This document shows, piece after piece, positions 1 to 64,000 of a stretch of 64,000 nucleotides of DNA. The translations under genes and the position numbers were made by a program. The stretch lies in contig CATQHI010000003.1 in assembly GCA_958295895.1 (NCBI GenBank), positions 372,001 to 436,000 on the forward strand, given 5' to 3'. The notes below the pieces were generated by a model. It did no database searches and was not told the origin of the DNA. It saw only the letters and a list, made by a program, of their open reading frames with translations. Numbering within the stretch: position 1 is the stretch's first letter; each line of letters begins with the position of its first letter. The DNA is from Saprospiraceae bacterium. Its GTDB lineage: Bacteria; Bacteroidota; Bacteroidia; Chitinophagales; Saprospiraceae.

Positions 1-121
1 TGCAGGGGGGAATGGGAATGCGTCACGTACGGTGGGCCAACACGGCGGGGGGGCTCAACCAATGTTGGTAGCCTCGCGTTTAAGTGTCGTGCGATTTGCA
101 CAAAACTTAAACTATAGCACA

Positions 122-448
122 ATGGCATTCCAACTCACCGACGGCAACTTCCAGCAGGAGGTCCTCGAAAAGAAGGGCATTGCACTGGTCGACTTCTGGG
201 CCGAATGGTGTGGTCCCTGCAAAATGATCGGCCCCGTGGTCGAGGAGCTCTCCAAGGACTACGACGGCAAAGCGTTGATCGCCAAGGTAGACGTAGACGA
301 AAACGCCGAGCTTACCCAGCGGTACGGCGTGCGTAATATTCCCACCATCCTGATCCTCAAGGACGGAGAGGTGGTCGACAAGCACGTAGGCTTCGCCACT
401 AAGGAGGCCCTGGCCCAAAAGATTGAGGCTCAACTGCAGGCAGCCTAG
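122..448 (+). CDS. trxA: Thioredoxin
   Basis: A 108-residue classical thioredoxin that reduces protein disulfides in the cytoplasm, normally recharged by thioredoxin reductase (a trxB gene lies at 30328-31269). The active site WCGPC is visible, with Cys30 and Cys33. The downstream cis-Pro motif (NIPT) and the GEVVDKHVG strand-turn region are also typical. I chose the ATG at 122 because the protein from there has normal thioredoxin length and begins with the usual MAFQLTD-like strand. An upstream in-frame ATG at 32 would add 30 residues without family resemblance. The gene is followed at once by a strong terminator hairpin, so it is probably monocistronic. Confidence 0.95.
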   Translation: MAFQLTDGNFQQEVLEKKGIALVDFWAEWCGPCKMIGPVVEELSKDYDGKALIAKVDVDENAELTQRYGVRNIPTILILKDGEVVDKHVGFATKEALAQKIEAQLQAA

Positions 449-468
449 GTCGCCCATCCGCTAAATAC

Positions 469-507
469 GAAGCCCCGGCACTCGTCCAGTGTCGGGGCTT
501 CGTTGTT
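469..507 (+). terminator. Rho-independent terminator after thioredoxin
   Basis: A 14-bp inverted repeat (gaagccccggcact / agtgtcggggcttc, one G-T pair) with a 5-base loop is followed by gttgtt. It lies 20 bases after the trxA stop and before the sdhC promoter. Confidence 0.8.
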
Positions 508-582
508 ATATGGATGTGATCTAAATAGCCCGCCCTCCGGGCCCCTGCGGGCAACCAGTCCGGTGGTATAGCGATTTACTAG

Positions 583-590
583 TAGCTTTG
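583..590 (+). promoter_or_regulatory. -7 box (TAGCTTTG) of the sdh operon
   Basis: An exact match to the Bacteroidota -7 consensus TAnnTTTG, 30 bases before the sdhC ATG and downstream of the trxA terminator. I see no convincing -33 TTG. Confidence 0.6.
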
Positions 591-620
591 CTTTCCTTCT
601 ACAAAATATAGTTTTAGCGC

Positions 621-1364
621 ATGGCTTCAAGCACCGCAACTCGCAGCGTTTCGCAAATCGGTTGGATGGGTAGGTTCCTATCCAGCAGCATCGGCCAGAA
701 GGTGATCATGTCGCTGACCGGGCTGTTTCTGATCACCTTTTTGGTGGTCCACCTGATCGGTAACCTGCAGCTCATCATGGCCAACGACGAGGGCTACAGC
801 TTTAATACCTACGCCTACTTTATGACCAATAACCCGGTCATTAAGCTTACCTCCTACGGGCTGTACGCCTTCATCCTACTGCACGCCATTCAGGGGACCT
901 ACCTCTGGATTCAGAACAAAAAGGCCCGTGGTACCGTGGATTACGCCGTCAAGCGCTACCGCACGGCCGGCGAGAGCAAGAACTCGATTTACATGGGCTC
1001 CCTGGGGCTGGTGATTCTGGCCTTCATCATTGTCCATATGGTGCAGTTCTGGGCCCAGATGCACTTTACCGACAACATCGGTGCCTTTACCGCCGAAGGG
1101 TATGCGGATGCCAAAGACCTCTACGCGCTGGTGAGTCAGACCTACGAAAATCCGTGGATCGTGCTTTTCTACGTCGCCTCGATGGTATTCATTGCCTTTC
1201 ACCTCTGGCACGGTTTCCGCTCCGCCTTTCAAACCCTGGGGCTCAACCACAAAAAGTACACCCCCTTCATCAAGGCCCTGGGCTGGACCTACGCCGTGCT
1301 CGTGCCGTTTGGCTTTGCGGTTATCCCCGTGATCATGTACCTGCGCCACGAGGGCGTACTCTAA
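621..1364 (+). CDS. sdhC: Succinate dehydrogenase cytochrome b subunit (b558 family)
   Basis: This is the membrane anchor of complex II (succinate:menaquinone oxidoreductase), 247 residues long. Five hydrophobic segments are visible, starting around residues 24-45 ([20 protein letters not shown]), with histidines inside or beside them that can ligate b-type haem. The length and the order sdhC-sdhA-sdhB fit the single-anchor, di-haem b558 type common in Bacteroidota and Bacillus. It opens the operon, with sdhA starting 35 bases downstream. The start is the first ATG after the promoter box at 583-590. Confidence 0.93.
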
Positions 1365-1399
1365 ATTCACCTTCCCTACCCCCCCCAACCCACCGATAC

Positions 1400-3400
1400 A
1401 TGCCCTTTCAGCCTAACGTCCCACCGGGTGAGCTTTCCGAAAAATGGAAGCAGTACCGCTCGTCCATGCCCCTGGTGGCGCCCAACAATAAGCGCCGTCT
1501 GGAGGTCATTATCGTCGGTACCGGACTGGCCGGAGGTGCCGCCGCCGCTACCTTCGGAGAGCTGGGCTACAACGTCAAGGTATTCACCTTCCACGATAGC
1601 CCCCGCCGCGCCCACTCCATCGCCGCTCAGGGGGGTATCAACGCCGCCAAGAACTACCAAAACGATGGGGGACAGCGTCTACCGCCTGTTCTACGACACC
1701 ATCAAGGGGCGGTGATTACCGTAGCCGCGAGGGCCAACGTGCACCGGCTGGCCGAAGTCAGTGTCAACATCATCGACCAGGCCGTAGCGCAGGGCGTACC
1801 CTTTGCCCGCGACTACGGTGGACTACTTCAGAACCGTTCCTTCGGCGGCGTACAGGTGTCGCGTACGTTCTACGCCCGTGGCCAGACCGGTCAGCAACTC
1901 CTACTCGGTGCCTACCAGTCGCTCTCGCGCCAGATCAGCCTGGGTAACGTCCAACTCTTCAACCGCCACGAGATGATCGACCTGGTAATGGAAGACGGCA
2001 AGGCCCCGCGGCATCATCGCCCGCAATCTCCTCACCGGTGAGACCGAGCGTCACGCCGCCCACGCCGTCGTGCTGGGTACCGGGGGGCTACGGCAACGTC
2101 TTCTACCTATCGACCAACGCCATGAACTCCAACGGCTCGGCGGCCTGGCGCGCGGTCAAGCAGGGGGGCTTACATGGCAAACCCCTGCTTCACACAGATC
2201 CACCCCACCTGCATTCCGGTCAGCGGTGAGTACCAGTCGAAGCTGACCCTGATGTCGGAGTCGCTGCGTAACGACGGCCGTGTGTGGGTACCGAAAAAGC
2301 AGGACGATGCCGCCGCCATCCGCGAGGGCAAGAAGACCGGACTCGAAATTCCCGAGGCCGACCGTGATTACTACCTCGAGCGCCGCTATCCAGCCTTCGG
2401 TAACCTCGTACCGCGCGACGTTGCCAGCCGCGCCGCCAAGACTGCCTGCGATGAAGGACTCGGCGTGAGCCCCACCGGCCTGGCGGTCTACCTCGACTTC
2501 GACGCTGCCATTGAACGCTACGGTAAGTCCCGGGCGCACAGCCTGAACGAGTATAATGCCGACGACATGCGCATCCGCGAACTGGGCGTCGGCGTGATCG
2601 AGGAGAAGTACGGCAACCTCTTCGAGATGTACGAAAAAATCACCGGTGAGGACCCCTACGTGATGCCGATGAAGATCTACCCCGCCGTCCACTATACCAT
2701 GGGCGGGCTCTGGGTGGACTACAACCTACAGACAAATATTCCCGGCCTGTTCGCTATCGGGGAGGCTAACTTCAGCGATCACGGCGCTAACCGCCTCGGG
2801 GCTTCCGCGCTGATGCAGGGACTGGCCGACGGTTACTTTGTCCTCCCCTACACCATCGGCACTTTTCTGTCCCAGGAAATCCGCAATCCCAAAGTCGACC
2901 CCGAAGGTCCCGCCTTTAAGGAGCAGGAAGCTAGGTCCCAGGCCCGCATCGACAAGATTATGGGGATCAACGGAACGAAGTCCGCCGAGACCTTCCACCG
3001 CGAGCTCGGCAAGATCATGTGGGAGTACTGCGGCATGGCCCGCAACGCCGAGGGCCTGCAGAAGGGCCGGCGGATGATCCGCGAGCTCCGCGAGGAGTTT
3101 TGGTCCAATGTATACGTGCCCGGACGGATCAAGGAATACAACCCCGAGCTCGAAAAGGCCCTACGCGTGGCCGACTTCCTGGAGCTCGGCGAGCTGATGA
3201 TGCTGGATGCCCTGGACCGCAACGAAAGCTGCGGCGGCCACTTCCGCGAGGAGTACCAGAGCGAGGAGGGCGAGGCCCTGCGGCGCGACGACGAGTACGC
3301 CTACGTCAGTGCCTGGGAGTGGGACGACAAAGATCCCATCCTACACAAGGAAGAACTCATTTTCGAAAACGTGGAGCTGAAAACCAGGTCCTACAAATAA
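1400..3400 (+). CDS. sdhA: Succinate dehydrogenase flavoprotein subunit, frameshifted in this sequence
   Basis: This is the catalytic FAD subunit of complex II. The protein begins [16 protein letters not shown] and shows the dinucleotide-binding [11 protein letters not shown] and the [15 protein letters not shown] flavinylation region. It continues to a conserved C-terminus with a stop at 3400. The coding path changes frame six times, each explained by one surplus base in a run: G5 at 1667-1671, G4 at 1706-1709, G3 at 1731-1733, C4 at 2004-2007, G6 at 2082-2087 and G6 at 2163-2168. Removing one base at each restores a continuous flavoprotein of about 664 residues. The first three and the last three insertions each sum to +3. 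Because the residues remain conserved between the breaks, I judge these to be sequencing errors in an intact essential gene. The 2174-3400 segment is uninterrupted. Confidence 0.9.
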
Positions 3401-3407
3401 TCCGGTC

Positions 3408-4177
3408 ATGGATAATATGAAACTGAAACTCAAGGTCTGGCGCCAGGGCGGCAAGTACGCCAAGGGTCAGTTCGTGACCTACGACCTAGATGGGGTAAAC
3501 GACCACATGTCTTTTCTCGAAATGCTGGACGTGCTCAACGAAAAGCTCATCAACCTCAAGGAAGACCCCATCGCCTTCGAGCACGACTGCCGCGAGGGCA
3601 TCTGTGGTACCTGCTCGCTGGTCATCAATGGCTACGCCCACGGTCCGATGCAGCAAACTACGGCCTGTCAGTTGCACATGCGCCACTTCCGCGACGGCGA
3701 GACGATCACCATCGAGCCCTGGCGCTCACGGGCCCTTTCCCATCGTGAAGGACCTGGTCGTCAACCGCGATGCCTTTGATCGCATCATCCAGGCCGGTGG
3801 CTACATCAGCGTCGATACCGGTCAGGCCCAGGACGGCAACGCCATCCCCATCGAGAAGGGACCAGGCCAGCCACGCCTTCGATGCGGCTACCTGTATCGG
3901 CTGCGGAGCCTGCGTGGCGGCCTGCCCCAATGCGAGTGCCATGCTCTTCACGGCCGCCAAGGTGAGCCACCTGGCACAAATTCCTCAGGGCAAGGTCGAG
4001 GCCGCCAGCCGCGTACAGCGTATGATCGCCCAGCACGATGCCGAGGGGTTCGGTCGCTGCTCGAATATCACCGCCTGCGAGGCGCAGTGCCCCAAGGCCA
4101 TTTCCGTAGAGCACATCGCGCGGCTCAACCGCCAGTACATCGGTGCTAGCCTGGGTAGCGAGAAGGTCGAAATCTAG
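3408..4177 (+). CDS. sdhB: Succinate dehydrogenase iron-sulfur subunit, frameshifted in this sequence
   Basis: This subunit carries electrons from SdhA to the membrane anchor. The 2Fe-2S motif is visible near [11 protein letters not shown] with a later Cys (TTACQ). The 4Fe-4S/3Fe-4S cysteines are in [12 protein letters not shown] and in [13 protein letters not shown]. Two single-base surpluses break the frame: C3 at 3733-3735 (expected [14 protein letters not shown]) and G3 at 3858-3860 (expected [14 protein letters not shown]). Corrected, the protein is about 255 residues, normal for the Bacteroidota family. It starts 7 bases after the sdhA stop and closes the sdhCAB operon. A truncated product is possible in principle, but the continuing conservation argues for base-calling error. 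Confidence 0.9.
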
Positions 4178-4231
4178 GACTACGACTTCCCCGCGGTCGC
4201 CTTTGGCTACCTTGGTGCTAAAGACCGATCC

Positions 4232-6180
4232 ATGCGCTACTGCTACCTGGCCTATCTACTCCTTGCCTCATTTATAGCTAGCGCTCAGGCGGACATCCGG
4301 ACATCTACAACGATGATCCCATGCAGAGGCTACCGCTGGGGGTAGAGCACTCCGAGTACATTATCCGCGAGCCCGTAGGGCTGGAGAAGGTCACCGTACC
4401 CCGGGTAGAGCCACTTAACTGGTGGACCGGCATGCAGTCGCCGGAGCTAGAGCTGCTGGTGTACGATCGTAACGTGGCCGCTTATACTAACGCAGAGGTG
4501 GCTTATCCCGGTGTCCGCGTCGTCTATGTCCAACGGGAAGCGAACCCTAACTACCTCTTTATCGGATTACAGATCGGACCGGGCGCCGCGCCGGGCAGTT
4601 TTCCGATTACACTTACCGGCGAGGATAGTAGCCGCACCATAGACTACGCGCTACTTCCCCACCCCCGCAATACTCAGGGGCGCAGCAAGCTCAGCCAGGC
4701 TGATTTTATGTACCTGATCATGCCCGACCGCTTCGCCAACGGCGACCCTACGAACGATACCGTCGCGGGTATGGCGCAGACCGGCACCAACCGCAACAAG
4801 ATCTTTTTTCGCCACGGCGGCGATCTGGCCGGCGTAGCGCAGCACCTCGACTATTTGCAGGACCTCGGCGTCACCGCCCTGTGGCTCAATCCCGTGCTCG
4901 AAAACGACCAACCCTATGAGAGTTACCACGGCTACGCCATCACGGACCACTACCGCATCGACCGGCGTTTCGGCTCCAATGAGGCGTATCGCCGGCTGGT
5001 CGAGGCCGCCCACCAGCGGGGTATCAAGGTCATTATGGACGTTATTTTCAATCACGTTGGCGACCGACACTACCAAATTCTCGATCTCCCCAGCACGGAC
5101 TGGATCCACCAGTGGCCGGAATACACCCAGACGACCTACCGGGCCACCACCCTGCTCGATCCCCACGTGAGCGACTACGACCGCCGCCGGATGACCGACG
5201 GCTGGTTCGATAAACACATGCCCGATCTCAATCAGCAAAATCCCCATCTGGCCCGCTACCTGATCCAGAACAGCCTCTGGTGGACGCTCTACAGTGGCCA
5301 GGACGGATTCCGCATCGACACCTATTCCTACCCCGATCCCAATTTTATGGCCGAGTGGAACCGCCGCCTGTTGGAGGAAAGCCCCGACCTGGGCATCTTC
5401 GGCGAAACGTGGGTACACGGCCCCGCCGTACAGGCCTACTTCGCCGGCGGCCGCGGCATCCACCAGGATTTCGACACCCACCTGCCCGGGGTCACCGACT
5501 TTCAACTCTACTACGCCATCCATGAGGCCCTGAACACGGAGCCCGGTTGGACCGACGGCGTACTTAGGCTGTACTATACCCTGGCGCAGGACTACCTCTA
5601 CGCCAAGCCCGAAAACAACGTCACCTTTCTCGACAATCACGACATCGCGCGGCTATTCACCAGCCTGGGACAGGATACCACGAAAATGAAGTCCGCCCTT
5701 ACCCTGCTGCTAACCCTACGTGGCATCCCCATGATTACCTACGGCACGGAGCTTGCCTTCGAGGGCTCCGGGGGCGGCTTCGGCGAGGGGGGGCGCATTG
5801 ACTTCCGCGGCGGCTTTGCCGGCGACACGGCCACCCTCTTCGACGCTGGTAACCGTACCGCTACAGAGTCGGCCATCTTCCGGCACCTGCGCGACCTGGC
5901 CCACTACCGAAAAACTAGCAAGGCACTTACCGAGGGCAGCCTCACCCAGTTTGTGCCGGTGGATGGTATCTACGTTTACTTCCGCCAGGCCGGTGACGAG
6001 CAACTGATGGTAGTGTTCAACGGCAACAGCGAGGCGCGCGAGGCGATCGATCTCAGTCCGTACGCAGGACGGTTGGCCGGCTACACCTTGGGCAAGCTTA
6101 TCACTCAGTCTATGCAACCCATTGATTTACAACGCGTCAGCCTTGCCGGTAAGGAAGTAGTAGTGATCCAACTCGAGTAA
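4232..6180 (+). CDS. Exported GH13 alpha-amylase family protein (cyclomaltodextrinase/neopullulanase type)
   Basis: This is a retaining alpha-glucan hydrolase. The uninterrupted frame 4321-6180 encodes 619 residues with an N-terminal starch-binding-like domain (EPLNWWTGM) and a GH13 barrel. GH13 motifs in order are DVIFNH, the subfamily MPDLN signature, FRIDTYS (nucleophile Asp333 counted from 4321), GETW (acid/base Glu362) and FLDNHD (Asp438). A signal peptide (MRYCYLAYLLLASFIASAQA) is encoded from 4232 in the neighbouring frame. It joins the main frame if one base is missing near 4290-4297, giving AQADHPDIYNDDPMQ. I therefore place the start at 4232. If the sequence is correct as given, the protein starts at 4321 without an export signal. 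Likely role: periplasmic or surface degradation of starch or cyclodextrins, as in SusA-like enzymes. No susCD pair is adjacent. Confidence 0.85.
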
Positions 6181-6185
6181 GCCGC

Positions 6186-7121
6186 TTACTGTACCTTGAA
6201 GTTATAGGAGATGCGTCCGCACTGCTCGGCGGGAGCTAGGGTATTGGCCGCAAAGCGCCACTGCCGGGCATTCTTGATGGCGGCGGCCACCAGACTGGGA
6301 TCGGCCGTCGTACTGCCGTTCTGAGTGTAGTTGGCCTTGGTTATTTGTCCGTCGGGATTGACGCACACGTCCACTACCACGACCCCGGAGGCCTGGGAGT
6401 TCTCCCGTACGGGGGGAGAGGCTAGCACGCCCCGGCCCCCCAGACCGCCACTGACGCGTCCGCTACCGGTAGAGATACCGCTGAGGCGGTCGGCGTTGGG
6501 GTCGCCATCGTCCACGCCCTGGTTTCCGGGCTTACCGGTGTTGCCGTTACCACTTCCGGTACCGAAGGCGCCTCCGAGTTGTCCCTTGAGGGCATCGGCT
6601 TCGGCCTGCCGTTTGCGCTCGGCTTCGGCTTCGGCGCGGCGGGCGGCCTCGGCGGCATCGGCCTGGCGCTGGCGTTCGGCGGCTTCGGCCTGTTCGCGGC
6701 GGCGTTGTTCGGCGGCCTCCTGTTGCTCGCGGCGGCGCTCGGCCTGCCGTTCGGCTTCCTCGCGGGCCTTTTGCTTGCGCAGCGCGATGGCGGCGGGGTC
6801 TTCGGTTACGACGACCTCGCGTTGCTGTGGCTTGGGCTCGGGCACGGCGATGGGCGGAGGGGGCGGGGCCGCGGGTACGGGCGGCGTGGGTTCGGGCACC
6901 GGATCGGGCCGCGGTGTAGTGGGCGCCGCGGCATTATCATCCCCCTGCCCCGTATCCACGAAACCAAGGTTGACCAGAATACCGGGTTGACCGGGCGGCG
7001 GGTTTTGGTAAGAAAATAGCTTAGCGATCAGTAACATAATCACCAAGACCAGTGCGACGAAGGCGGCAATCTTACCTACCCGGTCGCCCCGCAGTTCGCT
7101 TTCGCTGAGTGTCGAATCCAT
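6186..7121 (-). CDS. TonB-like energy transducer with TolA-like coiled coil
   Basis: A 311-residue protein with one N-terminal membrane helix (about residues 18-38), a Pro-rich stretch (about 75-100), an Ala/Glu/Arg-rich coiled coil (about 115-180), a Gly/Asn/Asp-rich linker and a C-terminal TonB-like domain (SGVVVVDVCVNPDGQI ... ARQWRF). The architecture suits a cell-envelope-spanning protein that couples inner-membrane energy to an outer-membrane transporter. In Bacteroidota similar proteins follow exbB/exbD genes, but none is in this window, so the motor partners are unknown. It is the last gene of a likely minus-strand operon (M20D, DUF4421, DoxX, this gene). Its stop and the GH13 stop sit inside a short palindrome (GTAAG-CCG-CTTAC, 6177-6189). 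Confidence 0.85.
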   Translation of the reverse strand: MDSTLSESELRGDRVGKIAAFVALVLVIMLLIAKLFSYQNPPPGQPGILVNLGFVDTGQGDDNAAAPTTPRPDPVPEPTPPVPAAPPPPPIAVPEPKPQQREVVVTEDPAAIALRKQKAREEAERQAERRREQQEAAEQRRREQAEAAERQRQADAAEAARRAEAEAERKRQAEADALKGQLGGAFGTGSGNGNTGKPGNQGVDDGDPNADRLSGISTGSGRVSGGLGGRGVLASPPVRENSQASGVVVVDVCVNPDGQITKANYTQNGSTTADPSLVAAAIKNARQWRFAANTLAPAEQCGRISYNFKVQ

Positions 7122-7175
7122 AGCATCGTATCATTTGCGCTCGGTAACCACAACCGTGCTACGGCGCGCTTTATT

Positions 7176-7547
7176 TTATTGCACCTGCGGCCCCGCCCCG
7201 TATGCTCTGGCCGTATGGTAGAGCCAGGCGATCAGCACAACCTGCAGGAGGAGCCGAAAGATAGCGATGACTTTGCTACCGATGACCGGGCGGGCGCGGG
7301 CCAGGTCGATGACGTGTAGGGGCAGAAAGACGAGCATCAGCGCGGCTGCGGCGTACAGACTGAGCTGGCGGGTGGCGGGAATGAATAGCCCGATGCCGAT
7401 GAGGAGTTCCGCCAGTCCGCCCGCTGCGTTGGCCAGCGACTTAGGGAACCAGTCGGGCATGAAGGGGTGGTAGAACTGCGGATTAATGAAATGATAAAGT
7501 CCGGCCAGGAGCAGTACGGCGGCAAAAACATAAACGAGTACGTACAT
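7176..7547 (-). CDS. DoxX-family membrane protein
   Basis: A 123-residue protein with four predicted membrane helices. It has features of small DoxX/DoxD-like proteins: an N-terminal LLAGLYHFINP segment, a GGLAELLIGIGL second helix and a conserved FLPLHVIDLA segment. The biochemical role of this branch is not established. The start at 7547 (MYVLVYVF) was chosen because upstream in-frame residues are unrelated and overlap DUF4421. It lies 7 bases after the DUF4421 stop, consistent with one transcript. Confidence 0.8.
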   Translation of the reverse strand: MYVLVYVFAAVLLLAGLYHFINPQFYHPFMPDWFPKSLANAAGGLAELLIGIGLFIPATRQLSLYAAAALMLVFLPLHVIDLARARPVIGSKVIAIFRLLLQVVLIAWLYHTARAYGAGPQVQ

Positions 7548-7554
7548 GGCGGAC

Positions 7555-8515
7555 CTATTTATCGACGCCCAGCCGGCGGCCGATGACGAGCTCGAGTTGG
7601 GTTTCGCTGACGCGGGTATCAAAGCTGTCGCTCTCATCGATACTCGGCAGGTAAGCCGCAATAATGGAAGCATAGACCTTGTGACCGTTTGCCCCAAAGG
7701 CCAGCCGACTCCGTACCCGGGCGCTCAGGCGCACGCGCTCGATCTCGCGGTCGCTACCCAGTGGATCGTAGTCGATAAAAGCGCAGCTCCGGCCCGGCAA
7801 TGACCATGGGCGTAATGAACCAGAAGCGACCGAAAATAAAGGTATACGCATACCCCACACCGGCACCCACCTTGGTTTGGGCGAAGCGATTGATGTCGGT
7901 AGTGCCTACGTCGCGCAGCGGCAGGCGGAGACTGTCGGCGGTAAGTACCTGCCGGGCCACGGCCCCACCGACCAGGAGAGAGCCGGCACTCCTAAGCTGT
8001 CGATTCCGTACCCGGAAGCTGGAACGCAGGCTGAAGCGGTCGGAATTGAGAATGCGGAAGCCGTACAGCAGCGCATTGATGAAGCGGATATCTTTTTGGA
8101 ACACCGGCTCCTCGCCTACCATATCGCGCTCGAAGCCGGTGGTACGGCGCACGTTCAGGTTACCGTATACTTTATCGCGGTACACCTGTAAATTGACTCC
8201 CAACGATTTGGCATCCCCCAGGTCGGAGCCGGTACCCAGATCGCTAACGGGGATACTGAAGGTGTACCCCAACCACTTGTACCTGCCCCCCAGGCGGAGG
8301 TCAAGACTGCGGTTGGTGAAGTTGAGTTGTTCCTGATCGGCCACCGAGAACACGGCGGAGTTATCCCGGTAGCGCAGCCCGCCGTTGATGCGGCTGTAGT
8401 TGCCGAAGGTTTCTACAAAGGTAGAGTCAAGCTGGGCGGCTAGGGGAACACTCAGCAGTAAGGAAACTAGGCTCACTGCTACCCTTACCCACCACCTACT
8501 TACCATTCTGTCCAT
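7555..8515 (-). CDS. DUF4421 family protein, exported, frameshifted in this sequence
   Basis: A protein of about 319 residues of unknown function. An N-terminal signal peptide ends near SVPLAAQ, followed by the DUF4421-like start (LDSTFVETFGNYSRINGGLRYRD when read in pieces) and many alternating beta strands, suggesting a surface or outer-membrane-associated beta protein. The frame starting at 8515 stops at 7754, but the protein clearly continues in the next frame (FIDYDPLGSDREIERVRL ... to 7555). One surplus base in the A4 run at 7777-7780 explains the break. The first 20 bases overlap the end of the upstream M20D gene, implying translational coupling. Confidence 0.75.
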
Positions 8516-9791
8516 TCAGGTAGTCCAACGCTAGATTGGTGTAAAGTTGTACCCCGTAGGTGAGACTGCGTTCGTCGATCACAAAATCCGGGGTGTGGTG
8601 ACCGGGTGCCTCGGCGGGGTCCATCTCGGGATCCATGCCCCCTAGGAACAGGAATAGCGACGGCACCTCCTTGGCGTAGAACGAGAAATCCTCCGCACCG
8701 GTAATGGGGCGGACCAAATGAACATGTTCTTCCCCTACCGTAGCCTGTACGGTGGGCAGCATGCGGGCGGTCATAGCGGGATCGTTGTACGTAACGGGGT
8801 AGCCCTCGTCGATGGATACCTCAGCGCTGGCCCCGCTGCTCTCCGCAATGGAGGTAGCCGTCTGGCGGATCCGTTCGAAGATTTCCTCCTTCATCTCCTC
8901 GTCCAGCGTGCGAATCGTACCGATCAGGGTGACCTCTTCGGGAATGATATTGCTACGTACGCCACCCTCGATTTTACCGACGCTGATCACGGCCGGCTCC
9001 TTGGTCAGCTCGGTCTGTCGGGCTACGATCATCTGGAGGCCCACCACGATCTGGGCGGCGGCGGTAATGGGATCGACACCGGCCCAGGGGGTGGAGCCGT
9101 GGGCCTGTTTACCCTTCACCTCGATACGGAAGCTATTGCTGGCCGCCATGGCCCCGCCTGGTTTGTAATTGACGTGGCCCACGGGGGTCTGGGAATTGAT
9201 GTGGATACCGAAGGCCGCTTCCACGCCGTAATCTTTGAGCACGCCCTCTTCCACCATGAGCTTAGCGCCGCCCTCCTCGCCTTCCGGAGCCCCCTCCTCG
9301 GCGGGCTGAAACAGGAACACGATGGTACCGGGGATACTAGCTTGCTGCGCACTGAGCACCTCGGCCGCTCCCATGAGCATGGCGACGTGGGTATCGTGAC
9401 CGCAGGCGTGCATCACACCTACCTCCTCGCCGCGGTACTCGCCGGTAGCCTTGCTGGCGTAGGGCAGATCGGCGCGCTCGGTTACCGGTAGGGCGTCAAT
9501 GTCGGCACGAAGCGCTACTACCCCTCCGGGCTGCCCACCCCGTAGGATACCCACTACGCCGGTGTGTGCTACGCCCGTGCGCACCTCCAGACCGAGCTGC
9601 TCCAGGTGAGCGGCGATGTACTTGGCAGTTTCGGTCTCGCGGTTGCTGAGCTCGGGGTACTGGTGTACGTGACGGCGCCAGGTAATGACCTCGTCGGCCA
9701 GGGCGTCGGCGCTCTCGGCGGTGGCGGCGTAGTCAGTCTGGGCGCAGAGGGGAAGGGTAATACCCAGCAGAAAAAAGATAAGTAGGCGCAT
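8496..9791 (-). CDS. M20D-family amidohydrolase (N-acyl amino acid/peptide hydrolase), exported
   Basis: A 431-residue metallo-amidohydrolase of the M20D group (hippurate/N-acyl-L-amino-acid hydrolases, carboxypeptidase Ss1-like). A short signal peptide (MRLLIFFLLGITLPLCAQ) suggests a periplasmic location. Metal-site motifs are visible: MHACGHDTH, PAEEG, a FGIHIN histidine and the C-terminal GAEDFSFY with PGHHTPDF. The dimerisation lid segment (KGKQAHGSTPWAGVDPI) is also present. Substrate cannot be told from sequence. It is probably the first gene of a minus-strand operon, with a -7 box TATCTTCG 23 bases upstream. Confidence 0.9.
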   Translation of the reverse strand: MRLLIFFLLGITLPLCAQTDYAATAESADALADEVITWRRHVHQYPELSNRETETAKYIAAHLEQLGLEVRTGVAHTGVVGILRGGQPGGVVALRADIDALPVTERADLPYASKATGEYRGEEVGVMHACGHDTHVAMLMGAAEVLSAQQASIPGTIVFLFQPAEEGAPEGEEGGAKLMVEEGVLKDYGVEAAFGIHINSQTPVGHVNYKPGGAMAASNSFRIEVKGKQAHGSTPWAGVDPITAAAQIVVGLQMIVARQTELTKEPAVISVGKIEGGVRSNIIPEEVTLIGTIRTLDEEMKEEIFERIRQTATSIAESSGASAEVSIDEGYPVTYNDPAMTARMLPTVQATVGEEHVHLVRPITGAEDFSFYAKEVPSLFLFLGGMDPEMDPAEAPGHHTPDFVIDERSLTYGVQLYTNLALDYLNGQNGK

Positions 9792-9814
9792 CGGTAGTCA
9801 TTCGGTTAGGGGAC

Positions 9815-9822
9815 CGAAGATA
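9815..9822 (-). promoter_or_regulatory. -7 box (TATCTTCG) of the M20D operon
   Basis: Minus-strand TATCTTCG, one base from TAnnTTTG and the same variant seen before fmt and tRNA-Ser. It ends 23 bases before the M20D start. Confidence 0.5.
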
Positions 9823-9843
9823 CGGTGCGCCTACCGGCCCACC

Positions 9844-10338
9844 TCAGCAAACTTTGTCGGCACAGGCCGAGCTGGCAAACGCATCGGGTTTAGCCTTGAA
9901 CACGAAGCCCATGCCGAGGATGTAGCCCATGGCTTCCTTCAGCGCTACGTTGCTCTGGAAGTGGGGGTCGGTGTTGATGTCAGCGTGTACTTCCAGTTCC
10001 ACCTCGTGACGGTCCAGGATACTACAGAGGGCGTAGGCGATCTCCACCGATCGGCCTACCTCAAGGATCATGCGCTCGCGCAGGCTCATCTTAGTTTCGC
10101 TCTTGTAGTTGGCGATGAACATGAAGCCGCCGCGCTTTTCGCGCAGAAAAACGATCACGGTGGCAAACTCGACGGTGCCGCCGCGTACCTGGCTATCGGT
10201 GCCGATACACACCTTGAGGCGGTGGCCGTCGGCGCGCTCCTTGACCACGGTGGCCTCGACGGCCTCCGCGATGGGCTGCTCGATCCGGCGGCCGTCGTAA
10301 CGGCGCCACTTCATATCCGTTAGAGCCTTAGTGTTCAT
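9844..10338 (-). CDS. YkuK-type RNase H-like protein (DUF458)
   Basis: A 164-residue protein matching the YkuK/DUF458 family, which has a predicted RNase H-like fold; its biological role is unsettled. Visible family features are an acidic IGTDSQ motif, a REKRGG strand, the RMILEVGRSVEIA helix, HADINTDP, and an ALKEAMGYILGMGF segment near the end. It ends with a short Ala/Cys-rich tail (ASSACADKVC). I chose the ATG at 10338 (MNTKALTDMKWRRYDG). The long upstream extension overlaps the start of the divergent ATPase gene and has no family similarity. A TATCTTCA box lies at 10368-10375. Confidence 0.8.
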   Translation of the reverse strand: MNTKALTDMKWRRYDGRRIEQPIAEAVEATVVKERADGHRLKVCIGTDSQVRGGTVEFATVIVFLREKRGGFMFIANYKSETKMSLRERMILEVGRSVEIAYALCSILDRHEVELEVHADINTDPHFQSNVALKEAMGYILGMGFVFKAKPDAFASSACADKVC

Positions 10339-10471
10339 CGGTGTGGCATTTGGGGACTTGCGTAGCGTGAAGATAACCAATAGGGTACGGCCGAAAGTTG
10401 CTGGAGGGTTAAGTTTCCGACATTTACCCCGCTTTTGCACCTTCGCCCAATAAACGCTTACTTTACCCGGT

Positions 10472-13135
10472 ATGCGGGAGAGCCAGGAACAACCCACTTC
10501 GACGGTCCCCTTCAAGTTCAAAGAGCTGAAGGTGTACAACTCTACGGAGTACCTGTGGGGTAACTACAAGAAGTACCGTCAGGTCTTTGACCGCTTCGAG
10601 ACGGCCTACGTTTATGCCGAGCTTTCGGTGTTCAACAAGCGCTTCGACGAGGCCGACTGGTCGCTGCACGTCAACCTGAAGTGCTTTCGCACGGAGGAAA
10701 AGGGCAGGCAGGAAGTTTGTAGCCTCACCATCGACAAGGAGGTCAGCAAGTTCGATGCCGTGGTGTACCTGCGCGAGGGCTGGGGCAATCAGAAAAAGGG
10801 CTCTTTCTGGAAGGCCGGCACCTACTTCTGGGAGGCCTACATCGATGGCCAGCGGGTGGGTTCCAAGTACTTTTACCTCATCGAGTCGGAAGAAAGCTCG
10901 CTGGAGAGCGATGACCGGGGGGGTAACCGGAAATCCCGCGTCTGCGATGACTACCTGGAGCTGAACTCAGTCAAGCTCTACGAGGGCCCCTACGACGACG
11001 TGACGGCCGACGACCGGGTGTACCTGCGTAGTTTTGCCAGCCAGGATACCCGCTACGTTTACCTGGAGCTCGAGTTCAAAAATAAGCAACCGGCCCACGC
11101 CTGGCAGCTCGAACTGTTCACCAAGTTCCTGAACGAGGCCCGCGAACTGAAGGGCCACGTAGCCCGCCTACAGCAGGTGGAGGCCGGACAGGAAACCATT
11201 AAACTCACCGCCGGTTGGGGCGCGGCCACCCCCAACCTCTGGCGCGAGAACGCCTACACGGCAGACATTGTCTTTCTGGATAGTTTGATCGCCTCGGTGC
11301 CCTTTACGGTGGGGGACGAGTCCCAGGTTGGGTTTCCCGCCGTACTACTCCCCGGACAAAAGCGGGGGACCGTACTGGGAGCGGAACCGGAGGAAAACAG
11401 CACCTTCGAGGACATCATGGCCAAGCTCGACGCCCTCATCGGCCTACAGGAGGTCAAGAAGCAACTGCGGGACCATGCGGTCTACATCCGATTTCTACAG
11501 TTGCGGCAGGAGCGTGGATTTGCCATGGATACCGGTATTGAGGTCCACTCCGTCTTCAGCGGCAACCCCGGTACGGGAAAGACCACGGTAGCGCGCATGA
11601 TGGGCCAGTTGTATAAGAAGATGGGCCTGCTGAGCCGGGGACACACCGTGGTGGCCGACCGGGTAGACCTGGTGGGGGAGTACATCGGTCAGACCGCCCC
11701 CAAAACCCGGGAGGTCATCGAAAGCGCCCGCGGTGGGGTACTGTTCATTGATGAGGCCTACGCCCTGGCCCGCAGCAACGATGACGGCAAGGACTTTGGC
11801 CGCGAGGTCATCGAGATCCTCGTCAAGGAAATGTCCAACGGCCCGGGCGACCTGGCCGTGGTGGTAGCCGGCTATACGGAGGAAATGAGCCGGTTCCTGG
11901 ACAGCAACACCGGGCTGAAATCGCGCTTCAAGCACCACTACGAGTTTCGTAATTTCCTGCCACAGGAACTTAGTCAAATTGCGGACTACGCCGCCGGGCA
12001 GCTCGGGGTACATCCTACCCTGGAGGCCAAAGCGCTACTGGACGAGACCATTACCCAGGCCTTCCGCAGCCGCGATCGCTCCTTCGGCAATGCGCGCTAC
12101 GTCCATGACCTGCTGGAAAAAGCCAAGGTGCAAATGGCCCTGCGGCTAATGTCCCGTGACGAATCCGGTACTTCGCACACCGATGATGCCCTGAGCACCA
12201 TTCAGCTAGCGGACGTGCGGGCCATCAAATCCATCCGCAGCACCGAACGGCCCGCCATACCCGTAAACGAAGCACTACTCACTGCCACCCTGGAGGAACT
12301 GGATCAACTAGTGGGTATGGAGAGCGTCAAGAGCCAGTTGCACGAGCTGGTACGCCTGGTGCGGTACTACCGCAAGACCGGCCGCGACGTGCTCAACGCC
12401 TTCCAGCTCCACACGGTGCTGGTCGGTAATCCGGGCACCGGTAAAACTACCGTAGCCCGTATCCTTGCCCTACTCTACAGCGCCCTTGGCATCCTCGAAC
12501 GCGGACACATCGTGGAGACCGACCGGCAGGGCCTCGTGGCAGGCTACGTGGGGCAGACGGCCGAAAAGACCACCAAGGTGATCGAGGAGGCGATCGGCGG
12601 GGTGCTCTTCATCGACGAGGCCTACGCCCTGACACAGTCCAACACCTCGCAGCGCGGCGACTTCGGGGACGAGGCCGTACAAACGCTGCTGAAGCGTATG
12701 GAGGACCAGCGCGGTGAGTTCTTCGTCTGCGTGGCCGGCTACCCGGACAATATGGAGTCGTTTCTGAAGGCTAACCCGGGACTGAGCAGCCGCTTCGACA
12801 AGATTCTGCGTTTTGAGGATTACAGTGCGGAGCAGCTCCTGGAGATCGCCGACCGCATGTTTCGCCAGCAGCGGGCGCAGCTCACCGCCTCGGCCCGCAC
12901 CCACCTGGAGAGCTACCTACGCTTCCTCCACAAGTTCCGGGATGCCTACTTTGGCAATGCCCGCACCGTGCGGCAGTTGGTGATCGACATCCTGCGCCGT
13001 CATGACCTACGCAAAGCCGAGGAGGTGCCCGCAGGGGGAAGGGCCCCCTCGGTAAAGATCCTGAAGGTGGACGTCGAACACCTAAAACTCGATACCCGGG
13101 AGCTGTCCATCCAGCGCAAACGGATTGGCTTTTAG
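10472..13135 (+). CDS. Double-AAA CbbX/SpoVK-like ATPase with duplicated N-terminal beta domains
   Basis: An 887-residue ATPase whose two AAA modules both resemble the CbbX/CfqX/SpoVK family (Rubisco activase and sporulation protein K relatives). Module 1 has Walker A GNPGTGKT at residues 364-371 and Walker B FIDEA with Asp427-Glu428. Module 2 has Walker A at 652-659 and Asp715-Glu716. Both keep the pore-proximal GYxGQTA segment and a sensor-like SRF. The first about 280 residues look like two divergent copies of one beta-rich unit: the first begins KELKVYNSTEYLWG (about 14-140), the second ELNSVKLYEG (about 152-278). Each ends with a GWG ... FW/LW pattern and a strand pair leading to YFYLIESE or PFTVGDE. 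No Rubisco or sporulation genes are nearby, so the client is unknown. It is convergent with the lipoprotein gene, the stops being one base apart. Confidence 0.85.
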   Translation: MRESQEQPTSTVPFKFKELKVYNSTEYLWGNYKKYRQVFDRFETAYVYAELSVFNKRFDEADWSLHVNLKCFRTEEKGRQEVCSLTIDKEVSKFDAVVYLREGWGNQKKGSFWKAGTYFWEAYIDGQRVGSKYFYLIESEESSLESDDRGGNRKSRVCDDYLELNSVKLYEGPYDDVTADDRVYLRSFASQDTRYVYLELEFKNKQPAHAWQLELFTKFLNEARELKGHVARLQQVEAGQETIKLTAGWGAATPNLWRENAYTADIVFLDSLIASVPFTVGDESQVGFPAVLLPGQKRGTVLGAEPEENSTFEDIMAKLDALIGLQEVKKQLRDHAVYIRFLQLRQERGFAMDTGIEVHSVFSGNPGTGKTTVARMMGQLYKKMGLLSRGHTVVADRVDLVGEYIGQTAPKTREVIESARGGVLFIDEAYALARSNDDGKDFGREVIEILVKEMSNGPGDLAVVVAGYTEEMSRFLDSNTGLKSRFKHHYEFRNFLPQELSQIADYAAGQLGVHPTLEAKALLDETITQAFRSRDRSFGNARYVHDLLEKAKVQMALRLMSRDESGTSHTDDALSTIQLADVRAIKSIRSTERPAIPVNEALLTATLEELDQLVGMESVKSQLHELVRLVRYYRKTGRDVLNAFQLHTVLVGNPGTGKTTVARILALLYSALGILERGHIVETDRQGLVAGYVGQTAEKTTKVIEEAIGGVLFIDEAYALTQSNTSQRGDFGDEAVQTLLKRMEDQRGEFFVCVAGYPDNMESFLKANPGLSSRFDKILRFEDYSAEQLLEIADRMFRQQRAQLTASARTHLESYLRFLHKFRDAYFGNARTVRQLVIDILRRHDLRKAEEVPAGGRAPSVKILKVDVEHLKLDTRELSIQRKRIGF

Positions 13136-13136
13136 C

Positions 13137-13949
13137 CTAAAATTCCGTAAATACCGATTCGTCCATTTTATTGGTCACTGCGATATCGCCCAGTTGAAAG
13201 CGGCCTCCACGATCGCCACTGAGCATAATCCCGTCGTACTCCCGGTAGCCGTCGTAGGGCGTTTCCATACTGGGTTCGGCATCGGCGGCGTCGCGGAAAA
13301 ACTGCCAGGTGTTGATGCGGTAGCTATCCCGGTCGACGAAGAGGCGGTAGCGGTTACCCGGGGTGTCGCCCACGTCACGGAAGGTGAGCTCGAGCACCTC
13401 GGAGGGGCGATTTTTGAGAGGGTCGGTTTCTTCCCCCACGTACTTGAGGGTGACCCCACTGTCCTTTAGCTTGAAGGGCTGCACGAGCCAGTAGCTATCG
13501 TTGATGAACATGGAATTGGCCGACTGTAGGTAGAGCGAGAGACTATCCGGGTTGGTCATCTCCTCGCCCTCCTTCCGCACCGCCCCCGTGAGATCGTCGT
13601 TGCTGTAGTCGAGCAGGTACACGATATCCTTTTCGGGCACCTCGATGCGTACGCGTTGTTCCTCCTTATCCCAGGTGAGGGTACGCACGCCGAAGAAATT
13701 CCAGGTGAAGAAGCGAGCGTCGTCGTAGGCCCGCCGGCCGCCGTGGTACTTGACGACGCTATCGGCGATGGCGATGGCCCGCTCATCCGAGCCCGCAGCG
13801 TCGAAGCCGTCGGCCGGCGGATTTGCGTCGGCTACAGTTGCTGTGGCCGGCACGATCCCCGTGCCGTCCCCCGCGGCGGGATTGGTTTGGCAGGCGGCAA
13901 GCAGTAGTAGTAGTAGACTGAATACTAAGGTGGTGTAGTGCATATTCAT
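13137..13949 (-). CDS. LolA-like lipoprotein of unknown function
   Basis: A lipoprotein of about 270 residues. The signal sequence ends in a lipobox (LLLLAACQ), giving a lipid-modified Cys. The mature part is beta-rich (TWNFFGVRTLTWD, IVYLLDYSN, RYRLFVDRDSYRI), like LolA/LolB-type or DUF6503-like Bacteroidota proteins that may bind lipid. This is a fold-level guess, not a firm family call. The start at 13949 (MNMHYTT) is preferred over the ATG nine bases upstream. It lies 18 bases after the phosphodiesterase gene on the same strand and is probably co-transcribed with it. Confidence 0.7.
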   Translation of the reverse strand: MNMHYTTLVFSLLLLLLAACQTNPAAGDGTGIVPATATVADANPPADGFDAAGSDERAIAIADSVVKYHGGRRAYDDARFFTWNFFGVRTLTWDKEEQRVRIEVPEKDIVYLLDYSNDDLTGAVRKEGEEMTNPDSLSLYLQSANSMFINDSYWLVQPFKLKDSGVTLKYVGEETDPLKNRPSEVLELTFRDVGDTPGNRYRLFVDRDSYRINTWQFFRDAADAEPSMETPYDGYREYDGIMLSGDRGGRFQLGDIAVTNKMDESVFTEF

Positions 13950-13967
13950 GCAGGCCATAACGGCAGG

Positions 13968-15062
13968 CTACCGGAGTAGTTCGGCCTCCAGATAGACTGG
14001 CTGGTGGTCACTGAAGCGGAAGGACTGATCGATGGTCTTGAGTTGCCGCAACCGAATACCCGGGCTAGCGAGGTAGAAATCGATGAGGCTGACCTGGCTC
14101 CGGTGGTGGTCAAAGACATCGTCACTCCGGCGTACCGTGGCCATGCCCGGATCGTAGGCCCACGTCCACCCCGGGGGTAAAAAGTCAAAGGCAATACCGG
14201 GGGGCAGTTGGGTCTCCTCTACGGTCGGATTGAGCGAGAACCAGTTGAAGCCCGGGGGAAGCTGATTCCAGTCCCCCCCCACGATGACGTAACGGCCCGC
14301 CGCATAGTCCGCCAGCACCCGCTCGCGCAGGTAGGCCATCTGCTGCCGCCGCACGGAGCCATCCTCGTCGTAGGCCGAAAGGTGGACGTTGTACAGGGCC
14401 AGCTCCTTACCCCATCTGGTGCGGTACACCTGCCGTAGGGCGCAGCGGTCAAGCTGAAACAGTCGCGTGGGCCAGGGAAACTCCCCCGGGAGTTGGAGCC
14501 GCTCGGCTGTGGTGGGCTGGTAGCGACTCAGGGTCACCAGCCCGCTCTGCACCGCCCCGTAGTGATCCCAGGGCTGAAAAACCGGTAACGGTACCCGCCT
14601 GACCTGGAAATTCGGGGCGTAATAGGTTACGTAGTCCGGCAGTGCATTGCGGGCCTGGGCCAGCTCATTGATGTAGTAGCTCCGGCGGCTGGCACTGTCT
14701 ATTTCCTGCAGTAGCCAAAAATCGGTCTGCGTATTCTGCAGTGTGAGCTGCTGTCCGGCTACGTAGCTATCGACGTGCTCCCGCGTGGCGCGCGCCTTGC
14801 CGAGCTCCGTCCAAAAGAAATCGCCGCGGTTGTAGTACCAGTACTCCTCCGCCCCCAGACCGCCGTAGCCAACGTTCCACGTGGTCAGGGTAAGCAGGCT
14901 ATCCTGAATCACCTGCGGCGCGCCCGCCGGGGCGTGACTGGGTTGTAGGACGGCGGTACCCCGGGGCTGCCAGTCGGTCACGGTTCCGTACACCAGTAGC
15001 CCCCCCACGTAGAGGAGCAGGAGCAGGAGCAGCCAGCGCAGGAACTTCCACGTACGACGCAT
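13968..15062 (-). CDS. Membrane-anchored endonuclease/exonuclease/phosphatase family protein
   Basis: A 364-residue metal-dependent phosphodiesterase/phosphatase of the EEP superfamily. An N-terminal membrane helix (about residues 7-25, WLLLLLLLYVGGLLVYG) puts the catalytic domain outside the cytoplasm. Superfamily residues in order are TTWNVGY (Asn), LLQEID (Glu), YNVHLSAYD (His region), VGGDWNQLP (Asp/Asn), LIDFYLAS (Asp) and SDHQPVYLE (catalytic His). Substrate is not predictable; sphingomyelinase-like and nuclease-like members share this core. The start at 15062 (MRRTWKFL) is preferred: a TACTTTTG box ends only 4 bases before it, so the message may be leaderless. It is divergent from bshC. 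Confidence 0.85.
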   Translation of the reverse strand: MRRTWKFLRWLLLLLLLYVGGLLVYGTVTDWQPRGTAVLQPSHAPAGAPQVIQDSLLTLTTWNVGYGGLGAEEYWYYNRGDFFWTELGKARATREHVDSYVAGQQLTLQNTQTDFWLLQEIDSASRRSYYINELAQARNALPDYVTYYAPNFQVRRVPLPVFQPWDHYGAVQSGLVTLSRYQPTTAERLQLPGEFPWPTRLFQLDRCALRQVYRTRWGKELALYNVHLSAYDEDGSVRRQQMAYLRERVLADYAAGRYVIVGGDWNQLPPGFNWFSLNPTVEETQLPPGIAFDFLPPGWTWAYDPGMATVRRSDDVFDHHRSQVSLIDFYLASPGIRLRQLKTIDQSFRFSDHQPVYLEAELLR

Positions 15063-15066
15063 AGTG

Positions 15067-15074
15067 CAAAAGTA
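15067..15074 (-). promoter_or_regulatory. -7 box (TACTTTTG) directly before the EEP-family start
   Basis: An exact TAnnTTTG match on the minus strand with only 4 bases between the box and the ATG at 15062. If used, the transcript would begin at or next to the start codon. Confidence 0.55.
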
Positions 15075-15113
15075 CGCGGCAAACCTTTGCTGCCTTTCCG
15101 CGTACCCTACACC

Positions 15114-16703
15114 ATGAAAATAGCCCGCATCCCCTACGCCGAGGTACCCCAGTTTTCCGTGCGCGACGTTGCCTACGCCACCAGCCGGCAGGACCTGCGC
15201 CCCTTTTATAAGTACCCCGTCACGCTGGATGCCTTCGCGGACGTGCTGTGGGACCGCACCGCCCAACCGACCGACCGGGCCCTTCTGGTAGATGAATTGG
15301 AGCAACAGTACGCGGCGCTCTCCACCGATGTTGCCCCGCCACCCGCTCTGCAGCACCTGCGTTCGCGGCAGACCTTTACGGTCATTACGGCCCACCAGCC
15401 GGCCCTCTTTACCGGTCCGTTTTACTATATCCTAAAGATCTGTTCGGCCATCAACCTGGCGCGGCAGCTTCAGCAGCGCTACGCCGACTACACCTTCGTA
15501 CCGGTTTTCATCACCGGGGGGGAAGACCACGACTTTGCCGAAGTCAATCACACCCAGGTGTACGGTAACCGCATTGAGTGGCAGACCGAAGCGGGGGGAC
15601 CGGTGGGGGCCATGGCGACCGATACCCTTGCCCCGGCCCTGGCCCAGCTGAAGGACATCCTCGGCGACCGGCCGACGGCCACGGAGATCTATGAGATCAT
15701 CGAACGCACCCACACCCAGCACGCTACCTACGGGGCGGCCTCGGTGGCGCTGGTGCACGAGCTATTTGCCAAGTACGGACTGGTGGTGGCCGACATGAGC
15801 CGCCCGGCCTTTAAACGGGCCTTCGTGCCCATCATGGAGCGCGAGCTGTTCGACTCGGTAAGCCAGCCTCTGATCGAGGAGGCGCAGCGCAAGCTGGGGC
15901 CCCTGGGCTACACCGGTCAGGCCCACGCCCGTGAGATCAACCTGTTCTACCTCAGCCCGGGGCGGCGCGACCGGATCGTGCGCGGGGAGGGAGCCTACCG
16001 GGTACTGGATACCGAGCACCGCTTTACGGAGGAGGAGCTCCGGCAGCAGCTACACGAGCACCCGGAACGCTTCAGTCCCAACGTGGTGATGCGGCCGCTG
16101 TACCAGGAGCTGATCTTTCCCAACCTGGCCTACATCGGCGGTGGCGGCGAGCTGGCCTACTGGCTCGAACGCAGGGCCCAGTTCGATGCCTTTGGCCTCA
16201 ACTTCCCGATGCTCGTGCGCCGCAACTCCGTACTCTGGATCGACGGCGGCAACCAGAAGAAACTGGCAAAGCTGGAGCTGGATTACCGCGAGCTCTTCCG
16301 CGATGCCGACCTGATCATCCGCGATTACGTGGCCGAGCAGTCAGAGAACGAACTGAGTCTGGCCGAGGAGCTCGGCGCGCTCGAAGCCCTGTTTCGGGGC
16401 ATCGCGGAGAAGGCTGAGCGCATCGACCCCACTCTGGCCAAGGCCGTCCTGGGCGAGCACGCGCGGCAGGCCAAAACGGTAGAAAACCTCGAGGGTCGCC
16501 TGCGGCGAACCGAGAAGCAACGCTTTGAAACGGCCATGAATCAGATCCGTACGCTACGGGAGAAACTCTTCCCGGAGGGCGGTTTGCAGGAGCGGTACGA
16601 CAGCTTCCTCAACGTCTATCTACAGGAGGGGGAGCAGCTCTTCGGGGTCCTGATCGAGGAGCTCGATCCGCTACGGGAGGGTTTGGTCGTGATCCAGCCC
16701 TAA
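15114..16703 (+). CDS. bshC: Bacillithiol biosynthesis protein BshC
   Basis: A 529-residue protein matching BshC, the putative cysteine ligase that adds Cys to glucosaminyl-malate in the last step of bacillithiol synthesis. Typical features are an N-terminal Rossmann-like part with TAHQPALFTGPFYYILKI, GGEDHDFAEVNH, a middle region with NVVMRPLYQELIFPNLAYIGGG split over two motifs, and a C-terminal coiled coil (about residues 420-500). The start at 15114 (MKIARIPYAEVPQF) matches the family. An AACCTTTG near-box lies at 15082-15089. bshA and bshB are not in the window. The 3' end overlaps fmt by 4 bases, tail to tail. Confidence 0.9.
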   Translation: MKIARIPYAEVPQFSVRDVAYATSRQDLRPFYKYPVTLDAFADVLWDRTAQPTDRALLVDELEQQYAALSTDVAPPPALQHLRSRQTFTVITAHQPALFTGPFYYILKICSAINLARQLQQRYADYTFVPVFITGGEDHDFAEVNHTQVYGNRIEWQTEAGGPVGAMATDTLAPALAQLKDILGDRPTATEIYEIIERTHTQHATYGAASVALVHELFAKYGLVVADMSRPAFKRAFVPIMERELFDSVSQPLIEEAQRKLGPLGYTGQAHAREINLFYLSPGRRDRIVRGEGAYRVLDTEHRFTEEELRQQLHEHPERFSPNVVMRPLYQELIFPNLAYIGGGGELAYWLERRAQFDAFGLNFPMLVRRNSVLWIDGGNQKKLAKLELDYRELFRDADLIIRDYVAEQSENELSLAEELGALEALFRGIAEKAERIDPTLAKAVLGEHARQAKTVENLEGRLRRTEKQRFETAMNQIRTLREKLFPEGGLQERYDSFLNVYLQEGEQLFGVLIEELDPLREGLVVIQP

Positions 16704-17644
16704 CCCAGCACGGTGTCCGGCGGCAGAGCCACCCCGCGCAGGAAATCTTCGGTACCCATCCTTTTGCGGCCAGCGAGTTGCAGTTTGAGCACCTCCAGGT
16801 AGCCCCCGGGGCAGGCTATGCGGAGGTAGGTCTTATCGTCGGTGAGCACCGTACCGGCTGCTAGCTGGTGCTCACCCGGTACCACCCGGCAACGGATGAT
16901 TTTGAGTTGGGCGTTATTCAGCATGGTATAGGCAGCGGGCCAGGGGCTCAGTCCGCGTACGAAGTTATGTACCTCCTGTACGGGCCGGTCGAAGTCGATA
17001 CGGCACATCTCGCGGCTCAGTTTCGGGGCAGGCGTGGCGGCGCTATCGTCCTGCCGTTGCAGCGTGTAGTCGCCCGATTCGATGAGGCGCGCGGTAGCCA
17101 GCACCAGTTCGGCCCCCTCCATCATCATGCGATCGTGTACGTCACCGGCCGTTTCGTTCTCGTCAATCGGCATGCGGTGCTGTAGCAAAATATCACCGGT
17201 ATCGATGGCCTCCTGGATAAAAAAAGTCGTGGCACCGGTCTCGTGCTCCCCCCGCATCACCGCCCAGTTGATCGGGGCCGCGCCGCGGTACTTCGGTAGC
17301 AGTGAACCGTGCAGGTTGAAGGTACCCAACCGGGGCATGGCCCACACTACCTCGGGCAGCATTCGGAAGGCTACGACGATCTGTAAGTCGGCTCCAAGGG
17401 CTGCCAGCGCCTCGATAAACTCCGGGGCCTTTAGGTTTTTGGGTTGCAGGACGGGAATACCAAGTTGCTGCGCGGCCTTTTTGACCGGCGATTTTAGCAG
17501 TTGTTTGCCGCCCCGCCCGCCTAGTTTATCCGTGGCCGTCACCACACCCGCCACCGGGTAACCCGCCTTCACGAGTCGGCGCAGGGAGGGCACCGCAAAC
17601 TCCGGGGTACCCATAAAAACAATGCGTGGTGTAGATTCGGTCAT
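16700..17644 (-). CDS. fmt: Methionyl-tRNA formyltransferase
   Basis: This 314-residue enzyme formylates initiator Met-tRNA using 10-formyl-tetrahydrofolate. The N-terminal domain shows RIVFMGTPEFAVPSL and the catalytic NLHGSLLPKYRGAAPINWA stretch (Asn/His), followed by TGATTFFI and the DTGDIL Asp. A C-terminal OB-like domain follows (FVRGLSPWPAAYT ... ). The length is normal. folD (31271-32150), which makes the upstream folate, is in the same window but far away. It is divergent from the lipase gene. Confidence 0.95.
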   Translation of the reverse strand: MTESTPRIVFMGTPEFAVPSLRRLVKAGYPVAGVVTATDKLGGRGGKQLLKSPVKKAAQQLGIPVLQPKNLKAPEFIEALAALGADLQIVVAFRMLPEVVWAMPRLGTFNLHGSLLPKYRGAAPINWAVMRGEHETGATTFFIQEAIDTGDILLQHRMPIDENETAGDVHDRMMMEGAELVLATARLIESGDYTLQRQDDSAATPAPKLSREMCRIDFDRPVQEVHNFVRGLSPWPAAYTMLNNAQLKIIRCRVVPGEHQLAAGTVLTDDKTYLRIACPGGYLEVLKLQLAGRKRMGTEDFLRGVALPPDTVLG

Positions 17645-17686
17645 TGGGGCGGGGCCACAGGTGCAGCTTACGTGGGAGGGCAGCGG

Positions 17687-17694
17687 CGAAGATA
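17687..17694 (-). promoter_or_regulatory. -7 box (TATCTTCG) of fmt
   Basis: Minus-strand TATCTTCG, 42 bases before the fmt start and 11 bases from the opposing lipase box, so this is a compact divergent promoter pair. Confidence 0.5.
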
Positions 17695-17705
17695 GCCCCA
17701 GCCGT

Positions 17706-17713
17706 TACTTTGG
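17706..17713 (+). promoter_or_regulatory. -7 box (TACTTTGG) of the lipase gene
   Basis: A TACTTTGG variant of TAnnTTTG, 37 bases before the ATG at 17751. The same octamer is seen before the CHU_C gene at 50733. Confidence 0.45.
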
Positions 17714-17750
17714 CCGTATTTTATGCCCCCTCACCGCGAGTACACCGATT

Positions 17751-18599
17751 ATGCAAGAATTCCACTGGACCAACGAGCAGGACCACCGCATCTATGCCGT
17801 AGACTGGGATACGCCCGATCCGCGGGCCGTGGTGGGCATTATCCACGGGCTGGGGGAACACTGCCGGCGCTACGATGCCCTGGCGGCCTTCTTCCATACG
17901 CACCGGGTGGCCGCGGTGGGCTACGACCGCCAGGGGTTCGGACGCAGCGAGGGGCAGCGGGGGCACGCGGCCAGCTACACCCACTACCTGGATGGGGTGG
18001 CCCAGCTGCTCGTGCAGTGCCAGCGGCGGTATCCGGAGCTGCCGGTCTTTTTGTACGGTCAGAGCATGGGCGGGCAGTTGCTTCTTACCTACCTCATCAA
18101 GCGTAAGCCGCGCATCACTGGCGCCGTAGTGACCTCCCCCCACATCGCTACCGGCTTTAAACCGAACCCGCTGGTCGTAGGTCTGGGGAAACTACTGCGG
18201 CGGGTGCGGCCCAGTCAGACACTCGACAATCAGCTGGACCTGACCCGTTTGAGTCGGGATCCGGAGGTACAGCGAGCGTACACGGCCGACCCCCTCAATC
18301 ACCAGCGCCTCAGTGCCCAGGTCGGCCTTGACCTACTCGAACGGGCGAAGTTTTTACAGGAATACGCCGATGGGCTGACCGTACCGACGCTACTGCTACA
18401 CGGCAGCGCCGACGGTATTACGGCCCACGACGCTACGGAAGCCTTCGCCACGCGGAACCCAGCCGGCGTACAGTGGCGTAGCTATCCTGGTTTCTACCAC
18501 GAGCTGCACAATGAGCCGGGGCGAGAGGAGGTGCTCGGTGACATCTGGACGTGGATGGAAAACTTGCTGGCTACCACGACGGTGGCCAGGGCAAAGTGA
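17751..18599 (+). CDS. Alpha/beta hydrolase, monoacylglycerol lipase-like
   Basis: A 282-residue serine hydrolase of the monoacylglycerol lipase/lysophospholipase group (Hydrolase_4). The HGLGEH oxyanion segment, the GYDRQGFGRSEGQRGH loop typical of this group, the nucleophile elbow GQSMGG (Ser105), LLLHGSADGIT (Asp221) and the terminal GFYHELHNE (His250) form a complete triad. No signal peptide, so it is probably cytoplasmic. The start at 17751 (MQEFHWTNEQ) excludes an upstream extension without similarity that overlaps fmt. The exact glyceride or ester substrate is unknown. Confidence 0.88.
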   Translation: MQEFHWTNEQDHRIYAVDWDTPDPRAVVGIIHGLGEHCRRYDALAAFFHTHRVAAVGYDRQGFGRSEGQRGHAASYTHYLDGVAQLLVQCQRRYPELPVFLYGQSMGGQLLLTYLIKRKPRITGAVVTSPHIATGFKPNPLVVGLGKLLRRVRPSQTLDNQLDLTRLSRDPEVQRAYTADPLNHQRLSAQVGLDLLERAKFLQEYADGLTVPTLLLHGSADGITAHDATEAFATRNPAGVQWRSYPGFYHELHNEPGREEVLGDIWTWMENLLATTTVARAK

Positions 18600-18904
18600 A
18601 ATTTCCTAGCCGCACCGGTCCGGGAAGAACCGTGGCGTAAAACGGCGGCAAATGACTATGGCGTGCACAGCGTGTCCGTAGTGACCGCAGCAAGCGTGAT
18701 TTAGATACTCAGTTTGGCGATGCACTGTGCTCGGGAAGTGGTGCCGGTCGGTACTACGGCGCTGCGGGGGGCGGCACTATCCAGTCAAATGACCTAGCTT
18801 GGTACCACAAAGACACTTACCCCATCTTCAAGGAGCTACTTTACTCCTATTTGATTTTGTACCTATTCGTAAGCTAGTGCGAATAGGTAGGCTTTTGCTG
18901 AACG
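18600..18904 (+). other. Intergenic region of about 300 bases before the unknown 507-residue gene
   Basis: No credible coding sequence: the only short reading frame here lacks codon bias and overlaps the palindrome. It contains the perfect 9-bp palindrome described separately, plus a looser AGGAG ... CTCCT pair just upstream. No exact -7 box is seen. Confidence 0.5.
18861..18888 (+). repeat. Perfect inverted repeat just before the 507-residue gene
   Basis: ACCTATTCG and CGAATAGGT are perfect 9-bp arms around a 10-base spacer, ending 16 bases before the ATG at 18905. It could be an operator for a dimeric regulator. In RNA it could be a hairpin in the 5' leader, and the following aggcttttg gives a weak U-rich tail. 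No second copy was noticed in the window. Confidence 0.55.
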
Positions 18905-20428
18905 ATGAGAGACCTGAGCGAACTCACTGCGCTCCTGGACACGACTATTCCCCTGTGTACCCAGGACGATATACCTGCTGAGGCGGAAGCCCTCGAACTT
19001 TTAGATATGCTGCGACGGCACCCCACGGTGGATGGGGCTACCGCGGCGGCTCATTTCGGACTGGACGGCGCATCGGTCGAATTTGGGGCGCTGAAGGACC
19101 GCCTGAAGTTCAAATTCCTGGATGCCGTCACCTCCCTGGAGCATCCCGGCCTAGAGGCCCACCGCCGTGATCGGGAGTTTAGCTACGTTTGGAAGGTGAT
19201 CGCAGTAGGTAAACAACTGCGCAAGCGGGGTGGTAGCGACGTACTCCTACCCTACCTGGAGGATGCTTACCGACGGGCGGAAGAGTTCGAGTTTGTGGAG
19301 GCGGCCTACCTGTGTGCCGTGATGCTGCGCCGACAGTACACCAACCGCTACTACGACGCGGACAAGTACCAGTACTACCGCGAACGCTCCGCACTTTACC
19401 GCCGGGTCGTACGGGACTACCACGACATCGTGACGGCCATCAATGACATCTTCTACCTACGTAACGCCAGAGCTCCCACCCAGGAGATAAGGCAACTCGC
19501 CGAGGAGTCCCTCGCCCGTCACGCGCACTGCGTGGCGGACTATGACATAACGATGGTCTCCTATTTGGTTTTCTTGCTGGAGGTGAACCTCTACCTGGTG
19601 GAGGATGAGTATGCAGACGTAATCCGGGTATCCACTGCGGCGCTGGAGTACCTGGAAGCCCGCCCGCAGTCGCTACCGACGATGTACCAGGTCTTCGAGG
19701 CCAACCTCGCCGTAGCCTACGCCCAGCTCAACGATTACCGCAACGGGATCACCTTCGCCCGGCGCATGCTGAGTAAGACCACCACCGGGGAGCATAATTA
19801 CTTTAAGGTTTACGAGCTTATGCTTATCCTGGCACTGCGCGCCGGAAAATTTCACCGGGCCTACGAAATTTACCACAGCATTGACAAGGAGGCGCTGGAA
19901 TCAAATATGGCCAGTTACTACCGTGAGACCTTCCGTATCATCGAGGCCTACCTCTACTTGCTCGTGGAGATGGGGCAAATCAAACCTGCCGTTGGTGACA
20001 CCACCTTCTGTCGGTTTCGCATCAAGCGGTTTCTCAACTCCTTCGAGCATGCCCCCCAGGAGAAGGGCCACCGCAACGTCCACCTGCTCATCATCCAACT
20101 AGTAGACGACATCGTACAGCGCCGCCATCAGCAGTCCGCCCTTTCAATCGAGGCGGTGGGCAAGTACGTCCAGCGGTACCTAAAGGGTAAGGGCTACGAA
20201 CGGATCCGCTACTTCCTCAAGGCACTCGCCCGGCTTTCCGAGCAGGGCTTTCAACGCGCCGCCGTGGAGCGCCACACCGCAAAGTACGTCCGCGCCATTG
20301 CCCGCTACCCCCTGGAGGAGTCTAAACTAGAGTACTACATGGAGCTCATTCCCTACGACCTGCTGTGGAAGCTACTCGTGGAGCAGCTCGGCTACAAACG
20401 CATCAAGTTGCGGCGGGGCAAAAGCTAA
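18905..20428 (+). CDS. Unrecognised 507-residue helical protein
   Basis: I do not recognise a family. There is no signal peptide or membrane segment. Composition and spacing suggest a soluble, almost fully alpha-helical, possibly TPR-like repeat protein. Segments such as VEAAYLCAVMLRRQYTN, VFEANLAVAYAQLNDYRNGI and YELMLILALRAGKFHRAYEIY look like paired helices with the small/large/Tyr pattern of tetratricopeptide repeats. The C-terminus is basic (YKRIKLRRGKS). Codon use matches neighbouring genes, so recent transfer is not indicated. It stands alone between the lipase and a convergent tRNA-Ser gene, with a palindrome before its start. A scaffold or regulatory role is only a guess. Confidence 0.7.
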   Translation: MRDLSELTALLDTTIPLCTQDDIPAEAEALELLDMLRRHPTVDGATAAAHFGLDGASVEFGALKDRLKFKFLDAVTSLEHPGLEAHRRDREFSYVWKVIAVGKQLRKRGGSDVLLPYLEDAYRRAEEFEFVEAAYLCAVMLRRQYTNRYYDADKYQYYRERSALYRRVVRDYHDIVTAINDIFYLRNARAPTQEIRQLAEESLARHAHCVADYDITMVSYLVFLLEVNLYLVEDEYADVIRVSTAALEYLEARPQSLPTMYQVFEANLAVAYAQLNDYRNGITFARRMLSKTTTGEHNYFKVYELMLILALRAGKFHRAYEIYHSIDKEALESNMASYYRETFRIIEAYLYLLVEMGQIKPAVGDTTFCRFRIKRFLNSFEHAPQEKGHRNVHLLIIQLVDDIVQRRHQQSALSIEAVGKYVQRYLKGKGYERIRYFLKALARLSEQGFQRAAVERHTAKYVRAIARYPLEESKLEYYMELIPYDLLWKLLVEQLGYKRIKLRRGKS

Positions 20429-20441
20429 GTAGCCGGTAGTG

Positions 20442-20526
20442 CGGAGGAAGAGGGATTCGAACCCCCGGTGCCTTTCGACACGTCGGTTTTCAAGACCGGT
20501 GCATTAAACCACTCTGCCATTCCTCC
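20442..20526 (-). tRNA. tRNA-Ser (anticodon TGA)
   Basis: Read on the minus strand it begins GGAGGAATGGCAGAGTGG and has an acceptor stem GGAGGAA/TTCCTCC with discriminator G. The anticodon loop is CTTGAAA, a long variable arm is present (GTGTC-GAAA-GGCAC), and the T arm holds TTCGAAT. CCA is not encoded. The class II shape and TGA anticodon give serine. It is convergent with the gene ending at 20428. Confidence 0.95.
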
Positions 20527-20547
20527 TGGTGATGGTGTAATCGGCGG

Positions 20548-20555
20548 CGAAGATA
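20548..20555 (-). promoter_or_regulatory. -7 box (TATCTTCG) of tRNA-Ser
   Basis: Minus-strand TATCTTCG, 21 bases before the tRNA 5' end and 12 bases from the carB box on the other strand: a second back-to-back promoter pair. Confidence 0.5.
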
Positions 20556-20567
20556 GTTACTATCTAC

Positions 20568-20575
20568 TACCTTCG
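20568..20575 (+). promoter_or_regulatory. -7 box (TACCTTCG) of carB
   Basis: TACCTTCG, 26 bases before the carB ATG. The identical octamer precedes ccmE, the KTSC gene and pyrF. Confidence 0.5.
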
Positions 20576-20601
20576 CGCCAGTTTACCCAAACCACTCTCC
20601 C

Positions 20602-23437
20602 ATGCCTAAGGATACCTCCATTTCTTCCGTACTCATCATCGGGTCCGGCCCGATCATTATTGGCCAGGCCTGTGAATTCGATTACTCCGGGACGCAGGCC
20701 AGCAGGAGTCTGCGGGAAGAGGGTATCGAGGTGAGCATCCTAAACCCGAATCCGGCCACGATCATGACCGATCCGATGACGGCCGACCACGTGTTCTTAC
20801 TACCGCTGACGACGGATAGCGTGGAGCAAATCCTGAAGGAGATCAAGCCCGATGCGGTGCTGCCTACCATGGGCGGACAATCGGCGCTGAACCTGGCCAT
20901 CGAATGCGGCGAGGTAGGCCTGTGGGATAAGTACAACTGTCGGCTCATCGGGGTAGACCTGGAAGCCATCGAGCTAGCCGAAAACCGGGAGCTTTTTCGT
21001 AAGCACATGGAACACATCGGACTTAAATGTGCCCCGGCCATGATCGCCAACTCCTTCCTGGAAGGCATGGAGGCGGCCCAGGAGATCGGCTTCCCGCTTG
21101 TGATTCGACCGAGCTATACGCTGGGCGGTTTTGGTGGCGGATTCTGTTTTGACGAGGAGGAATTCCCCGAGATGCTGCGGCGGGGACTCGACGCGAGTCC
21201 GACCCACGAGGTGCTGATCGACCAGGCCGTACTGGGGTGGAAGGAGTTCGAGCTCGAGCTGCTGCGGGACTCCGCCGATAACGTAGTGATCATCTGCGCC
21301 GTAGAGAACTTCGATCCGATGGGCATCCACACGGGCGATTCCATCACGGTGGCCCCGGCCATGACGCTTAGCGACACTGCTTACCAGGACATGCGCGATC
21401 AGGCGATCCTAGCCATGCGCTCGATGGGCAATTTTGCCGGGGGCTGCAACATCCAGTTCAGTCAGAATCCGGAGACGGAGGAACTGATCGTCATCGAGAT
21501 CAACCCCCGCGTGAGCCGCTCCTCCGCCCTGGCCTCCAAAGCGACCGGCTACCCCATCGCCAAGATCGCCGCCAAGCTGGCCCTCGGCTACCGACTCGAT
21601 GAGCTAAAGAACCAAATCACCAAGACCACCTCGGCCTTTTTCGAGCCCACGCTCGACTACGTGATCGTAAAGATTCCACGGTGGAACTTCAATAAATTTC
21701 CCGGGGCGGACCATAAGCTGGGGCTGCAGATGAAATCGGTGGGCGAGGTCATGGGCATCGGCCGCAACTTCCTGGAGGCCCTGCAGAAGGCCTGTCAGTC
21801 GCTGGAAAACGGGCGCGCCGGACTGGGCTCCGACATTAAAGAGTGGATCAAGACCGACGACATCCTGCACCGGCTCGAACATGCCAGTGAGGACCGCATC
21901 TTCCGCCTCAAGGATGCCCTGCGCCTGGGGGTACCCCGCAAGACCATCCAGAAGCTCACCAAGATCGACCCCTGGTTCATCAACCAGATCAAGCGGCTGG
22001 TCGACCTGGACGCCCAGGTGCTGAAGTATAACGTCCCCGATGATCTCCCGGAGCCATTCTTTCGCCAGCTTAAGGAGGTGGGCTACTCCGACGCGCAGAT
22101 TGCCTACCTACTGCGGGTCGATGAGGAAACGGTGACCAAGCGCCGCTACGAATTGGGTATCCGCCGGGTGTACAAAATGGTCGATACCTGCGCGGCGGAG
22201 TTCGAATCCAAAACACCCTATTTCTATTCCACCTTCGACGGCGAAAACGAAAGCGAGGTTTCCGACAATCGAAAGATTATCGTACTGGGTTCCGGTCCCA
22301 ACCGCATCGGGCAGGGTATTGAGTTCGATTACTGTTGCGTACACGGACTTAAAGCGGTGCAGGAGGCGGGCTTCGAGTCGATCATGGTGAACTGTAATCC
22401 AGAGACGGTCTCCACCGACTTCGATACCGCCGATAAGCTCTACTTCGAGCCCGTCTTCTGGGAGCACCTCTGGGAGATCATCGAGTTGGAGAAGCCGGAG
22501 GGCATCATCGTACAGCTCGGCGGACAGACCGCCCTCAAGCTTGCCGAGGAGCTCAGCAATCGCGGCGTTCAACTAATGGGCTCCAGCTACGAATCCCTGG
22601 ACCTGGCCGAGGACCGGGGGCGTTTTTTCCCGGCTGCTGAAGGAACTCGCTATTCCCTACCCCAATTTCGGCACCGCCCGGGACGCCGACCAGGCCCTTG
22701 AGGTCGCCCACCGCGTGAAGTACCCCGTACTGGTACGGCCCAGCTACGTACTTGGTGGCCAGGACATGCGCATCGTCATCAACGACGCCGAGCTGGAACG
22801 TCACGTGCTCTCTATCTTCAAAAAAGCCCCGGACGACGAGGTGCTCGTAGATCACTTTCTCGACCGCGCTAAGGAGGCCGAGATTGACGCCATCTGCGAC
22901 GGCGAAGAGGTCCACATCATGGGCATCATGGAGCACATCGAGCCGGCGGGTATTCACTCCGGGGACTCCTCGGCGGTGCTGCCGACCTACTCGCTGAGCG
23001 TGGATGCGGTCAATAAGATGCGCGAGTACGCCGAAAAGCTTGCCTTCGCCCTGAAGATCAAGGGACTGCTCAACGTTCAATTTGCCATCAAGACGGATAA
23101 GGAAACCGGCGAGGAGATCGTGTACGTCATCGAGGCCAACCCCCGCGCTTCCCGCACTACCCCCTTTATCGCCAAGGCCTACCGTGTGCCCTACCTCAAC
23201 ATCGCCACCAAGGTGATGCTGGGCACCCACAAATTATCGGACTTTGACATCAACCCCCAGCCCAGCGGCTACGCCATCAAGGTACCGGTCTTCAGCTTCA
23301 ACAAGTTTCCCAACGTCGATAAGCAACTCGGCCCCGAAATGAAGTCTACCGGTGAGGCCATCCGCTTCGTCAAGGACATGACCGACCCCTTCTTCCGGGA
23401 GCTGGACCGGAACCGGAGTATGTACTTGACGCGGTAA
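20602..23437 (+). CDS. carB: Carbamoyl-phosphate synthase large subunit without the C-terminal allosteric domain; one frameshift in this sequence
   Basis: This subunit makes carbamoyl phosphate for pyrimidines and arginine from bicarbonate, ATP and ammonia delivered by CarA (not in the window). Both ATP-grasp halves are visible. Half one starts with IGSGPIIIGQACEFDYSG and has RPSYTLGGFGGG. Half two has LGSGPNRIGQGIEFDY and RPSYVLGGQDM. The frame breaks at a T6 run (22623-22628); with five T the protein reads on as RFSRLLKELAIPYPNFGTA and ends at 23437. The corrected length is about 944 residues. The protein ends right after the second ATP-grasp half, so the MGS-like domain that binds UMP and ornithine in E. 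coli CarB is missing. As I recall, this short form is usual in many Bacteroidota. Confidence 0.93.
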
Positions 23438-23484
23438 ATACGCCCACACATCCCTATCTTTAAGAGACAGACGATCCCGCAGCC

Positions 23485-24084
23485 ATGAGTAAGTATCCAC
23501 ACCAGACAGCCTTCGACTCTATTGACTGGACCGTGCAGCAGTACCATGCTATGGCCAAAGCGGGTATTCTCGATGAGCGGAAACCTGTAGAACTTTTGTT
23601 CGGTAAAATTATACTTATGAGCCCAGTGGGCAGTCCTCACGCAGCGTGTGTGAGCAACATTCAGGAGGAGTTCATTATTCGCTTCGGCCGCAGATTTACC
23701 TACCGCACTCAGGACCCGATTACTATTCTTCCTATCTCGGAACCGCAGCCCGATTTTGTCATCGCTCGGCGCAGTGAGGATAATTACGCTACCAGTCCCC
23801 ATCCATCTTCCGAAAGTATCATCGTACTCATTGAGGTAAGCGATAGCTCGCTAGATAAAGACCAAGGCTTGAAGTTGGCGCTCTACGCTGAGGCAAGTGT
23901 TCCGGAATACTGGATTGTAAACCTGGTGGACCGCCAGTTCGAGGTTTATCGGGAGCCGGATGGACATTCTGCCTACCAAGACGTACGTACATATGCGGAA
24001 GGCTCCACCTTCCAGCACCCGGTACTAGGAGAGATAACCGTCGATCAATTGCTACCGGCTAAGTTGACGCCATTCACGGACTAG
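23485..24084 (+). CDS. Uma2 family (DUF820) putative restriction-fold nuclease
   Basis: A 199-residue protein of the Uma2/DUF820 family, predicted to carry a PD-(D/E)xK nuclease fold. Key residues are visible in order: VELLFGKI near the N-terminus, PQPDFVIA (Asp), IVLIEVSDSSLDKDQ (Glu) and the KLALYAEASVPEYWIVNL segment (Lys). Function is unknown; the family is often found in many copies in cyanobacteria and Bacteroidota. Base composition is slightly more AT-rich than its neighbours, which is compatible with transfer. Its 3' end overlaps the convergent lectin gene by 33 bases. Confidence 0.85.
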   Translation: MSKYPHQTAFDSIDWTVQQYHAMAKAGILDERKPVELLFGKIILMSPVGSPHAACVSNIQEEFIIRFGRRFTYRTQDPITILPISEPQPDFVIARRSEDNYATSPHPSSESIIVLIEVSDSSLDKDQGLKLALYAEASVPEYWIVNLVDRQFEVYREPDGHSAYQDVRTYAEGSTFQHPVLGEITVDQLLPAKLTPFTD

Positions 24085-24777
24085 TTCCACCAGCGCATAC
24101 ACCAGTTTGCGAATACACACATCCTGATAGTTCATCTTGCGCCCGGTAGCCGCCGTGGCCCCCCAGTACACCTTTGAGTTACCGCCGAAGATCTCGTTGA
24201 TAACATCTCCCGTATAACTAGCACGCAGCGCTCCGTCGAGGGTCACATTCAGGGTTTGATTGCCTGGATTCCAACTGACGGTCAGGGGGCGTTTAGCACC
24301 GTTTTCGAGATTGCCCACATCCACCGGGCCGGCTAGCGAACGGGCGTGGTGTAGCTGTCCGTGGGCCATGATGGCCACGTGGTCCGCCGCCGGGTCACCC
24401 AAATGGAAATTCTGGTAGGTGTCGAACTCGATCCCCAGCGAGGGGTAAAGTCCGGCAAACCCCATGCCCTCGCCCCGGTAGCCGGTCTGCATGGTAGGGT
24501 GGAACACGAACACGATGCCGTCGGCCCCCAGCTCATCGTTTTCGCCCAGCACCAGATCGACGGTGAGCTCGAAGGGGTACTCCAGGTCCAGCGGATTCTG
24601 GAACCAGGCTGAGCCGGAGACATAAGCCTCCGCGGGCGTAAGGCGGATACACTCCTCATTCAGAATACGTGCGACCCCGCCGAGCTTGAACTCCTCTACG
24701 CTATTCTGGGCGGGGAGCGCAGGTGCAAGCAGCGCGGCAAGGACGACGAGAACGGAGACGAGGGAGCAGCGGTGCAT
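24052..24777 (-). CDS. Exported L-type (legume-like) lectin domain protein
   Basis: A 241-residue protein with a signal peptide (VLVVLAALLAPALPAQ) and one L-type lectin domain. Conserved landmarks are the ADGIVFVFHPT strand (Asp in the sugar site), GMGFAGLYPSLGIEFDTYQN with its acidic metal-site residues, ADHVAIMAHG, LTVSWNPGNQTLNVTLDG and VYWGATAATG. The domain likely binds carbohydrate on the cell surface or in the periplasm. Unlike many Bacteroidota relatives, no CHU_C or other sorting domain follows. The C-terminal tail (ALVELVREWRQLSR) overlaps the convergent Uma2 gene. Confidence 0.85.
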   Translation of the reverse strand: MHRCSLVSVLVVLAALLAPALPAQNSVEEFKLGGVARILNEECIRLTPAEAYVSGSAWFQNPLDLEYPFELTVDLVLGENDELGADGIVFVFHPTMQTGYRGEGMGFAGLYPSLGIEFDTYQNFHLGDPAADHVAIMAHGQLHHARSLAGPVDVGNLENGAKRPLTVSWNPGNQTLNVTLDGALRASYTGDVINEIFGGNSKVYWGATAATGRKMNYQDVCIRKLVYALVELVREWRQLSR

Positions 24778-24896
24778 AGGGGGTGCCCCGGAGGGATTTG
24801 CTGTAAAATAGGGAATTGCTGCAAATAGTTGTCTATCAGCGGACAGCGGCCCGGGGAGTTTGACGGAGGATTGACCTGGCCGCGCAACGACCGGCC

Positions 24897-24904
24897 TACC
24901 TTCG
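24897..24904 (+). promoter_or_regulatory. -7 box (TACCTTCG) of ccmEF
   Basis: TACCTTCG ends 40 bases before the ccmE ATG. It is the same octamer as at carB and pyrF. Confidence 0.5.
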
Positions 24905-24944
24905 TGTTCTTAGCGTACCGTTCTTGCCGATCAGTTGTCGCCGT

Positions 24945-25343
24945 ATGAAAAAATCCTACCTTCTCGCTATTCTTCTAGTCATCGTAGCCGTCGTGCTCTT
25001 TTGGCAAACCGGTAACGCGACTTCGGAATACGCCGATTTCGCCCGGGCCGCCGAGACCGGCAACCGGGTGCAACTCGTAGGCACCTACGTCAAGGATAAG
25101 CCGACGGTGTACGATCCGCTGACGGATCCCAACTACTTCAGTTTCTACCTGGAGGATTTAGCGGGGGCTGAGCGCGAGGTCGTGCTGCTGATGGGCAAGC
25201 CTCAGGATTTCGAGATGAGTGAGAGCATTGTGCTCACCGGCCGGATGCAGAATGAGCGTTTCATCGCCAGCGACATTCAGCTGAAATGCCCCAGCAAGTA
25301 CAAGGACGAGGAGGCCATGATTAAGAACCTGACGGAGAGCTAA
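24945..25343 (+). CDS. ccmE: Haem chaperone CcmE, CxxxY type
   Basis: A 132-residue periplasmic haem chaperone of the system I cytochrome c maturation pathway, anchored by one N-terminal helix (YLLAILLVIVAVVLFW). The OB-fold strands VQLVGTYVKDKP, FSFYLED and SIVLTGRMQNERFIASDIQLKCPSKY are typical. The haem-attachment motif, HxxxY in E. coli, is here CPSKY (Cys115, Tyr119), i.e. the CxxxY variant described for archaeal and Desulfovibrio CcmE. The start at 24945 (MKKSYLLA) is the first ATG that gives a proper signal anchor. ccmF follows 6 bases later. Confidence 0.9.
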   Translation: MKKSYLLAILLVIVAVVLFWQTGNATSEYADFARAAETGNRVQLVGTYVKDKPTVYDPLTDPNYFSFYLEDLAGAEREVVLLMGKPQDFEMSESIVLTGRMQNERFIASDIQLKCPSKYKDEEAMIKNLTES

Positions 25344-25349
25344 GCCTAC

Positions 25350-28225
25350 ATGGATATACAGTATCTGAACGAGCACCTCGGTCCCCGCTACATCGGGCAC
25401 TTCGCCGTGGTGCTGGCCTTTTTCGCCGCCATCCTCAGTACGGGAAGCTACTTCATGGCCACCCAGACCCGGGGGGAAGTACTGCGCAGCCGGAACTGGC
25501 AGCGGCTGGGTCAACTGAGCTTTCTGGCCCACGGTGCGGCCGTATTCACCGTAATCGGGTGCATCTTCTACGCGATGCTCAACCAGTACTACGAGTACCA
25601 GTACGTGACGGCCCACGTCGACGGGGAGCTGCAACAGCGCTACATTTTCTCGGCCTTCTGGGAGGGACAGGAGGGTAGTTTTCTGCTCTGGATGTTCTGG
25701 CACGTTATGCTGGGCTACGTGCTTATGGTCGTGGCCCGCAGCTGGGAAAAGCCGGTCATGGCGGTGCTCTGCTCGGTACAGGTGGTGATCGTCTCTATGC
25801 TACTGGGGGTGCACTTTGGTTTCGGCGATGCCCTGATCAAACTGGGCTCGAATCCCATGCTGCTACTGCGCGAAACGGTCAACGCCCCCATTTTTCAGCA
25901 GGCCGACTACGTCGAGCTGCTACGCGGCAACGGACTTAACCCCAGCCTGCAGAACTACTGGATGACCATCCACCCCCCTACCCTCTTCCTGGGCTTCGCC
26001 AGCACCGTGGTTCCCTTCGCCTACGCGGTGGCCGGACTCTGGACCGGTCGGCACCGGGAGTGGCTCGATCCCGCACTGCGGTGGAGCCTGTTTAGTGCCG
26101 GCATTCTGGGTATCGGTATTCTGATGGGGGCGGCCTGGGCCTACGAGGCGCTCAACTTCGGGGGCTACTGGGCCTGGGACCCGGTGGAAAATACCAGTCT
26201 GGTCCCCTGGCTGATGCTGGTGGCGGGTATCCATACTAATCTGATCAGCCGGGCCACCGGACAGGGCATTCGCGCCACCTACCTCTTCTACTTATTCACC
26301 TTTGTACTGATCGTCTATAGCACCTTCCTTACCCGTTCCGGCGTGCTCGGCGATACTAGCGTGCACGCATTTACCGAGATGGGCCTGGAGACCCAGCTTC
26401 TTTTCTTTCTTGCCTTTTACTTTTTCCTGAGTTTGGGTCTGATGATTTGGCGGTGGGGCAGTATTCCCGTGCCGGAGCGCGAGGAGGCTACCACGAGTCG
26501 GGAGTTCTGGATGTTCATCGGTAGCCTGACGCTCTTCATGTCGGTGGTGCTGATTCTGGGAGCTACGAGTCTGCCGGTGTACAACGAGATCCGGGAGTGG
26601 ATCAATCCGGCCTTCGACGGGCTCACCCTCACCGAGCCGGAAGCTCACCACAACCGCTTTCAGATCTGGATCGGCATCTTCATCGGCCTGATGAGCGGGG
26701 TGGCGCAGTACCTGCGCTGGCGGGAGCGCAACTTCGGTAACTACTTCGGCAAGTTTGCCCTGCGCACCGGTATTGCCATCGCGGGTGCCGGACTGCTCAC
26801 CGCGCTAACGCTGCTCTGGATCCAGGCTCCAAGCATCGCCTATAAGCTGCTCGTGTTTGCCGGTTGGTTTGCGATCTGGACCAACCTTGATTACCTACTC
26901 TTCTTCGTGCGAAAAGATACGCGGGTAGCGGGTAGTGTGATCAGTCACGTTGGCTTCGGCTTCATGCTCATCGGCATCATGGCCAGTGCGGGTAACAAGC
27001 GCATCATCTCCCAGAACCAGTTCCTCATGGAGGGGCTCACGGAGGACGAGCAACTTGCCCGGAGTACCGTACGCCTGTACCAGAACGTGCCCCTCGGCAT
27101 GGAGGACTATGTGGTCAACTTTACCGGTGACACGATCGAGGGCTTGAACCGCCGGTACTTTATGGATTACAAGCGAGTGGACAAATCCGGCAGGCCCGTG
27201 GAGGAGTTCCAACTGGCGCCCAACGTACTCTACGACAAGGGATTCGAGAAGATCGCCATCACCAATCCCAGCACCAAGCACTACTGGAACAAGGACATTT
27301 TCACGGTAATTATGGGCCTACCGCCCGAAGAGCAGAGTGTAAAGATTCGCCAGGAAACCGAGGATAGTCTACAGTACCGGGTCCTGCCGCTGAACGTAGG
27401 CGAGCGCGCGACTTTCCGCGACACGGTACCCGTCCCCCAGCGCAACAGTTCTGTCATCTATACCTATGGCATCGAGCTGACCGATTTTTCCCGCTTGCCC
27501 GCTCACCCCGAGTATACTCCGGAGCCGGGGGACATCGGCCTGAGCGCGGCGGTTCACGCAGAACGCACCGGTGGCATTGGCGCGCACGACACCACGGCCA
27601 CGGTGGCGCTGATCCTACGCGACGGACTACTCTACCATTACCCCGCCCAGCTCAATGATATGTCGCTGCGAGTGAAGATCGACGAGTCGGTCTTCGAGCA
27701 ACTACTCGTCCGCGACAGCGACCTGAATTACCAGGAGTACACCGTGGAGCCGGGCAGTACGGTCACGGTCGGTGACCAGACGCTTACCTTCGAGCGCTTC
27801 GTTTCCCAGCCGCAGGTGGAGCACTTCCAGCCGCAGGACGAAGACATTTGGGTGAGCGCATTGCTGACTACCCCTGACGGCCAGTCCATGCAACCCGTGT
27901 TCTTGATCCGGGGCAAGCAACCGAGCGGTGTGAGGGACGAGATCACCAGCTTAGGCCTTTACGCTCACCTGGTGAGTATCAACCCGAATACCAATGAAGC
28001 TACCCTCCGCATTGCGCAGCGCGACCCCGGTACCCGCTTATCGATCCCCCTGGCGGTCGCACCGCGCAGTTACCGTACCGATTACATTACCCTGCAGGCC
28101 ATCGAGTTTCCCGCATCAACCTGTTTTGGTTTGGTACCATCGCGATGATGGTGGGACTGCTCATCAGTATGGTGTACCGCATCAGGACGCGGCGGCGGCT
28201 ACCCGTAGCTGCGGCCGATCGGTAG
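25350..28225 (+). CDS. ccmF: Cytochrome c haem lyase CcmF/CcsA-type, one frameshift in this sequence
   Basis: A very hydrophobic protein of about 958 residues that transfers haem to apocytochromes. The first about 520 residues hold many membrane helices and the Trp-rich haem-handling motif GGYWAWDPVENTSLVPWL. The rest is a large periplasmic part. The frame runs into unrelated residues at 28110. Restoring one C in the run 28110-28112 gives EFPRINLFWFGTIAMMVGL, a final helix and a stop at 28225. I place the end there. It works with CcmE just upstream; a client could be the cytochrome c at 50289-50690. The end overlaps the convergent SSB-like gene by 44 bases. Confidence 0.9.
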
Positions 28226-28535
28226 GGGGGCGCACTCCGGTGACCCTGCCGAGATAGCTATGCGCCGCGATGTGTATGTAGGGTAGCTGCACCCGCCGGT
28301 CACCGATTCGTAGTGGACGGTACTTCAGCGGTCCTCTGACCATGAACCACTCCCCCTTACGCAGGCGGCGGTGCAGATCGAGGGCAAGGGGTCCCCAGGC
28401 CTGACAGTGGTGGAGGGTAGTCTGCCCCCGGTCGTCGGTGGTACGGATCTGAATGCGGGTGAGGTCCTGCGCCTTTTCGGTACAGAAGTAGATGGGATCG
28501 GAGACAACCTCACCAATAAGGGTTAGACTATTCAT
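28182..28535 (-). CDS. Short SSB-like protein, second of a tandem pair
   Basis: A 117-residue OB-fold protein related to single-stranded DNA-binding proteins: NSLTLIGEVVSDP, an ITTDDRGQTTLHHCQAWG-like core and the KGEWFMVRGPLKYRP strand pair. It lacks the long linker and acidic C-terminal tail that canonical SSB uses to recruit repair proteins, ending instead RVAAAAS. It overlaps the upstream SSB-like gene by 8 bases, so the two are translationally coupled and likely form a hetero-oligomer or a paralogue set. Too divergent to call the main replication SSB. Confidence 0.75.
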   Translation of the reverse strand: MNSLTLIGEVVSDPIYFCTEKAQDLTRIQIRTTDDRGQTTLHHCQAWGPLALDLHRRLRKGEWFMVRGPLKYRPLRIGDRRVQLPYIHIAAHSYLGRVTGVRPPTDRPQLRVAAAAS

Positions 28536-28908
28536 GGTTGACGGTAAAGGGGTGAACGGGTTCGGCGGCGATGCCGACGGAACGGGTGATGGAACGAGAT
28601 GATAGGAGGCGGAATTCCGAAAGGTGTATTTCGGCCTTGACCAGTACGGTACCGTTGACGGTAAGCTTGCGGTTTACTAGTTTTCCGTGCACCAGGAGGG
28701 TATCGCCCCGCCTGACGCGCCGGTGCAGCTGCGCAGCTAGGCCGTGCCAGCCCACTAGACTGTGCACCTGGGTGTCCTGGCCACCGTCCGGGGCACCGGT
28801 ATCCTGGTACAAACGCAGGCAAGCCCGCGGCGTGCCATCGGAGAGCGTGACTAGTTCGGGATCGTGCCCGACGCGTCCGATAAGCTGGATGTAATTGTGT
28901 AAAACCAT
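28528..28908 (-). CDS. Short SSB-like protein, first of a tandem pair
   Basis: A 126-residue OB-fold protein: LHNYIQLIGRVGHDPELVTLSDG is a classic SSB N-terminus, followed by VHSLVGWHGLAAQLHRRVRRGD and LLVHGKLVNRKLTV. The acidic tail (DDDIPF-like) is absent; the end is FTVNHE. The start at 28908 (MVLHNYIQ) fits the family. It is followed by the second SSB-like gene in an 8-base overlap. The AT-rich leader upstream carries a palindrome (28965-28982). Confidence 0.8.
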   Translation of the reverse strand: MVLHNYIQLIGRVGHDPELVTLSDGTPRACLRLYQDTGAPDGGQDTQVHSLVGWHGLAAQLHRRVRRGDTLLVHGKLVNRKLTVNGTVLVKAEIHLSEFRLLSSRSITRSVGIAAEPVHPFTVNHE

Positions 28909-28964
28909 GGGATGGAAGAGTTGGTGATGCCACAAACCTCCGCCCCAGCGCAACTAACAATCGT

Positions 28965-28982
28965 CAAGTATTCGCATACTTG
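28965..28982 (-). repeat. Palindrome upstream of the tandem SSB-like genes
   Basis: CAAGTAT-TCGC-ATACTTG, perfect 7-bp arms, lies 57 bases before the first SSB-like start in a locally AT-rich stretch (28951-29020) of an otherwise GC-rich window. It suits an operator site; the regulator is unknown. Confidence 0.5.
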
Positions 28983-29024
28983 CGTTTATAATCGAATAAA
29001 TACGTTTACATACCTCTGTCCACT

Positions 29025-29510
29025 TTAGACCATGCGGCTGTGCCAGCTGTCCTCCAGGGGGCGCTCGAAGATTTGGCGCAGTTCCCCGAGTTCCTTCACG
29101 AGGGGTCGAAAACGATGCTATCATTGGTGAGCTGCCCCTGGGCGTAGAGGAGTTTAAATTCTTCGCGGCCGACGGTGTGAATGGCGCCGCGGTCGTCGCG
29201 GTAGCTAAAGCGCATCCGGTTAAAAAAGTCTACGCCGATCTCGGCCCCAAGCTCCTTGACGAAATGTACGCTCCCGTCGATGGAGCAACCGCTGGCTTCG
29301 GCCTGGGTCTCGTCGGACGGCAAGTACTAAAAACCGGTTGTGCAGTACGTCGGCGGCGGAGGTTAGCGACTGTTGGTGGCTCACCCACTGGCTCACAAAC
29401 TCCTGGGCGCGGCTGCGGACGAGCTTAGTCTCCTGGGCGGTAAGAGCGCGTTCGGCGCCGTAAATCCAGATACGGCTTTCGGAGGCGAGTTGATCGAGGG
29501 GACTGCTCAT
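29025..29510 (-). CDS. Small conserved Bacteroidota protein (often mis-named ABC transporter ATPase); two compensating frameshifts
   Basis: A protein of about 161 residues of a family widespread in Bacteroidota and frequently labelled ABC transporter ATPase, although no Walker motifs exist. Landmarks are SRIWIYGAERALTAQE at the start, a conserved GCSIDGSVHFVKEL in the middle and the terminal ERPLEDSWHSRMV. The sequence as given has one extra base at 29315-29316 (LAV-DETQAEA) and one missing base in the run 29102-29105 (FDPLVKELGE). The net change is zero and the full family length is recovered. Function unknown. A -7 box TATCTTTG lies 21 bases upstream. Confidence 0.75.
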
Positions 29511-29531
29511 AAACGGGTAGGGTTGCGGCCG

Positions 29532-29539
29532 CAAAGATA
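29532..29539 (-). promoter_or_regulatory. -7 box (TATCTTTG) of the small conserved protein
   Basis: An exact TAnnTTTG match on the minus strand, 21 bases before the start at 29510. The opposing rluF gene has a shorter TAGTTTG at 29556-29562. Confidence 0.55.
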
Positions 29540-29569
29540 GGTGCTACAGACTGCGTAGTTTGCCCCCCG

Positions 29570-30250
29570 ATGTCAGACTCTATCTCCCTCAACAAATACC
29601 TTTCCAGCACCGGCATCTGCTCGCGCCGGGAAGCCGATGGTTGGATCGAGGCCGGGCGGGTCACCATCAACGGCACGGTTGCCCGTAGGGGCAACCGCGT
29701 GGAAGTGGGTGACGCGGTGCTGCTCGACGGCAGGCCCGTCGGCGGCCGCCCCGCCCCCGTGTACCTAGCCTTCCATAAACCCCCCGGGGTCACTAGTACT
29801 ACCGATCCTAAGGACCCGGACAACATCATCGACTACCTCAAGTACCCGCAGCGCATCTTTCCCATCGGTCGGTTGGACAAAGCCTCGACGGGCTTGATCC
29901 TACTGACCAACGATGGCGATGTGGTTAATGAGATCCTACGGGCGGAGAACGAGCACGAAAAGGAATATATCGTCACGGTAGACCGTCCGGTCACGCCCGC
30001 CTTCCTGCGCGGAATGGCTGCCGGTGTACCCATCCTGAATACCCGCACCGCCCCCTGCGCCGTAGAACGCCTCGGCCAGCGGGCGTTTCGCATTATCCTC
30101 ACCCAGGGGCTCAACCGACAGATCCGCCGCATGTGCGCCTTCTTCGGATATTCGGTGCTTACCCTCAAACGGGTACGCCTCGGGGAACTACCGGTGGGGC
30201 AGTACCGGCTGATCGACCCACCGCTCGCACCCGCGCCCCCGCCCGCGTGA
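29570..30250 (+). CDS. rluF: 23S rRNA pseudouridine synthase, RluF-like
   Basis: A 226-residue RsuA/RluB-family enzyme that isomerises uridine in rRNA. The N-terminal S4 RNA-binding domain (SLNKYLSSTGICSRREADGWI) is followed by the catalytic domain with GRLDKASTGL (catalytic Asp103). The stretch LNTRTAPC and ILTQGLNRQIRRMCAFFGY resembles RluF (E. coli U2604) more than RluB or RsuA. The ATG at 29570 lies only 7 bases after a TAGTTTG element, so its leader may be very short. Confidence 0.88.
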   Translation: MSDSISLNKYLSSTGICSRREADGWIEAGRVTINGTVARRGNRVEVGDAVLLDGRPVGGRPAPVYLAFHKPPGVTSTTDPKDPDNIIDYLKYPQRIFPIGRLDKASTGLILLTNDGDVVNEILRAENEHEKEYIVTVDRPVTPAFLRGMAAGVPILNTRTAPCAVERLGQRAFRIILTQGLNRQIRRMCAFFGYSVLTLKRVRLGELPVGQYRLIDPPLAPAPPPA

Positions 30251-30298
30251 TGCGCTAAGATGCAACTGAGCCACCGGAGAGGTGTTAGGTAATTAACC

Positions 30299-30306
30299 TA
30301 CTTTTG
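30299..30306 (+). promoter_or_regulatory. -7 box (TACTTTTG) of trxB
   Basis: An exact TAnnTTTG match, 21 bases before the ATG at 30328. A TTG inside the box is the alternative in-frame start I rejected. Confidence 0.6.
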
Positions 30307-30327
30307 CAGCCCGAAACGACCCCCCCC

Positions 30328-31269
30328 ATGGGAAAAGAGCCCCTGAAAACCGTCATTATTGGATCCGGACCCGCGGGTTATACCGCCGCCATTTACGCCG
30401 CCCGCGCTAATCTTAACCCCGTGTTGTATACCGGTCGCGAGCCGGGCGGACAGCTTATGATTACCACCGATGTGGAGAATTTTCCGGGGTACCCGGAGGG
30501 CATCATGGGTCCGCAGATGATGGAAGACCTGCGGCAGCAGGCCGAGCGCTTCGGTACCGCGATTAAGTACGAGCTAGTGGACCGGGTAGACTTCTCGGGT
30601 GAGGTAAAGCGGATCTTTACGGAGAGCGGCGAGGAGATACCGGCCCACAGTGTGATCATTTCTACCGGAGCGAGTGCGCGCTGGCTGGGGATCGAGAGCG
30701 AGCAGCGACTGGCCAATAAGGGGGTGAGTGCCTGTGCGGTATGCGACGGCTTTTTTTACCGGGGTAAGGACGTGGCCATCGTGGGGGCGGGCGACAGTGC
30801 CTGTGAGGAGGCACTGTACCTGAGTAATCTCTGCCCCACGGTGCACATGCTCGTGCGCCGCGACGAGATGCGGGCCTCGGCCATCATGCAGGAGCGCGTG
30901 CTGAAGCAGGAAAACATCCAGGTGCACTGGAATACCGAGACCGAGGAGATCCTGGGCGATGCTGAGGTGACCGGGGTACGGCGTGCGCAACAACCAGACC
31001 CGATGAGGTGACCGAGCTTCCCATCGCCGGTTTCTTTGTAGCCATCGGGCACATCCCCAACACCAAACTGTTCGAAGGAGTGCTCGAGATGGAAGAAAGC
31101 GGCTACCTGAAGCACGAGCCCAACTCTACCCACACTAACGTGGAGGGGGTGTTTGTAAGCGGGGATGCGGCCGATCACGTATACCGCCAGGCCATCACCG
31201 CAGCCGGCACCGGCTGCATGGCCGCCCTGGATGCGGAACGCCTACCTGGGCGAAAAAGGGGTGATTTAG
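30328..31269 (+). CDS. trxB: Thioredoxin-disulfide reductase, three frameshifts in this sequence
   Basis: This NADPH-dependent flavoenzyme recharges thioredoxin (trxA at 122-448). FAD-site [31 protein letters not shown], the redox motif CAVC (Cys136/Cys139), the NADPH-site [13 protein letters not shown] and the C-terminal GDAAD(H)[20 protein letters not shown] are all present. The frame changes near 30973-31001 (a surplus base in GGGG at 30973-30976 or close by, and one in CCC at 30999-31001) and again at CC 31241-31242. Corrected, it ends [10 protein letters not shown] with the stop at 31267-31269, about 312 residues. The stop is one base from the folD stop on the other strand. Confidence 0.92.
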
Positions 31270-31270
31270 T

Positions 31271-32150
31271 TTAGCCCCGCCGCTTGCTGGCCTGGAGGGT
31301 ATTCATCAGGCAGACTCACTACCGTCATCGGGCCTACGCCGCCGGGCACCGGTGTCATGGCGCTGACCTTATCCTTCAGGCCGGCAAAGTCTACGTCGCC
31401 CGCCAGGCGGTAGCCGCTTTTGCGGCTGGTGTCGTCCACCCGGTTGATGCCCACGTCGATAATTACTGCACCCTCCTTGACCATGTCCGCGGTGACCATC
31501 TCCGGGATGCCGATGGCGGCTACGATGATATCGGCCCGCTGGGTATGTGCTTTTAAATCCCGGGTACGGCTGTGGCAGAGGGTGACGGTGGCGTTGCCGG
31601 GGGACCCTTTGCGGCTCAGCAGAGAATGGTCCATGGGCGTACCGACGATATTTGAGCGCCCCAGTACCACCACCTCCTTTCCACTGGTCTCGATGCCGTA
31701 GCGCTCCAGCATCACCATGATGCCATTGGGCGTGGCGGGTAGGTAGGCATCCAGGCCCAGGGTCATGCGGCCGATGTTGACGGGGTAAAGCCATCAACGT
31801 CCTTGCGGGGGTCGATGGCTAGGTTCACCGCGTCCTCATCGATGTGCTCCGGAAGTGGCAACTGAACGATGAACCCGTCGACGTCGGGGTCCGCGTTAAG
31901 CGACTCGACGATGGCCAGTAGTTCGGACTGGGTCACCGACTCCGGGCGGCGGACGAGGCTACTGCGGAAGCCCACCTCCTCGCAACTGCTCACCTTATTG
32001 CGAACGTAGACCTGACTGGCGGGGTTTTCTCCGATCAGCACGGCGGCCAGGTGTGGTATCTTGCCGGCAGCCTGACGGATGGCGTCGACCTCTTCCTTGA
32101 GTTCCTCCTTAATTGTCTGCGCCAGGGGCCTTACCGTCCAATACTTGCAT
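31271..32150 (-). CDS. folD: Bifunctional methylenetetrahydrofolate dehydrogenase/cyclohydrolase, three frameshifts in this sequence
   Basis: This enzyme interconverts 5,10-methylene-THF, methenyl-THF and 10-formyl-THF, the formyl donor for Fmt. Corrected N-terminus: [20 protein letters not shown]. Then follow [15 protein letters not shown] (Tyr/Lys catalytic region), [46 protein letters not shown] and the terminal [15 protein letters not shown]. Changes needed: remove one base in the G4 run (plus strand) 32125-32128, add one near 31785-31789 ([15 protein letters not shown]) and remove one at 31309-31310, so that it ends [12 protein letters not shown] at 31271. Corrected length is about 292 residues, normal for FolD. 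Confidence 0.9.
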
Positions 32151-32169
32151 TCGCTTCTACGTTTTGCGC

Positions 32170-32177
32170 CAAAGATA
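32170..32177 (-). promoter_or_regulatory. -7 box (TATCTTTG) of folD
   Basis: An exact TAnnTTTG match on the minus strand, 19 bases before the folD start at 32150. Confidence 0.55.
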
Positions 32178-32204
32178 GCGCCGGTCCTAGCTTACCCCTC
32201 GCCT

Positions 32205-35200
32205 ATGCTGCACCACTACCCCCGACTTCTACTCACCGTGCTGTGTTGTCTGCTTACCTGCCTCGTCACGGGGCAGGAAGTCGTGCGTATCGGTACTCAG
32301 CAGCGGGAGGTCCGGGCGTGTAGCGGTCGCTTCGTGGACAGTGGCGGAGTAGACGGACCCCACGCGGCGGCGGGTAGTCGTCAGTCCATCACGATTTGCT
32401 CGGACGGCCCCGTCGGCCGAAAATTCACACGTGGAGCTTTCCTTCGACGTCATTGACCTCAGCGGTACCCTGACGGTGCGCAACGGCCGGTCAGCGACCG
32501 CCCCGATCCTGCGCCGTATTACCGCGGCCAAACAACTCGGAGCGCATCACGGTCGTGGCAACGGCGGCCAACGCCTCCGGCTGCCTGACGGTCGAGTTCG
32601 AGAGCACGGGAAGTAGGGCGGTTGGGAAGCGGGTATCCGCTGTGTCGCGGCCTGCCAACCCATCACTGCCGAGTTAGTGAGTAGCACCCCGGCGCCCTCC
32701 TCCGGCGCGGACGGGGCCATCGACCTCTGCCTCGGCGATCCGGTCACCCTTACCGCCCGGGCCCGGGGGGTGTATCCGGAAGCGGGCACCGTCTACCCCC
32801 AGAGCGATGCCACCACTACCTTTACCTGGACCTTCCAGGACGGTACCGAGCGCACGGGCCGCAACCGTTACCCACCGCTATACCGAAGCGGGAGGCTACT
32901 TCCCCGAAGTCGTACTCACCGACCAACGGGGGTGTACCAGCCGTAACAGCATCGCGCAGCGGGTACGGGTGTCGGGGCCGCCGATTGTCACCCCTAGTAC
33001 GCGGCAGGAATTAGTGGTGTGTCCGGACGAAACCATCGCACTCGGCCTCGACGGTACGGACGGTGCAGCCGTGACCTACCGCGCCGCTCCCCGCACATTT
33101 AATTTTGGCACCCCCGAGCCCCGGGCGGAGCGGGTGGTGATCCCGGAGACAGCGAATGATACGGTGATCTCCCGGCTACCGATCCGACAGTTTGCGGAAG
33201 GGGAGCGGCTAGGCTCCGGAGATGGCATCGTAGAGATTTGTGTCGACATCGAGCACGACTACATTGGCGATTTATCCATGTGGGTAACGTGTCCGGACGG
33301 TAGCCGGGTAGATCTGATGGTACGCGATCCGTTAGAACAGGGGGCACGGGAGAATTCTTTGGTGAACCAAGTACCGAGCCTAATTCTCCGGACCCCGGCA
33401 TTCCCGGTACCTACTGCTGGATCAGCCTCGGGGGGCCGACCATCGACGAGGTAGCCCGCTCGGTTCCCAACGGTCAGCGGATGCCGGAGGAGATACGCTA
33501 CCGACCCGCCGCCGGCACCTTCAGCAATTTTCAGCGGTTGCGTGCTGAACGGCGACTGGAAACTTAACGTTCGCGATCTGGGCGTAGGCAATGGCGGCAC
33601 CGTTTTCAACTGGTCCATCGAATTTCAGGAAAAGCTGCTACCCCCCAACGAAGCGTTCACCGTTCCCCTCACCGCAAGCCGGTTCCGCGATAATGGCCAA
33701 CTGAGTTCCTACGCCGCCGACCGCATCACCTTTACGGGCGCTACCCCCGGCTTCGTCAACCAGATCCTGACCAGCACCGATAGCTTCGGGTGTAGCTACG
33801 ATACCCTGATTCCCGTCACCGTCCGCTCCCCCTACACGGTGGATTGCTTCAGCTGCCCCCCGCCGGTCACCCGCCCACCGGTCGATACCAGCATCTGCCG
33901 CGGCAGCAGCTTCGTTGCCCGACTAGACCCCGGTATCGAAAGCGCGATCGACACGGTCCGCTGGCGGGCCAGCACCAACCAGGGCATCAGTTTGCTCAAC
34001 GCTACCCCGTCAGCGCCCTTCCGCTCCCGACTTACGGTTACCGACCAGGTACCCACCAGCTTCAGCGAACCCTCCGCTATCCTGACCGCCGTGTGCATCG
34101 ACTACCGAGCCGCTCATCCGCTCTCCGGATTGGCCATTACCCTGGTCTCTCCCGCCGGTAGTCGACTTCCCCTCGTGAGCCCCGGGCAGGTGAGTGACCG
34201 TAGCTTCAGTAACTGCCTGGTTCCCGGTGAAAGTGCCCCCTGGACGGCCCTGCGCGGGGAAGCCGTCAACGGAGACTGGATACTGGAGGTCAGCGATACC
34301 AGCTCCGGCAACCGTGGTACGCTGGTAAGTTGGTCCCTCGATCTCGTGCGCCAGCCGGCCATCACCTACCGCTGGTCACCCGGCCGGTCCCGAGCTGAGC
34401 TGTACGGACTGCGCCGCGCCCACCATCACGCCCACCCAGGACGGACGTATACCCTCAGCGCCACCACCGCCGACGGCTGCAGCGGCACGGCTAGCATCAA
34501 CGTCACGGTCGAGGATATCACGATCGACTACACGGCCGATATTTTCGCTGGCTGCGCGGGACAGGACGACGGCAGCATCACCCTCACGCCGGACCGGTCC
34601 GACACCGACATCAGTTACCGGTGGAGCAACGGGGCCACGCAGCGCGACATCCGCAATCTTTCCCCGGGCACCTACACCCTTATGGTTACAGCCCCCAACG
34701 GATGCCAGGACTCCTTCCGCTACACCGTACCCCTGCCCGATCCGATCGTCGTGAACGTCACGGAGAAATAGGCCGGCAAGGTGCTTTGGGGAGTCTAACG
34801 GCAGCATCACGACCAGCAGCCGCGGCGGTACGCCACCCTATACCTACCGCTGGAGCGATCCGTCCATCGGCACGGGCGGGGCCGCAGGTGCCCTCCCGGC
34901 GGGAACGTACTCCCTCACCGTGACGGACGCCAGTGGCTGTAGCACCGATACCGCCATCACAGTCACCCAACACTTACCGCTGACCGCTACGCTCACCGAG
35001 ACGCCGACGCCTGCCGCGACGGCACTTCCGGGGCCCTCTCAGCAACCGGCAGCGGGGGACCGCCCCGTACACCTTCCGCTGGTCTACCGGCCTGGACTGG
35101 TTCCGAACTAAGGGACCTGGCGGCAGGACGGTACGGACTTACCCTCACGGACGCCGCAGGTTGTACGTTTGATACTTCGGCTACCGTGACGGGAGCCCGA

Positions 35201-36893
35201 CGAGCGATTCGTGGTCATCATCGTGGACACCCTGCCTCCCTGCGCCGGACAAGCTAACGGGCAGGCGGCGGTCTTCGCCAGTGGCCCGCAACCGGTGAGC
35301 TACGCCTGGAGTAGTGGAGAAACGACCGCACGGGCCAGTAATTTGGCAGCGGGGCCAAACAGTGTCACGGTAACTGACGAGAACGGCTGCCGGCAAGACC
35401 TCAGTTTTACCCTCGGCGAACGCGATCCGGTTCAACCTACCATCAGCTTTGCCACTTCCAATCTTTGCGATGCCACCGTGCCCCGCTACCTCCAGCTTGG
35501 AAAAAGCTACGCGCGCTACCGCTGGTCGACCGGGGATACGACGGCCCGCGTAACCGACCTGGTGGACGGGGCTACCTATTCCGTAACGGTGACAACTACC
35601 GCTGGCTGTACCGGTGTAGATACCTTCGTGTACCGTGCACCAGCAGCGGTTTCGTTTACGGCAGCTATCACCCCGGTGAGCTGTTTTGGTACGCGGACCG
35701 GATCCATTACCGTTAGCGACATTGCCGGCCCGCTGTCCGGCCCCTACGATCTGGAATGGGGCGAAAGCACCGATTTTGCTACCGGCCCTACGGTCACCGA
35801 GCTACTCGCGGGTAAGTACGAGCTCACCATCCGTCAGGGGGAAGCGTGCAGGCTAGATACCACCCTCACCGTCGGTACGCCCGAGCTACTAATTCTCGAG
35901 ACCCGAAAACGTGACATCAGTTGCTTCGCGGTGCGCGACGGCAGCATTCGCACTACCGTCTCCGGAGGCACTCCGCCCTACCGCTTCGACTGGTCGACCG
36001 GTGCGACGGCGTCCAATTTAGACAGTCTAGGTCCGGGTACCTACCAATTAGAGCTCACGGATGCAAATGGCTGTCGGGAGTCCGCCACCTTGGAGCTGGA
36101 AAGCCCCGGTGAAATCACGCTCTCCGCTACCGTACAGGCCGGCACCTGCGGGGGTGAGGCTAGCGGACGCATCGACCTGGAGGCCTCCGGGGGGCAGCCG
36201 CCCTACCAGTACGCCCTGGATGGGGCCCAGTTCGGCCCTACCCCCTCGTTCACCGGTGTGAATGAAGGCGAGTACCGCGTAACGGTCCGGGATGCGGCGG
36301 CCTGTACGGCCAGTACCAGCGTTGTGCTCGAGAGCGGACCTGAGCTGCGGGTGGACCTAGGTGAAGACATCGACCTGTCCTTCGGGGATAGTGTACGGTT
36401 CAACCCGATCATCACGGGAGCGACCGGTCCGGTAGATTTTCTCTGGGAGGAAAGCGATCCCGGTACGCTAAGCTGTCTGATCTGCCCGGCTCCCGTAGCC
36501 CTGCCCCCCTACCTAGTACAGTACACCGTGAGCGTGGTGGATACCCTGGGGTGTACCGCGGAGGATGCGATCACTGTACGCGTGGAAAAGATCCGGGAGG
36601 TAGCCGTACCGACCGGCTTTTCCCCAAATGGCGATGGGCGCAACGATCGGCTGCTGGTCCACGGCCGGCCGGGTACGCGGGTGGAGGAGCTCCGGGTATT
36701 CGACCGCTGGGGCGGACAGGTCTACCGGGATGCGGCGGGTGACTGGGCGGTCAACGATCCCACCCGCGGCTGGGACGGCCGCGGCCCCGGTGCTAAAGCC
36801 ATGAATGCCGGGGTATACATCTACAAACTCACCGTGATCTACCCCGACAACAGCCGGGAAACGCTGAGCGGGCAAACTACCCTAATCCGCTAG
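32205..36893 (+). CDS. Very large gliding-motility/T9SS adhesin with P-domains, PKD and SprB-like repeats and CHU_C domain; many frameshifts
   Basis: I read this as one gene of about 1,560 codons. A signal peptide (LLLTVLCCLLTCLVTGQ) starts at 32205. Pieces in order: a CUB-like N-terminal region (CSGRFVDSGG ... GWEAGIRCVAACQPI), a PKD-like segment (FTWTFQDG ... TEAGGYFPEVVLTDQRGC), two proprotein-convertase P-domains (CVDIEHDYIGDLSMWVTCP ... NGDWKLNVRDLG; and NGDWILEVSDTSSGN), several SprB-like repeats (NGSI ... YRWSNGAT ... GTYTL.V...NGC), and a C-terminal gliding-motility sorting domain (PTGFSPNGDGRNDRL ... FDRWGG ... NAGVYIYKL). At least ten frame changes occur between about 32390 and 35200, while 35211-36893 is one clean frame. 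The C-terminal domain indicates export by the type IX system. PorP/SprF follows directly. Confidence 0.8.
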
Positions 36894-36894
36894 T

Positions 36895-37965
36895 ATGTGC
36901 ACCGTAAGTCCAGCCCACCATCCCCGCTGCCTCCTCGTCCTGGTCTCGTGCCTACTACTCTGCACCTGCGCACGCGCCCAGGATGCCCGCTTTAGCCAGT
37001 TGCACGCTACGCAGCTGCTGAGTAATCCTGCCCTGACCGGGGTGATGAACGCCGGCCTGCGGATGACCCTAAACTACCAGACCCACTTTATGACGCTCGA
37101 CGATACCGAGGGCTTTCGCAGTGTGGCCGCAGCGGTGGAGGTACGTCGACCCCTCGGACGGCAAAACGTTGTGGGCCTCGCCGCGCAGCTGCAACACGAC
37201 CGGGCCGGTAGCAGCGATTTTATACGTAGCCAGGGCCTGGTATCCGGTAGCTACCAGCAACAGATAGCGCCCGGTCACTTCATCAGCGGCGGGGCCCAGC
37301 TGGGGGTGGGTCAGCGGGGGTACGATCTGACCAAACTGTGGTTCTCCGATCAGTACTTCGTGAACCCGGTGACCCGGGCTGCCTATCTTGATCGCCGGCT
37401 GCCGAGCGGGGAGCCGTTCGGGGGACAGGGCAGCCAGTTGTACCTCGACGTGAATGCCGGGGTGGCCTACTTTGCGGGTCTGGGCGACCGGCGGGGCGTG
37501 TACGTAGGTGGTGCGGTATACCATCTGAACGGAGCTAATATATCGCCCCTACCCGGTGAGGAAGACCTACTGCTGCGGCGCTACGTGGTACACGGCGGGG
37601 GGGAGCTGCCGCTCGGGAAGGGATACATGAGTGTGCTGCCGGCCGCCCGGGTGATGGTCCAGGGACCGAGTGTGAGTGCGCTGCTGGGCGGACAGCTGCG
37701 GTATACGGAGCGGCAGTGGCGGGAGGTTGCGATGCGCTTTGGCTCCTTCTTGCAGTGGACCAGGGGCCGGAATGAAAAGATCGGGCTAGGGGCTATAGTG
37801 GTGTTGGTAGGACTGGAGTACGATGCGTTCCAGCTAGGACTCAGCTACGATTTAGTGGTCGGTGCGTTACGGCAGACAACCGCCAGCCGGGGGGGGTTCG
37901 AGCTGAGTATAGTGTATACAACGGAAAGCCGACGTAAGCAACGGGTAAGGTGTCCAACCTTTTAG
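36895..37965 (+). CDS. PorP/SprF family type IX secretion/gliding membrane protein
   Basis: A 356-residue outer-membrane protein of the PorP/SprF family, here the likely partner of the adjacent CHU_C adhesin; in Flavobacterium, SprF is needed to put SprB on the surface. A signal peptide is followed by the family start AQDARFSQLHATQLLSNPALTGV, NYQTHF and repeated beta strands (GLAAQLQHDRAG, FISGGAQLGVGQRGYD, YLDVNAGVAYF). The end has the usual FELSIVY strand followed by a short basic tail. The ATG lies one base after the adhesin stop, so the two are co-translated. Confidence 0.92.
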   Translation: MCTVSPAHHPRCLLVLVSCLLLCTCARAQDARFSQLHATQLLSNPALTGVMNAGLRMTLNYQTHFMTLDDTEGFRSVAAAVEVRRPLGRQNVVGLAAQLQHDRAGSSDFIRSQGLVSGSYQQQIAPGHFISGGAQLGVGQRGYDLTKLWFSDQYFVNPVTRAAYLDRRLPSGEPFGGQGSQLYLDVNAGVAYFAGLGDRRGVYVGGAVYHLNGANISPLPGEEDLLLRRYVVHGGGELPLGKGYMSVLPAARVMVQGPSVSALLGGQLRYTERQWREVAMRFGSFLQWTRGRNEKIGLGAIVVLVGLEYDAFQLGLSYDLVVGALRQTTASRGGFELSIVYTTESRRKQRVRCPTF

Positions 37966-38071
37966 TGTGCATACATTATTTGGGATATTCACCCTAAGTA
38001 TGCTTTCAATTTTATAATATCAGTCTCAACAGATTTATCTATTGAATTTATCCGTTGGATTGAACGATCAT

Positions 38072-38079
38072 TACCTTCG
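38072..38079 (+). promoter_or_regulatory. -7 box (TACCTTCG) of the KTSC gene
   Basis: TACCTTCG, 33 bases before the ATG at 38113. A TTG at 38055-38057 could be the -33 element. The upstream 100 bases are notably AT-rich. Confidence 0.5.
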
Positions 38080-38112
38080 GGGTGTTTGGGCAGTGCGCCT
38101 AACCACCACATC

Positions 38113-38370
38113 ATGCAACACCACAACTTCGACGGCTCCAGCGAGCTGATCACCTTTGCTGCCTACGAGGCGAACCAACGGCTTCTCTACCTGACCTTCA
38201 CCGGTCAGACTACCACCATCGCCTACCAGAATGTCAGTCCCGAGCTGTTTGAAGAGCTGGTACGCTCTCCCTACCCCGACGTCTGTATCCGGTTCAAGGT
38301 GCAGGCGCAGCACAGCTTTCGCCGCGTAGAGCCCTCCTTCGAGCCGATTCCGTCTACCTTGATCAAGTAG
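38113..38370 (+). CDS. KTSC domain protein
   Basis: An 85-residue protein made almost entirely of a KTSC-like domain: SSELITFAAYEANQRLLYLTF, IAYQNVSPELFEELVRSPYPD and a final FRRVEPSF. The family is named for a Lys-Thr-Ser-Cys pattern seen next to lysyl-tRNA synthetase-like proteins. Its role is unknown and those residues are not strictly kept here. The ATG at 38113 is preferred to an upstream TTG. pyrF starts 31 bases downstream with its own box. Confidence 0.75.
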   Translation: MQHHNFDGSSELITFAAYEANQRLLYLTFTGQTTTIAYQNVSPELFEELVRSPYPDVCIRFKVQAQHSFRRVEPSFEPIPSTLIK

Positions 38371-38373
38371 CCC

Positions 38374-38381
38374 TACCTTCG
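38374..38381 (+). promoter_or_regulatory. -7 box (TACCTTCG) of pyrF
   Basis: TACCTTCG, 20 bases before the pyrF ATG and immediately after the KTSC stop codon. Confidence 0.5.
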
Positions 38382-38401
38382 CCGCCGAGAATCCCTACCC
38401 T

Positions 38402-39202
38402 ATGGATCGCGCGGCCCTGTTTTCCCTCATTCGTCAGCGGCAGAGTTTTCTGTGCGTCGGCCTCGACCCGGACCCGGAGCGCCTTCCAGCCTCTTTTGGT
38501 GGGGATGTGCTGGCCTTCAACCGGTCCGTCATCGATGCTACGCGCGACTACGCCGTGGCCTATAAGCCCAATACCGCCTTTTACGAAGCCCTCGGACTTG
38601 ACGGCATGCGGGTGCTGAGGGACACGATCGACTACATCGGTACCGACCACTTTATCATCGCCGACGCCAAGCGTGGCGACATCGGCAACACCTCGCGCTA
38701 CTACGCCAAATTCGCCTTCGATACCCTCGGCGCCGACGCGATCACCGTAGCGCCCTATATGGGGCAGGACTCCGTAGGGCCGTTTCTCGACTACCCCGGT
38801 AAGTGGGCCATCGTGCTGGCGCTGACGAGTAATGCCGGGGCAGACGATTTTCAGCACACACTACAGGACGGTAGTGACGAACCGCTGTACGAAAAAGTCA
38901 TGCGGCGGGTGATGGCGTGGGGCACACCCGATCGGCTGATGTTTGTCTGCGGGGCCACCCGGGCCGAGAAGTTTACCGAGCTACGCCGTATTGCCCCCGA
39001 TCATTTCTTCCTCGTGCCGGGCATCGGCGCTCAGGGGGGTGATCTTGGGGCGGTCTGCCGCCACGGGATGAATAAAGGGTGCGGACTGCTGGTCAACAGT
39101 AGCCGGGGCATCCTCTACGCCGATGACCCGGGGCGGGCTGCCCGTGAGCTACAGCAGCAAATGCAGCGGGCACTGGAAAAATTCCTGCCCGAAGTTTCCT
39201 AG
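38402..39202 (+). CDS. pyrF: Orotidine 5'-phosphate decarboxylase
   Basis: A 266-residue enzyme catalysing the last step of UMP synthesis. The type 2 (longer) subfamily is indicated by FLCVGLDPDPERLP, YKPNTAFYEA, and the catalytic DAKRGDIGNTSRYYA motif (Asp88, Lys90, Asp93), then DAITVAPYMGQDSVGPF and the phosphate-gripping LVPGIGAQGGD. carB, which feeds the same pathway, lies at 20602-23437. Confidence 0.95.
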   Translation: MDRAALFSLIRQRQSFLCVGLDPDPERLPASFGGDVLAFNRSVIDATRDYAVAYKPNTAFYEALGLDGMRVLRDTIDYIGTDHFIIADAKRGDIGNTSRYYAKFAFDTLGADAITVAPYMGQDSVGPFLDYPGKWAIVLALTSNAGADDFQHTLQDGSDEPLYEKVMRRVMAWGTPDRLMFVCGATRAEKFTELRRIAPDHFFLVPGIGAQGGDLGAVCRHGMNKGCGLLVNSSRGILYADDPGRAARELQQQMQRALEKFLPEVS

Positions 39203-39217
39203 TAAGGAGGAACTAGT

Positions 39218-39225
39218 TACCTTTG
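39218..39225 (+). promoter_or_regulatory. -7 box (TACCTTTG) of tRNA-His
   Basis: An exact TAnnTTTG match, 28 bases before the mature tRNA 5' end. Confidence 0.6.
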
Positions 39226-39253
39226 TGGGGTATTCTGGAAGGGTACGCTAGCT

Positions 39254-39331
39254 GGTGGTTGTAGCTCAGTTGGTTAGAGCGCTGGATTGTGATTCCAGAG
39301 GTCGCCGGTTCGAACCCGGTCTTCCACCCCA
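39254..39331 (+). tRNA. tRNA-His (anticodon GTG)
   Basis: Anticodon stem-loop CTGGA-TTGTGAT-TCCAG, D arm TAGCTCAGTTGGTTAGAGC, T arm GCCGG-TTCGAAC-CCGGT, the extra G(-1) opposite discriminator C typical of tRNA-His, and encoded CCA at 39329-39331. The acceptor stem GTGGTTG/CTTCCAC has two adjacent T-T mismatches (pairs 5:68 and 6:67), which is unusual. Confidence 0.93.
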
Positions 39332-39340
39332 CTACGTTAG

Positions 39341-39375
39341 AACGCCTCTTTGCTCCGCGCAAAGGGGCGTTTGTC
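39341..39375 (+). terminator. Terminator hairpin between tRNA-His and the PorV-like gene
   Basis: Arms aacgcctctttg and caaaggggcgtt (one G-T pair) around ctccgcg are followed by ttgtcgttt. The reverse strand also has a T-containing flank, so it may serve both tRNA-His and the convergent gene ending at 39384. Confidence 0.75.
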
Positions 39376-39383
39376 GTTTGCGC

Positions 39384-40490
39384 TTACTTGCTGTTCTGCG
39401 GTTTGGGGCTGATACCCAGACGCAGGCTCACGATGTGGCTGTAGGTGGAGCGGCCATCGCTATCCCCCAGGTCGGTGTAGGCGTAATCCACAAATAGCTG
39501 ACCGACCTTGAGGCCCAGGCCCAGGGAGGGACGGGAGTTGATCGCCTCTACGTTGTCGAAGTCACGGATACGCTGTAGTTGGCTCACTCCGGCCCGCACG
39601 AAAACAAACTTGCCGTAGTCCGCCTCCAGTCCGAAGGCAGGATCGAGGCTGACCGGGTCGGCACTCACCAGGGTATTCCGCTTGCCATCGGTGGTGGCGA
39701 TGAGGTCAAACTCGGCGGTAAGACCGATGCGCTCCGTGAGGGTGAGCGCGCGAGCCACCCCAAGAATAAGGGTGGGATTGGTGGTCTCTACACTGTTGAT
39801 GGGTATATCGTTGTCAGTAATCGCTAACACGTCCCGCTCCGTATCGGTAAACGAAAAGCTCCAGGCATTAAAGGTCGTGGTAATATCCCGCCCCAGCAGG
39901 GCAAATGTCCAATTATTTCGCTGTAGCTGCGCACCCAGGTCCAGGCCGAAGCCCCAGCTCGAAGCGAACTCCCCGATGCTGCGGTGGATCACCTTCACGT
40001 TACCTCCCACGCGTAGCGTCTGCTTGCCCCGGATATAGGCCCGGGCGTAGGTACCCAGAAAGGCGTAATCAGCAGCCGAAAACTCCGTGATGTTGTCGAA
40101 GTTGATGGTGCCATCCGCCTCGTAGAGGGAAAGCGTATTCGGAATCTGATCGATGCCGAAACGGATGAGACTGAACCCCAGCCGCTGGTTCTTACTGCTC
40201 AAGGGGAGGGTCACCCCCAGGTAATCGTAGTTACCTACCCCCCCGAACCACTCGGCGTGCATGGCTCCCAGCTCTAGGCCCCGCGTGGCCTCAAGACCGG
40301 CCAGTCCGGCGGGATTCCAGGCCGCGGCGTAGACGTCCTGCTGGGAGGCGATGACGGCCGTACCCATGCCGTGGGCGCGGGCACCGACCCCGATGGTCAA
40401 AAACTCATTGCTGTACTTCTGGGCGTATACCGCGCCTACAGAAGCTGTAAGCAGACCGCACAGCAGGAATAATCGTAACGTTAGTTTCAT
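39384..40490 (-). CDS. PorV/PorQ family outer-membrane barrel protein
   Basis: A 368-residue protein with a signal peptide (LFLLCGLLTASVGAVYAQ) and a FadL-like beta barrel typical of PorV/PorQ: KYSNEFLTIGVGARAHGMGTAVIA, VYAAAWNPAGLAG, then repeating strands to SHIVSLRLGI. PorV takes part in the type IX secretion attachment complex. Which paralogue this is cannot be decided here; UPF0164-like proteins share the same pattern. The start at 40490 (MKLTLRLFLL) was chosen for the signal peptide. It fits functionally with the two CHU_C cargo proteins. Confidence 0.85.
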   Translation of the reverse strand: MKLTLRLFLLCGLLTASVGAVYAQKYSNEFLTIGVGARAHGMGTAVIASQQDVYAAAWNPAGLAGLEATRGLELGAMHAEWFGGVGNYDYLGVTLPLSSKNQRLGFSLIRFGIDQIPNTLSLYEADGTINFDNITEFSAADYAFLGTYARAYIRGKQTLRVGGNVKVIHRSIGEFASSWGFGLDLGAQLQRNNWTFALLGRDITTTFNAWSFSFTDTERDVLAITDNDIPINSVETTNPTLILGVARALTLTERIGLTAEFDLIATTDGKRNTLVSADPVSLDPAFGLEADYGKFVFVRAGVSQLQRIRDFDNVEAINSRPSLGLGLKVGQLFVDYAYTDLGDSDGRSTYSHIVSLRLGISPKPQNSK

Positions 40491-40647
40491 ACGTGGGGCA
40501 AGGTAAATAAGGTGGTAACGTAAAACCGTCCGGCACGGTACCCAGGCAGGGAACAAACTGGATACACCGGCCGAAATATCCGTGGCCCGTCGGCGGCGCA
40601 GCGAACACCGCTGAGGCATTGCGGTACTAGTAAGCTAAACAGCCTCC

Positions 40648-41814
40648 ATGGCCACCGAGTCCCCCCGGCAACTTGCCCGCCGGGTCAAGCGCACTATCTT
40701 TTTCATGCTCGTCGCGCTGACGACCGTCGGCTTCTTCGGCCTCATCGGGCCGTTCCTGCTCACCTGCTTCTGGGGAGCGGTGCTAGCCATTATATTCTTC
40801 GGGGTGTACCGTAAACTGCGCGTAGGCTTCCACGGCAAGGACGGGCTAGCCGCCGGGATCACCACCCTGATCGTGGTGCTGTTCTTTCTGGTACCGCTGG
40901 CCCTGCTTACCCTGGCGCTGGTGGAGCAGGCCATCGCGGTCTACAACGACATCGAAGCGGGTGCCTTCAATACCGAAGTCATCTTCGACTTTGTGGACGA
41001 GAATCTTCCCCGGGTGGCGGCCGCCCTTAGCGATTTCGGCGTCAGCACCACCGACCTACGCGCCAACCTCAACGAGGCCGTAGGACAGGCCGGACAGTAC
41101 GCCGCCAACTGGGCCCTGGCCTTCGGCGGTGGCTTGCTCAACACCCTGATTCAATTTACCCTGGTCATCTACCTGCTCTACTTCTTCCTGGTCGACGGAT
41201 GGAAGATCGAGCGCGCCCTGGTACACACCATCCCGATGGGCGACAACCGCGAGCGCACCCTCTTCAAACGCTTCGCCCAGGTGGCCCGGGCGACCCTCAA
41301 GGGTACCCTGATCGTAGCCTTCGTACAGGGCGCCATTGGGGGCATCATGTTCGCCTTTCTGGGCATTCCCGCCGCCCTGTTGTGGGGGGTAGCCATGATG
41401 CTACTAGCACTACTCCCGGTGGGCGGTAGTGCCATCATTTGGGTACCGGCAGCCATCATCATGTTTATCCAGGGCAACATCACGTCCGGCATCATCATCG
41501 TGGTCGTGGGTAGCCTGATTATCGGGCTGGTAGACAATCTGTTACGTCCCCTGCTGGTCGGTCGCGACACCCAGATGCCAGACTACCTGGTCCTCATCTC
41601 CACCCTGGGCGGGATCGCCATGTTCGGCCTCAGCGGCTTTGTGATCGGTCCTACGGTAGCGGCGCTGTTTATCACCGTTTGGGAAATGATGGGCCGCGAT
41701 TACGGCGGCCAGCGGGCCGTCATCGAGGACAGTCCGAACCGGGCTGCGGCTAAAGCCCCCGTCGACGACACTCCTCCTGAAGCATCCGTAGCTCTCGACC
41801 CGCCTCGCCGGTAA
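40648..41814 (+). CDS. AI-2E family transporter
   Basis: A 388-residue membrane protein of the AI-2E/YdiK/PerM family, with about eight hydrophobic helices. Landmarks are the N-terminal pair (TIFFMLVALTTVGFFGLIGPFLL split in two helices), a long extracytoplasmic stretch (about residues 95-150), IVAFVQGAIGGIMFAFLGIPAALLWG in two segments, and the terminal LVLISTLGGIAMFGLSGFVIGP. Members have been linked to autoinducer-2 export or Na+/H+ antiport, so the substrate is open. The C-terminal tail overlaps the convergent proline dehydrogenase gene by 65 bases. Confidence 0.88.
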   Translation: MATESPRQLARRVKRTIFFMLVALTTVGFFGLIGPFLLTCFWGAVLAIIFFGVYRKLRVGFHGKDGLAAGITTLIVVLFFLVPLALLTLALVEQAIAVYNDIEAGAFNTEVIFDFVDENLPRVAAALSDFGVSTTDLRANLNEAVGQAGQYAANWALAFGGGLLNTLIQFTLVIYLLYFFLVDGWKIERALVHTIPMGDNRERTLFKRFAQVARATLKGTLIVAFVQGAIGGIMFAFLGIPAALLWGVAMMLLALLPVGGSAIIWVPAAIIMFIQGNITSGIIIVVVGSLIIGLVDNLLRPLLVGRDTQMPDYLVLISTLGGIAMFGLSGFVIGPTVAALFITVWEMMGRDYGGQRAVIEDSPNRAAAKAPVDDTPPEASVALDPPRR

Positions 41815-42997
41815 CCGAGGTGTTCTCCTGCGCCCGCCGCACCAGGTAGGGCAGCACCTCACGTACCGGTCCGTACACCATGTACTTGCTCACGTTGTAC
41901 CCCCCCTCGGCGAGGTTAAAGGTAAGATTACCACTCATACCCAGCAGTTGGGAAAACCGGATATTGGGATGATCGCGGGGAATCTGCGCCTCCTGCATTG
42001 CCTCCAGAAGTTTGACGATGCTCCGCTCATTGTGACTGGCTAAGCAGCAGGCGATCTCCTCCCGGTGCTCCAGGCAGTACGCAGCGGCGGCGTCAAAATC
42101 CCGGTGGGTGGAAGCTAGGTTCGGCTGGATGGGCGTAGGGTAGCCCCGGTCTTCCGCCCGCCGTCCCTCCTTCACCATGTAGGCCCCCCGTACGATCTTG
42201 AGGGCAAACAGGTAGCCCTCCTGGCGGGCCCGCAGGTGCGCAGCCTTTAGGTAGGGCAGGCGGTCGTGCCGGTATAACTGGCAGGTGGTAAATACGACGT
42301 GACCCTCCCGATTGTAGCGACGCATGAGGTACTCGGCGATCTGATCGATGCTGTGCTGGATCCAGCTTTCCTCGGCGTCTAGATACACCTCGCACCCGCG
42401 TTCCCGCCCCAGTTGACAGATCTGTTCGAGCCGTTGCACGCCGGTCCGTAGATCCGGATGGGGCAGTGCGGCGAAGTCCAGCGTCGTATCGTTGTAGCGC
42501 GCCAGCACCTCGAACGGTATTAGACTGGTCAGTTTAACCACCGAGCCGATCACGGCGGGCGTAGCGGCGGCAAATTCGGTGGCCCGCAGGCATTCCTGGA
42601 AGGCAGCTTCCCGCCCTGCGGGGGTCTCCTTACCCTCCGCTCCGTAGTCCAGAATGCTACCCACTCCGCGACTTGCCAGCCGGGCAATGGCCCGTTGCGC
42701 CTCCTCCAGGGTAGTGCCCCCCACGAACTGCTTGTACAGGGTGTTTTTTACGAGCCACTCCGCCCCGGGTAGCCCCCAGTTGACGGTCTTGATCCCCAGG
42801 GAGCCCATAAGGCGAGTAAGCCAGGGGTAACCCATGAGGCGAAAGAGGCGGCGCGTACCCCGTAGCCGCCGGTCATCCAGGTGACTGAAGGTAAGCTCCG
42901 TGTCGGTAAAATCGGGTAGGGATTGCTCCGCGTTCCAGGCCTTGCGGGCACGCTCTGCGAGGGGAAACTGGGCGGCGGGGCCTCCGAGGTCTTTCAT
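41750..42997 (-). CDS. Proline dehydrogenase
   Basis: A 415-residue FAD enzyme oxidising proline to pyrroline-5-carboxylate. This is the stand-alone form, not the PutA fusion. Barrel motifs are VVKLTSL, VYLDAEESWIQ, FALKIVRGAYMVKEGRRAED in parts (Arg/Lys substrate site), ASHNE, QLLGMSGNLTF and the terminal YGPVREVLPYLVRRAQEN. The start at 42997 (MKDLGGPAAQF) was chosen over an upstream extension. No P5C dehydrogenase gene is in the window. The last codons overlap the end of the AI-2E gene. Confidence 0.9.
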   Translation of the reverse strand: MKDLGGPAAQFPLAERARKAWNAEQSLPDFTDTELTFSHLDDRRLRGTRRLFRLMGYPWLTRLMGSLGIKTVNWGLPGAEWLVKNTLYKQFVGGTTLEEAQRAIARLASRGVGSILDYGAEGKETPAGREAAFQECLRATEFAAATPAVIGSVVKLTSLIPFEVLARYNDTTLDFAALPHPDLRTGVQRLEQICQLGRERGCEVYLDAEESWIQHSIDQIAEYLMRRYNREGHVVFTTCQLYRHDRLPYLKAAHLRARQEGYLFALKIVRGAYMVKEGRRAEDRGYPTPIQPNLASTHRDFDAAAAYCLEHREEIACCLASHNERSIVKLLEAMQEAQIPRDHPNIRFSQLLGMSGNLTFNLAEGGYNVSKYMVYGPVREVLPYLVRRAQENTSVTGEAGRELRMLQEECRRRGL

Positions 42998-43079
42998 GTC
43001 AATAGCTTGAACGAACGGCGCTGCACCATTCGGCAAGAAAACACGATATGCCGGAGGAGGTTGGTAACCGGCGTAGTCT

Positions 43080-43850
43080 TTAGTCAGGACGTAGTATCAG
43101 TCCGGCTAGTGGACTTATTCCCAGCTGTTCGTGGTAGGCTACAGCGACCGCCACCTCCCACCGCTGGAATAGGCGGTACCCGATTCCGCCGCTCAGCTCG
43201 CTCGAGGCGGTATTGAGTCCCCATCGCAGCACCACGACGTCGACGGGCTGGTAACTGATCCCGAAGCGACCGTGTAACCCCAGTTCGGCGGCGAAGTGTA
43301 GCTCGGCGCTCAGGTCGATTAGCTCACTCGGTCGGTAGGAGACTCCGCAGGCGTAGCTGTTCTCGGTTAGGTCCGTCCGGTCCCGGCGCCACACCGCCCC
43401 CGCCCGTACTCGCTCACTGAGGCGGTACTGTAGGCCGATACCCGTGCGAAGCGTGTGCTGGGGTTCGTGCTGCGGCGGTCGTATGCGGTGTACGCCGAGT
43501 GCGATACCGAGCGCTATACGGTCGGTCAGTCTACGGGCGTAAAGCCCATCGACCAGCGTAGAGGAAAACCCTGCGTACCCGTAGTGGCTTAACCGTACAC
43601 CCAGGCCGCCGGGAAAAGACGCCGCCAGGGAGGCCAGCTGCAACTCGGCCAGTCCAAAGCGCTGTTCCACCGTAGCGCGGGCGGCCGGCGCCGTGGTGTG
43701 GGCGATGCCGGCCGGGTTGGTCCACACCGCTTCCCCACCCTCCCGGGCAAGTCCGGTTCCACCCAGTGCACGGGTGGCTACGTCGGAGGTGTACAGTTGA
43801 CCGCAAAGTGCGCTACTGGTAAATGCCAACAGCAAAAGTAAACGTAGCAA
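43080..43850 (-). CDS. Small exported beta-barrel protein, PorV/Q-like
   Basis: A 256-residue protein with a signal peptide (LLLLLAFTSSALCGQ) and a beta-rich body. The start of the mature part, TSDVATRALGGTGLAREGGEAVWTNPAGIA, follows the same G-GA/G-x-W-NPAG pattern as PorV/PorQ and FadL-like barrels. The rest consists of strand pairs (ASLAASFPGGLGVRLSHYGYA, ISYQPVDVVVLRWGLNT). It is about 100 residues shorter than the PorV-like protein at 39384-40490. The function is unknown; an outer-membrane location is inferred. It is divergent from mazG. Confidence 0.7.
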   Translation of the reverse strand: MLRLLLLLAFTSSALCGQLYTSDVATRALGGTGLAREGGEAVWTNPAGIAHTTAPAARATVEQRFGLAELQLASLAASFPGGLGVRLSHYGYAGFSSTLVDGLYARRLTDRIALGIALGVHRIRPPQHEPQHTLRTGIGLQYRLSERVRAGAVWRRDRTDLTENSYACGVSYRPSELIDLSAELHFAAELGLHGRFGISYQPVDVVVLRWGLNTASSELSGGIGYRLFQRWEVAVAVAYHEQLGISPLAGLILRPD

Positions 43851-43922
43851 GACAAGTAAAGGTGAGTAGGTTAAGCCCCCACAAGGTAAGGCGGACGCAG
43901 AAAAATGCGGACCTTTGCGCGC

Positions 43923-44714
43923 ATGACCCCCGCCCTGACCGCCTTTCAGCGCCTGCTCACCATCATGGACGAACTGCGTGAGCAGTGCCCCTGGGACCGC
44001 AAGCAGACCTTCCAGAGCCTACGCAAACTCACCATCGAGGAGACCTACGAGCTGGCCGACGAGCTACTGAACGAAGACCTTACCGGTATCAAGGAGGAGG
44101 TCGGTGACCTGCTCCTACACATGGTCTTCTACGCCAGGATCGCCTCCGAACGGGGGGCCTGGGACATTACCGATGCCCTCCACACGGTTTGCGAAAAACT
44201 CATCAACCGTCACCCCCATATCTACGGCAACGTCGTGGCCGAGGACGAGGAGGCCGTGAAGCGCAACTGGGAGCAGATCAAACTAGCCGAAGGAAAGGGC
44301 AAAAAGACCGTGCTCTCCGGGGTACCCACTGCCCTACCCGCCGTGGTCAAGGCGATGCGCATGCAGGAAAAAACGGCGCAGTTCGGCTTCGACTGGGACA
44401 ACGTCGATCAGGTCTGGGATAAGGTCCGTGAGGAGCTGGAGGAGTTTCGCACGGCCGATACTGCCGCGGATCGGGAGGCGGAATTCGGTGATCTGCTCTT
44501 TAGCCTCATCAACTACGCCCGCTGGCGGGGGATCGATCCGGAAACCGCCCTGGAGCGTACCAACCGCAAGTTCCGCCAGCGCTTCGAGTACGTAGAGGGC
44601 CGGGCCGGAGAGGGCGGGCTGCAGGCTATGAAGCTATCCGAAATGGAGCGGCTGTGGCAGGAAGCAAAAAACGAAGTATCTTCGCCGCCCCTTAGGGCTG
44701 AGGGGGGGAGCTAA
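43923..44714 (+). CDS. mazG: Nucleoside triphosphate pyrophosphohydrolase MazG
   Basis: A 263-residue two-domain MazG that hydrolyses NTPs or dNTPs to monophosphates, a house-cleaning and stringent-response-linked activity. Domain 1 has CPWDRKQTFQSLRKLTIEETYEL and EEVGDLLLHMVFYARIA; domain 2 has EELEEF and EFGDLLFSLINYARWRGIDPE, both with the ExxE and ExxD metal motifs. The start at 43923 (MTPALTAFQ) is preferred. A GACCTTTG near-box (43910-43917) ends 5 bases upstream, hinting at a very short leader; the ATG at 43905 is the alternative. Confidence 0.92.
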   Translation: MTPALTAFQRLLTIMDELREQCPWDRKQTFQSLRKLTIEETYELADELLNEDLTGIKEEVGDLLLHMVFYARIASERGAWDITDALHTVCEKLINRHPHIYGNVVAEDEEAVKRNWEQIKLAEGKGKKTVLSGVPTALPAVVKAMRMQEKTAQFGFDWDNVDQVWDKVREELEEFRTADTAADREAEFGDLLFSLINYARWRGIDPETALERTNRKFRQRFEYVEGRAGEGGLQAMKLSEMERLWQEAKNEVSSPPLRAEGGS

Positions 44715-44770
44715 AACCAAGTGAGGGACCCACTCGTTACACAACATCTAACCGGAACTCCAGGAGTAGC

Positions 44771-45370
44771 ATGGATAAGATCGAGCTCAAAGTTATGGCC
44801 ATCAGCCGCAGCGTCACCCAGTCGCTTAACTACGCCGTTGTCCTGGGTGAGCTTGACGGGCCCCGCCGCCTGCCCGTCATCATCGGCAGCACCGAGGCTC
44901 AGGCCATTGCCATTGCCATCGAGGGCATGAGCGGCCCCCGCCCCATGACCCACGACCTGTTTAAAAATACCCTAGAAACGCTGCGTACCGATTTGCGCGA
45001 AATCATCATCAGCGACATCAAGGAGGGCATTTTCTACGCTCGCCTGGTCCTGGATCGTGACGGGGAAATCATCGAAGTCGATAGCCGCACCAGTGATGCC
45101 CTGGCGCTGGCCACCCGTTTCGACTGCCCGATTTACACCTACGAGCTCATTCTACAGAATGCAGGTATCGTCCTGGAGGGAGATACTGAGGAAAACATGC
45201 AAATGCAGGACGTAGCCGAGGGTGACGACCGCCGTACCGGTCGCTCCGACAACCTCAGCAGCTATACCGTCGGTGAGCTCAACGATATGCTCGAAGAGGT
45301 CCTTGGCGAGGAAAACTACGAGCGGGCCGCTCAGATCCGCGATGAAATCAAACAGCGCAAGAAGAGCTAA
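44771..45370 (+). CDS. Bifunctional nuclease family protein (DUF151) with C-terminal UVR motif
   Basis: A 199-residue protein. Residues 1 to about 135 form a BFN/DUF151 domain (MDKIELKVMAISRS, LPVIIGSTEAQAIAIAIEG, RPMTHDLF, VDSRTSDALALATRF), named for a plant-homologue nuclease activity. The last about 33 residues form a UvrB/UvrC-type UVR helix pair (VGELNDMLEEVLGEENYERAAQIRDEI). The combination is common in Bacteroidota, and its physiological role is not established. It lies 56 bases after mazG and may be co-transcribed. Confidence 0.88.
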   Translation: MDKIELKVMAISRSVTQSLNYAVVLGELDGPRRLPVIIGSTEAQAIAIAIEGMSGPRPMTHDLFKNTLETLRTDLREIIISDIKEGIFYARLVLDRDGEIIEVDSRTSDALALATRFDCPIYTYELILQNAGIVLEGDTEENMQMQDVAEGDDRRTGRSDNLSSYTVGELNDMLEEVLGEENYERAAQIRDEIKQRKKS

Positions 45371-45382
45371 GCCGCCCCGCCC

Positions 45383-46267
45383 CTAGCCCAATTGCTCCAC
45401 GCTTAGTTTGCGGTCTACCTTCCGGATCAGCCCGGATAGTATCCCTCCCTTTCCGCCTACCTCAACGAAGCGATCTATGCCGGCAGCCTGCATGTTTTGC
45501 ACGGTCTGCGTCCACCGCACCGCGCCGGTGAGCTGCTCGATCAACTTCTGCTTGATCACGTCCGGCTCCACGCTCGGTTGAGCATCTACGTTCTGGTATA
45601 CGGGGCAGCCGGCCGGACCGAAGCGCGTAGCGTCGATTGCCTCCTTCAGCCGATCGCGGGCCGGTGCCATCAACGGACTGTGGAACGCGCCGCCCACGGG
45701 TAGGCGCACCACCCGACGCGCCCCCAGATCGGTAAGTACCCGGGTCGCCTGTTCAATGCCTGCCTCCGTACCGGAGATCACGAGCTGACCAGGACTGTTA
45801 TAGTTTGCCGGCACCACCACCTCCCTCAGCTCTGCGCAGGCCGATTCGATCATGGCGTCGTCCAGCCCGAGCACGGCGGCCATCGTACCGGGCTCCGCAT
45901 CGGCCGCCGCCTGCATAGCTTCCGCCCGCTCGCTGACCAGCCGCAGGGCATCAGCAAAAGTGAGCACCCCAGCGGCCACCAGGGCCGAGAACTCGCCCAG
46001 GCTGTGTCCGGCCACGGCGGTGGGAGCCGGCGGTTCCTCCGCAGTCAGGTAGGTGACCGTAGCGTGGACGAAGATGGCCGGCTGAGTGATCTTAGTCTGC
46101 CGCAGCTCCTCCTCGCTTCCCCCGAACATCACCTTCGACAGGGTATACCCCAGCACCTCATCGGCCTGCTCGAAGAGGGCCTTGGCCGTGCCACTCAGGT
46201 CATACAATTGGCGGCCCATTCCGGGGAACTGGGCACCCTGTCCGGGAAATACGTAAGCAGTGGTCAA
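45383..46267 (-). CDS. fabD: Malonyl-CoA:ACP transacylase
   Basis: This 294-residue enzyme loads malonate onto acyl carrier protein for fatty-acid synthesis. FPGQGAQFPGMG starts the protein, the nucleophile is in GHSLGE (Ser89), the partner His is in GGAFHSPLM (His196), and TEAGIEQATRVLTDLGARRV and the terminal EVGGKGGILSGLIRK follow. Complete and of normal length. It is divergent from DUF423; a TACCTTGG element lies on its strand at 46338-46345. Confidence 0.95.
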   Translation of the reverse strand: MTTAYVFPGQGAQFPGMGRQLYDLSGTAKALFEQADEVLGYTLSKVMFGGSEEELRQTKITQPAIFVHATVTYLTAEEPPAPTAVAGHSLGEFSALVAAGVLTFADALRLVSERAEAMQAAADAEPGTMAAVLGLDDAMIESACAELREVVVPANYNSPGQLVISGTEAGIEQATRVLTDLGARRVVRLPVGGAFHSPLMAPARDRLKEAIDATRFGPAGCPVYQNVDAQPSVEPDVIKQKLIEQLTGAVRWTQTVQNMQAAGIDRFVEVGGKGGILSGLIRKVDRKLSVEQLG

Positions 46268-46410
46268 GTAATAAAGAAGTTAGGGGGTTAGGGGCAGTAC
46301 AATGCTGCCTCCGGCTGCGCTTAGTTTGTGTACAGCGCCAAGGTACCCCATCCCCGCAATAATCCCGTCAAAAGCCATTCGATACCGCCCTACCCCCCTC
46401 CCCCAGGCCG

Positions 46411-46418
46411 TACCTTTG
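46411..46418 (+). promoter_or_regulatory. -7 box (TACCTTTG) directly before the DUF423 start
   Basis: An exact TAnnTTTG match with only 4 bases to the ATG at 46423, implying a leaderless or nearly leaderless mRNA. Confidence 0.6.
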
Positions 46419-46422
46419 TCTC

Positions 46423-46821
46423 ATGAACCAGCAAAGCCTCTGGCGCCTCACCGCAGTCCTCGGCGCGCTCAGCGTAGCCCTGGGGGCCTTTGCCGCCCAC
46501 GGCCTGCGTCAACTCGTCGGACCCACCGAGCTTGCCACCTTCGAAACCGGGGTACGCTACCAATTCTACCACACCTTCGCCCTGGGCCTAGCCGCGGTCG
46601 CCTACCACCTGCCCACCATAAACATCCACCGCCTGCGCACGGCGGCCTGGCTCTGGCTGTTCGGCATCCTGCTTTTCTCGGGCTCACTCTACCTGCTGAG
46701 TCTGCGGGAGGTGCACGGGCTACCGGTAAGCTTCCTGGGTCCGGTGACACCCGTTGGCGGACTACTACTCATCGGCGGTTGGGTGGCGCTGTTCCTGGCA
46801 CCCAGTCCGCGCACCACCTAG
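46423..46821 (+). CDS. DUF423 family membrane protein
   Basis: A 132-residue inner-membrane protein of the DUF423 (YgdD) family with four helices. The diagnostic start LTAVLGALSVALGAFAAHGLR is followed by FETGVRYQFYHTFAL, LWLFGILLFSGSLYLLSL and TPVGGLLLIGGW. Function unknown. The start is fixed because the family begins right at the helix that follows this ATG. It is the first gene of a likely operon with the split 5'-nucleotidase (4-base gap). Confidence 0.9.
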   Translation: MNQQSLWRLTAVLGALSVALGAFAAHGLRQLVGPTELATFETGVRYQFYHTFALGLAAVAYHLPTINIHRLRTAAWLWLFGILLFSGSLYLLSLREVHGLPVSFLGPVTPVGGLLLIGGWVALFLAPSPRTT

Positions 46822-46825
46822 ACCG

Positions 46826-47482
46826 ATGCCCGTTATGCGCTACCTACTGTCTGCGTTAACCCTCCTAGCTCTGGCGGGTGGCTGTAGGAGCACCGTAGGA
46901 CCTGCGGTCGTTCAGCCCCAGTTCTACGCCATTACCGGGCAGCAGTCGGATAGTTCCGCCGCAGTACAGAGCCAGGCCATCGCCGCCACCATCGCGCCCT
47001 ATTCCGCCCAGCTGGCCGAGCGAATGAACCGGGTGCTGGCCGACGTCAGCCTGCCCCTCACCAAGGGCCAACCGGAGAGCAGTCTGGGCAACTGGACGGC
47101 CGACGTACTCCTGGCCGCCGCCCGCGACCTCTTCGTGGACTACCCGGTAGCCTTCGCGGTGCAGAATTACGGCGGCCTGCGGCTTAGCGAGATCGGCACC
47201 GGTCCGCTCACCGTGTCCGAGCTCTACGAGCTTATGCCCTTCGACAACGAGCTGGTGCTCGTGGAGCTGGACGGGGCTACCCTACAGGCCTTTATCGCCC
47301 ACATGCTGGCCGACGGGGGCTGGCCGGTGAGCGAGGGGCTCTCGATCAGCCGGCGGGGAGTGCAGACTACCATCTTGGTGCAGGGCCACCCCATCGACCC
47401 GGGCACCACCTATTACGTAGCCGCACCGGATTACGTAGCCAACGGCGGCGACGATGCGGCCATGCTGGTCGGCCGGCCCTAG
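46826..47482 (+). CDS. Lipoprotein with 5'-nucleotidase C-terminal domain, ended by an in-frame TAG
   Basis: A lipoprotein (signal LLSALTLLALAGGC) carrying the 5_nucleotid_C domain, the substrate-binding half of UshA-like 5'-nucleotidases. SSLGNWTADVLLAAA, VQNYGGLRLSEIGTGPLTVSELYELMPFDN, LVELDGATLQAFIAH and YVAAPDYVANGGDDAAML are clear family motifs. The TAG at 47480-47482 stops the protein before the expected last helix. The same frame continues for 35 sense codons (see next entry). The catalytic half is the next gene, so the enzyme is split in two polypeptides. The start at 46826 lies 4 bases after DUF423. Confidence 0.88.
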   Translation: MPVMRYLLSALTLLALAGGCRSTVGPAVVQPQFYAITGQQSDSSAAVQSQAIAATIAPYSAQLAERMNRVLADVSLPLTKGQPESSLGNWTADVLLAAARDLFVDYPVAFAVQNYGGLRLSEIGTGPLTVSELYELMPFDNELVLVELDGATLQAFIAHMLADGGWPVSEGLSISRRGVQTTILVQGHPIDPGTTYYVAAPDYVANGGDDAAMLVGRP

Positions 47483-47590
47483 GTAGCCAGTGGGCGCATG
47501 ATTCGCGATTTACTCATCGACTACGCCGGTCGCAGTACCGGTCCCATCGCGGTACAGCCCGACGGCAGCCGCATCAAATTCGAGCAATGA
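47483..47590 (+). pseudogene. In-frame continuation of the 5'-nucleotidase C-terminal domain after TAG
   Basis: In the same frame as the preceding gene, this reads VASGRMIRDLLIDYAGRSTG and on to KFEQ, then TGA at 47588-47590 overlapping the next ATG (ATGA). MIRDLLIDYA is the expected terminal helix of the family. One C-to-T or similar substitution would account for the TAG. It may be a sequencing error or a true late nonsense mutation. Confidence 0.6.
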
Positions 47591-48495
47591 ACCGCCGCAA
47601 CTTTCTATACCGCACTGCCGTCGGGGGCGGCCTGCTGCTGGTCCCCGGTCTACTTGCCGCCACCAGCCGCCGCGCTACGCCCCGCCTCACGATCCTGCAC
47701 ACCAACGACTGGCACAGCCGCATCGATCCCTTCCCAGATGATGGGAGCCGCAATGCCAACCAGGGCGGAGCCGTACGCCGCGCCAATCTGATCGCGCAGA
47801 TCCGTAGCGCAGAGCCCAACGTACTGCTCTTCGACAGCGGAGATATCTTCCAGGGCACCCCCTACTTCAATTTCTTCCTGGGGGAACTGGAGATGAAATT
47901 GATGAGCCAGATGGGCTACGACGCGGCTACCATCGGCAACCACGACTTCGACGGCGGCATCGAGAACCTGGCTACCCAGCTGCAGCACGCCAACTTCCCG
48001 CTACTGAGTGCCAATTATGACTTTAGCCGTACCCCACTGGACGGTCGCGTCGAGCCCCACCGCATAGTCGACCGGGGCGGGCTACGGGTCGGGGTCTTCG
48101 GACTCGGGATCGAGCTGGCGGGGCTAGTTCCGGAGAAGCTCTACGGCGCGACCACGTATCAGGACCCCATCGAACGGGCCAACTCGACGGCTTTGCACCT
48201 GCGGACGCGGCAAAAGTGTGATCTGGTGGTGTGCCTGAGTCACCTGGGGTACCGCTACCAGGACGATAAGGTGAGTGACGTGACCCTGGCCGCTGCCTCG
48301 CGCCACATTGATCTGATCCTGGGGGGCCACACACATACCTTTCTCGATGAGCCGGTGACCGTACCCAATCTGGAGGGGGACCCGGTGATCATCAACCAGG
48401 TCGGCTTTGCGGGGCTCCGGCTGGGGCGGCTGGACCTGACGTTTCCGGGGGGCGGGGCGCGCAGGTGCATCGCTTGTAGCAATTTGCGGGTATAG
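47587..48495 (+). CDS. 5'-nucleotidase metallophosphatase subunit, Tat-exported
   Basis: A 302-residue metallophosphatase, the catalytic N-terminal half of UshA-like 5'-nucleotidases. A twin-arginine signal (NRRNFLYRTAVGGGLLLVPG) indicates export of a folded protein. Metal and catalytic motifs in order are LHTNDWHSR, FDSGDIFQGTPYF, TIGNHDFDGG, CLSHLG and GGHTHTFL. Its partner, the C-terminal domain, is the lipoprotein just upstream, with a 4-base ATGA overlap if the upstream TAG is ignored. The last residues (RRCIACSNLRV) are atypical, and a small frame error near the end cannot be excluded. Confidence 0.88.
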   Translation: MNRRNFLYRTAVGGGLLLVPGLLAATSRRATPRLTILHTNDWHSRIDPFPDDGSRNANQGGAVRRANLIAQIRSAEPNVLLFDSGDIFQGTPYFNFFLGELEMKLMSQMGYDAATIGNHDFDGGIENLATQLQHANFPLLSANYDFSRTPLDGRVEPHRIVDRGGLRVGVFGLGIELAGLVPEKLYGATTYQDPIERANSTALHLRTRQKCDLVVCLSHLGYRYQDDKVSDVTLAAASRHIDLILGGHTHTFLDEPVTVPNLEGDPVIINQVGFAGLRLGRLDLTFPGGGARRCIACSNLRV

Positions 48496-48830
48496 GCGGT
48501 CGGTCCACACGGACTGCTTATGCCATAATTTCAGGCACGGGCAAATGCGGCATGCCAAACAAGATTTTGTGAGAAAAAGGGCACGATCGTTTGCCATAGT
48601 GCCGTTGGAAGTCTCATATTTGCTTCACGCCCGGATCGCTCCGGGGGCTTTCAACTTCACAAGCAGCGACCGTTTACCGGTCAACCTATGAACTCGGACC
48701 CCCACCTTGCCCCCAGTTCTGTACGCTTGTCGCAGGCCGCTTACTGATCACTGAACTTCGATTTTACTTACTCTCCCCGGCGACCGCCCCGCCGTGGAAA
48801 AGACCTTTTACTGTGCAACTGGGAACACAA
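48496..48830 (+). other. Intergenic leader region before dnaA
   Basis: 335 bases without a credible gene. It holds a perfect hairpin CCCGGA-TCGC-TCCGGG (48630-48645) and, just upstream, CATATTTG (48616-48623), one base from the -7 consensus. This would give dnaA a leader of roughly 200 bases. I see no TTATCCACA-type DnaA box cluster, so an adjacent origin is not supported. Confidence 0.5.
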
Positions 48831-50228
48831 ATGGATCATGCCGCCGTCTGGGAAAAATGCCTGCTCATCATACGCCAGAGCGTCGATCCGCAGAGCTATC
48901 AAACGTGGTTCGCCCCGATTCGGCCGATCGCGCTGAATAGTAACGAACTGACCATCCAGGTCCCCCACCGGCTGTTCTACGAGTTTCTGGAGGAGCACTA
49001 CATCGACGTACTCAAGCGGGCCCTACTGGCCGCCCTGGGTACCGCCGGTCGCCTTCAGTACCGTATTAAACCCGCGCGGCAGGAGGCCGGTGACTTCCCC
49101 GTCGGCAAGAACGTCGGCCACCAGGCCCCCACGCCGAGCAACCCCTTTGTAATCCCGGGCATGACCCGACCGCGCATCGAGAGTAACCTGGACGGGAAGT
49201 ACACCTTCGACAACTTCATCGAGGGCGATTGCAACAGCCTGGCCCGGAATGCGGCCAAGGCCGTGGCCGATAATCCCAGTAATACGGCCTTCAATCCGCT
49301 GGTCATTCACGGACCGGTCGGCCTGGGCAAGACCCACCTCCTCAAGGCCGTCGGTAACCGCATCACCGAGAAGTACCCCCAGAAGTCGGTGCTCTACGTG
49401 ACGACCGATCAGTTCACCAATCAGCTGGTCACCAGCATCGGAAGTAATACCACCAACGAACTGGTCAACTGGTACCAGAACGTGGACGTGCTGCTGGTCG
49501 ACGACATCCAGCAGCTCATCAAGCGCAAGAAGACGCAGGACGTGTTCTTCAACCTCTTCAACGTACTGCGACAAAATAACAAGGCCATCGTAATGACCTG
49601 CGACCGGCCCATCATCGAGCTCGACATCGAGGAGCGGCTGCGGAGTCGTTTTCAGTGGGGCCTGACCGCCGACCTGAGTGCCCCGGCGCTGGAAACCCGC
49701 ATGGCCATCCTGGCTAGTAAGGCCAGCGCCAACGAGGTAGACATTGCCCCTCCGGTCATGGAGTTCATCTGCTACCACATCCAGAATAACATCCGCCAGC
49801 TCGAGGGCGTACTGAACAACCTGGTGCTGCACAGCGGCGTCAACAACGGTAAGCAGATCGACCTGGAGCTGGCCCGGCAGGTGCTGCGTAATTTCGTCAC
49901 CGAGATCAACCGCGAGGTGACCCCGGAGGTGATCCAGCGCACGGTGGCCGAATACTATAACCTGGACGTGGACAAGCTGGCCAGTGCCACCCGGCGCCGA
50001 CACGTGGTGCTGGCCCGGCAGATCAGTATGTTTCTGGTCAAGCAGTTTACCGATCAGAGCCTGAAGGCCATCGGGCGACTCTTCGGCGGCCGCGATCACT
50101 CTACGGTGCTCTACTCCATCAAGACGGTCCGCGATCTGATCGAGACCAACGACGAGATCAAGAAGGACCTGGCGGACCTGGAGCGGCGTATCCGGGCCGG
50201 GCAGGGCGACGGACCCGGGGAGCTCTAG
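48831..50228 (+). CDS. dnaA: Chromosomal replication initiator DnaA
   Basis: A 465-residue AAA+ initiator. Domain I (AVWEKCLLIIRQSVDPQSYQTWF), a short linker, domain III with Walker A GPVGLGKTHL and Walker B LLVDDIQ, sensor SRFQWGL, and the C-terminal helix-turn-helix with the DnaA signature LFGGRDHSTVLYS are complete. The ATG at 48831 (MDHAAVWEKC) fits the family better than the in-frame GTG at 48813. Neighbours are not dnaN/recF/rpmH, so the locus is rearranged relative to the textbook order, as often in Bacteroidota. Confidence 0.96.
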   Translation: MDHAAVWEKCLLIIRQSVDPQSYQTWFAPIRPIALNSNELTIQVPHRLFYEFLEEHYIDVLKRALLAALGTAGRLQYRIKPARQEAGDFPVGKNVGHQAPTPSNPFVIPGMTRPRIESNLDGKYTFDNFIEGDCNSLARNAAKAVADNPSNTAFNPLVIHGPVGLGKTHLLKAVGNRITEKYPQKSVLYVTTDQFTNQLVTSIGSNTTNELVNWYQNVDVLLVDDIQQLIKRKKTQDVFFNLFNVLRQNNKAIVMTCDRPIIELDIEERLRSRFQWGLTADLSAPALETRMAILASKASANEVDIAPPVMEFICYHIQNNIRQLEGVLNNLVLHSGVNNGKQIDLELARQVLRNFVTEINREVTPEVIQRTVAEYYNLDVDKLASATRRRHVVLARQISMFLVKQFTDQSLKAIGRLFGGRDHSTVLYSIKTVRDLIETNDEIKKDLADLERRIRAGQGDGPGEL

Positions 50229-50288
50229 GTTTTGACACGCGGCTGAGCAACCCTGACCGGTGGGCGTGGTTTTCTTCCAAACGCTCCG

Positions 50289-50690
50289 ATGCTGCGCTCC
50301 CCCCTGTTCTACTTCACGGTACTGGCCCTCCTACTCGGTGGGCTAGTGACTGCCTGCGGAAAGACCGAGCACCTACAGGGAAAAGCATTGTACGCCACCC
50401 ACTGCAACAACTGTCACTTAGAAGAGGGACAGGGCCTACGCCGGCTGATCCCCCCGCTGGCCGGGGCGGATTACCTGCGCGAAAACCCCGCTGCGGTAGC
50501 CCGCGGTATTCGCTACGGTATGCAGGGCCCGATGGTGGTCAACGGAGTCACCTACGACCACGAGATGCCGGGCAACATCGAGCTGACGGACTTTCAGATC
50601 GTCAACATCATGAACTATGTGCACACCGCCTGGGGCAACGAGGTACCCCTGGTGACGGTAGAGCAGGTGCGGGGCTGGCTGGCCGAATAA
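50289..50690 (+). CDS. Cytochrome c lipoprotein
   Basis: A 133-residue mono-haem c-type cytochrome. A lipobox (GLVTAC, Cys23) anchors it, the haem motif is CNNCH (Cys39, Cys42, His43), and Met93 in YDHEMPG is the likely sixth ligand. The fold elements PPLAGADYLRENP and LTDFQIVNIMNYV match class I cytochromes. It likely shuttles electrons at the outer face of the inner membrane. It needs maturation by the Ccm system (ccmEF at 24945-28225). Confidence 0.9.
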   Translation: MLRSPLFYFTVLALLLGGLVTACGKTEHLQGKALYATHCNNCHLEEGQGLRRLIPPLAGADYLRENPAAVARGIRYGMQGPMVVNGVTYDHEMPGNIELTDFQIVNIMNYVHTAWGNEVPLVTVEQVRGWLAE

Positions 50691-50695
50691 TTGCG

Positions 50696-50703
50696 TACTT
50701 TGG
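50696..50703 (+). promoter_or_regulatory. -7 box (TACTTTGG) of the second CHU_C gene
   Basis: TACTTTGG, 29 bases before the ATG at 50733. It is identical to the lipase box at 17706-17713. Confidence 0.45.
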
Positions 50704-50732
50704 CCTCCGTTCCACTCACTCGGTGCTACGCT

Positions 50733-53096
50733 ATGGCTCTACGTTTCCTCTGCTTTATTACGCTCTTTGTTTGGTTTAGCCCTACGATCGCCGCCCAGGT
50801 GGATCCCTGTGGCCTGGTTTCCATCAGCAATGCCGACGAGCTGGCCATCTGTCAGGGCGATGAGGTGACGCTGCGGCTTAGCCTCGATCTACCCGGCGCT
50901 ACCGTGACCTGGTCGCCGGCTGCTGCCTTTGGCGATCAAGTAAGTAGTACCAGCCCCACCATAGAGCCCGAGTTCAGTGGCTTCTACGGGGTCACGGCCA
51001 GCGGGCCGGCGGGCTGCGTGATCAGCGATAGCATCTTTATTGATGTCGACCGGCTGGTCGTACCCGCGCTCATCGAGCCACAGACCGTATGCCAGGGCAG
51101 TCGAATCAATATTTTGCGTACGCCGGTAACGGATGCTGGTAACACGACCTACCTGCTAATCAGCGGGGGCGATACGCTAGGCCGGGGCGAGGATCCTAAT
51201 TTTCGGATTAAGGTGGATAGTGCCGCCACCTACACCCTGGTGGCTACCTCTGAAAATGGGAGCTGTACCGAGCGGCAGTCAGTAGCCATCAATGTGATCG
51301 ACGGCTTCTTCGATATTCCCCAGGATACGGTGTTTGCGTGTCTAGGTACCGACTCGATTACCCTGACGGTCATCGACACGCCGGCCATGGACCGCATCAT
51401 CACCTGGTCGCCGGACCGCTTTAGCAACGGCATGCCACAGGGTAATTCATTTACCGTAGCGCCCACGGCTGATATCACCTACTTCGCGCGCACCACCATC
51501 AACGGGTGCGACCGGGTAGATTCCGTGGCCGTGCGTCTGGACAGCCTGCCGACCGATCTTTCCCTCATGGTCGACCCCGAGAAGGATCCCTACTGTCAGG
51601 GGGATACGTTCTATGTCCGCACCCCCACCTTCGATGTGGGCGACTTTCCGCTCATTGAATCGGATTGGGTGGAGGCCCCCGGGCTACAGTCGCCGCGTGA
51701 GCTGCTAAGTGCGGTATTCGTGGCCCAGGACACCGCCCTGCTCACCCGGATCACCCGCAATGGTGCCTGTACGGATACCGCCCAGGTGCTGGTCAATGTG
51801 GTGGAGCCGCCGGTGGTTACTTTCTCCCCGATCGACCCCGTAGTGTGTCCCGGAGAGCCGCTGCAGATCACGGCCACCTTCGAGTCCGGGGAGGGGACCC
51901 TCGACTGGCAGGAGGCGATGGGTACGCTCAGTTGCACGGACTGTCTTGATCCCATAGCTACCGTCAACAGCGACATCGAATACACCGTTAAGGTATCTTC
52001 TAACGGATCGCAGTGCGCCTCCGACCTGAGTTATGCCATCACGGTGGACCCGGCGGTCAACCCTATCCTGACCGATGCGGTCAATATCTGCCCGGGCGAC
52101 TCACGGCAGCTGATCGTCGGAAATATCGATTCCACGAGCAGCTACCGCATCACCGGTGGTGGGGTGGAACTGACCGATCCCCTTGGCCTGGTAGCTCCCA
52201 CCGAGACGACCACCTACACTATCGAAACGACGGGAGACTGTGGCACTTTTACCCGCGAGATTACCCTGGTGGTGGGCGGCGATTATACGGTAACCGCCAG
52301 CGGTCCCGAGACGATCTGCGCCGGAGAAGATCTGGTGTTAACGGCTAGCGTGGATCCCGCAACGGAGGGGACGTACAGTTGGGCACTTCCGGGAGGCGTC
52401 GTACAGACGGGACAGCAGATCACGGTGACGGATCCGATAGCGGGCACCTACGGCGTCACCTTCCGCGATGCCGACGGTTGCGGTTCGTCGACGGATTCCC
52501 TAAGCGTGGAGATACTTGATGACGATATCGTTCCCATCGTACAGGGGGCACTTGCTGACGGTACCGTCCTCGCGTCGGGAGGGACGGTATTTGGGGGCAA
52601 CACGGTAGAACTGAGCGTCACCAATCTACCGGCCGATCGCAACTTCACTTACTCCTGGTCGGGCAACTACGAGCCGGCTACGGGCACTGGCAACCCACTT
52701 ACGGTGACCATTCCGCGGGTGCCGGACGGGCAGCAGCCCACGAACCTGGTTTACACCGTCACGGTCACTAGCGAAGATGGGGGGTGCACGTTTACCGACA
52801 CCTACTCGCTGAACGTAGAGCAGTCGCAGGTGCAGATTCCAGACTTCTTCACCCCCGACAATGATGGGCGCAACGACCGCTTCCGGATGTTTTTTAACGG
52901 GCAGATCAGTGACTACACCATGATCGTGTACGACCGGTGGGGGCAGAAGGTGTTTACGAGCGACAACCCCACCGAGGGCTGGGATGGCACCAAGGACGGC
53001 ACCCCCCAGAATGCGGACGTCTACCTCTACCTGGCCCGCTTCCGGCAGGACGGGGTGGAGGTCGAAGAGGAAGGTCAGGTTAGCCTACTTCGGTGA
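50733..53096 (+). CDS. Secreted Ig/PKD-repeat protein with gliding-motility CHU_C domain
   Basis: A 787-residue protein with a signal peptide (FLCFITLFVWFSPTIAAQ) and a series of about seven beta-sandwich repeats, each with Cys pairs and ICQGDEVTL- or VCPGEPLQI-like starts and a GTYGVTFRDADGC-like end. The C-terminal type B sorting domain is IPDFFTPDNDGRNDRFRM ... YDRWGQKVF ... NADVYLYLARF ... GQVSLLR. This domain directs export through the type IX system, probably to the surface. The frame is clean throughout. The stop overlaps the start of the unknown membrane protein (TGATG). Confidence 0.88.
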   Translation: MALRFLCFITLFVWFSPTIAAQVDPCGLVSISNADELAICQGDEVTLRLSLDLPGATVTWSPAAAFGDQVSSTSPTIEPEFSGFYGVTASGPAGCVISDSIFIDVDRLVVPALIEPQTVCQGSRINILRTPVTDAGNTTYLLISGGDTLGRGEDPNFRIKVDSAATYTLVATSENGSCTERQSVAINVIDGFFDIPQDTVFACLGTDSITLTVIDTPAMDRIITWSPDRFSNGMPQGNSFTVAPTADITYFARTTINGCDRVDSVAVRLDSLPTDLSLMVDPEKDPYCQGDTFYVRTPTFDVGDFPLIESDWVEAPGLQSPRELLSAVFVAQDTALLTRITRNGACTDTAQVLVNVVEPPVVTFSPIDPVVCPGEPLQITATFESGEGTLDWQEAMGTLSCTDCLDPIATVNSDIEYTVKVSSNGSQCASDLSYAITVDPAVNPILTDAVNICPGDSRQLIVGNIDSTSSYRITGGGVELTDPLGLVAPTETTTYTIETTGDCGTFTREITLVVGGDYTVTASGPETICAGEDLVLTASVDPATEGTYSWALPGGVVQTGQQITVTDPIAGTYGVTFRDADGCGSSTDSLSVEILDDDIVPIVQGALADGTVLASGGTVFGGNTVELSVTNLPADRNFTYSWSGNYEPATGTGNPLTVTIPRVPDGQQPTNLVYTVTVTSEDGGCTFTDTYSLNVEQSQVQIPDFFTPDNDGRNDRFRMFFNGQISDYTMIVYDRWGQKVFTSDNPTEGWDGTKDGTPQNADVYLYLARFRQDGVEVEEEGQVSLLR

Positions 53097-54403
53097 TGTC
53101 GGTCAAGCCTAAATGGCTAAGGAAGCTAGAGCGGGAGAGCTGGCAGGCGGAGCTGATCATTTCCGGTGCTGCGATCTTGGGGAGCTTGCAGTTGCCCGGG
53201 TTGCTGGAGCGGGTCGAAGTGTACTGCCTGCTGAGTTTTGACCGGGATACCCTATTTCTCTGCTACTTGGCATTGATCTACTGGCGCATTCTGAGTTACT
53301 GCCTGATTGCGGCCTTCGTGTTTCACTTCATCGTGCGGGCCCTGTGGATCGGCATGGTGGGGCTGAATTCGGTGTACACCGATGGGTTCAAGCCAAATAA
53401 ACGCTTCGCTACCCACTTCCAGGAACGGCTAAAGGAGGAGTATGGCGACATTGACGGGTTTATCGAGCGCCTGGACCGTCTGGGTAGTGGGGTGTTTGGG
53501 GTGAGCTTCGCTACGGCGCTGGTGTTCTTTAATTTCGGGTTGATCGGATCCTTACTGGTGTACCTCCACAGTTGGTTGGTGAGTTATGACGTGCCCTCTG
53601 GATGGATATTCATCGGTCTGGGTATCGTATTCCTACCGCTGTTTTTGCTGTCTGTAGGCGCTATGGTTTTACAAACCGAGCGTTTTAAGGAAGGAGCGTT
53701 AGCGCGGCGATACCTCTGGCTGGTCAGCACCGCGGTATCTCGCATTTCCTACCTTGTGGGACGGCGCTACGTCATGACCTCTTCCAATATGGTGAGTTCG
53801 CACTATGCGGACAGTAAGGGGTTTGGTTGGTACCTCATTGGGGGCTTCATCGGCTTCATGGTCATTGTGATGGCCACGCTGCTGAATGCGAGGTATACCC
53901 CCTACTTCGTAGATCAGGCCTACCACCGGATGGGCAGCGACTCCACCCGATTACCAGCTGCTTACGCCGATGACCTAGTTTACGACGGAGTATACGTCAG
54001 TCCCCTCATCAGCGAGGCTTCAATTTCTGCGCTGGCCTTTTGGATACCCACTCCGGAACGGGAATGGGTGTTTTTGGAACAGCAGTGCAGCGAGCCGGAG
54101 ATTGACGAAGCGCTAGAGCGCGAGGAGCGGAGGAGTCTCAGCCGGCTGCGGGTGCTGAGCTGTGCGCGGGAGTATTTCAGCTTTGCGATCAATGGTCAGC
54201 CGGTGAAGGATTACACGATCAAACGGCAGTACCGGGTCAATATGGCTGCTTCTCAAGATGGCTTTCACGTTTACATCTCGGATCTCACCCTGCGACGGGG
54301 TGTTAATCTCCTAGAAGTCACCAGTCAGTACCCCCACGAGGAGACCGGTAAAGCGCGCGTGACTTACACCCCATTTTACCGGAGTGAGGGAGAGACACGT
54401 TAA
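53096..54403 (+). CDS. Unknown membrane protein coupled to the CHU_C gene
   Basis: A 435-residue protein I do not recognise. Four or five membrane helices lie in the first 270 residues (about 53-90 as one or two helices, 132-158, 169-192, 244-264). They are interrupted by a cytoplasmic-looking basic/acidic loop with ERLKEEYGDIDGFIERLDRLG. The last 165 residues are a soluble, beta-rich domain with many Tyr and acidic residues. There is no signal peptide. The ATG overlaps the stop of the upstream CHU_C protein (TGATG), so the two products are made together; assembly, anchoring or sensing of the secreted protein is a reasonable guess. Codon use is a little less GC-rich than its neighbours. Confidence 0.7.
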   Translation: MSVKPKWLRKLERESWQAELIISGAAILGSLQLPGLLERVEVYCLLSFDRDTLFLCYLALIYWRILSYCLIAAFVFHFIVRALWIGMVGLNSVYTDGFKPNKRFATHFQERLKEEYGDIDGFIERLDRLGSGVFGVSFATALVFFNFGLIGSLLVYLHSWLVSYDVPSGWIFIGLGIVFLPLFLLSVGAMVLQTERFKEGALARRYLWLVSTAVSRISYLVGRRYVMTSSNMVSSHYADSKGFGWYLIGGFIGFMVIVMATLLNARYTPYFVDQAYHRMGSDSTRLPAAYADDLVYDGVYVSPLISEASISALAFWIPTPEREWVFLEQQCSEPEIDEALEREERRSLSRLRVLSCAREYFSFAINGQPVKDYTIKRQYRVNMAASQDGFHVYISDLTLRRGVNLLEVTSQYPHEETGKARVTYTPFYRSEGETR

Positions 54404-54435
54404 GGCGGCAGTTAGCTGCGTTTAAAAGTTTTCCG

Positions 54436-54443
54436 TACCTTTG
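54436..54443 (+). promoter_or_regulatory. -7 box (TACCTTTG) of the DUF177-rpmF operon
   Basis: An exact TAnnTTTG match, 63 bases before the ATG at 54507. TTTAAAAG lies just upstream. Confidence 0.6.
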
Positions 54444-54506
54444 CGCCCACTTTGAAACGTCCCTGTGGCACCAACGGGTGCTGTTGCGGTTCAAACCGTA
54501 TGCCTT

Positions 54507-55070
54507 ATGCCCACTCCCGCAGCATTTGTCTTACCCCTCAAGGGGCTTGGTAAAGGATTGTACGCGTACGATCTAAGCATCGACCGGTCGTTCTTCGCGG
54601 ATTTTCCGGAGAGCCCGGTGCAGTCTGCTACCGTCGATTTACGCCTGACGGTCGACAAGCAGGCGCGCGAATTGATGATTGACTTCGACCTTAGCGGAAC
54701 GGTGGCTACGGCCTGTGACCGCTGCCTGGCCGATATCGACCTGCCCATTGCCGACCGTCGGCAGTTGATCGTAAAGTTTGCGGCCGAAGCAGAAGCGCCA
54801 GTGGATGAGGGTGACATTGTGTACCTGCACCCCGACACCAACGACTTCAACCTCGCGCCCTACGCGTACGAGATGATCGTGCTGGCCGTGCCGATGATCA
54901 AAACCTACGCCTGCCGGGAGGGGGAGCCCCCCTACCCCTGCGATGAGGACCTACTCAGGCGGATCGAGGCCTCCTACGCCAGCGCTGCGGAGGCTCCAAG
55001 GGGAGGCGAGCAAAATGAGGACAAGCCCAGCCCCTGGGACGTGCTCAAAGATTTGAATAAGAACAACTAA
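54507..55070 (+). CDS. DUF177 (YceD-like) protein
   Basis: A 187-residue protein of the YceD/DUF177 family, typically encoded just before rpmF and implicated in 23S rRNA accumulation or ribosome assembly (known mainly from E. coli and plants). Landmarks are the GTVATACDRCLADIDLPI Cys pair, FNLAPYAYEMIVLAVPM and the ending PSPWDVLKDLNKNN, where the W-x-x-L-x-x-L pattern is typical. The start at 54507 (MPTPAAFVLPLKGL) was preferred over a GTG at 54465. rpmF follows after 20 bases. Confidence 0.88.
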   Translation: MPTPAAFVLPLKGLGKGLYAYDLSIDRSFFADFPESPVQSATVDLRLTVDKQARELMIDFDLSGTVATACDRCLADIDLPIADRRQLIVKFAAEAEAPVDEGDIVYLHPDTNDFNLAPYAYEMIVLAVPMIKTYACREGEPPYPCDEDLLRRIEASYASAAEAPRGGEQNEDKPSPWDVLKDLNKNN

Positions 55071-55090
55071 CGACTACATACCTTTACGCC

Positions 55091-55318
55091 ATGGCACATC
55101 CTAAGTCCCGGATCTCAAAGCAACGCAAGCGCAAGCGGCGTACCCACTACAAGGCCACCGCTCCGGCCCTGACCACCTGTCAGACCACCGGCGAGATTCA
55201 CCAGCCCCACCGGGCGTACACCGACAGTGAGGGCAATATGTATTACAACGGCAATCTGCTGGTCAAGGCACCAGAGATTGTGGCGGAATCCGACGATACC
55301 ACGGAGGACGAAGATTAG
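55091..55318 (+). CDS. rpmF: 50S ribosomal protein L32
   Basis: A 75-residue ribosomal protein. MAHPKSRISKQRKRKRRTHYKA is the classic L32 start. Only one Cys is present (TTCQTTGE), so this is the zinc-independent form. It is followed by a strong terminator, ending the DUF177-rpmF operon. Confidence 0.96.
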   Translation: MAHPKSRISKQRKRKRRTHYKATAPALTTCQTTGEIHQPHRAYTDSEGNMYYNGNLLVKAPEIVAESDDTTEDED

Positions 55319-55347
55319 TCCCCGCCCCCGAGCTTAATCAACGCTGC

Positions 55348-55378
55348 AGCCCGCCGGCCCCGTGCCGGTGGGCTTTTC
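55348..55378 (+). terminator. Rho-independent terminator after rpmF
   Basis: Arms AGCCCGCCGG and CCGGTGGGCT (one G-T pair) with a 7-base loop, followed by TTTTCC, 30 bases after the rpmF stop. Confidence 0.85.
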
Positions 55379-55420
55379 CTGTTCATACCGTAGCGGCTAT
55401 CTTGCGGCCAAAGTCCGGCT

Positions 55421-55807
55421 ATGCGCAAACAAATCATCCAGACCGATCAAGCCCCCGCCCCGGTAGGTGCCTATAATCAGGCTACGCTAGCTGGCGGCGT
55501 ACTCTACGTCAGTGGGCAGATCGCCCTCGATCCCGCCAGCGGTGAGCTCATCACGGCGGACATCGAGACCGAAACCCGCCGGGTGCTCGATAACCTTAAA
55601 GCTATCGTAGAGGCCGGAGGTAGTAGCATGGACCGGGTACTAAAGTGCGAGGTCTTCGTCAGTGATATGGAGAACTTCGGCCGGATCAACACGGTCTATG
55701 CTACCTACTTCGACGAGGCCACCGCCCCGGCCCGTGCCCTGGTCCAGGTAGCCAACCTGCCCAAATACGTCAACGTCGAGATCAGCTGCATCGCCCTGGT
55801 CGACTAG
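55421..55807 (+). CDS. ridA: RidA family enamine/imine deaminase
   Basis: A 128-residue Rid/YjgF/UK114 protein that hydrolyses reactive 2-aminoacrylate and related enamines. IQTDQAPAPVGAYNQATLAGGVLYVSGQ in segments, a VLDNLKAIVEAGGSSMDRVLKCEVFV region, and the Arg-containing PARALVQVANLP with VNVEISCIA are diagnostic. The length is typical for a trimer-forming RidA. The UbiA-family gene starts 3 bases after its stop, so the two are co-transcribed. Confidence 0.93.
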   Translation: MRKQIIQTDQAPAPVGAYNQATLAGGVLYVSGQIALDPASGELITADIETETRRVLDNLKAIVEAGGSSMDRVLKCEVFVSDMENFGRINTVYATYFDEATAPARALVQVANLPKYVNVEISCIALVD

Positions 55808-55810
55808 CCG

Positions 55811-56680
55811 ATGCAAGCTCTGATCACCCTTCTGCGCTTTGCCCGGGCCCACACCGTAGTGGGTACCACCCTGTCATTACTGGCCCTCTACCTAATGGCT
55901 AGCCGTCACCTGCATACCCACGACTGGGGCATGTTCGCCGTTACGCTCTTTAGCTGCCTCTGCGCGAACGTCTACATCACCGGACTCAACCAACTGATGG
56001 ACGTGGAGATCGACCGCATCAACAAGCCCTACCTCCCGCTTGCCAGTGGCGCCTACACGATGACCACCGGCTACCTGATCGTAGGATTAGGTCTCATACT
56101 TTCTCTGGTTGCCTGTTTCGCCTACCCTCCCTTCCTACCCGCAACCGTGATCGCAAGTTTGGTAATCGGCACGGCCTATAGCGTACCACCGGTCCGCCTC
56201 AAGCGCTTCCATTTCTGGGCCGCCTTTTGCATCATCGTCGTGCGGGGACTGATCGTCAATCTCCTCCTGTACGTACACTTCCGCTGGTGGCTGGGGTCAA
56301 ACCCCGTCGTGCCGGATACGGTCTGGCTCCTTACGGCGGCTATCTTCACCTTTGGGGTGGTCATTGCCTGGTTCAAGGACTTGCCGGATACGGAGGGGGA
56401 TGCGGCCTACGGCATTCGAACGCTTTCACTAGTCAAGGACCAGCGGTGGGTGTTTCGGGTGGGGGCCTGGGTGTTTCGGGCTACGCTGATTGGGGTGGCG
56501 ATCGTGGCGCTTCGTGGACAGCTTACCGGTATTTGGGTGGGGCAGCTGGTGTTGCTGCTGGGCTTCGAAGTGGCGGCGCGGCGGCTTGATCTGGGACAGC
56601 AGGCTAGTATCGCTCGGTTCTATCAGAATATCTGGCTGTTGTTCTTTGCGGAGTATGGCATCTTTGCGGCCTTCGGGTGA
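55811..56680 (+). CDS. UbiA family prenyltransferase, homogentisate phytyltransferase-like
   Basis: A 289-residue integral membrane prenyltransferase with about nine helices. The first Asp-rich motif NQLMDVEIDRINKPYLPLASG and the second DLPDTEGDAAYGIRTL bind the prenyl diphosphate with Mg. The wording of the first motif, with INKPYLPLASG, is closest to homogentisate phytyl/solanesyl transferases of the tocopherol/plastoquinone branch rather than UbiA or MenA. Substrate cannot be fixed from sequence. Neighbouring ridA shares the transcript but not an obvious pathway. Confidence 0.85.
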   Translation: MQALITLLRFARAHTVVGTTLSLLALYLMASRHLHTHDWGMFAVTLFSCLCANVYITGLNQLMDVEIDRINKPYLPLASGAYTMTTGYLIVGLGLILSLVACFAYPPFLPATVIASLVIGTAYSVPPVRLKRFHFWAAFCIIVVRGLIVNLLLYVHFRWWLGSNPVVPDTVWLLTAAIFTFGVVIAWFKDLPDTEGDAAYGIRTLSLVKDQRWVFRVGAWVFRATLIGVAIVALRGQLTGIWVGQLVLLLGFEVAARRLDLGQQASIARFYQNIWLLFFAEYGIFAAFG

Positions 56681-56683
56681 GAC

Positions 56684-56783
56684 GCTGCTTGCAGCAGCGC
56701 TGTTCCGCGCAGTCTCCGACTGCGCTGGGTGCTCTTGGGGCCGCGACTACAAGTCGCGTTGCACGGCGCTGTCGTAGACAGCG
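56684..56783 (+). repeat. Cluster of four perfect short hairpins (REP-like)
   Basis: Within 100 bases lie GCTGC-TT-GCAGC (56684-56695), GCGCAGT-CTCCG-ACTGCGC (56707-56725), CGCGACT-ACA-AGTCGCG (56742-56758) and CGCTGTC-GTA-GACAGCG (56767-56783). Arms are perfect, loops are 2-5 bases, and the spacers contain TTGC or GTTGCAC. The arms are related (all carry GCG and an ACT/GTC core) but not identical. They lie between the UbiA-family gene and the S9 peptidase, where no T-tract follows. They look like REP-type palindromic units or a tandem of them. Confidence 0.7.
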
Positions 56784-56839
56784 TTGCACCGCACGACTTA
56801 CCTTGCACCTGCGACCCCGCCCCAAAAAAACACCACCCC

Positions 56840-58894
56840 ATGACCCCACCAAAGCCTAAGAAACTAGCCCACGAACTCACCCTCCACGGCGACACCCGCA
56901 CCGACCCCTACTACTGGATGCGCGAACGGGAAGACCCCGAAGTGATCGCCCACCTCGGGGCCGAAAACGCTTACTTCGAAGAGAAGATGGCCCACCTAAA
57001 AGATTTTCGGGAAATGCTCTTCCAGGAAATCAAGGGACGGATCAAAGAGGACGACAGCAGCGTGCCCTACACCAAACGGGGCTTCGTGTACCGCACCGCC
57101 TACGAGCTTGGGGATCAGTATCCCCGTTACTTCCGCAAGCCAGTAGAGGAGGGCGAGGAGCAGCTCATGTTTGATGTAAATGAAATGGCCCAACCCCATG
57201 AGTACTATAACATTGGAGGACTGAGCGTAAGCGACGATAACCGCTACGTAAGCTACGGAGAGGATACCGTGAGCCGGCGCATCTATACCATTCACGTAAA
57301 GGATATGCTCACCGGCCAGAACCTGCCGGACCAGATTCCTAACACCACGGGGAGTAGCGTGTGGAGTGCCGACGGACAGTATCTTTTCTATTCGGTCAAG
57401 GACGCAGCCCTACGGCCGTACAAGATCATGCGCCACCAACTGGGCACCGCGGCACAGGACGACGTGGTGGTCTACGAAGAGCGGGACGAAACGTTCCGGG
57501 TGTATGTGTACCGGAGCAAATCGCGGAAGTACATTATCGTAGGGGCCGCACAAACCGTAAGCACCGAGTACCGGCTACTGGAAGCCACGGCCCCCCTGGG
57601 CGAACCACGGGTATTTCAGCTCCGGGAGCGCGACCTGGAGTACGGCATCGAGCACATCGATGACCGGTTCTACGTGCTGACGAACTACCAGGCCAAGAAC
57701 TTTCAGCTGATGGTCACCCCGGAAGGTGAAACGGGGAAGGACCACTGGAAGACGGTGATCCCGAACCGCCCGGACGTGCTACTGGAGGGCTTGGAGTTGT
57801 TCCGAGACTATCTCGTGCTGAGTGAGCGCAAGAACGGACTTACGCTACTGCGCGTCCGTCCCTTTGCCGGCGAGGAATATTACCTCGAGTTCCAGGATGC
57901 GGCCTACATGGCCTACACCAGTGTCAACCCCGATATCGACAGCGAGGTGCTACGCTACGGCTACCAGAGCATGACCACGCCGCCGAGTACCTACGACTTT
58001 AACATGCGCACGCGGGAGCAAACGCTGCTAAAACAGCAGCCGGTGCTGGGGGAGTTCGACCCGGCGAACTACCGGAGCGAGCGGAGATTCAGCGAGTCGC
58101 GCGACGGTACCCAGGTGCCGTTAAGTATCGTGTATAAACGGGGTACCCCGCTAGATGGCACCGCCCCCCTACTGCTTTATGCTTACGGCAGCTACGGCCA
58201 CAGTCTGGACCCAAGTTTTAGCATCACGCGGCTGAGCCTACTGAACCGCGGTATGATTTTCGTCATCGCACACATCCGGGGCGGGGAGGAAATGGGTCGC
58301 CACTGGTACGAGGACGGCAAGCTGCTCAAGAAGAAAAACACCTTTAATGACTTCATTGATGCGGCCGAGTGGCTGGTAAAAAACAAGTACACTAACACCG
58401 ACCACCTCTTTGCCATGGGGGGAAGCGCCGGCGGTCTGCTAATGGGTACCGTAGCCAACCTACGCCCCGACCTCTGGGCCGGGATTGTGAGCCAGGTGCC
58501 CTTCGTGGACGTGGTGACCACCATGCTGGACAACTCCATCCCGCTTACCACCGGCGAGTACGATGAGTGGGGCAATCCGAATGAGGAGGAATACTACCAC
58601 TACATCAAATCGTACAGTCCCCTGGACAACGTGGAGGCTAAGGACTACCCACCGATGCTGGTCACCACCGGTCTCCACGACAGCCAGGTACAGTACTGGG
58701 AGCCGGCCAAGTGGGTGGCCAAACTACGTGAGCTTAAAACGGACACGAACGACGTGCTCTTCCACACCAACATGGAGGCCGGTCACGGCGGCGCCTCGGG
58801 ACGCTTCGAGGCCATCCGCGAGGTCGCCCGCGACTACGCCTGGGTGCTGGACCGGGCGGGACTGGCCGACACAAAAGCTCCCGCCACCGAATAG
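56840..58894 (+). CDS. ptrB: Prolyl oligopeptidase family protein (S9A, oligopeptidase B-like)
   Basis: A 684-residue serine peptidase with an N-terminal beta-propeller and a C-terminal alpha/beta-hydrolase domain. Oligopeptidase B cleaves small peptides after Arg/Lys. The start DPYYWMREREDPEVIAHL, the propeller repeats (YVSYGEDTVSRRIYTI, SVWSADGQYLFYS), AHIRGGEEMGRHWYEDGK, the nucleophile GGSAGG (Ser529), GLHDSQV (Asp614) and EAGHGG (His649) make a complete enzyme. No signal peptide, so cytoplasmic. The start at 56840 (MTPPKPKKLAHE) excludes an in-frame extension through the hairpin cluster. Confidence 0.92.
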   Translation: MTPPKPKKLAHELTLHGDTRTDPYYWMREREDPEVIAHLGAENAYFEEKMAHLKDFREMLFQEIKGRIKEDDSSVPYTKRGFVYRTAYELGDQYPRYFRKPVEEGEEQLMFDVNEMAQPHEYYNIGGLSVSDDNRYVSYGEDTVSRRIYTIHVKDMLTGQNLPDQIPNTTGSSVWSADGQYLFYSVKDAALRPYKIMRHQLGTAAQDDVVVYEERDETFRVYVYRSKSRKYIIVGAAQTVSTEYRLLEATAPLGEPRVFQLRERDLEYGIEHIDDRFYVLTNYQAKNFQLMVTPEGETGKDHWKTVIPNRPDVLLEGLELFRDYLVLSERKNGLTLLRVRPFAGEEYYLEFQDAAYMAYTSVNPDIDSEVLRYGYQSMTTPPSTYDFNMRTREQTLLKQQPVLGEFDPANYRSERRFSESRDGTQVPLSIVYKRGTPLDGTAPLLLYAYGSYGHSLDPSFSITRLSLLNRGMIFVIAHIRGGEEMGRHWYEDGKLLKKKNTFNDFIDAAEWLVKNKYTNTDHLFAMGGSAGGLLMGTVANLRPDLWAGIVSQVPFVDVVTTMLDNSIPLTTGEYDEWGNPNEEEYYHYIKSYSPLDNVEAKDYPPMLVTTGLHDSQVQYWEPAKWVAKLRELKTDTNDVLFHTNMEAGHGGASGRFEAIREVARDYAWVLDRAGLADTKAPATE

Positions 58895-58909
58895 GAACGG
58901 GGCGGGAGC
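58877..58909 (-). terminator. Terminator of the minus-strand lipoprotein gene, overlapping the S9 stop
   Basis: Arms GCTCCCGCC and GGCGGGAGC are perfect. Read on the minus strand the hairpin is followed by TTTTGT. It lies 37 bases after the lipoprotein stop (58947), and the peptidase stop codon is inside the loop. Confidence 0.65.
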
Positions 58910-58946
58910 GCAACCTTAACTACGGAATAGCCAACAGTTTTAGGGA

Positions 58947-60140
58947 TCAAATAAGCCGGCTGCTACTAGCTAGCCGATCGGCCAGTTGGGGTTTAAGGAG
59001 GTTGATGGCATCAAAAATTAGCAATTCGTTGGAGGGGAAGGGCAGCGGCTGGCTACCGATGCGGTTGCGACTGTCGGAGGTCAGCGCCCGCTCATCCCCC
59101 CGAAAGGTGCTGGCGTAGTGCTCGAAGGTGGCCTCAGCGGATAAATCCTCCTCATCAACCAGGCGGTCGGTACGTAGGTCGTACACCTCGATGCTTCCGA
59201 TGACGCGGGCTGATTTCTGCTGCAGCACCTCGATCACCTCCGCCTGTACGCTGACCTCGCGGGGCTGGGTGATGTCATTGCCGAGTGTGTCCTTGGCTAC
59301 CTTACCCTTCTCATCAAGTACGTACTCCTCGCCGTCAACGATCTTGGCCTCATCGACGTAGCGGCGCTCGGAGAGCTGATCGGGGCTCACGGCCACGTCA
59401 CGCAGCACGATGCGGGCACTGTAATCGTACTGGCGGTCGGCCCGGGGCTCCAGGTCGAACTCGCGCCAGAAGTCGTCCAGTTCGCCGGGCCGTAGGCGGA
59501 GCAACTCCTCCTGAATCTCACGGGGGAGATAGGCCCCGCTCTCATTGATCAGCTCTAGCGTAACATATACCCGACCCAGATCGCGGGCCTCGGCGAGTAG
59601 CTCGTGGCTATCCCGGTAGCCCCGGTGGTAGTCGTCGACGCGATCCAGGTAGCGGTAGGCAGCGCGGGCGGCGGCTTTTTGCCCCTTCCGGCCGGCCTCG
59701 AGCTGGGACAGTCCCTGCCGGTAGAGCTGCTCGGCCGCCTTGGCATTTGCTTCCACGATGAGCCCTTCCACCTTCACGAAACGAAAGTTAGCCTTGCGCC
59801 CTTTCTTGTCGATCAGGGGAAGCAAGGGACGCAGGGCATTTTGCCGCCGCATAATGTCGTCGTAAATGCCGTGAATGCGCACCCAGTCGGGCGAGCCGGT
59901 CTCGGTGAGGTACCGCGCCTGGTTGAGGTCGGCCTCATTGGCCCGGTTGATGGCCTGCTCCAGGGCAGCCACGTACTTGGGGTTTTTCTTCTGCTTGCCC
60001 GTGAGCCGGCGCTGGGCCAGCACGATGGCCTGCTCGTAGTGGCCGGATTCGACGAGTGACTGTACGGAAGTGCAGGCTGGAAACGCCAGGACCAACAGTC
60101 CCAGCAGAAGGAGCGATGGAAGGTAGTACGGGCGGGTCAT
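58947..60140 (-). CDS. Lipoprotein of unknown function
   Basis: A 397-residue lipoprotein with a lipobox LAFPAC and a mature protein rich in Arg, Leu and Glu. The first half is helical and resembles TPR-like stretches (YEQAIVLAQRRLTGKQKKNPKYVAALEQAI in parts; LYRQGLSQLEAG). The second half is a beta-rich domain (VTLELINESGAYLP, ARIVLRDVAVSPDQL, VQAEVIEVLQQKSARVIGS). I recognise no named family. It is likely in the outer-membrane inner leaflet. A TACTTTTG box precedes it. Confidence 0.7.
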   Translation of the reverse strand: MTRPYYLPSLLLLGLLVLAFPACTSVQSLVESGHYEQAIVLAQRRLTGKQKKNPKYVAALEQAINRANEADLNQARYLTETGSPDWVRIHGIYDDIMRRQNALRPLLPLIDKKGRKANFRFVKVEGLIVEANAKAAEQLYRQGLSQLEAGRKGQKAAARAAYRYLDRVDDYHRGYRDSHELLAEARDLGRVYVTLELINESGAYLPREIQEELLRLRPGELDDFWREFDLEPRADRQYDYSARIVLRDVAVSPDQLSERRYVDEAKIVDGEEYVLDEKGKVAKDTLGNDITQPREVSVQAEVIEVLQQKSARVIGSIEVYDLRTDRLVDEEDLSAEATFEHYASTFRGDERALTSDSRNRIGSQPLPFPSNELLIFDAINLLKPQLADRLASSSRLI

Positions 60141-60163
60141 GTCGTGTACGTTTACGTTTACGA

Positions 60164-60171
60164 CAAAAGTA
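60164..60171 (-). promoter_or_regulatory. -7 box (TACTTTTG) of the lipoprotein gene
   Basis: An exact TAnnTTTG match on the minus strand, 23 bases before the start at 60140. Confidence 0.55.
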
Positions 60172-60225
60172 GGCCGGCGGACAAAGCGTAGGTGTGATGG
60201 TAGGGTTAAGGTGAATTAAGGTTTG

Positions 60226-61158
60226 TTAAGGCCGCGGGGGCAGGAAAATCTCGCCGAGCATACAGCGCGCACTACCTCCACCGTAGCGCTCGATCGTACC
60301 CAAATCGGTGTGCAGGATACGCATTCCTCCGGGCTCCAGCAAAGCCGCTACCTGGGCCGGATCCAGCGCCGTATGAGCGGCGGTCGACATCACCCACAAC
60401 GGTCCCTGCGGGGTGATCACCTCCAGCATGTTGCCGGCGAAACGGTCTACTTGTTCGAGCGAGAGCCCAACGATAACCTTACCGGAAAGAACCAGACTCT
60501 CGGTAAGCTTCGACTTCTCCGCCGGGTCGGTCACGGCATCCAAACACACCACGGCGTGGGTGGTACCGAGGGCCATCATGACGTTCGTATGGTAGATCAC
60601 CTCGCCGCGCTGGTCGAAGCCGTGGAAGGTGATCGGCTTATAATCCATCCGCTCGCACCATTCGTGTACCGCCCCGGGGCTACACCGTTGCGACAAACAG
60701 GCATATGCGATACGCGCCTGCCGGTCGAGCAGTAGGGAGCCGGTGCTTTCGAGGTACCGGTCCCCGTCTTCCCAAACCGACAGATCGATGTGCTCCCTCA
60801 TTTGGAACTCCTTCTGGAACCGCTCCACTACATCCTCCCGCCGTTCCAACCGGCGTTGCGGCCAGAAGGTCGGGTACGTAACCAGGGTACCATCGGTGTG
60901 GGTAGAAAACCAGTTGTTGGGAAAAACGGCATCGGGTTTCACTGGCGTCGGCGTGTCTTCCACTACGGTCACACTCACTCCCGCCTCCCGCAGCAGCTCC
61001 ACAAAGCGGTCGAACTCCCCCACCGCCCGCGCTCCGATGGCAGCAAAGCTTTCGTTAGCCACCGGCTCCTGAAAGGAATTATCGGCCACGGTCTCGCTGG
61101 CGCGCGCGAAGTTCGCCGGGCGAACCATCAGTAGGTGGTGGGTGGTCTGCTGTTCCAT
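60226..61158 (-). CDS. ctlX: Citrulline/arginine-modifying amidinotransferase-family hydrolase (CtlX-like)
   Basis: A 310-residue member of the guanidine-modifying (pentein) superfamily. Landmarks are LMVRPANFARASETVADN, KPDAVFPNNWFSTH, the ESTGSLLLDRQ Glu/Ser segment, FDQRGEVIYHTNVMMALG (active-site His) and the terminal GGGSARCMLGEIFLP with the nucleophilic Cys299. CtlX proteins are described as citrulline-utilisation hydrolases; dimethylarginine hydrolase is the closest alternative. It is divergent from the gamma-glutamyltransferase gene, the two starts being about 50 bases apart. Confidence 0.88.
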   Translation of the reverse strand: MEQQTTHHLLMVRPANFARASETVADNSFQEPVANESFAAIGARAVGEFDRFVELLREAGVSVTVVEDTPTPVKPDAVFPNNWFSTHTDGTLVTYPTFWPQRRLERREDVVERFQKEFQMREHIDLSVWEDGDRYLESTGSLLLDRQARIAYACLSQRCSPGAVHEWCERMDYKPITFHGFDQRGEVIYHTNVMMALGTTHAVVCLDAVTDPAEKSKLTESLVLSGKVIVGLSLEQVDRFAGNMLEVITPQGPLWVMSTAAHTALDPAQVAALLEPGGMRILHTDLGTIERYGGGSARCMLGEIFLPPRP

Positions 61159-61213
61159 AGACTTAGGGCCCGACCTGGTGGCCGGTGCTGTACTTTACAC
61201 GCAAATGTATAGC

Positions 61214-62899
61214 ATGAAGTATCTCCCGCTGCTCCTGGTGTTCCTGTACGGTTGCCGCGACGTGCCGCAGGTGGACTACGAGGCACAGAAGGAAGCGATC
61301 TACCCTACGGCGGCAGTAGTCGGTCCGCATCCCCTGGCAACTGAGGTCGGGGCCGAAGTACTGCGCCGGGGCGGCAACGCCATCGACGCGGCCGTTGCCG
61401 TACAATTTGCCATGGCGGTGGTCTACCCCCGGGCGGGCAACCTTGGGGGCGGGGGCTTTCTGGTTTACCGTCCGGCCGAGGGGGAGGCCATCACCCTCGA
61501 CTACCGGGAGACCGCACCCGCTGCCGCCAACCGCGACATGTACCTCGACTCCGCCGGCAACGTTATGGAGGGACTGAGTACCCTGGGCCATCTCGCCGTG
61601 GGGGTACCGGGCACCGTAGCGGGCATCGCGGCTATGCACGAGCGCTTCGGCAGCCTACCCTGGTCCGAGCTAGTCCAACCCGCCATCGACTACGCCACGA
61701 ACGGCTACCGGCTCAGCGAAACCGAAATCGACCGGATCAAACGCTACCACGCTGATTTCGAGTCCCTCAACACCACTACACCCTTTTCCGACAGCAACAT
61801 GGTGGCGGGCACGCAGGTGCAACAACCGGAACTGGGGGCAACGCTGCTGAGAATACAGACCGACGGCCACGACGGATTTTACCGGGGCGAGACTGCCGAG
61901 CTCATTGCGGCGGAAATGCGCAGCGGCGGCGGTCTGATCACCCTGGAGGACCTAGCTGCCTATGAGCCCAAATGGAAGGTGCCCATCACCAAGGACTACA
62001 AGGAGTACACCATCATTTCCATGCCGCCCAGCAGCAGCGGCGGCGTAGCCCTGGCCCAGATGACCGAGATGCTGGAAGGCTACCCCCTGGCCGACTACGG
62101 CTTCCAGAGTCCCCGGGCTACCCAGCTCATGGTCGAGGCCATGCGCCGTGCCTACGCCGATCGGGCCGAGTACCTGGGCGATAGCGACTTTTACCCCGTC
62201 CCGGTCGATAGCCTCCTGAATGACGACTACCTCCGCGCCCGCATGGCTGATTTCCGCCCCGACTCTGCCGGCACCAGCACCGCCATCGTAGCTGGGCAGA
62301 TGGCGATGAAAGAAACCTTCGAAACCACCCACATCAGCATCGTCGATAGCCTCGGTAACGCCGTCAGCATCACCACCACCCTCAACGGCAATTTCGGCAG
62401 CAAGGTGATGGTCGACGGCGCGGGCTTCTTTCTCAACAACGAGATGGACGACTTCAGCGCCAAGCCCGGCGTACCCAACATGTTCGGGCTTGTGGGTAAG
62501 GAAGCCAACGCCATTCAGCCGGGTAAGCGGATGCTTTCTAGTATGACGCCCACCATCATCGAGCGTGACGGCCGGCTTTTTATGGTGCTCGGAGCTCCGG
62601 GGGGCTCGACCATCATCACCGCCGTCCTACAGACCTTCCTCAACGTCGCCGAGTTCGGCATGACCCTGCCGGAGGCCGTAGCCGCCCCCCGCTTTCACCA
62701 CCAGTGGCTACCGGACCAAATCCTGTACGAAAGCGGTGCCCTTGGCGGGGGTACGCTAGACAGTCTTGCCGCGCTGGGTTACCAGTTTCGTGAGGTAGAA
62801 GCCATGGCGGTGGTCAAAGCCATTCGGGTACTGGAAGACGGTAGCCTACAGGCGGCGGCCGATGGGCGAAACCCGGATGATGACGTGGCGGGGTATTAA
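61214..62899 (+). CDS. ggt: Gamma-glutamyltransferase, exported lipoprotein form
   Basis: A 561-residue self-cleaving N-terminal nucleophile hydrolase acting on glutathione and other gamma-glutamyl compounds. A signal and lipobox (LLLVFLYGC) suggest lipid anchoring. Large-subunit motifs are GGNAIDAAVAVQFAMAVVYPRAGNLGGGGF in parts and LDYRETAPAAA. The autocleavage site is ETTHISIVD, with Thr372 as the predicted new N-terminus of the small subunit, followed by GNAVSITTTLN, SSMTPTI and LGAPGGSTII. Complete. The ATG at 61205 is an alternative start. Organisms with bacillithiol rather than glutathione may use it for peptide salvage. Confidence 0.92.
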   Translation: MKYLPLLLVFLYGCRDVPQVDYEAQKEAIYPTAAVVGPHPLATEVGAEVLRRGGNAIDAAVAVQFAMAVVYPRAGNLGGGGFLVYRPAEGEAITLDYRETAPAAANRDMYLDSAGNVMEGLSTLGHLAVGVPGTVAGIAAMHERFGSLPWSELVQPAIDYATNGYRLSETEIDRIKRYHADFESLNTTTPFSDSNMVAGTQVQQPELGATLLRIQTDGHDGFYRGETAELIAAEMRSGGGLITLEDLAAYEPKWKVPITKDYKEYTIISMPPSSSGGVALAQMTEMLEGYPLADYGFQSPRATQLMVEAMRRAYADRAEYLGDSDFYPVPVDSLLNDDYLRARMADFRPDSAGTSTAIVAGQMAMKETFETTHISIVDSLGNAVSITTTLNGNFGSKVMVDGAGFFLNNEMDDFSAKPGVPNMFGLVGKEANAIQPGKRMLSSMTPTIIERDGRLFMVLGAPGGSTIITAVLQTFLNVAEFGMTLPEAVAAPRFHHQWLPDQILYESGALGGGTLDSLAALGYQFREVEAMAVVKAIRVLEDGSLQAAADGRNPDDDVAGY

Positions 62900-64000
62900 C
62901 CTTTTTCAATAAGGGCGGCGGTGGCGGCGGAATGTTAGGCCGAAGTGCCCCACCTTCCTCCCGAAATTCTCGTTTAAACTGCGGGGCGGTCCAGAGATCG
63001 ACTTGGTACTTCTGCTTGCCGTAGTTGACCGCACCAGGCATCAACTTCGACAGCTGATAGTGCACAAATGTGCCGGCCGGATAGCTAGCTACTTGGTCGG
63101 CAGGCATTGCTCGACCGTTCACCCACATACCGTATGCTGTCGATCCGGTCCACTCCATCAATTGTGCGTCGGAGGGAGCCCGGGGCTCTACCTGCGTAAG
63201 ATCGATTGGTGGCGGTGCGACGGTATCGACTATTCCCAGCGGCGAGGTTACCGGAGGCGGCGGAAGGGCAGGGCCCTCATCTCTCCGTAGTTCACGCCAG
63301 GCCTGCGCCTCGGTATAAATATCTACACGGGTCACTTCTCCAGGCTCGGGACTGACGTAGTAATGAGCAAATTCTCTGCCATTGTACCCGGAGAGTTGGT
63401 CAGCATTCATTCTTTGTCGGTTGACGTAGACTTGGTACTTAGGAGATTGCCACTCCGTCATACTAGTCTCCGGTGGTACGCAAAGGGTGAATGAATAACC
63501 GCCCTCACCGTCGCCGGTCAAACTGAATGCATCCTTTATATCCGGTGCGCTCAGGGAAGTCGCGTAGTATGGCGGTTGCTTCGATGTGCGCGGCACGGTA
63601 GTATCTTCTACCTGGTCAGTATTTACAACGGAATCGGTTTGGCCTGTGTGCTGCGCGTACACTTTACCCCCCATAGCTAAGATGGTTAGGGCTACGCCGC
63701 AGATGAGTAGTAGACAGCGGGCCAGGACACGGCGCAGTGGTGGAGCTTGAGTGGACATCATGATAAACCTCTTTTTAGTCAGGTGGAAGGAAGAGCCGCT
63801 TACCAGGGTATAGTCCTCCGACTGTAGCTGCAGCTGGTGAAAAAGCTCCCGTTGGTAAGCGTACGGATCAAATCCGGCGCGCATGACGCTGCGGTCGGCT
63901 AGTAATTCGTGGTTGTTCTTGATCGCCCGCTCGTACAGCCAGATTAGAGGATTAAACCACCACGCAATTTTTAGTACCGCAATTAGCAAGCGATCAATGG
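62814..64000 (-). CDS. M56/BlaR1-like regulatory membrane protein, 5' end beyond the window
   Basis: The C-terminal part of an M56-family protein; the frame is still open at the window edge. The visible part starts with IDRLLIAVLKIAWWFNPLIWLYERAIKNNHELLADR in segments, which follows the missing HExxH zinc motif and contains its distal Glu/Asp (NHELLAD). One further membrane helix is near LARCLLLICGVALTILAMGG. The rest is a periplasmic domain with two repeats (YQVYVNRQRMNADQLSGY ... and YGMWVNGRAMPADQVASY) and a Pro-rich end. M56 proteins are often encoded with BlaI-type repressors, which would lie outside. The last 86 bases overlap ggt; a one-base error near 62910 would instead give a stop at the ggt end. 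Confidence 0.8.
   Translation of the reverse strand, partial: IDRLLIAVLKIAWWFNPLIWLYERAIKNNHELLADRSVMRAGFDPYAYQRELFHQLQLQSEDYTLVSGSSFHLTKKRFIMMSTQAPPLRRVLARCLLLICGVALTILAMGGKVYAQHTGQTDSVVNTDQVEDTTVPRTSKQPPYYATSLSAPDIKDAFSLTGDGEGGYSFTLCVPPETSMTEWQSPKYQVYVNRQRMNADQLSGYNGREFAHYYVSPEPGEVTRVDIYTEAQAWRELRRDEGPALPPPPVTSPLGIVDTVAPPPIDLTQVEPRAPSDAQLMEWTGSTAYGMWVNGRAMPADQVASYPAGTFVHYQLSKLMPGAVNYGKQKYQVDLWTAPQFKREFREEGGALRPNIPPPPPPLLKKVNTPPRHHPGFAHRPPPVGYRLPVPEWL

Follow-up and report, generated by a model that had tools for sequence, protein, structure and literature searches.

The locus raises the question of whether a chain in which both halves of a CbbX-like architecture appear twice belongs to a protein family of its own, and what such a protein might do. 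At positions 10472 to 13135 of the forward strand, the window (the whole stretch of 64,000 nucleotides that was analysed) carries an intact open reading frame with an ATG start that encodes 887 amino acids in the order beta1-beta2-AAA1-AAA2, a layout shared with its full-length relatives. The two N-terminal beta-sandwich domains, predicted by AlphaFold2 and aligned to each other by hhalign, occupy residues 13-140 (positions 10508 to 10891, + strand) and 158-284 (10943 to 11323, + strand). They are followed by two AAA+ modules of the SpoVK/CbbX/EccA type, each with its own lid, as recognised by Pfam (AAA twice, AAA_lid_6 twice) and NCBIfam; the first spans approximately residues 308-586 (11393 to 12229, + strand) and the second approximately residues 600-870 (12269 to 13081, + strand). 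Among PDB sequences, module 1 comes nearest to CbbX (3syk, E = 7.3e-59), which over residues 308-588 is also the best PDB match to the protein as a whole, and module 2 to EccA1 (9lur, E = 2.3e-46). No peptidase domain appears among 25 of the 48 Pfam matches listed for the chain.

The first-pass annotation had claimed that the beta half and the AAA half are both doubled, and the claim is borne out. Profile-profile comparison of the two N-terminal halves gave a probability of 99.2 and an E-value of 2.9e-19 over 120 columns at 21% identity, and comparison of AAA1 with AAA2 gave a probability of 100 and an E-value of 5e-88 at 39% identity, each E-value coming from one pairwise profile comparison; we judge both internal repeats to be statistically strong at this level. 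Structure prediction, the check proposed for the N-terminal repeat, agreed: the AlphaFold2 model of residues 13-301, built from 51 sequences (mean pLDDT 93.1, pTM 0.87), consists of two beta-sandwiches whose strands follow the same order, with a single low-confidence loop near the start of domain 1.

The catalytic motifs are conserved in both modules, as had been read from the single sequence. The Walker A motifs of module 1 (GNPGTGKT, residues 364-371; 11561 to 11584, + strand) and module 2 (residues 652-659; 12425 to 12448, + strand), and the Walker B motif LFIDE of each (residues 424-428 and 712-716, + strand), are invariant or nearly so among the 51 aligned sequences. All 51 carry these motifs in each module, along with the sensor-1 GY, FGNAR and the NPGxxSR finger region, and depart from them only at single positions; no variation at all is seen in the Walker Lys, Asp and Glu, the sensor-1 Tyr or the arginines of the finger and of sensor-2. 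Two asparagines, N479 and N768, each six residues before an invariant Arg, are likewise invariant. When uncut two-AAA chains were considered more broadly, the first module kept all eight checked residues in 126 of 126 cases and the second in 121 of 126; the exceptions were four with a Walker A Thr-to-Ser change alone and one degenerate module (L229).

These motifs also place the protein. The available text of PMC10659427 defines a higher-order SpoVK/CbbX/EccA clade by the sensor-1 GY and other features, and describes its members as narrow, dedicated chaperones whose variable N-terminal domains may recruit the substrate; it names three clients or settings (Rubisco, MurG and type VII secretion) and reports no association with peptidases. 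AGY is found in both modules of all 51 sequences, and so is the FGNAR Arg, the second arginine finger, which by our own reading is the sensor-2 of that definition. Judged from its sequence, the gene is a representative of a little-studied but widespread Bacteroidota branch of the CbbX/SpoVK/EccA chaperones with a doubled N-terminal domain that is absent from Pfam. A literature search, covering sources available in part, found no description of the beta-beta-AAA-AAA family or of multi-AAA bacterial chains of this clade.

Profile searches did not assign the N-terminal region to a known unrelated domain. Among the 51 family members, Pfam matches to residues 13-301 were weak and scattered (at most 6 of the 51 members for any family, best E = 0.017), none of them credible, and no PDB sequence matched this region even at E = 10. 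Foldseek related the predicted pair to FnIII (RbmA), arrestin/Vps26 and transglutaminase folds at about 10% identity, and the modelled fold is of a generic, common Ig/FnIII/arrestin-like kind. RbmA, Vps26, arrestin and transglutaminase were rejected as identities at that level of sequence identity, with TM about 0.3 and rmsd of at least 13 Å over both domains. DUF3859 was rejected as well: its single match, in a secreted relative, falls below threshold (18.2 against a cut-off of 24 bits), as does a PapC_N match in the same relative, and 3 of 198 genomes of the phylum match DUF3859 at E = 0.01, none above the cut-off. A profile of the beta domain itself matched in 29 of 395 genomes of the phylum. 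Some of the proteins found carry beta domains with no AAA module, in a stand-alone form of 279 amino acids and in one protein of 674 amino acids, both with signal-peptide-like starts. Because the domain occurs apart from AAA in apparently secreted proteins, it looks more like an interaction module of general use than an established reader of clients. The loci with two beta domains, a signal-peptide-like start and no AAA are L174:5523-6359, L175:40-876, L176:5472-6308 and L179:5116-7137.

The protein resembles several named systems and matches none of them throughout. CbbX (3syk/3zuh) shares the AAA+ fold, with about 40% identity when aligned by Foldseek, but it has one AAA module and no beta pair, and it acts on Rubisco; the NCBIfam CbbX model (TIGR02880) scored 435.7 bits, under its cut-off of 459.25 even with the two modules summed. 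EccA belongs to the same clade and provides the PDB match to AAA2, but its model (TIGR03922) scored 405.1 bits against a cut-off of 466.65, and EccA and EccA-like proteins differ in having a type VII context and an N-terminal beta-helix (L228) or, in the available text of the literature, TPR; neither was found in the N-terminal Pfam scan or among 25 of the 48 matches listed. The Streptomyces EccA-like chain L228, whose gene adjoins eccCa on a plasmid, also has two AAA modules, but these are sisters in the module tree, so their tandem arose separately. Proteins of the Cdc48/p97 type share the plan of an N-terminal binding region followed by two AAA modules; they belong, however, to another AAA branch, and the domain arrangement of our model is not superposable on theirs. 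The earlier statement that no Rubisco, sporulation or type VII secretion genes are nearby is correct for the nine neighbouring open reading frames scanned with Pfam (4321 to 16703), and the whole genome from which the window derives has no match to RuBisCO_large (PF00016) or to WXG100.

Full-length relatives are widespread in the family genomes searched and less frequent in those of the order. Some match was found in 59 of 60 genomes (the window's own and 59 relatives), most of the weak ones being other AAA proteins. Full-length matches were present in the window's own genome, in 19 of 20 genomes of the same genus, in 14 of 16 others of the family (33 of 36 for the family) and in 7 of 23 genomes of the order; G018 had no match, and G029 and G030 had fragments. 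Across 66 loci, the relatives with names come mostly from Neolewinella, Lewinella and Saprospiraceae. A search of 295 genomes of the class, with a distant gut relative as query, found matches in 78, and 29 of the best 30 loci encode complete beta-beta-AAA-AAA chains, the other (L239) being a cut beta-AAA-AAA-AAA chain. In all loci examined there are 123 distinct uncut chains with the beta-beta-AAA-AAA layout, 868 to 954 amino acids long by open frame, a set fetched by similarity and so not an unbiased census. Retention in 33 of 36 family genomes, together with this uniform architecture, argues for a regular cellular role. A second full-length copy occurs in 3 of the 60 genomes. At L074, two beta-beta-AAA-AAA paralogues lie close together on one contig (3156-5771 and 7974-10622), 45% and 55% identical to the window protein; a mixed ring of the two is possible.

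A phage origin was considered and rejected, since 11 of 50,697 phage records match and none covers 80% of the query. A relative of 936 residues (L229:3071-5878), on a scaffold from the human gut that is catalogued as phage, has an intact AAA 1 and a degenerate AAA 2, its two leading beta domains being recognised by eye only and not by profile. The gene adjoining L229 is endonuclease-like by our own reading, which makes the scaffold look bacterial, and a scan of viral contigs with the L229 protein as query found nothing.

The two-AAA gene behaves as a unit of its own. We surveyed the genes beside homologues at 80 loci, which comprise 81 genes for 79 distinct proteins and include two pairs that each represent one and the same stretch. 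Clusters 1, 2 and 7, the sampled members of which fall within the AAA gene on the opposite strand, were set aside. No true neighbour cluster occurs at more than 14 of the 80 loci, and the commonest, a 2Fe-2S ferredoxin at 14, is found at no Neolewinella or Lewinella locus. The first-pass annotation had suggested that the N-terminal pair might be the recognition module of an undescribed remodelling system; recognition is retained in the reading given below, but the "system" is not, since the two-AAA genes share no conserved partner gene. The divergent neighbour in the window is an RNase H-like gene (PF04308; 9844 to 10539, - strand; ORF list, Pfam and locus clusters), whose listed TTG start overlaps the 887-codon gene; a shorter start is likely because its family cluster averages 168 amino acids. 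It lies beside the AAA gene at 10 of the 80 loci, all of the Lewinella type, and we do not claim it as a partner. The other neighbours in the window are, by Pfam, an M20 peptidase, an exo/endo-phosphatase family protein and one protein with no Pfam match, which by our own reading looks like a lipoprotein. The M20 cluster comprises 10 loci, 6 of the Neolewinella type and 4 of the Chitinophagales/Sphingobacteriales type (two being the same stretch); in the latter four the peptidase is 35-38% identical and differs in distance and orientation, and as M20 is a broad family it was not taken as a partner.

A ClpB-like ATPase was also rejected as a partner: its N-terminal part occurs in 6 of 60 relatives, all six with a full-length AAA gene, but adjoins that gene in four, and it is absent from the window's genome. 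The ClpB-like ATPase at L062:1912-5196 (- strand) has about 1,095 amino acids and an N-domain of its own, and in some Saprospiraceae genera such a gene is divergent from the beta-beta-AAA-AAA gene.

The family extends beyond two modules. The earlier remark that CbbX and SpoVK relatives are usually single-AAA proteins was only partly true: tandem modules also occur behind Sel1 repeats (L114) and a beta-helix (L228), and there are chains of three, five and six modules. A shorter form, beta-beta-AAA, has 603 amino acids (L121/L173). Three-AAA chains of groups f36, f54 and f65, from the same phylum, have the same beta domain and an AAA1 and AAA2 near those of the window protein, but they differ in having one beta domain (16 of 27 uncut chains have one detectable copy), a TPR region in front in L171 (TPR is not among the matches listed for L180), and an often-degenerate third AAA. 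Within f36, the AAA model finds matches in 68 of 79 genomes, with exactly three in at least 60 of 79 among the matches listed. A quick tree of 66 of the 363 modules, with long branches flagged, placed the window AAA1 near the AAA1 of three-AAA chains (SH-aLRT 87) and grouped its AAA2 with their AAA2 (SH-aLRT 99, in a set that also holds long-branch rows); on these groupings the tandem looks ancestral, older than the split between two- and three-AAA chains.

Synteny is stronger around the three-AAA genes. A cluster with a DUF2807 representative directly adjoins 22 of 26 of them, nearly all in f36 (for example L225:11765-12412), and a PurE-type AIR carboxylase cluster occurs at 21 of 29 multi-AAA loci; one representative of each cluster was scanned, and that of DUF2807 has a lipoprotein-like start. 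ABC transporter and short-chain dehydrogenase genes also recur. As nearly all of these loci come from f36, we treat the synteny as a lead and not as a function, and the DUF2807 and AIR carboxylase associations may be family background.

On this evidence the 887-residue protein is probably an AAA+ protein remodeller, a dedicated chaperone rather than a partner of a protease. Acting, probably, in the cytosol, it would use its N-terminal Ig/FnIII-like pair to recruit a client or adaptor and would hydrolyse ATP in both modules, pulling or twisting part of the client through a central pore; the most likely layout would be a hexamer of two stacked rings, one of AAA1 and one of AAA2, as in Cdc48/p97. 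CbbX and EccA come nearest to the modules in sequence and in fold (PDB sequences, Foldseek), and the beta-beta-AAA chains suggest that a single module can serve alone. If a client is found, this widely conserved Bacteroidota member would add a fourth remodelling role to the CbbX/SpoVK/EccA clade. A more specific role, as a SpoVK-like activator of MurG or another envelope enzyme, we hold to be improbable. The clade is shared, the NCBIfam SpoVK model (spore_V_K, TIGR02881) matches both modules with 490.8 bits against a cut-off of 422.95, and MurG is the client proposed for SpoVK in B. subtilis in the available text of PMC10659427. Yet the cut-off is reached only by adding the two modules together, each alone falling short of it (257.6 and 243.4 bits), an annotation trap that probably gives rise to mistaken "stage V sporulation protein K" names. 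The same text gives SpoVK a short N-domain of three strands and one helix and restricts true SpoVK to sporulating Firmicutes, whereas our protein has two beta-sandwiches and its named relatives are Bacteroidota. The DUF2807 cluster, with its lipoprotein-like representative, is a weak hint toward the envelope, but the neighbours of the two-AAA genes give no such pointer and the AIR carboxylase is equally recurrent. It is very improbable that the protein is an IetA-like ATPase of an anti-phage or conflict system: the PADLOC IetA and NCBIfam IteA matches over the AAA core are weak (NF042959, 64.4 bits, far under the cut-off of 510), no defence partner was recognised among the nine neighbours scanned, and presence in 33 of 36 family genomes is unlike the patchy distribution of defence genes.

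Returning to the remodeller, its two modules could be arranged otherwise, with AAA1 and AAA2 of one chain adjoining in a single six-module ring of three chains, relatives with three or six modules then being more fully linked, as in dynein and midasin. We regard this as a serious possibility, although somewhat doubtful. Six stacked rings are hard to imagine for the longer relatives, and artificially linked Msp1 dimers, in the available text of PMC12793716, assemble in threes into pseudohexamers that are still active as ATPases. The spacing of modules is similar in chains of two, three, five and six, and the first module of the five- and six-AAA chains has a changed site but keeps its arginine finger, both of which suit the side-by-side ring; five-module chains, however, do not divide evenly into a ring of six. 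Lost modules allow a comparison of the two layouts: in a ring of like modules the ATP site and the module's own finger should be lost together, while in an alternating single ring the loss of one site should free the neighbour's finger. AAA3 lacks both features in 10 of the 27 uncut three-AAA chains (including one truncated frame) and only the finger in L221, and it retains both in the remaining 16, one of which, L209, has a dead AAA2 whose finger is lost; the dead last module of L229 has also lost its finger, and the partner modules in chains with a dead module keep every checked residue. This coupled loss fits stacked rings of like modules. The independent events number about four to five (three parsimony changes for AAA3 sites, the AAA2 case and the L229/L239 lineage), and a sign test was not significant (p = 0.5). 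L221 is a misfit, as is L239, the one cut chain looked at, whose degenerate module aligns with its finger kept. The top covariation signal between modules approximately equals that within modules and does not separate the two layouts. The full-length AlphaFold2 model has a pTM of 0.46 and its p97-like Foldseek matches an rmsd of about 16-27 Å, so the domain arrangement is not predicted by it. Going by the sequences, we put the chances of stacking, as against the side-by-side ring, at somewhat better than even.

The longest relatives are a six-AAA chain of 1712 amino acids (L167:51-5186, + strand), its modules of the CbbX/SpoVK type, and five-AAA chains of 1395 (L168:4066-8250, + strand) and 1386 amino acids (L169:3809-7966, + strand); in all three the first module is degenerate. 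FHA and PP2C phosphatase genes follow at three of three loci (by sequence clusters, and by Pfam for L168 only), and a Ser/Thr protein kinase gene lies upstream at both of the two loci that have upstream sequence. A speculative and rather unlikely extension is a bacterial AAA+ lineage in which copies of the motor module have multiplied freely in a single chain (1, 2, 3, 5 or 6 copies). Its extremes would be covalently linked single-chain rings, a bacterial counterpart of dynein and midasin, and would apparently share their loci with genes for an FHA protein, a PP2C phosphatase and a Ser/Thr kinase; the window protein would be an intermediate, with three two-module chains per ring. Relatives with one to six motor modules per chain form a natural series on the evolution of AAA+ rings from separate to linked subunits. 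A rule by which module number must divide six is ruled out by the five-module chains. By our own reading, a zinc-ribbon-like stretch lies ahead of the first module in L167 and L168.
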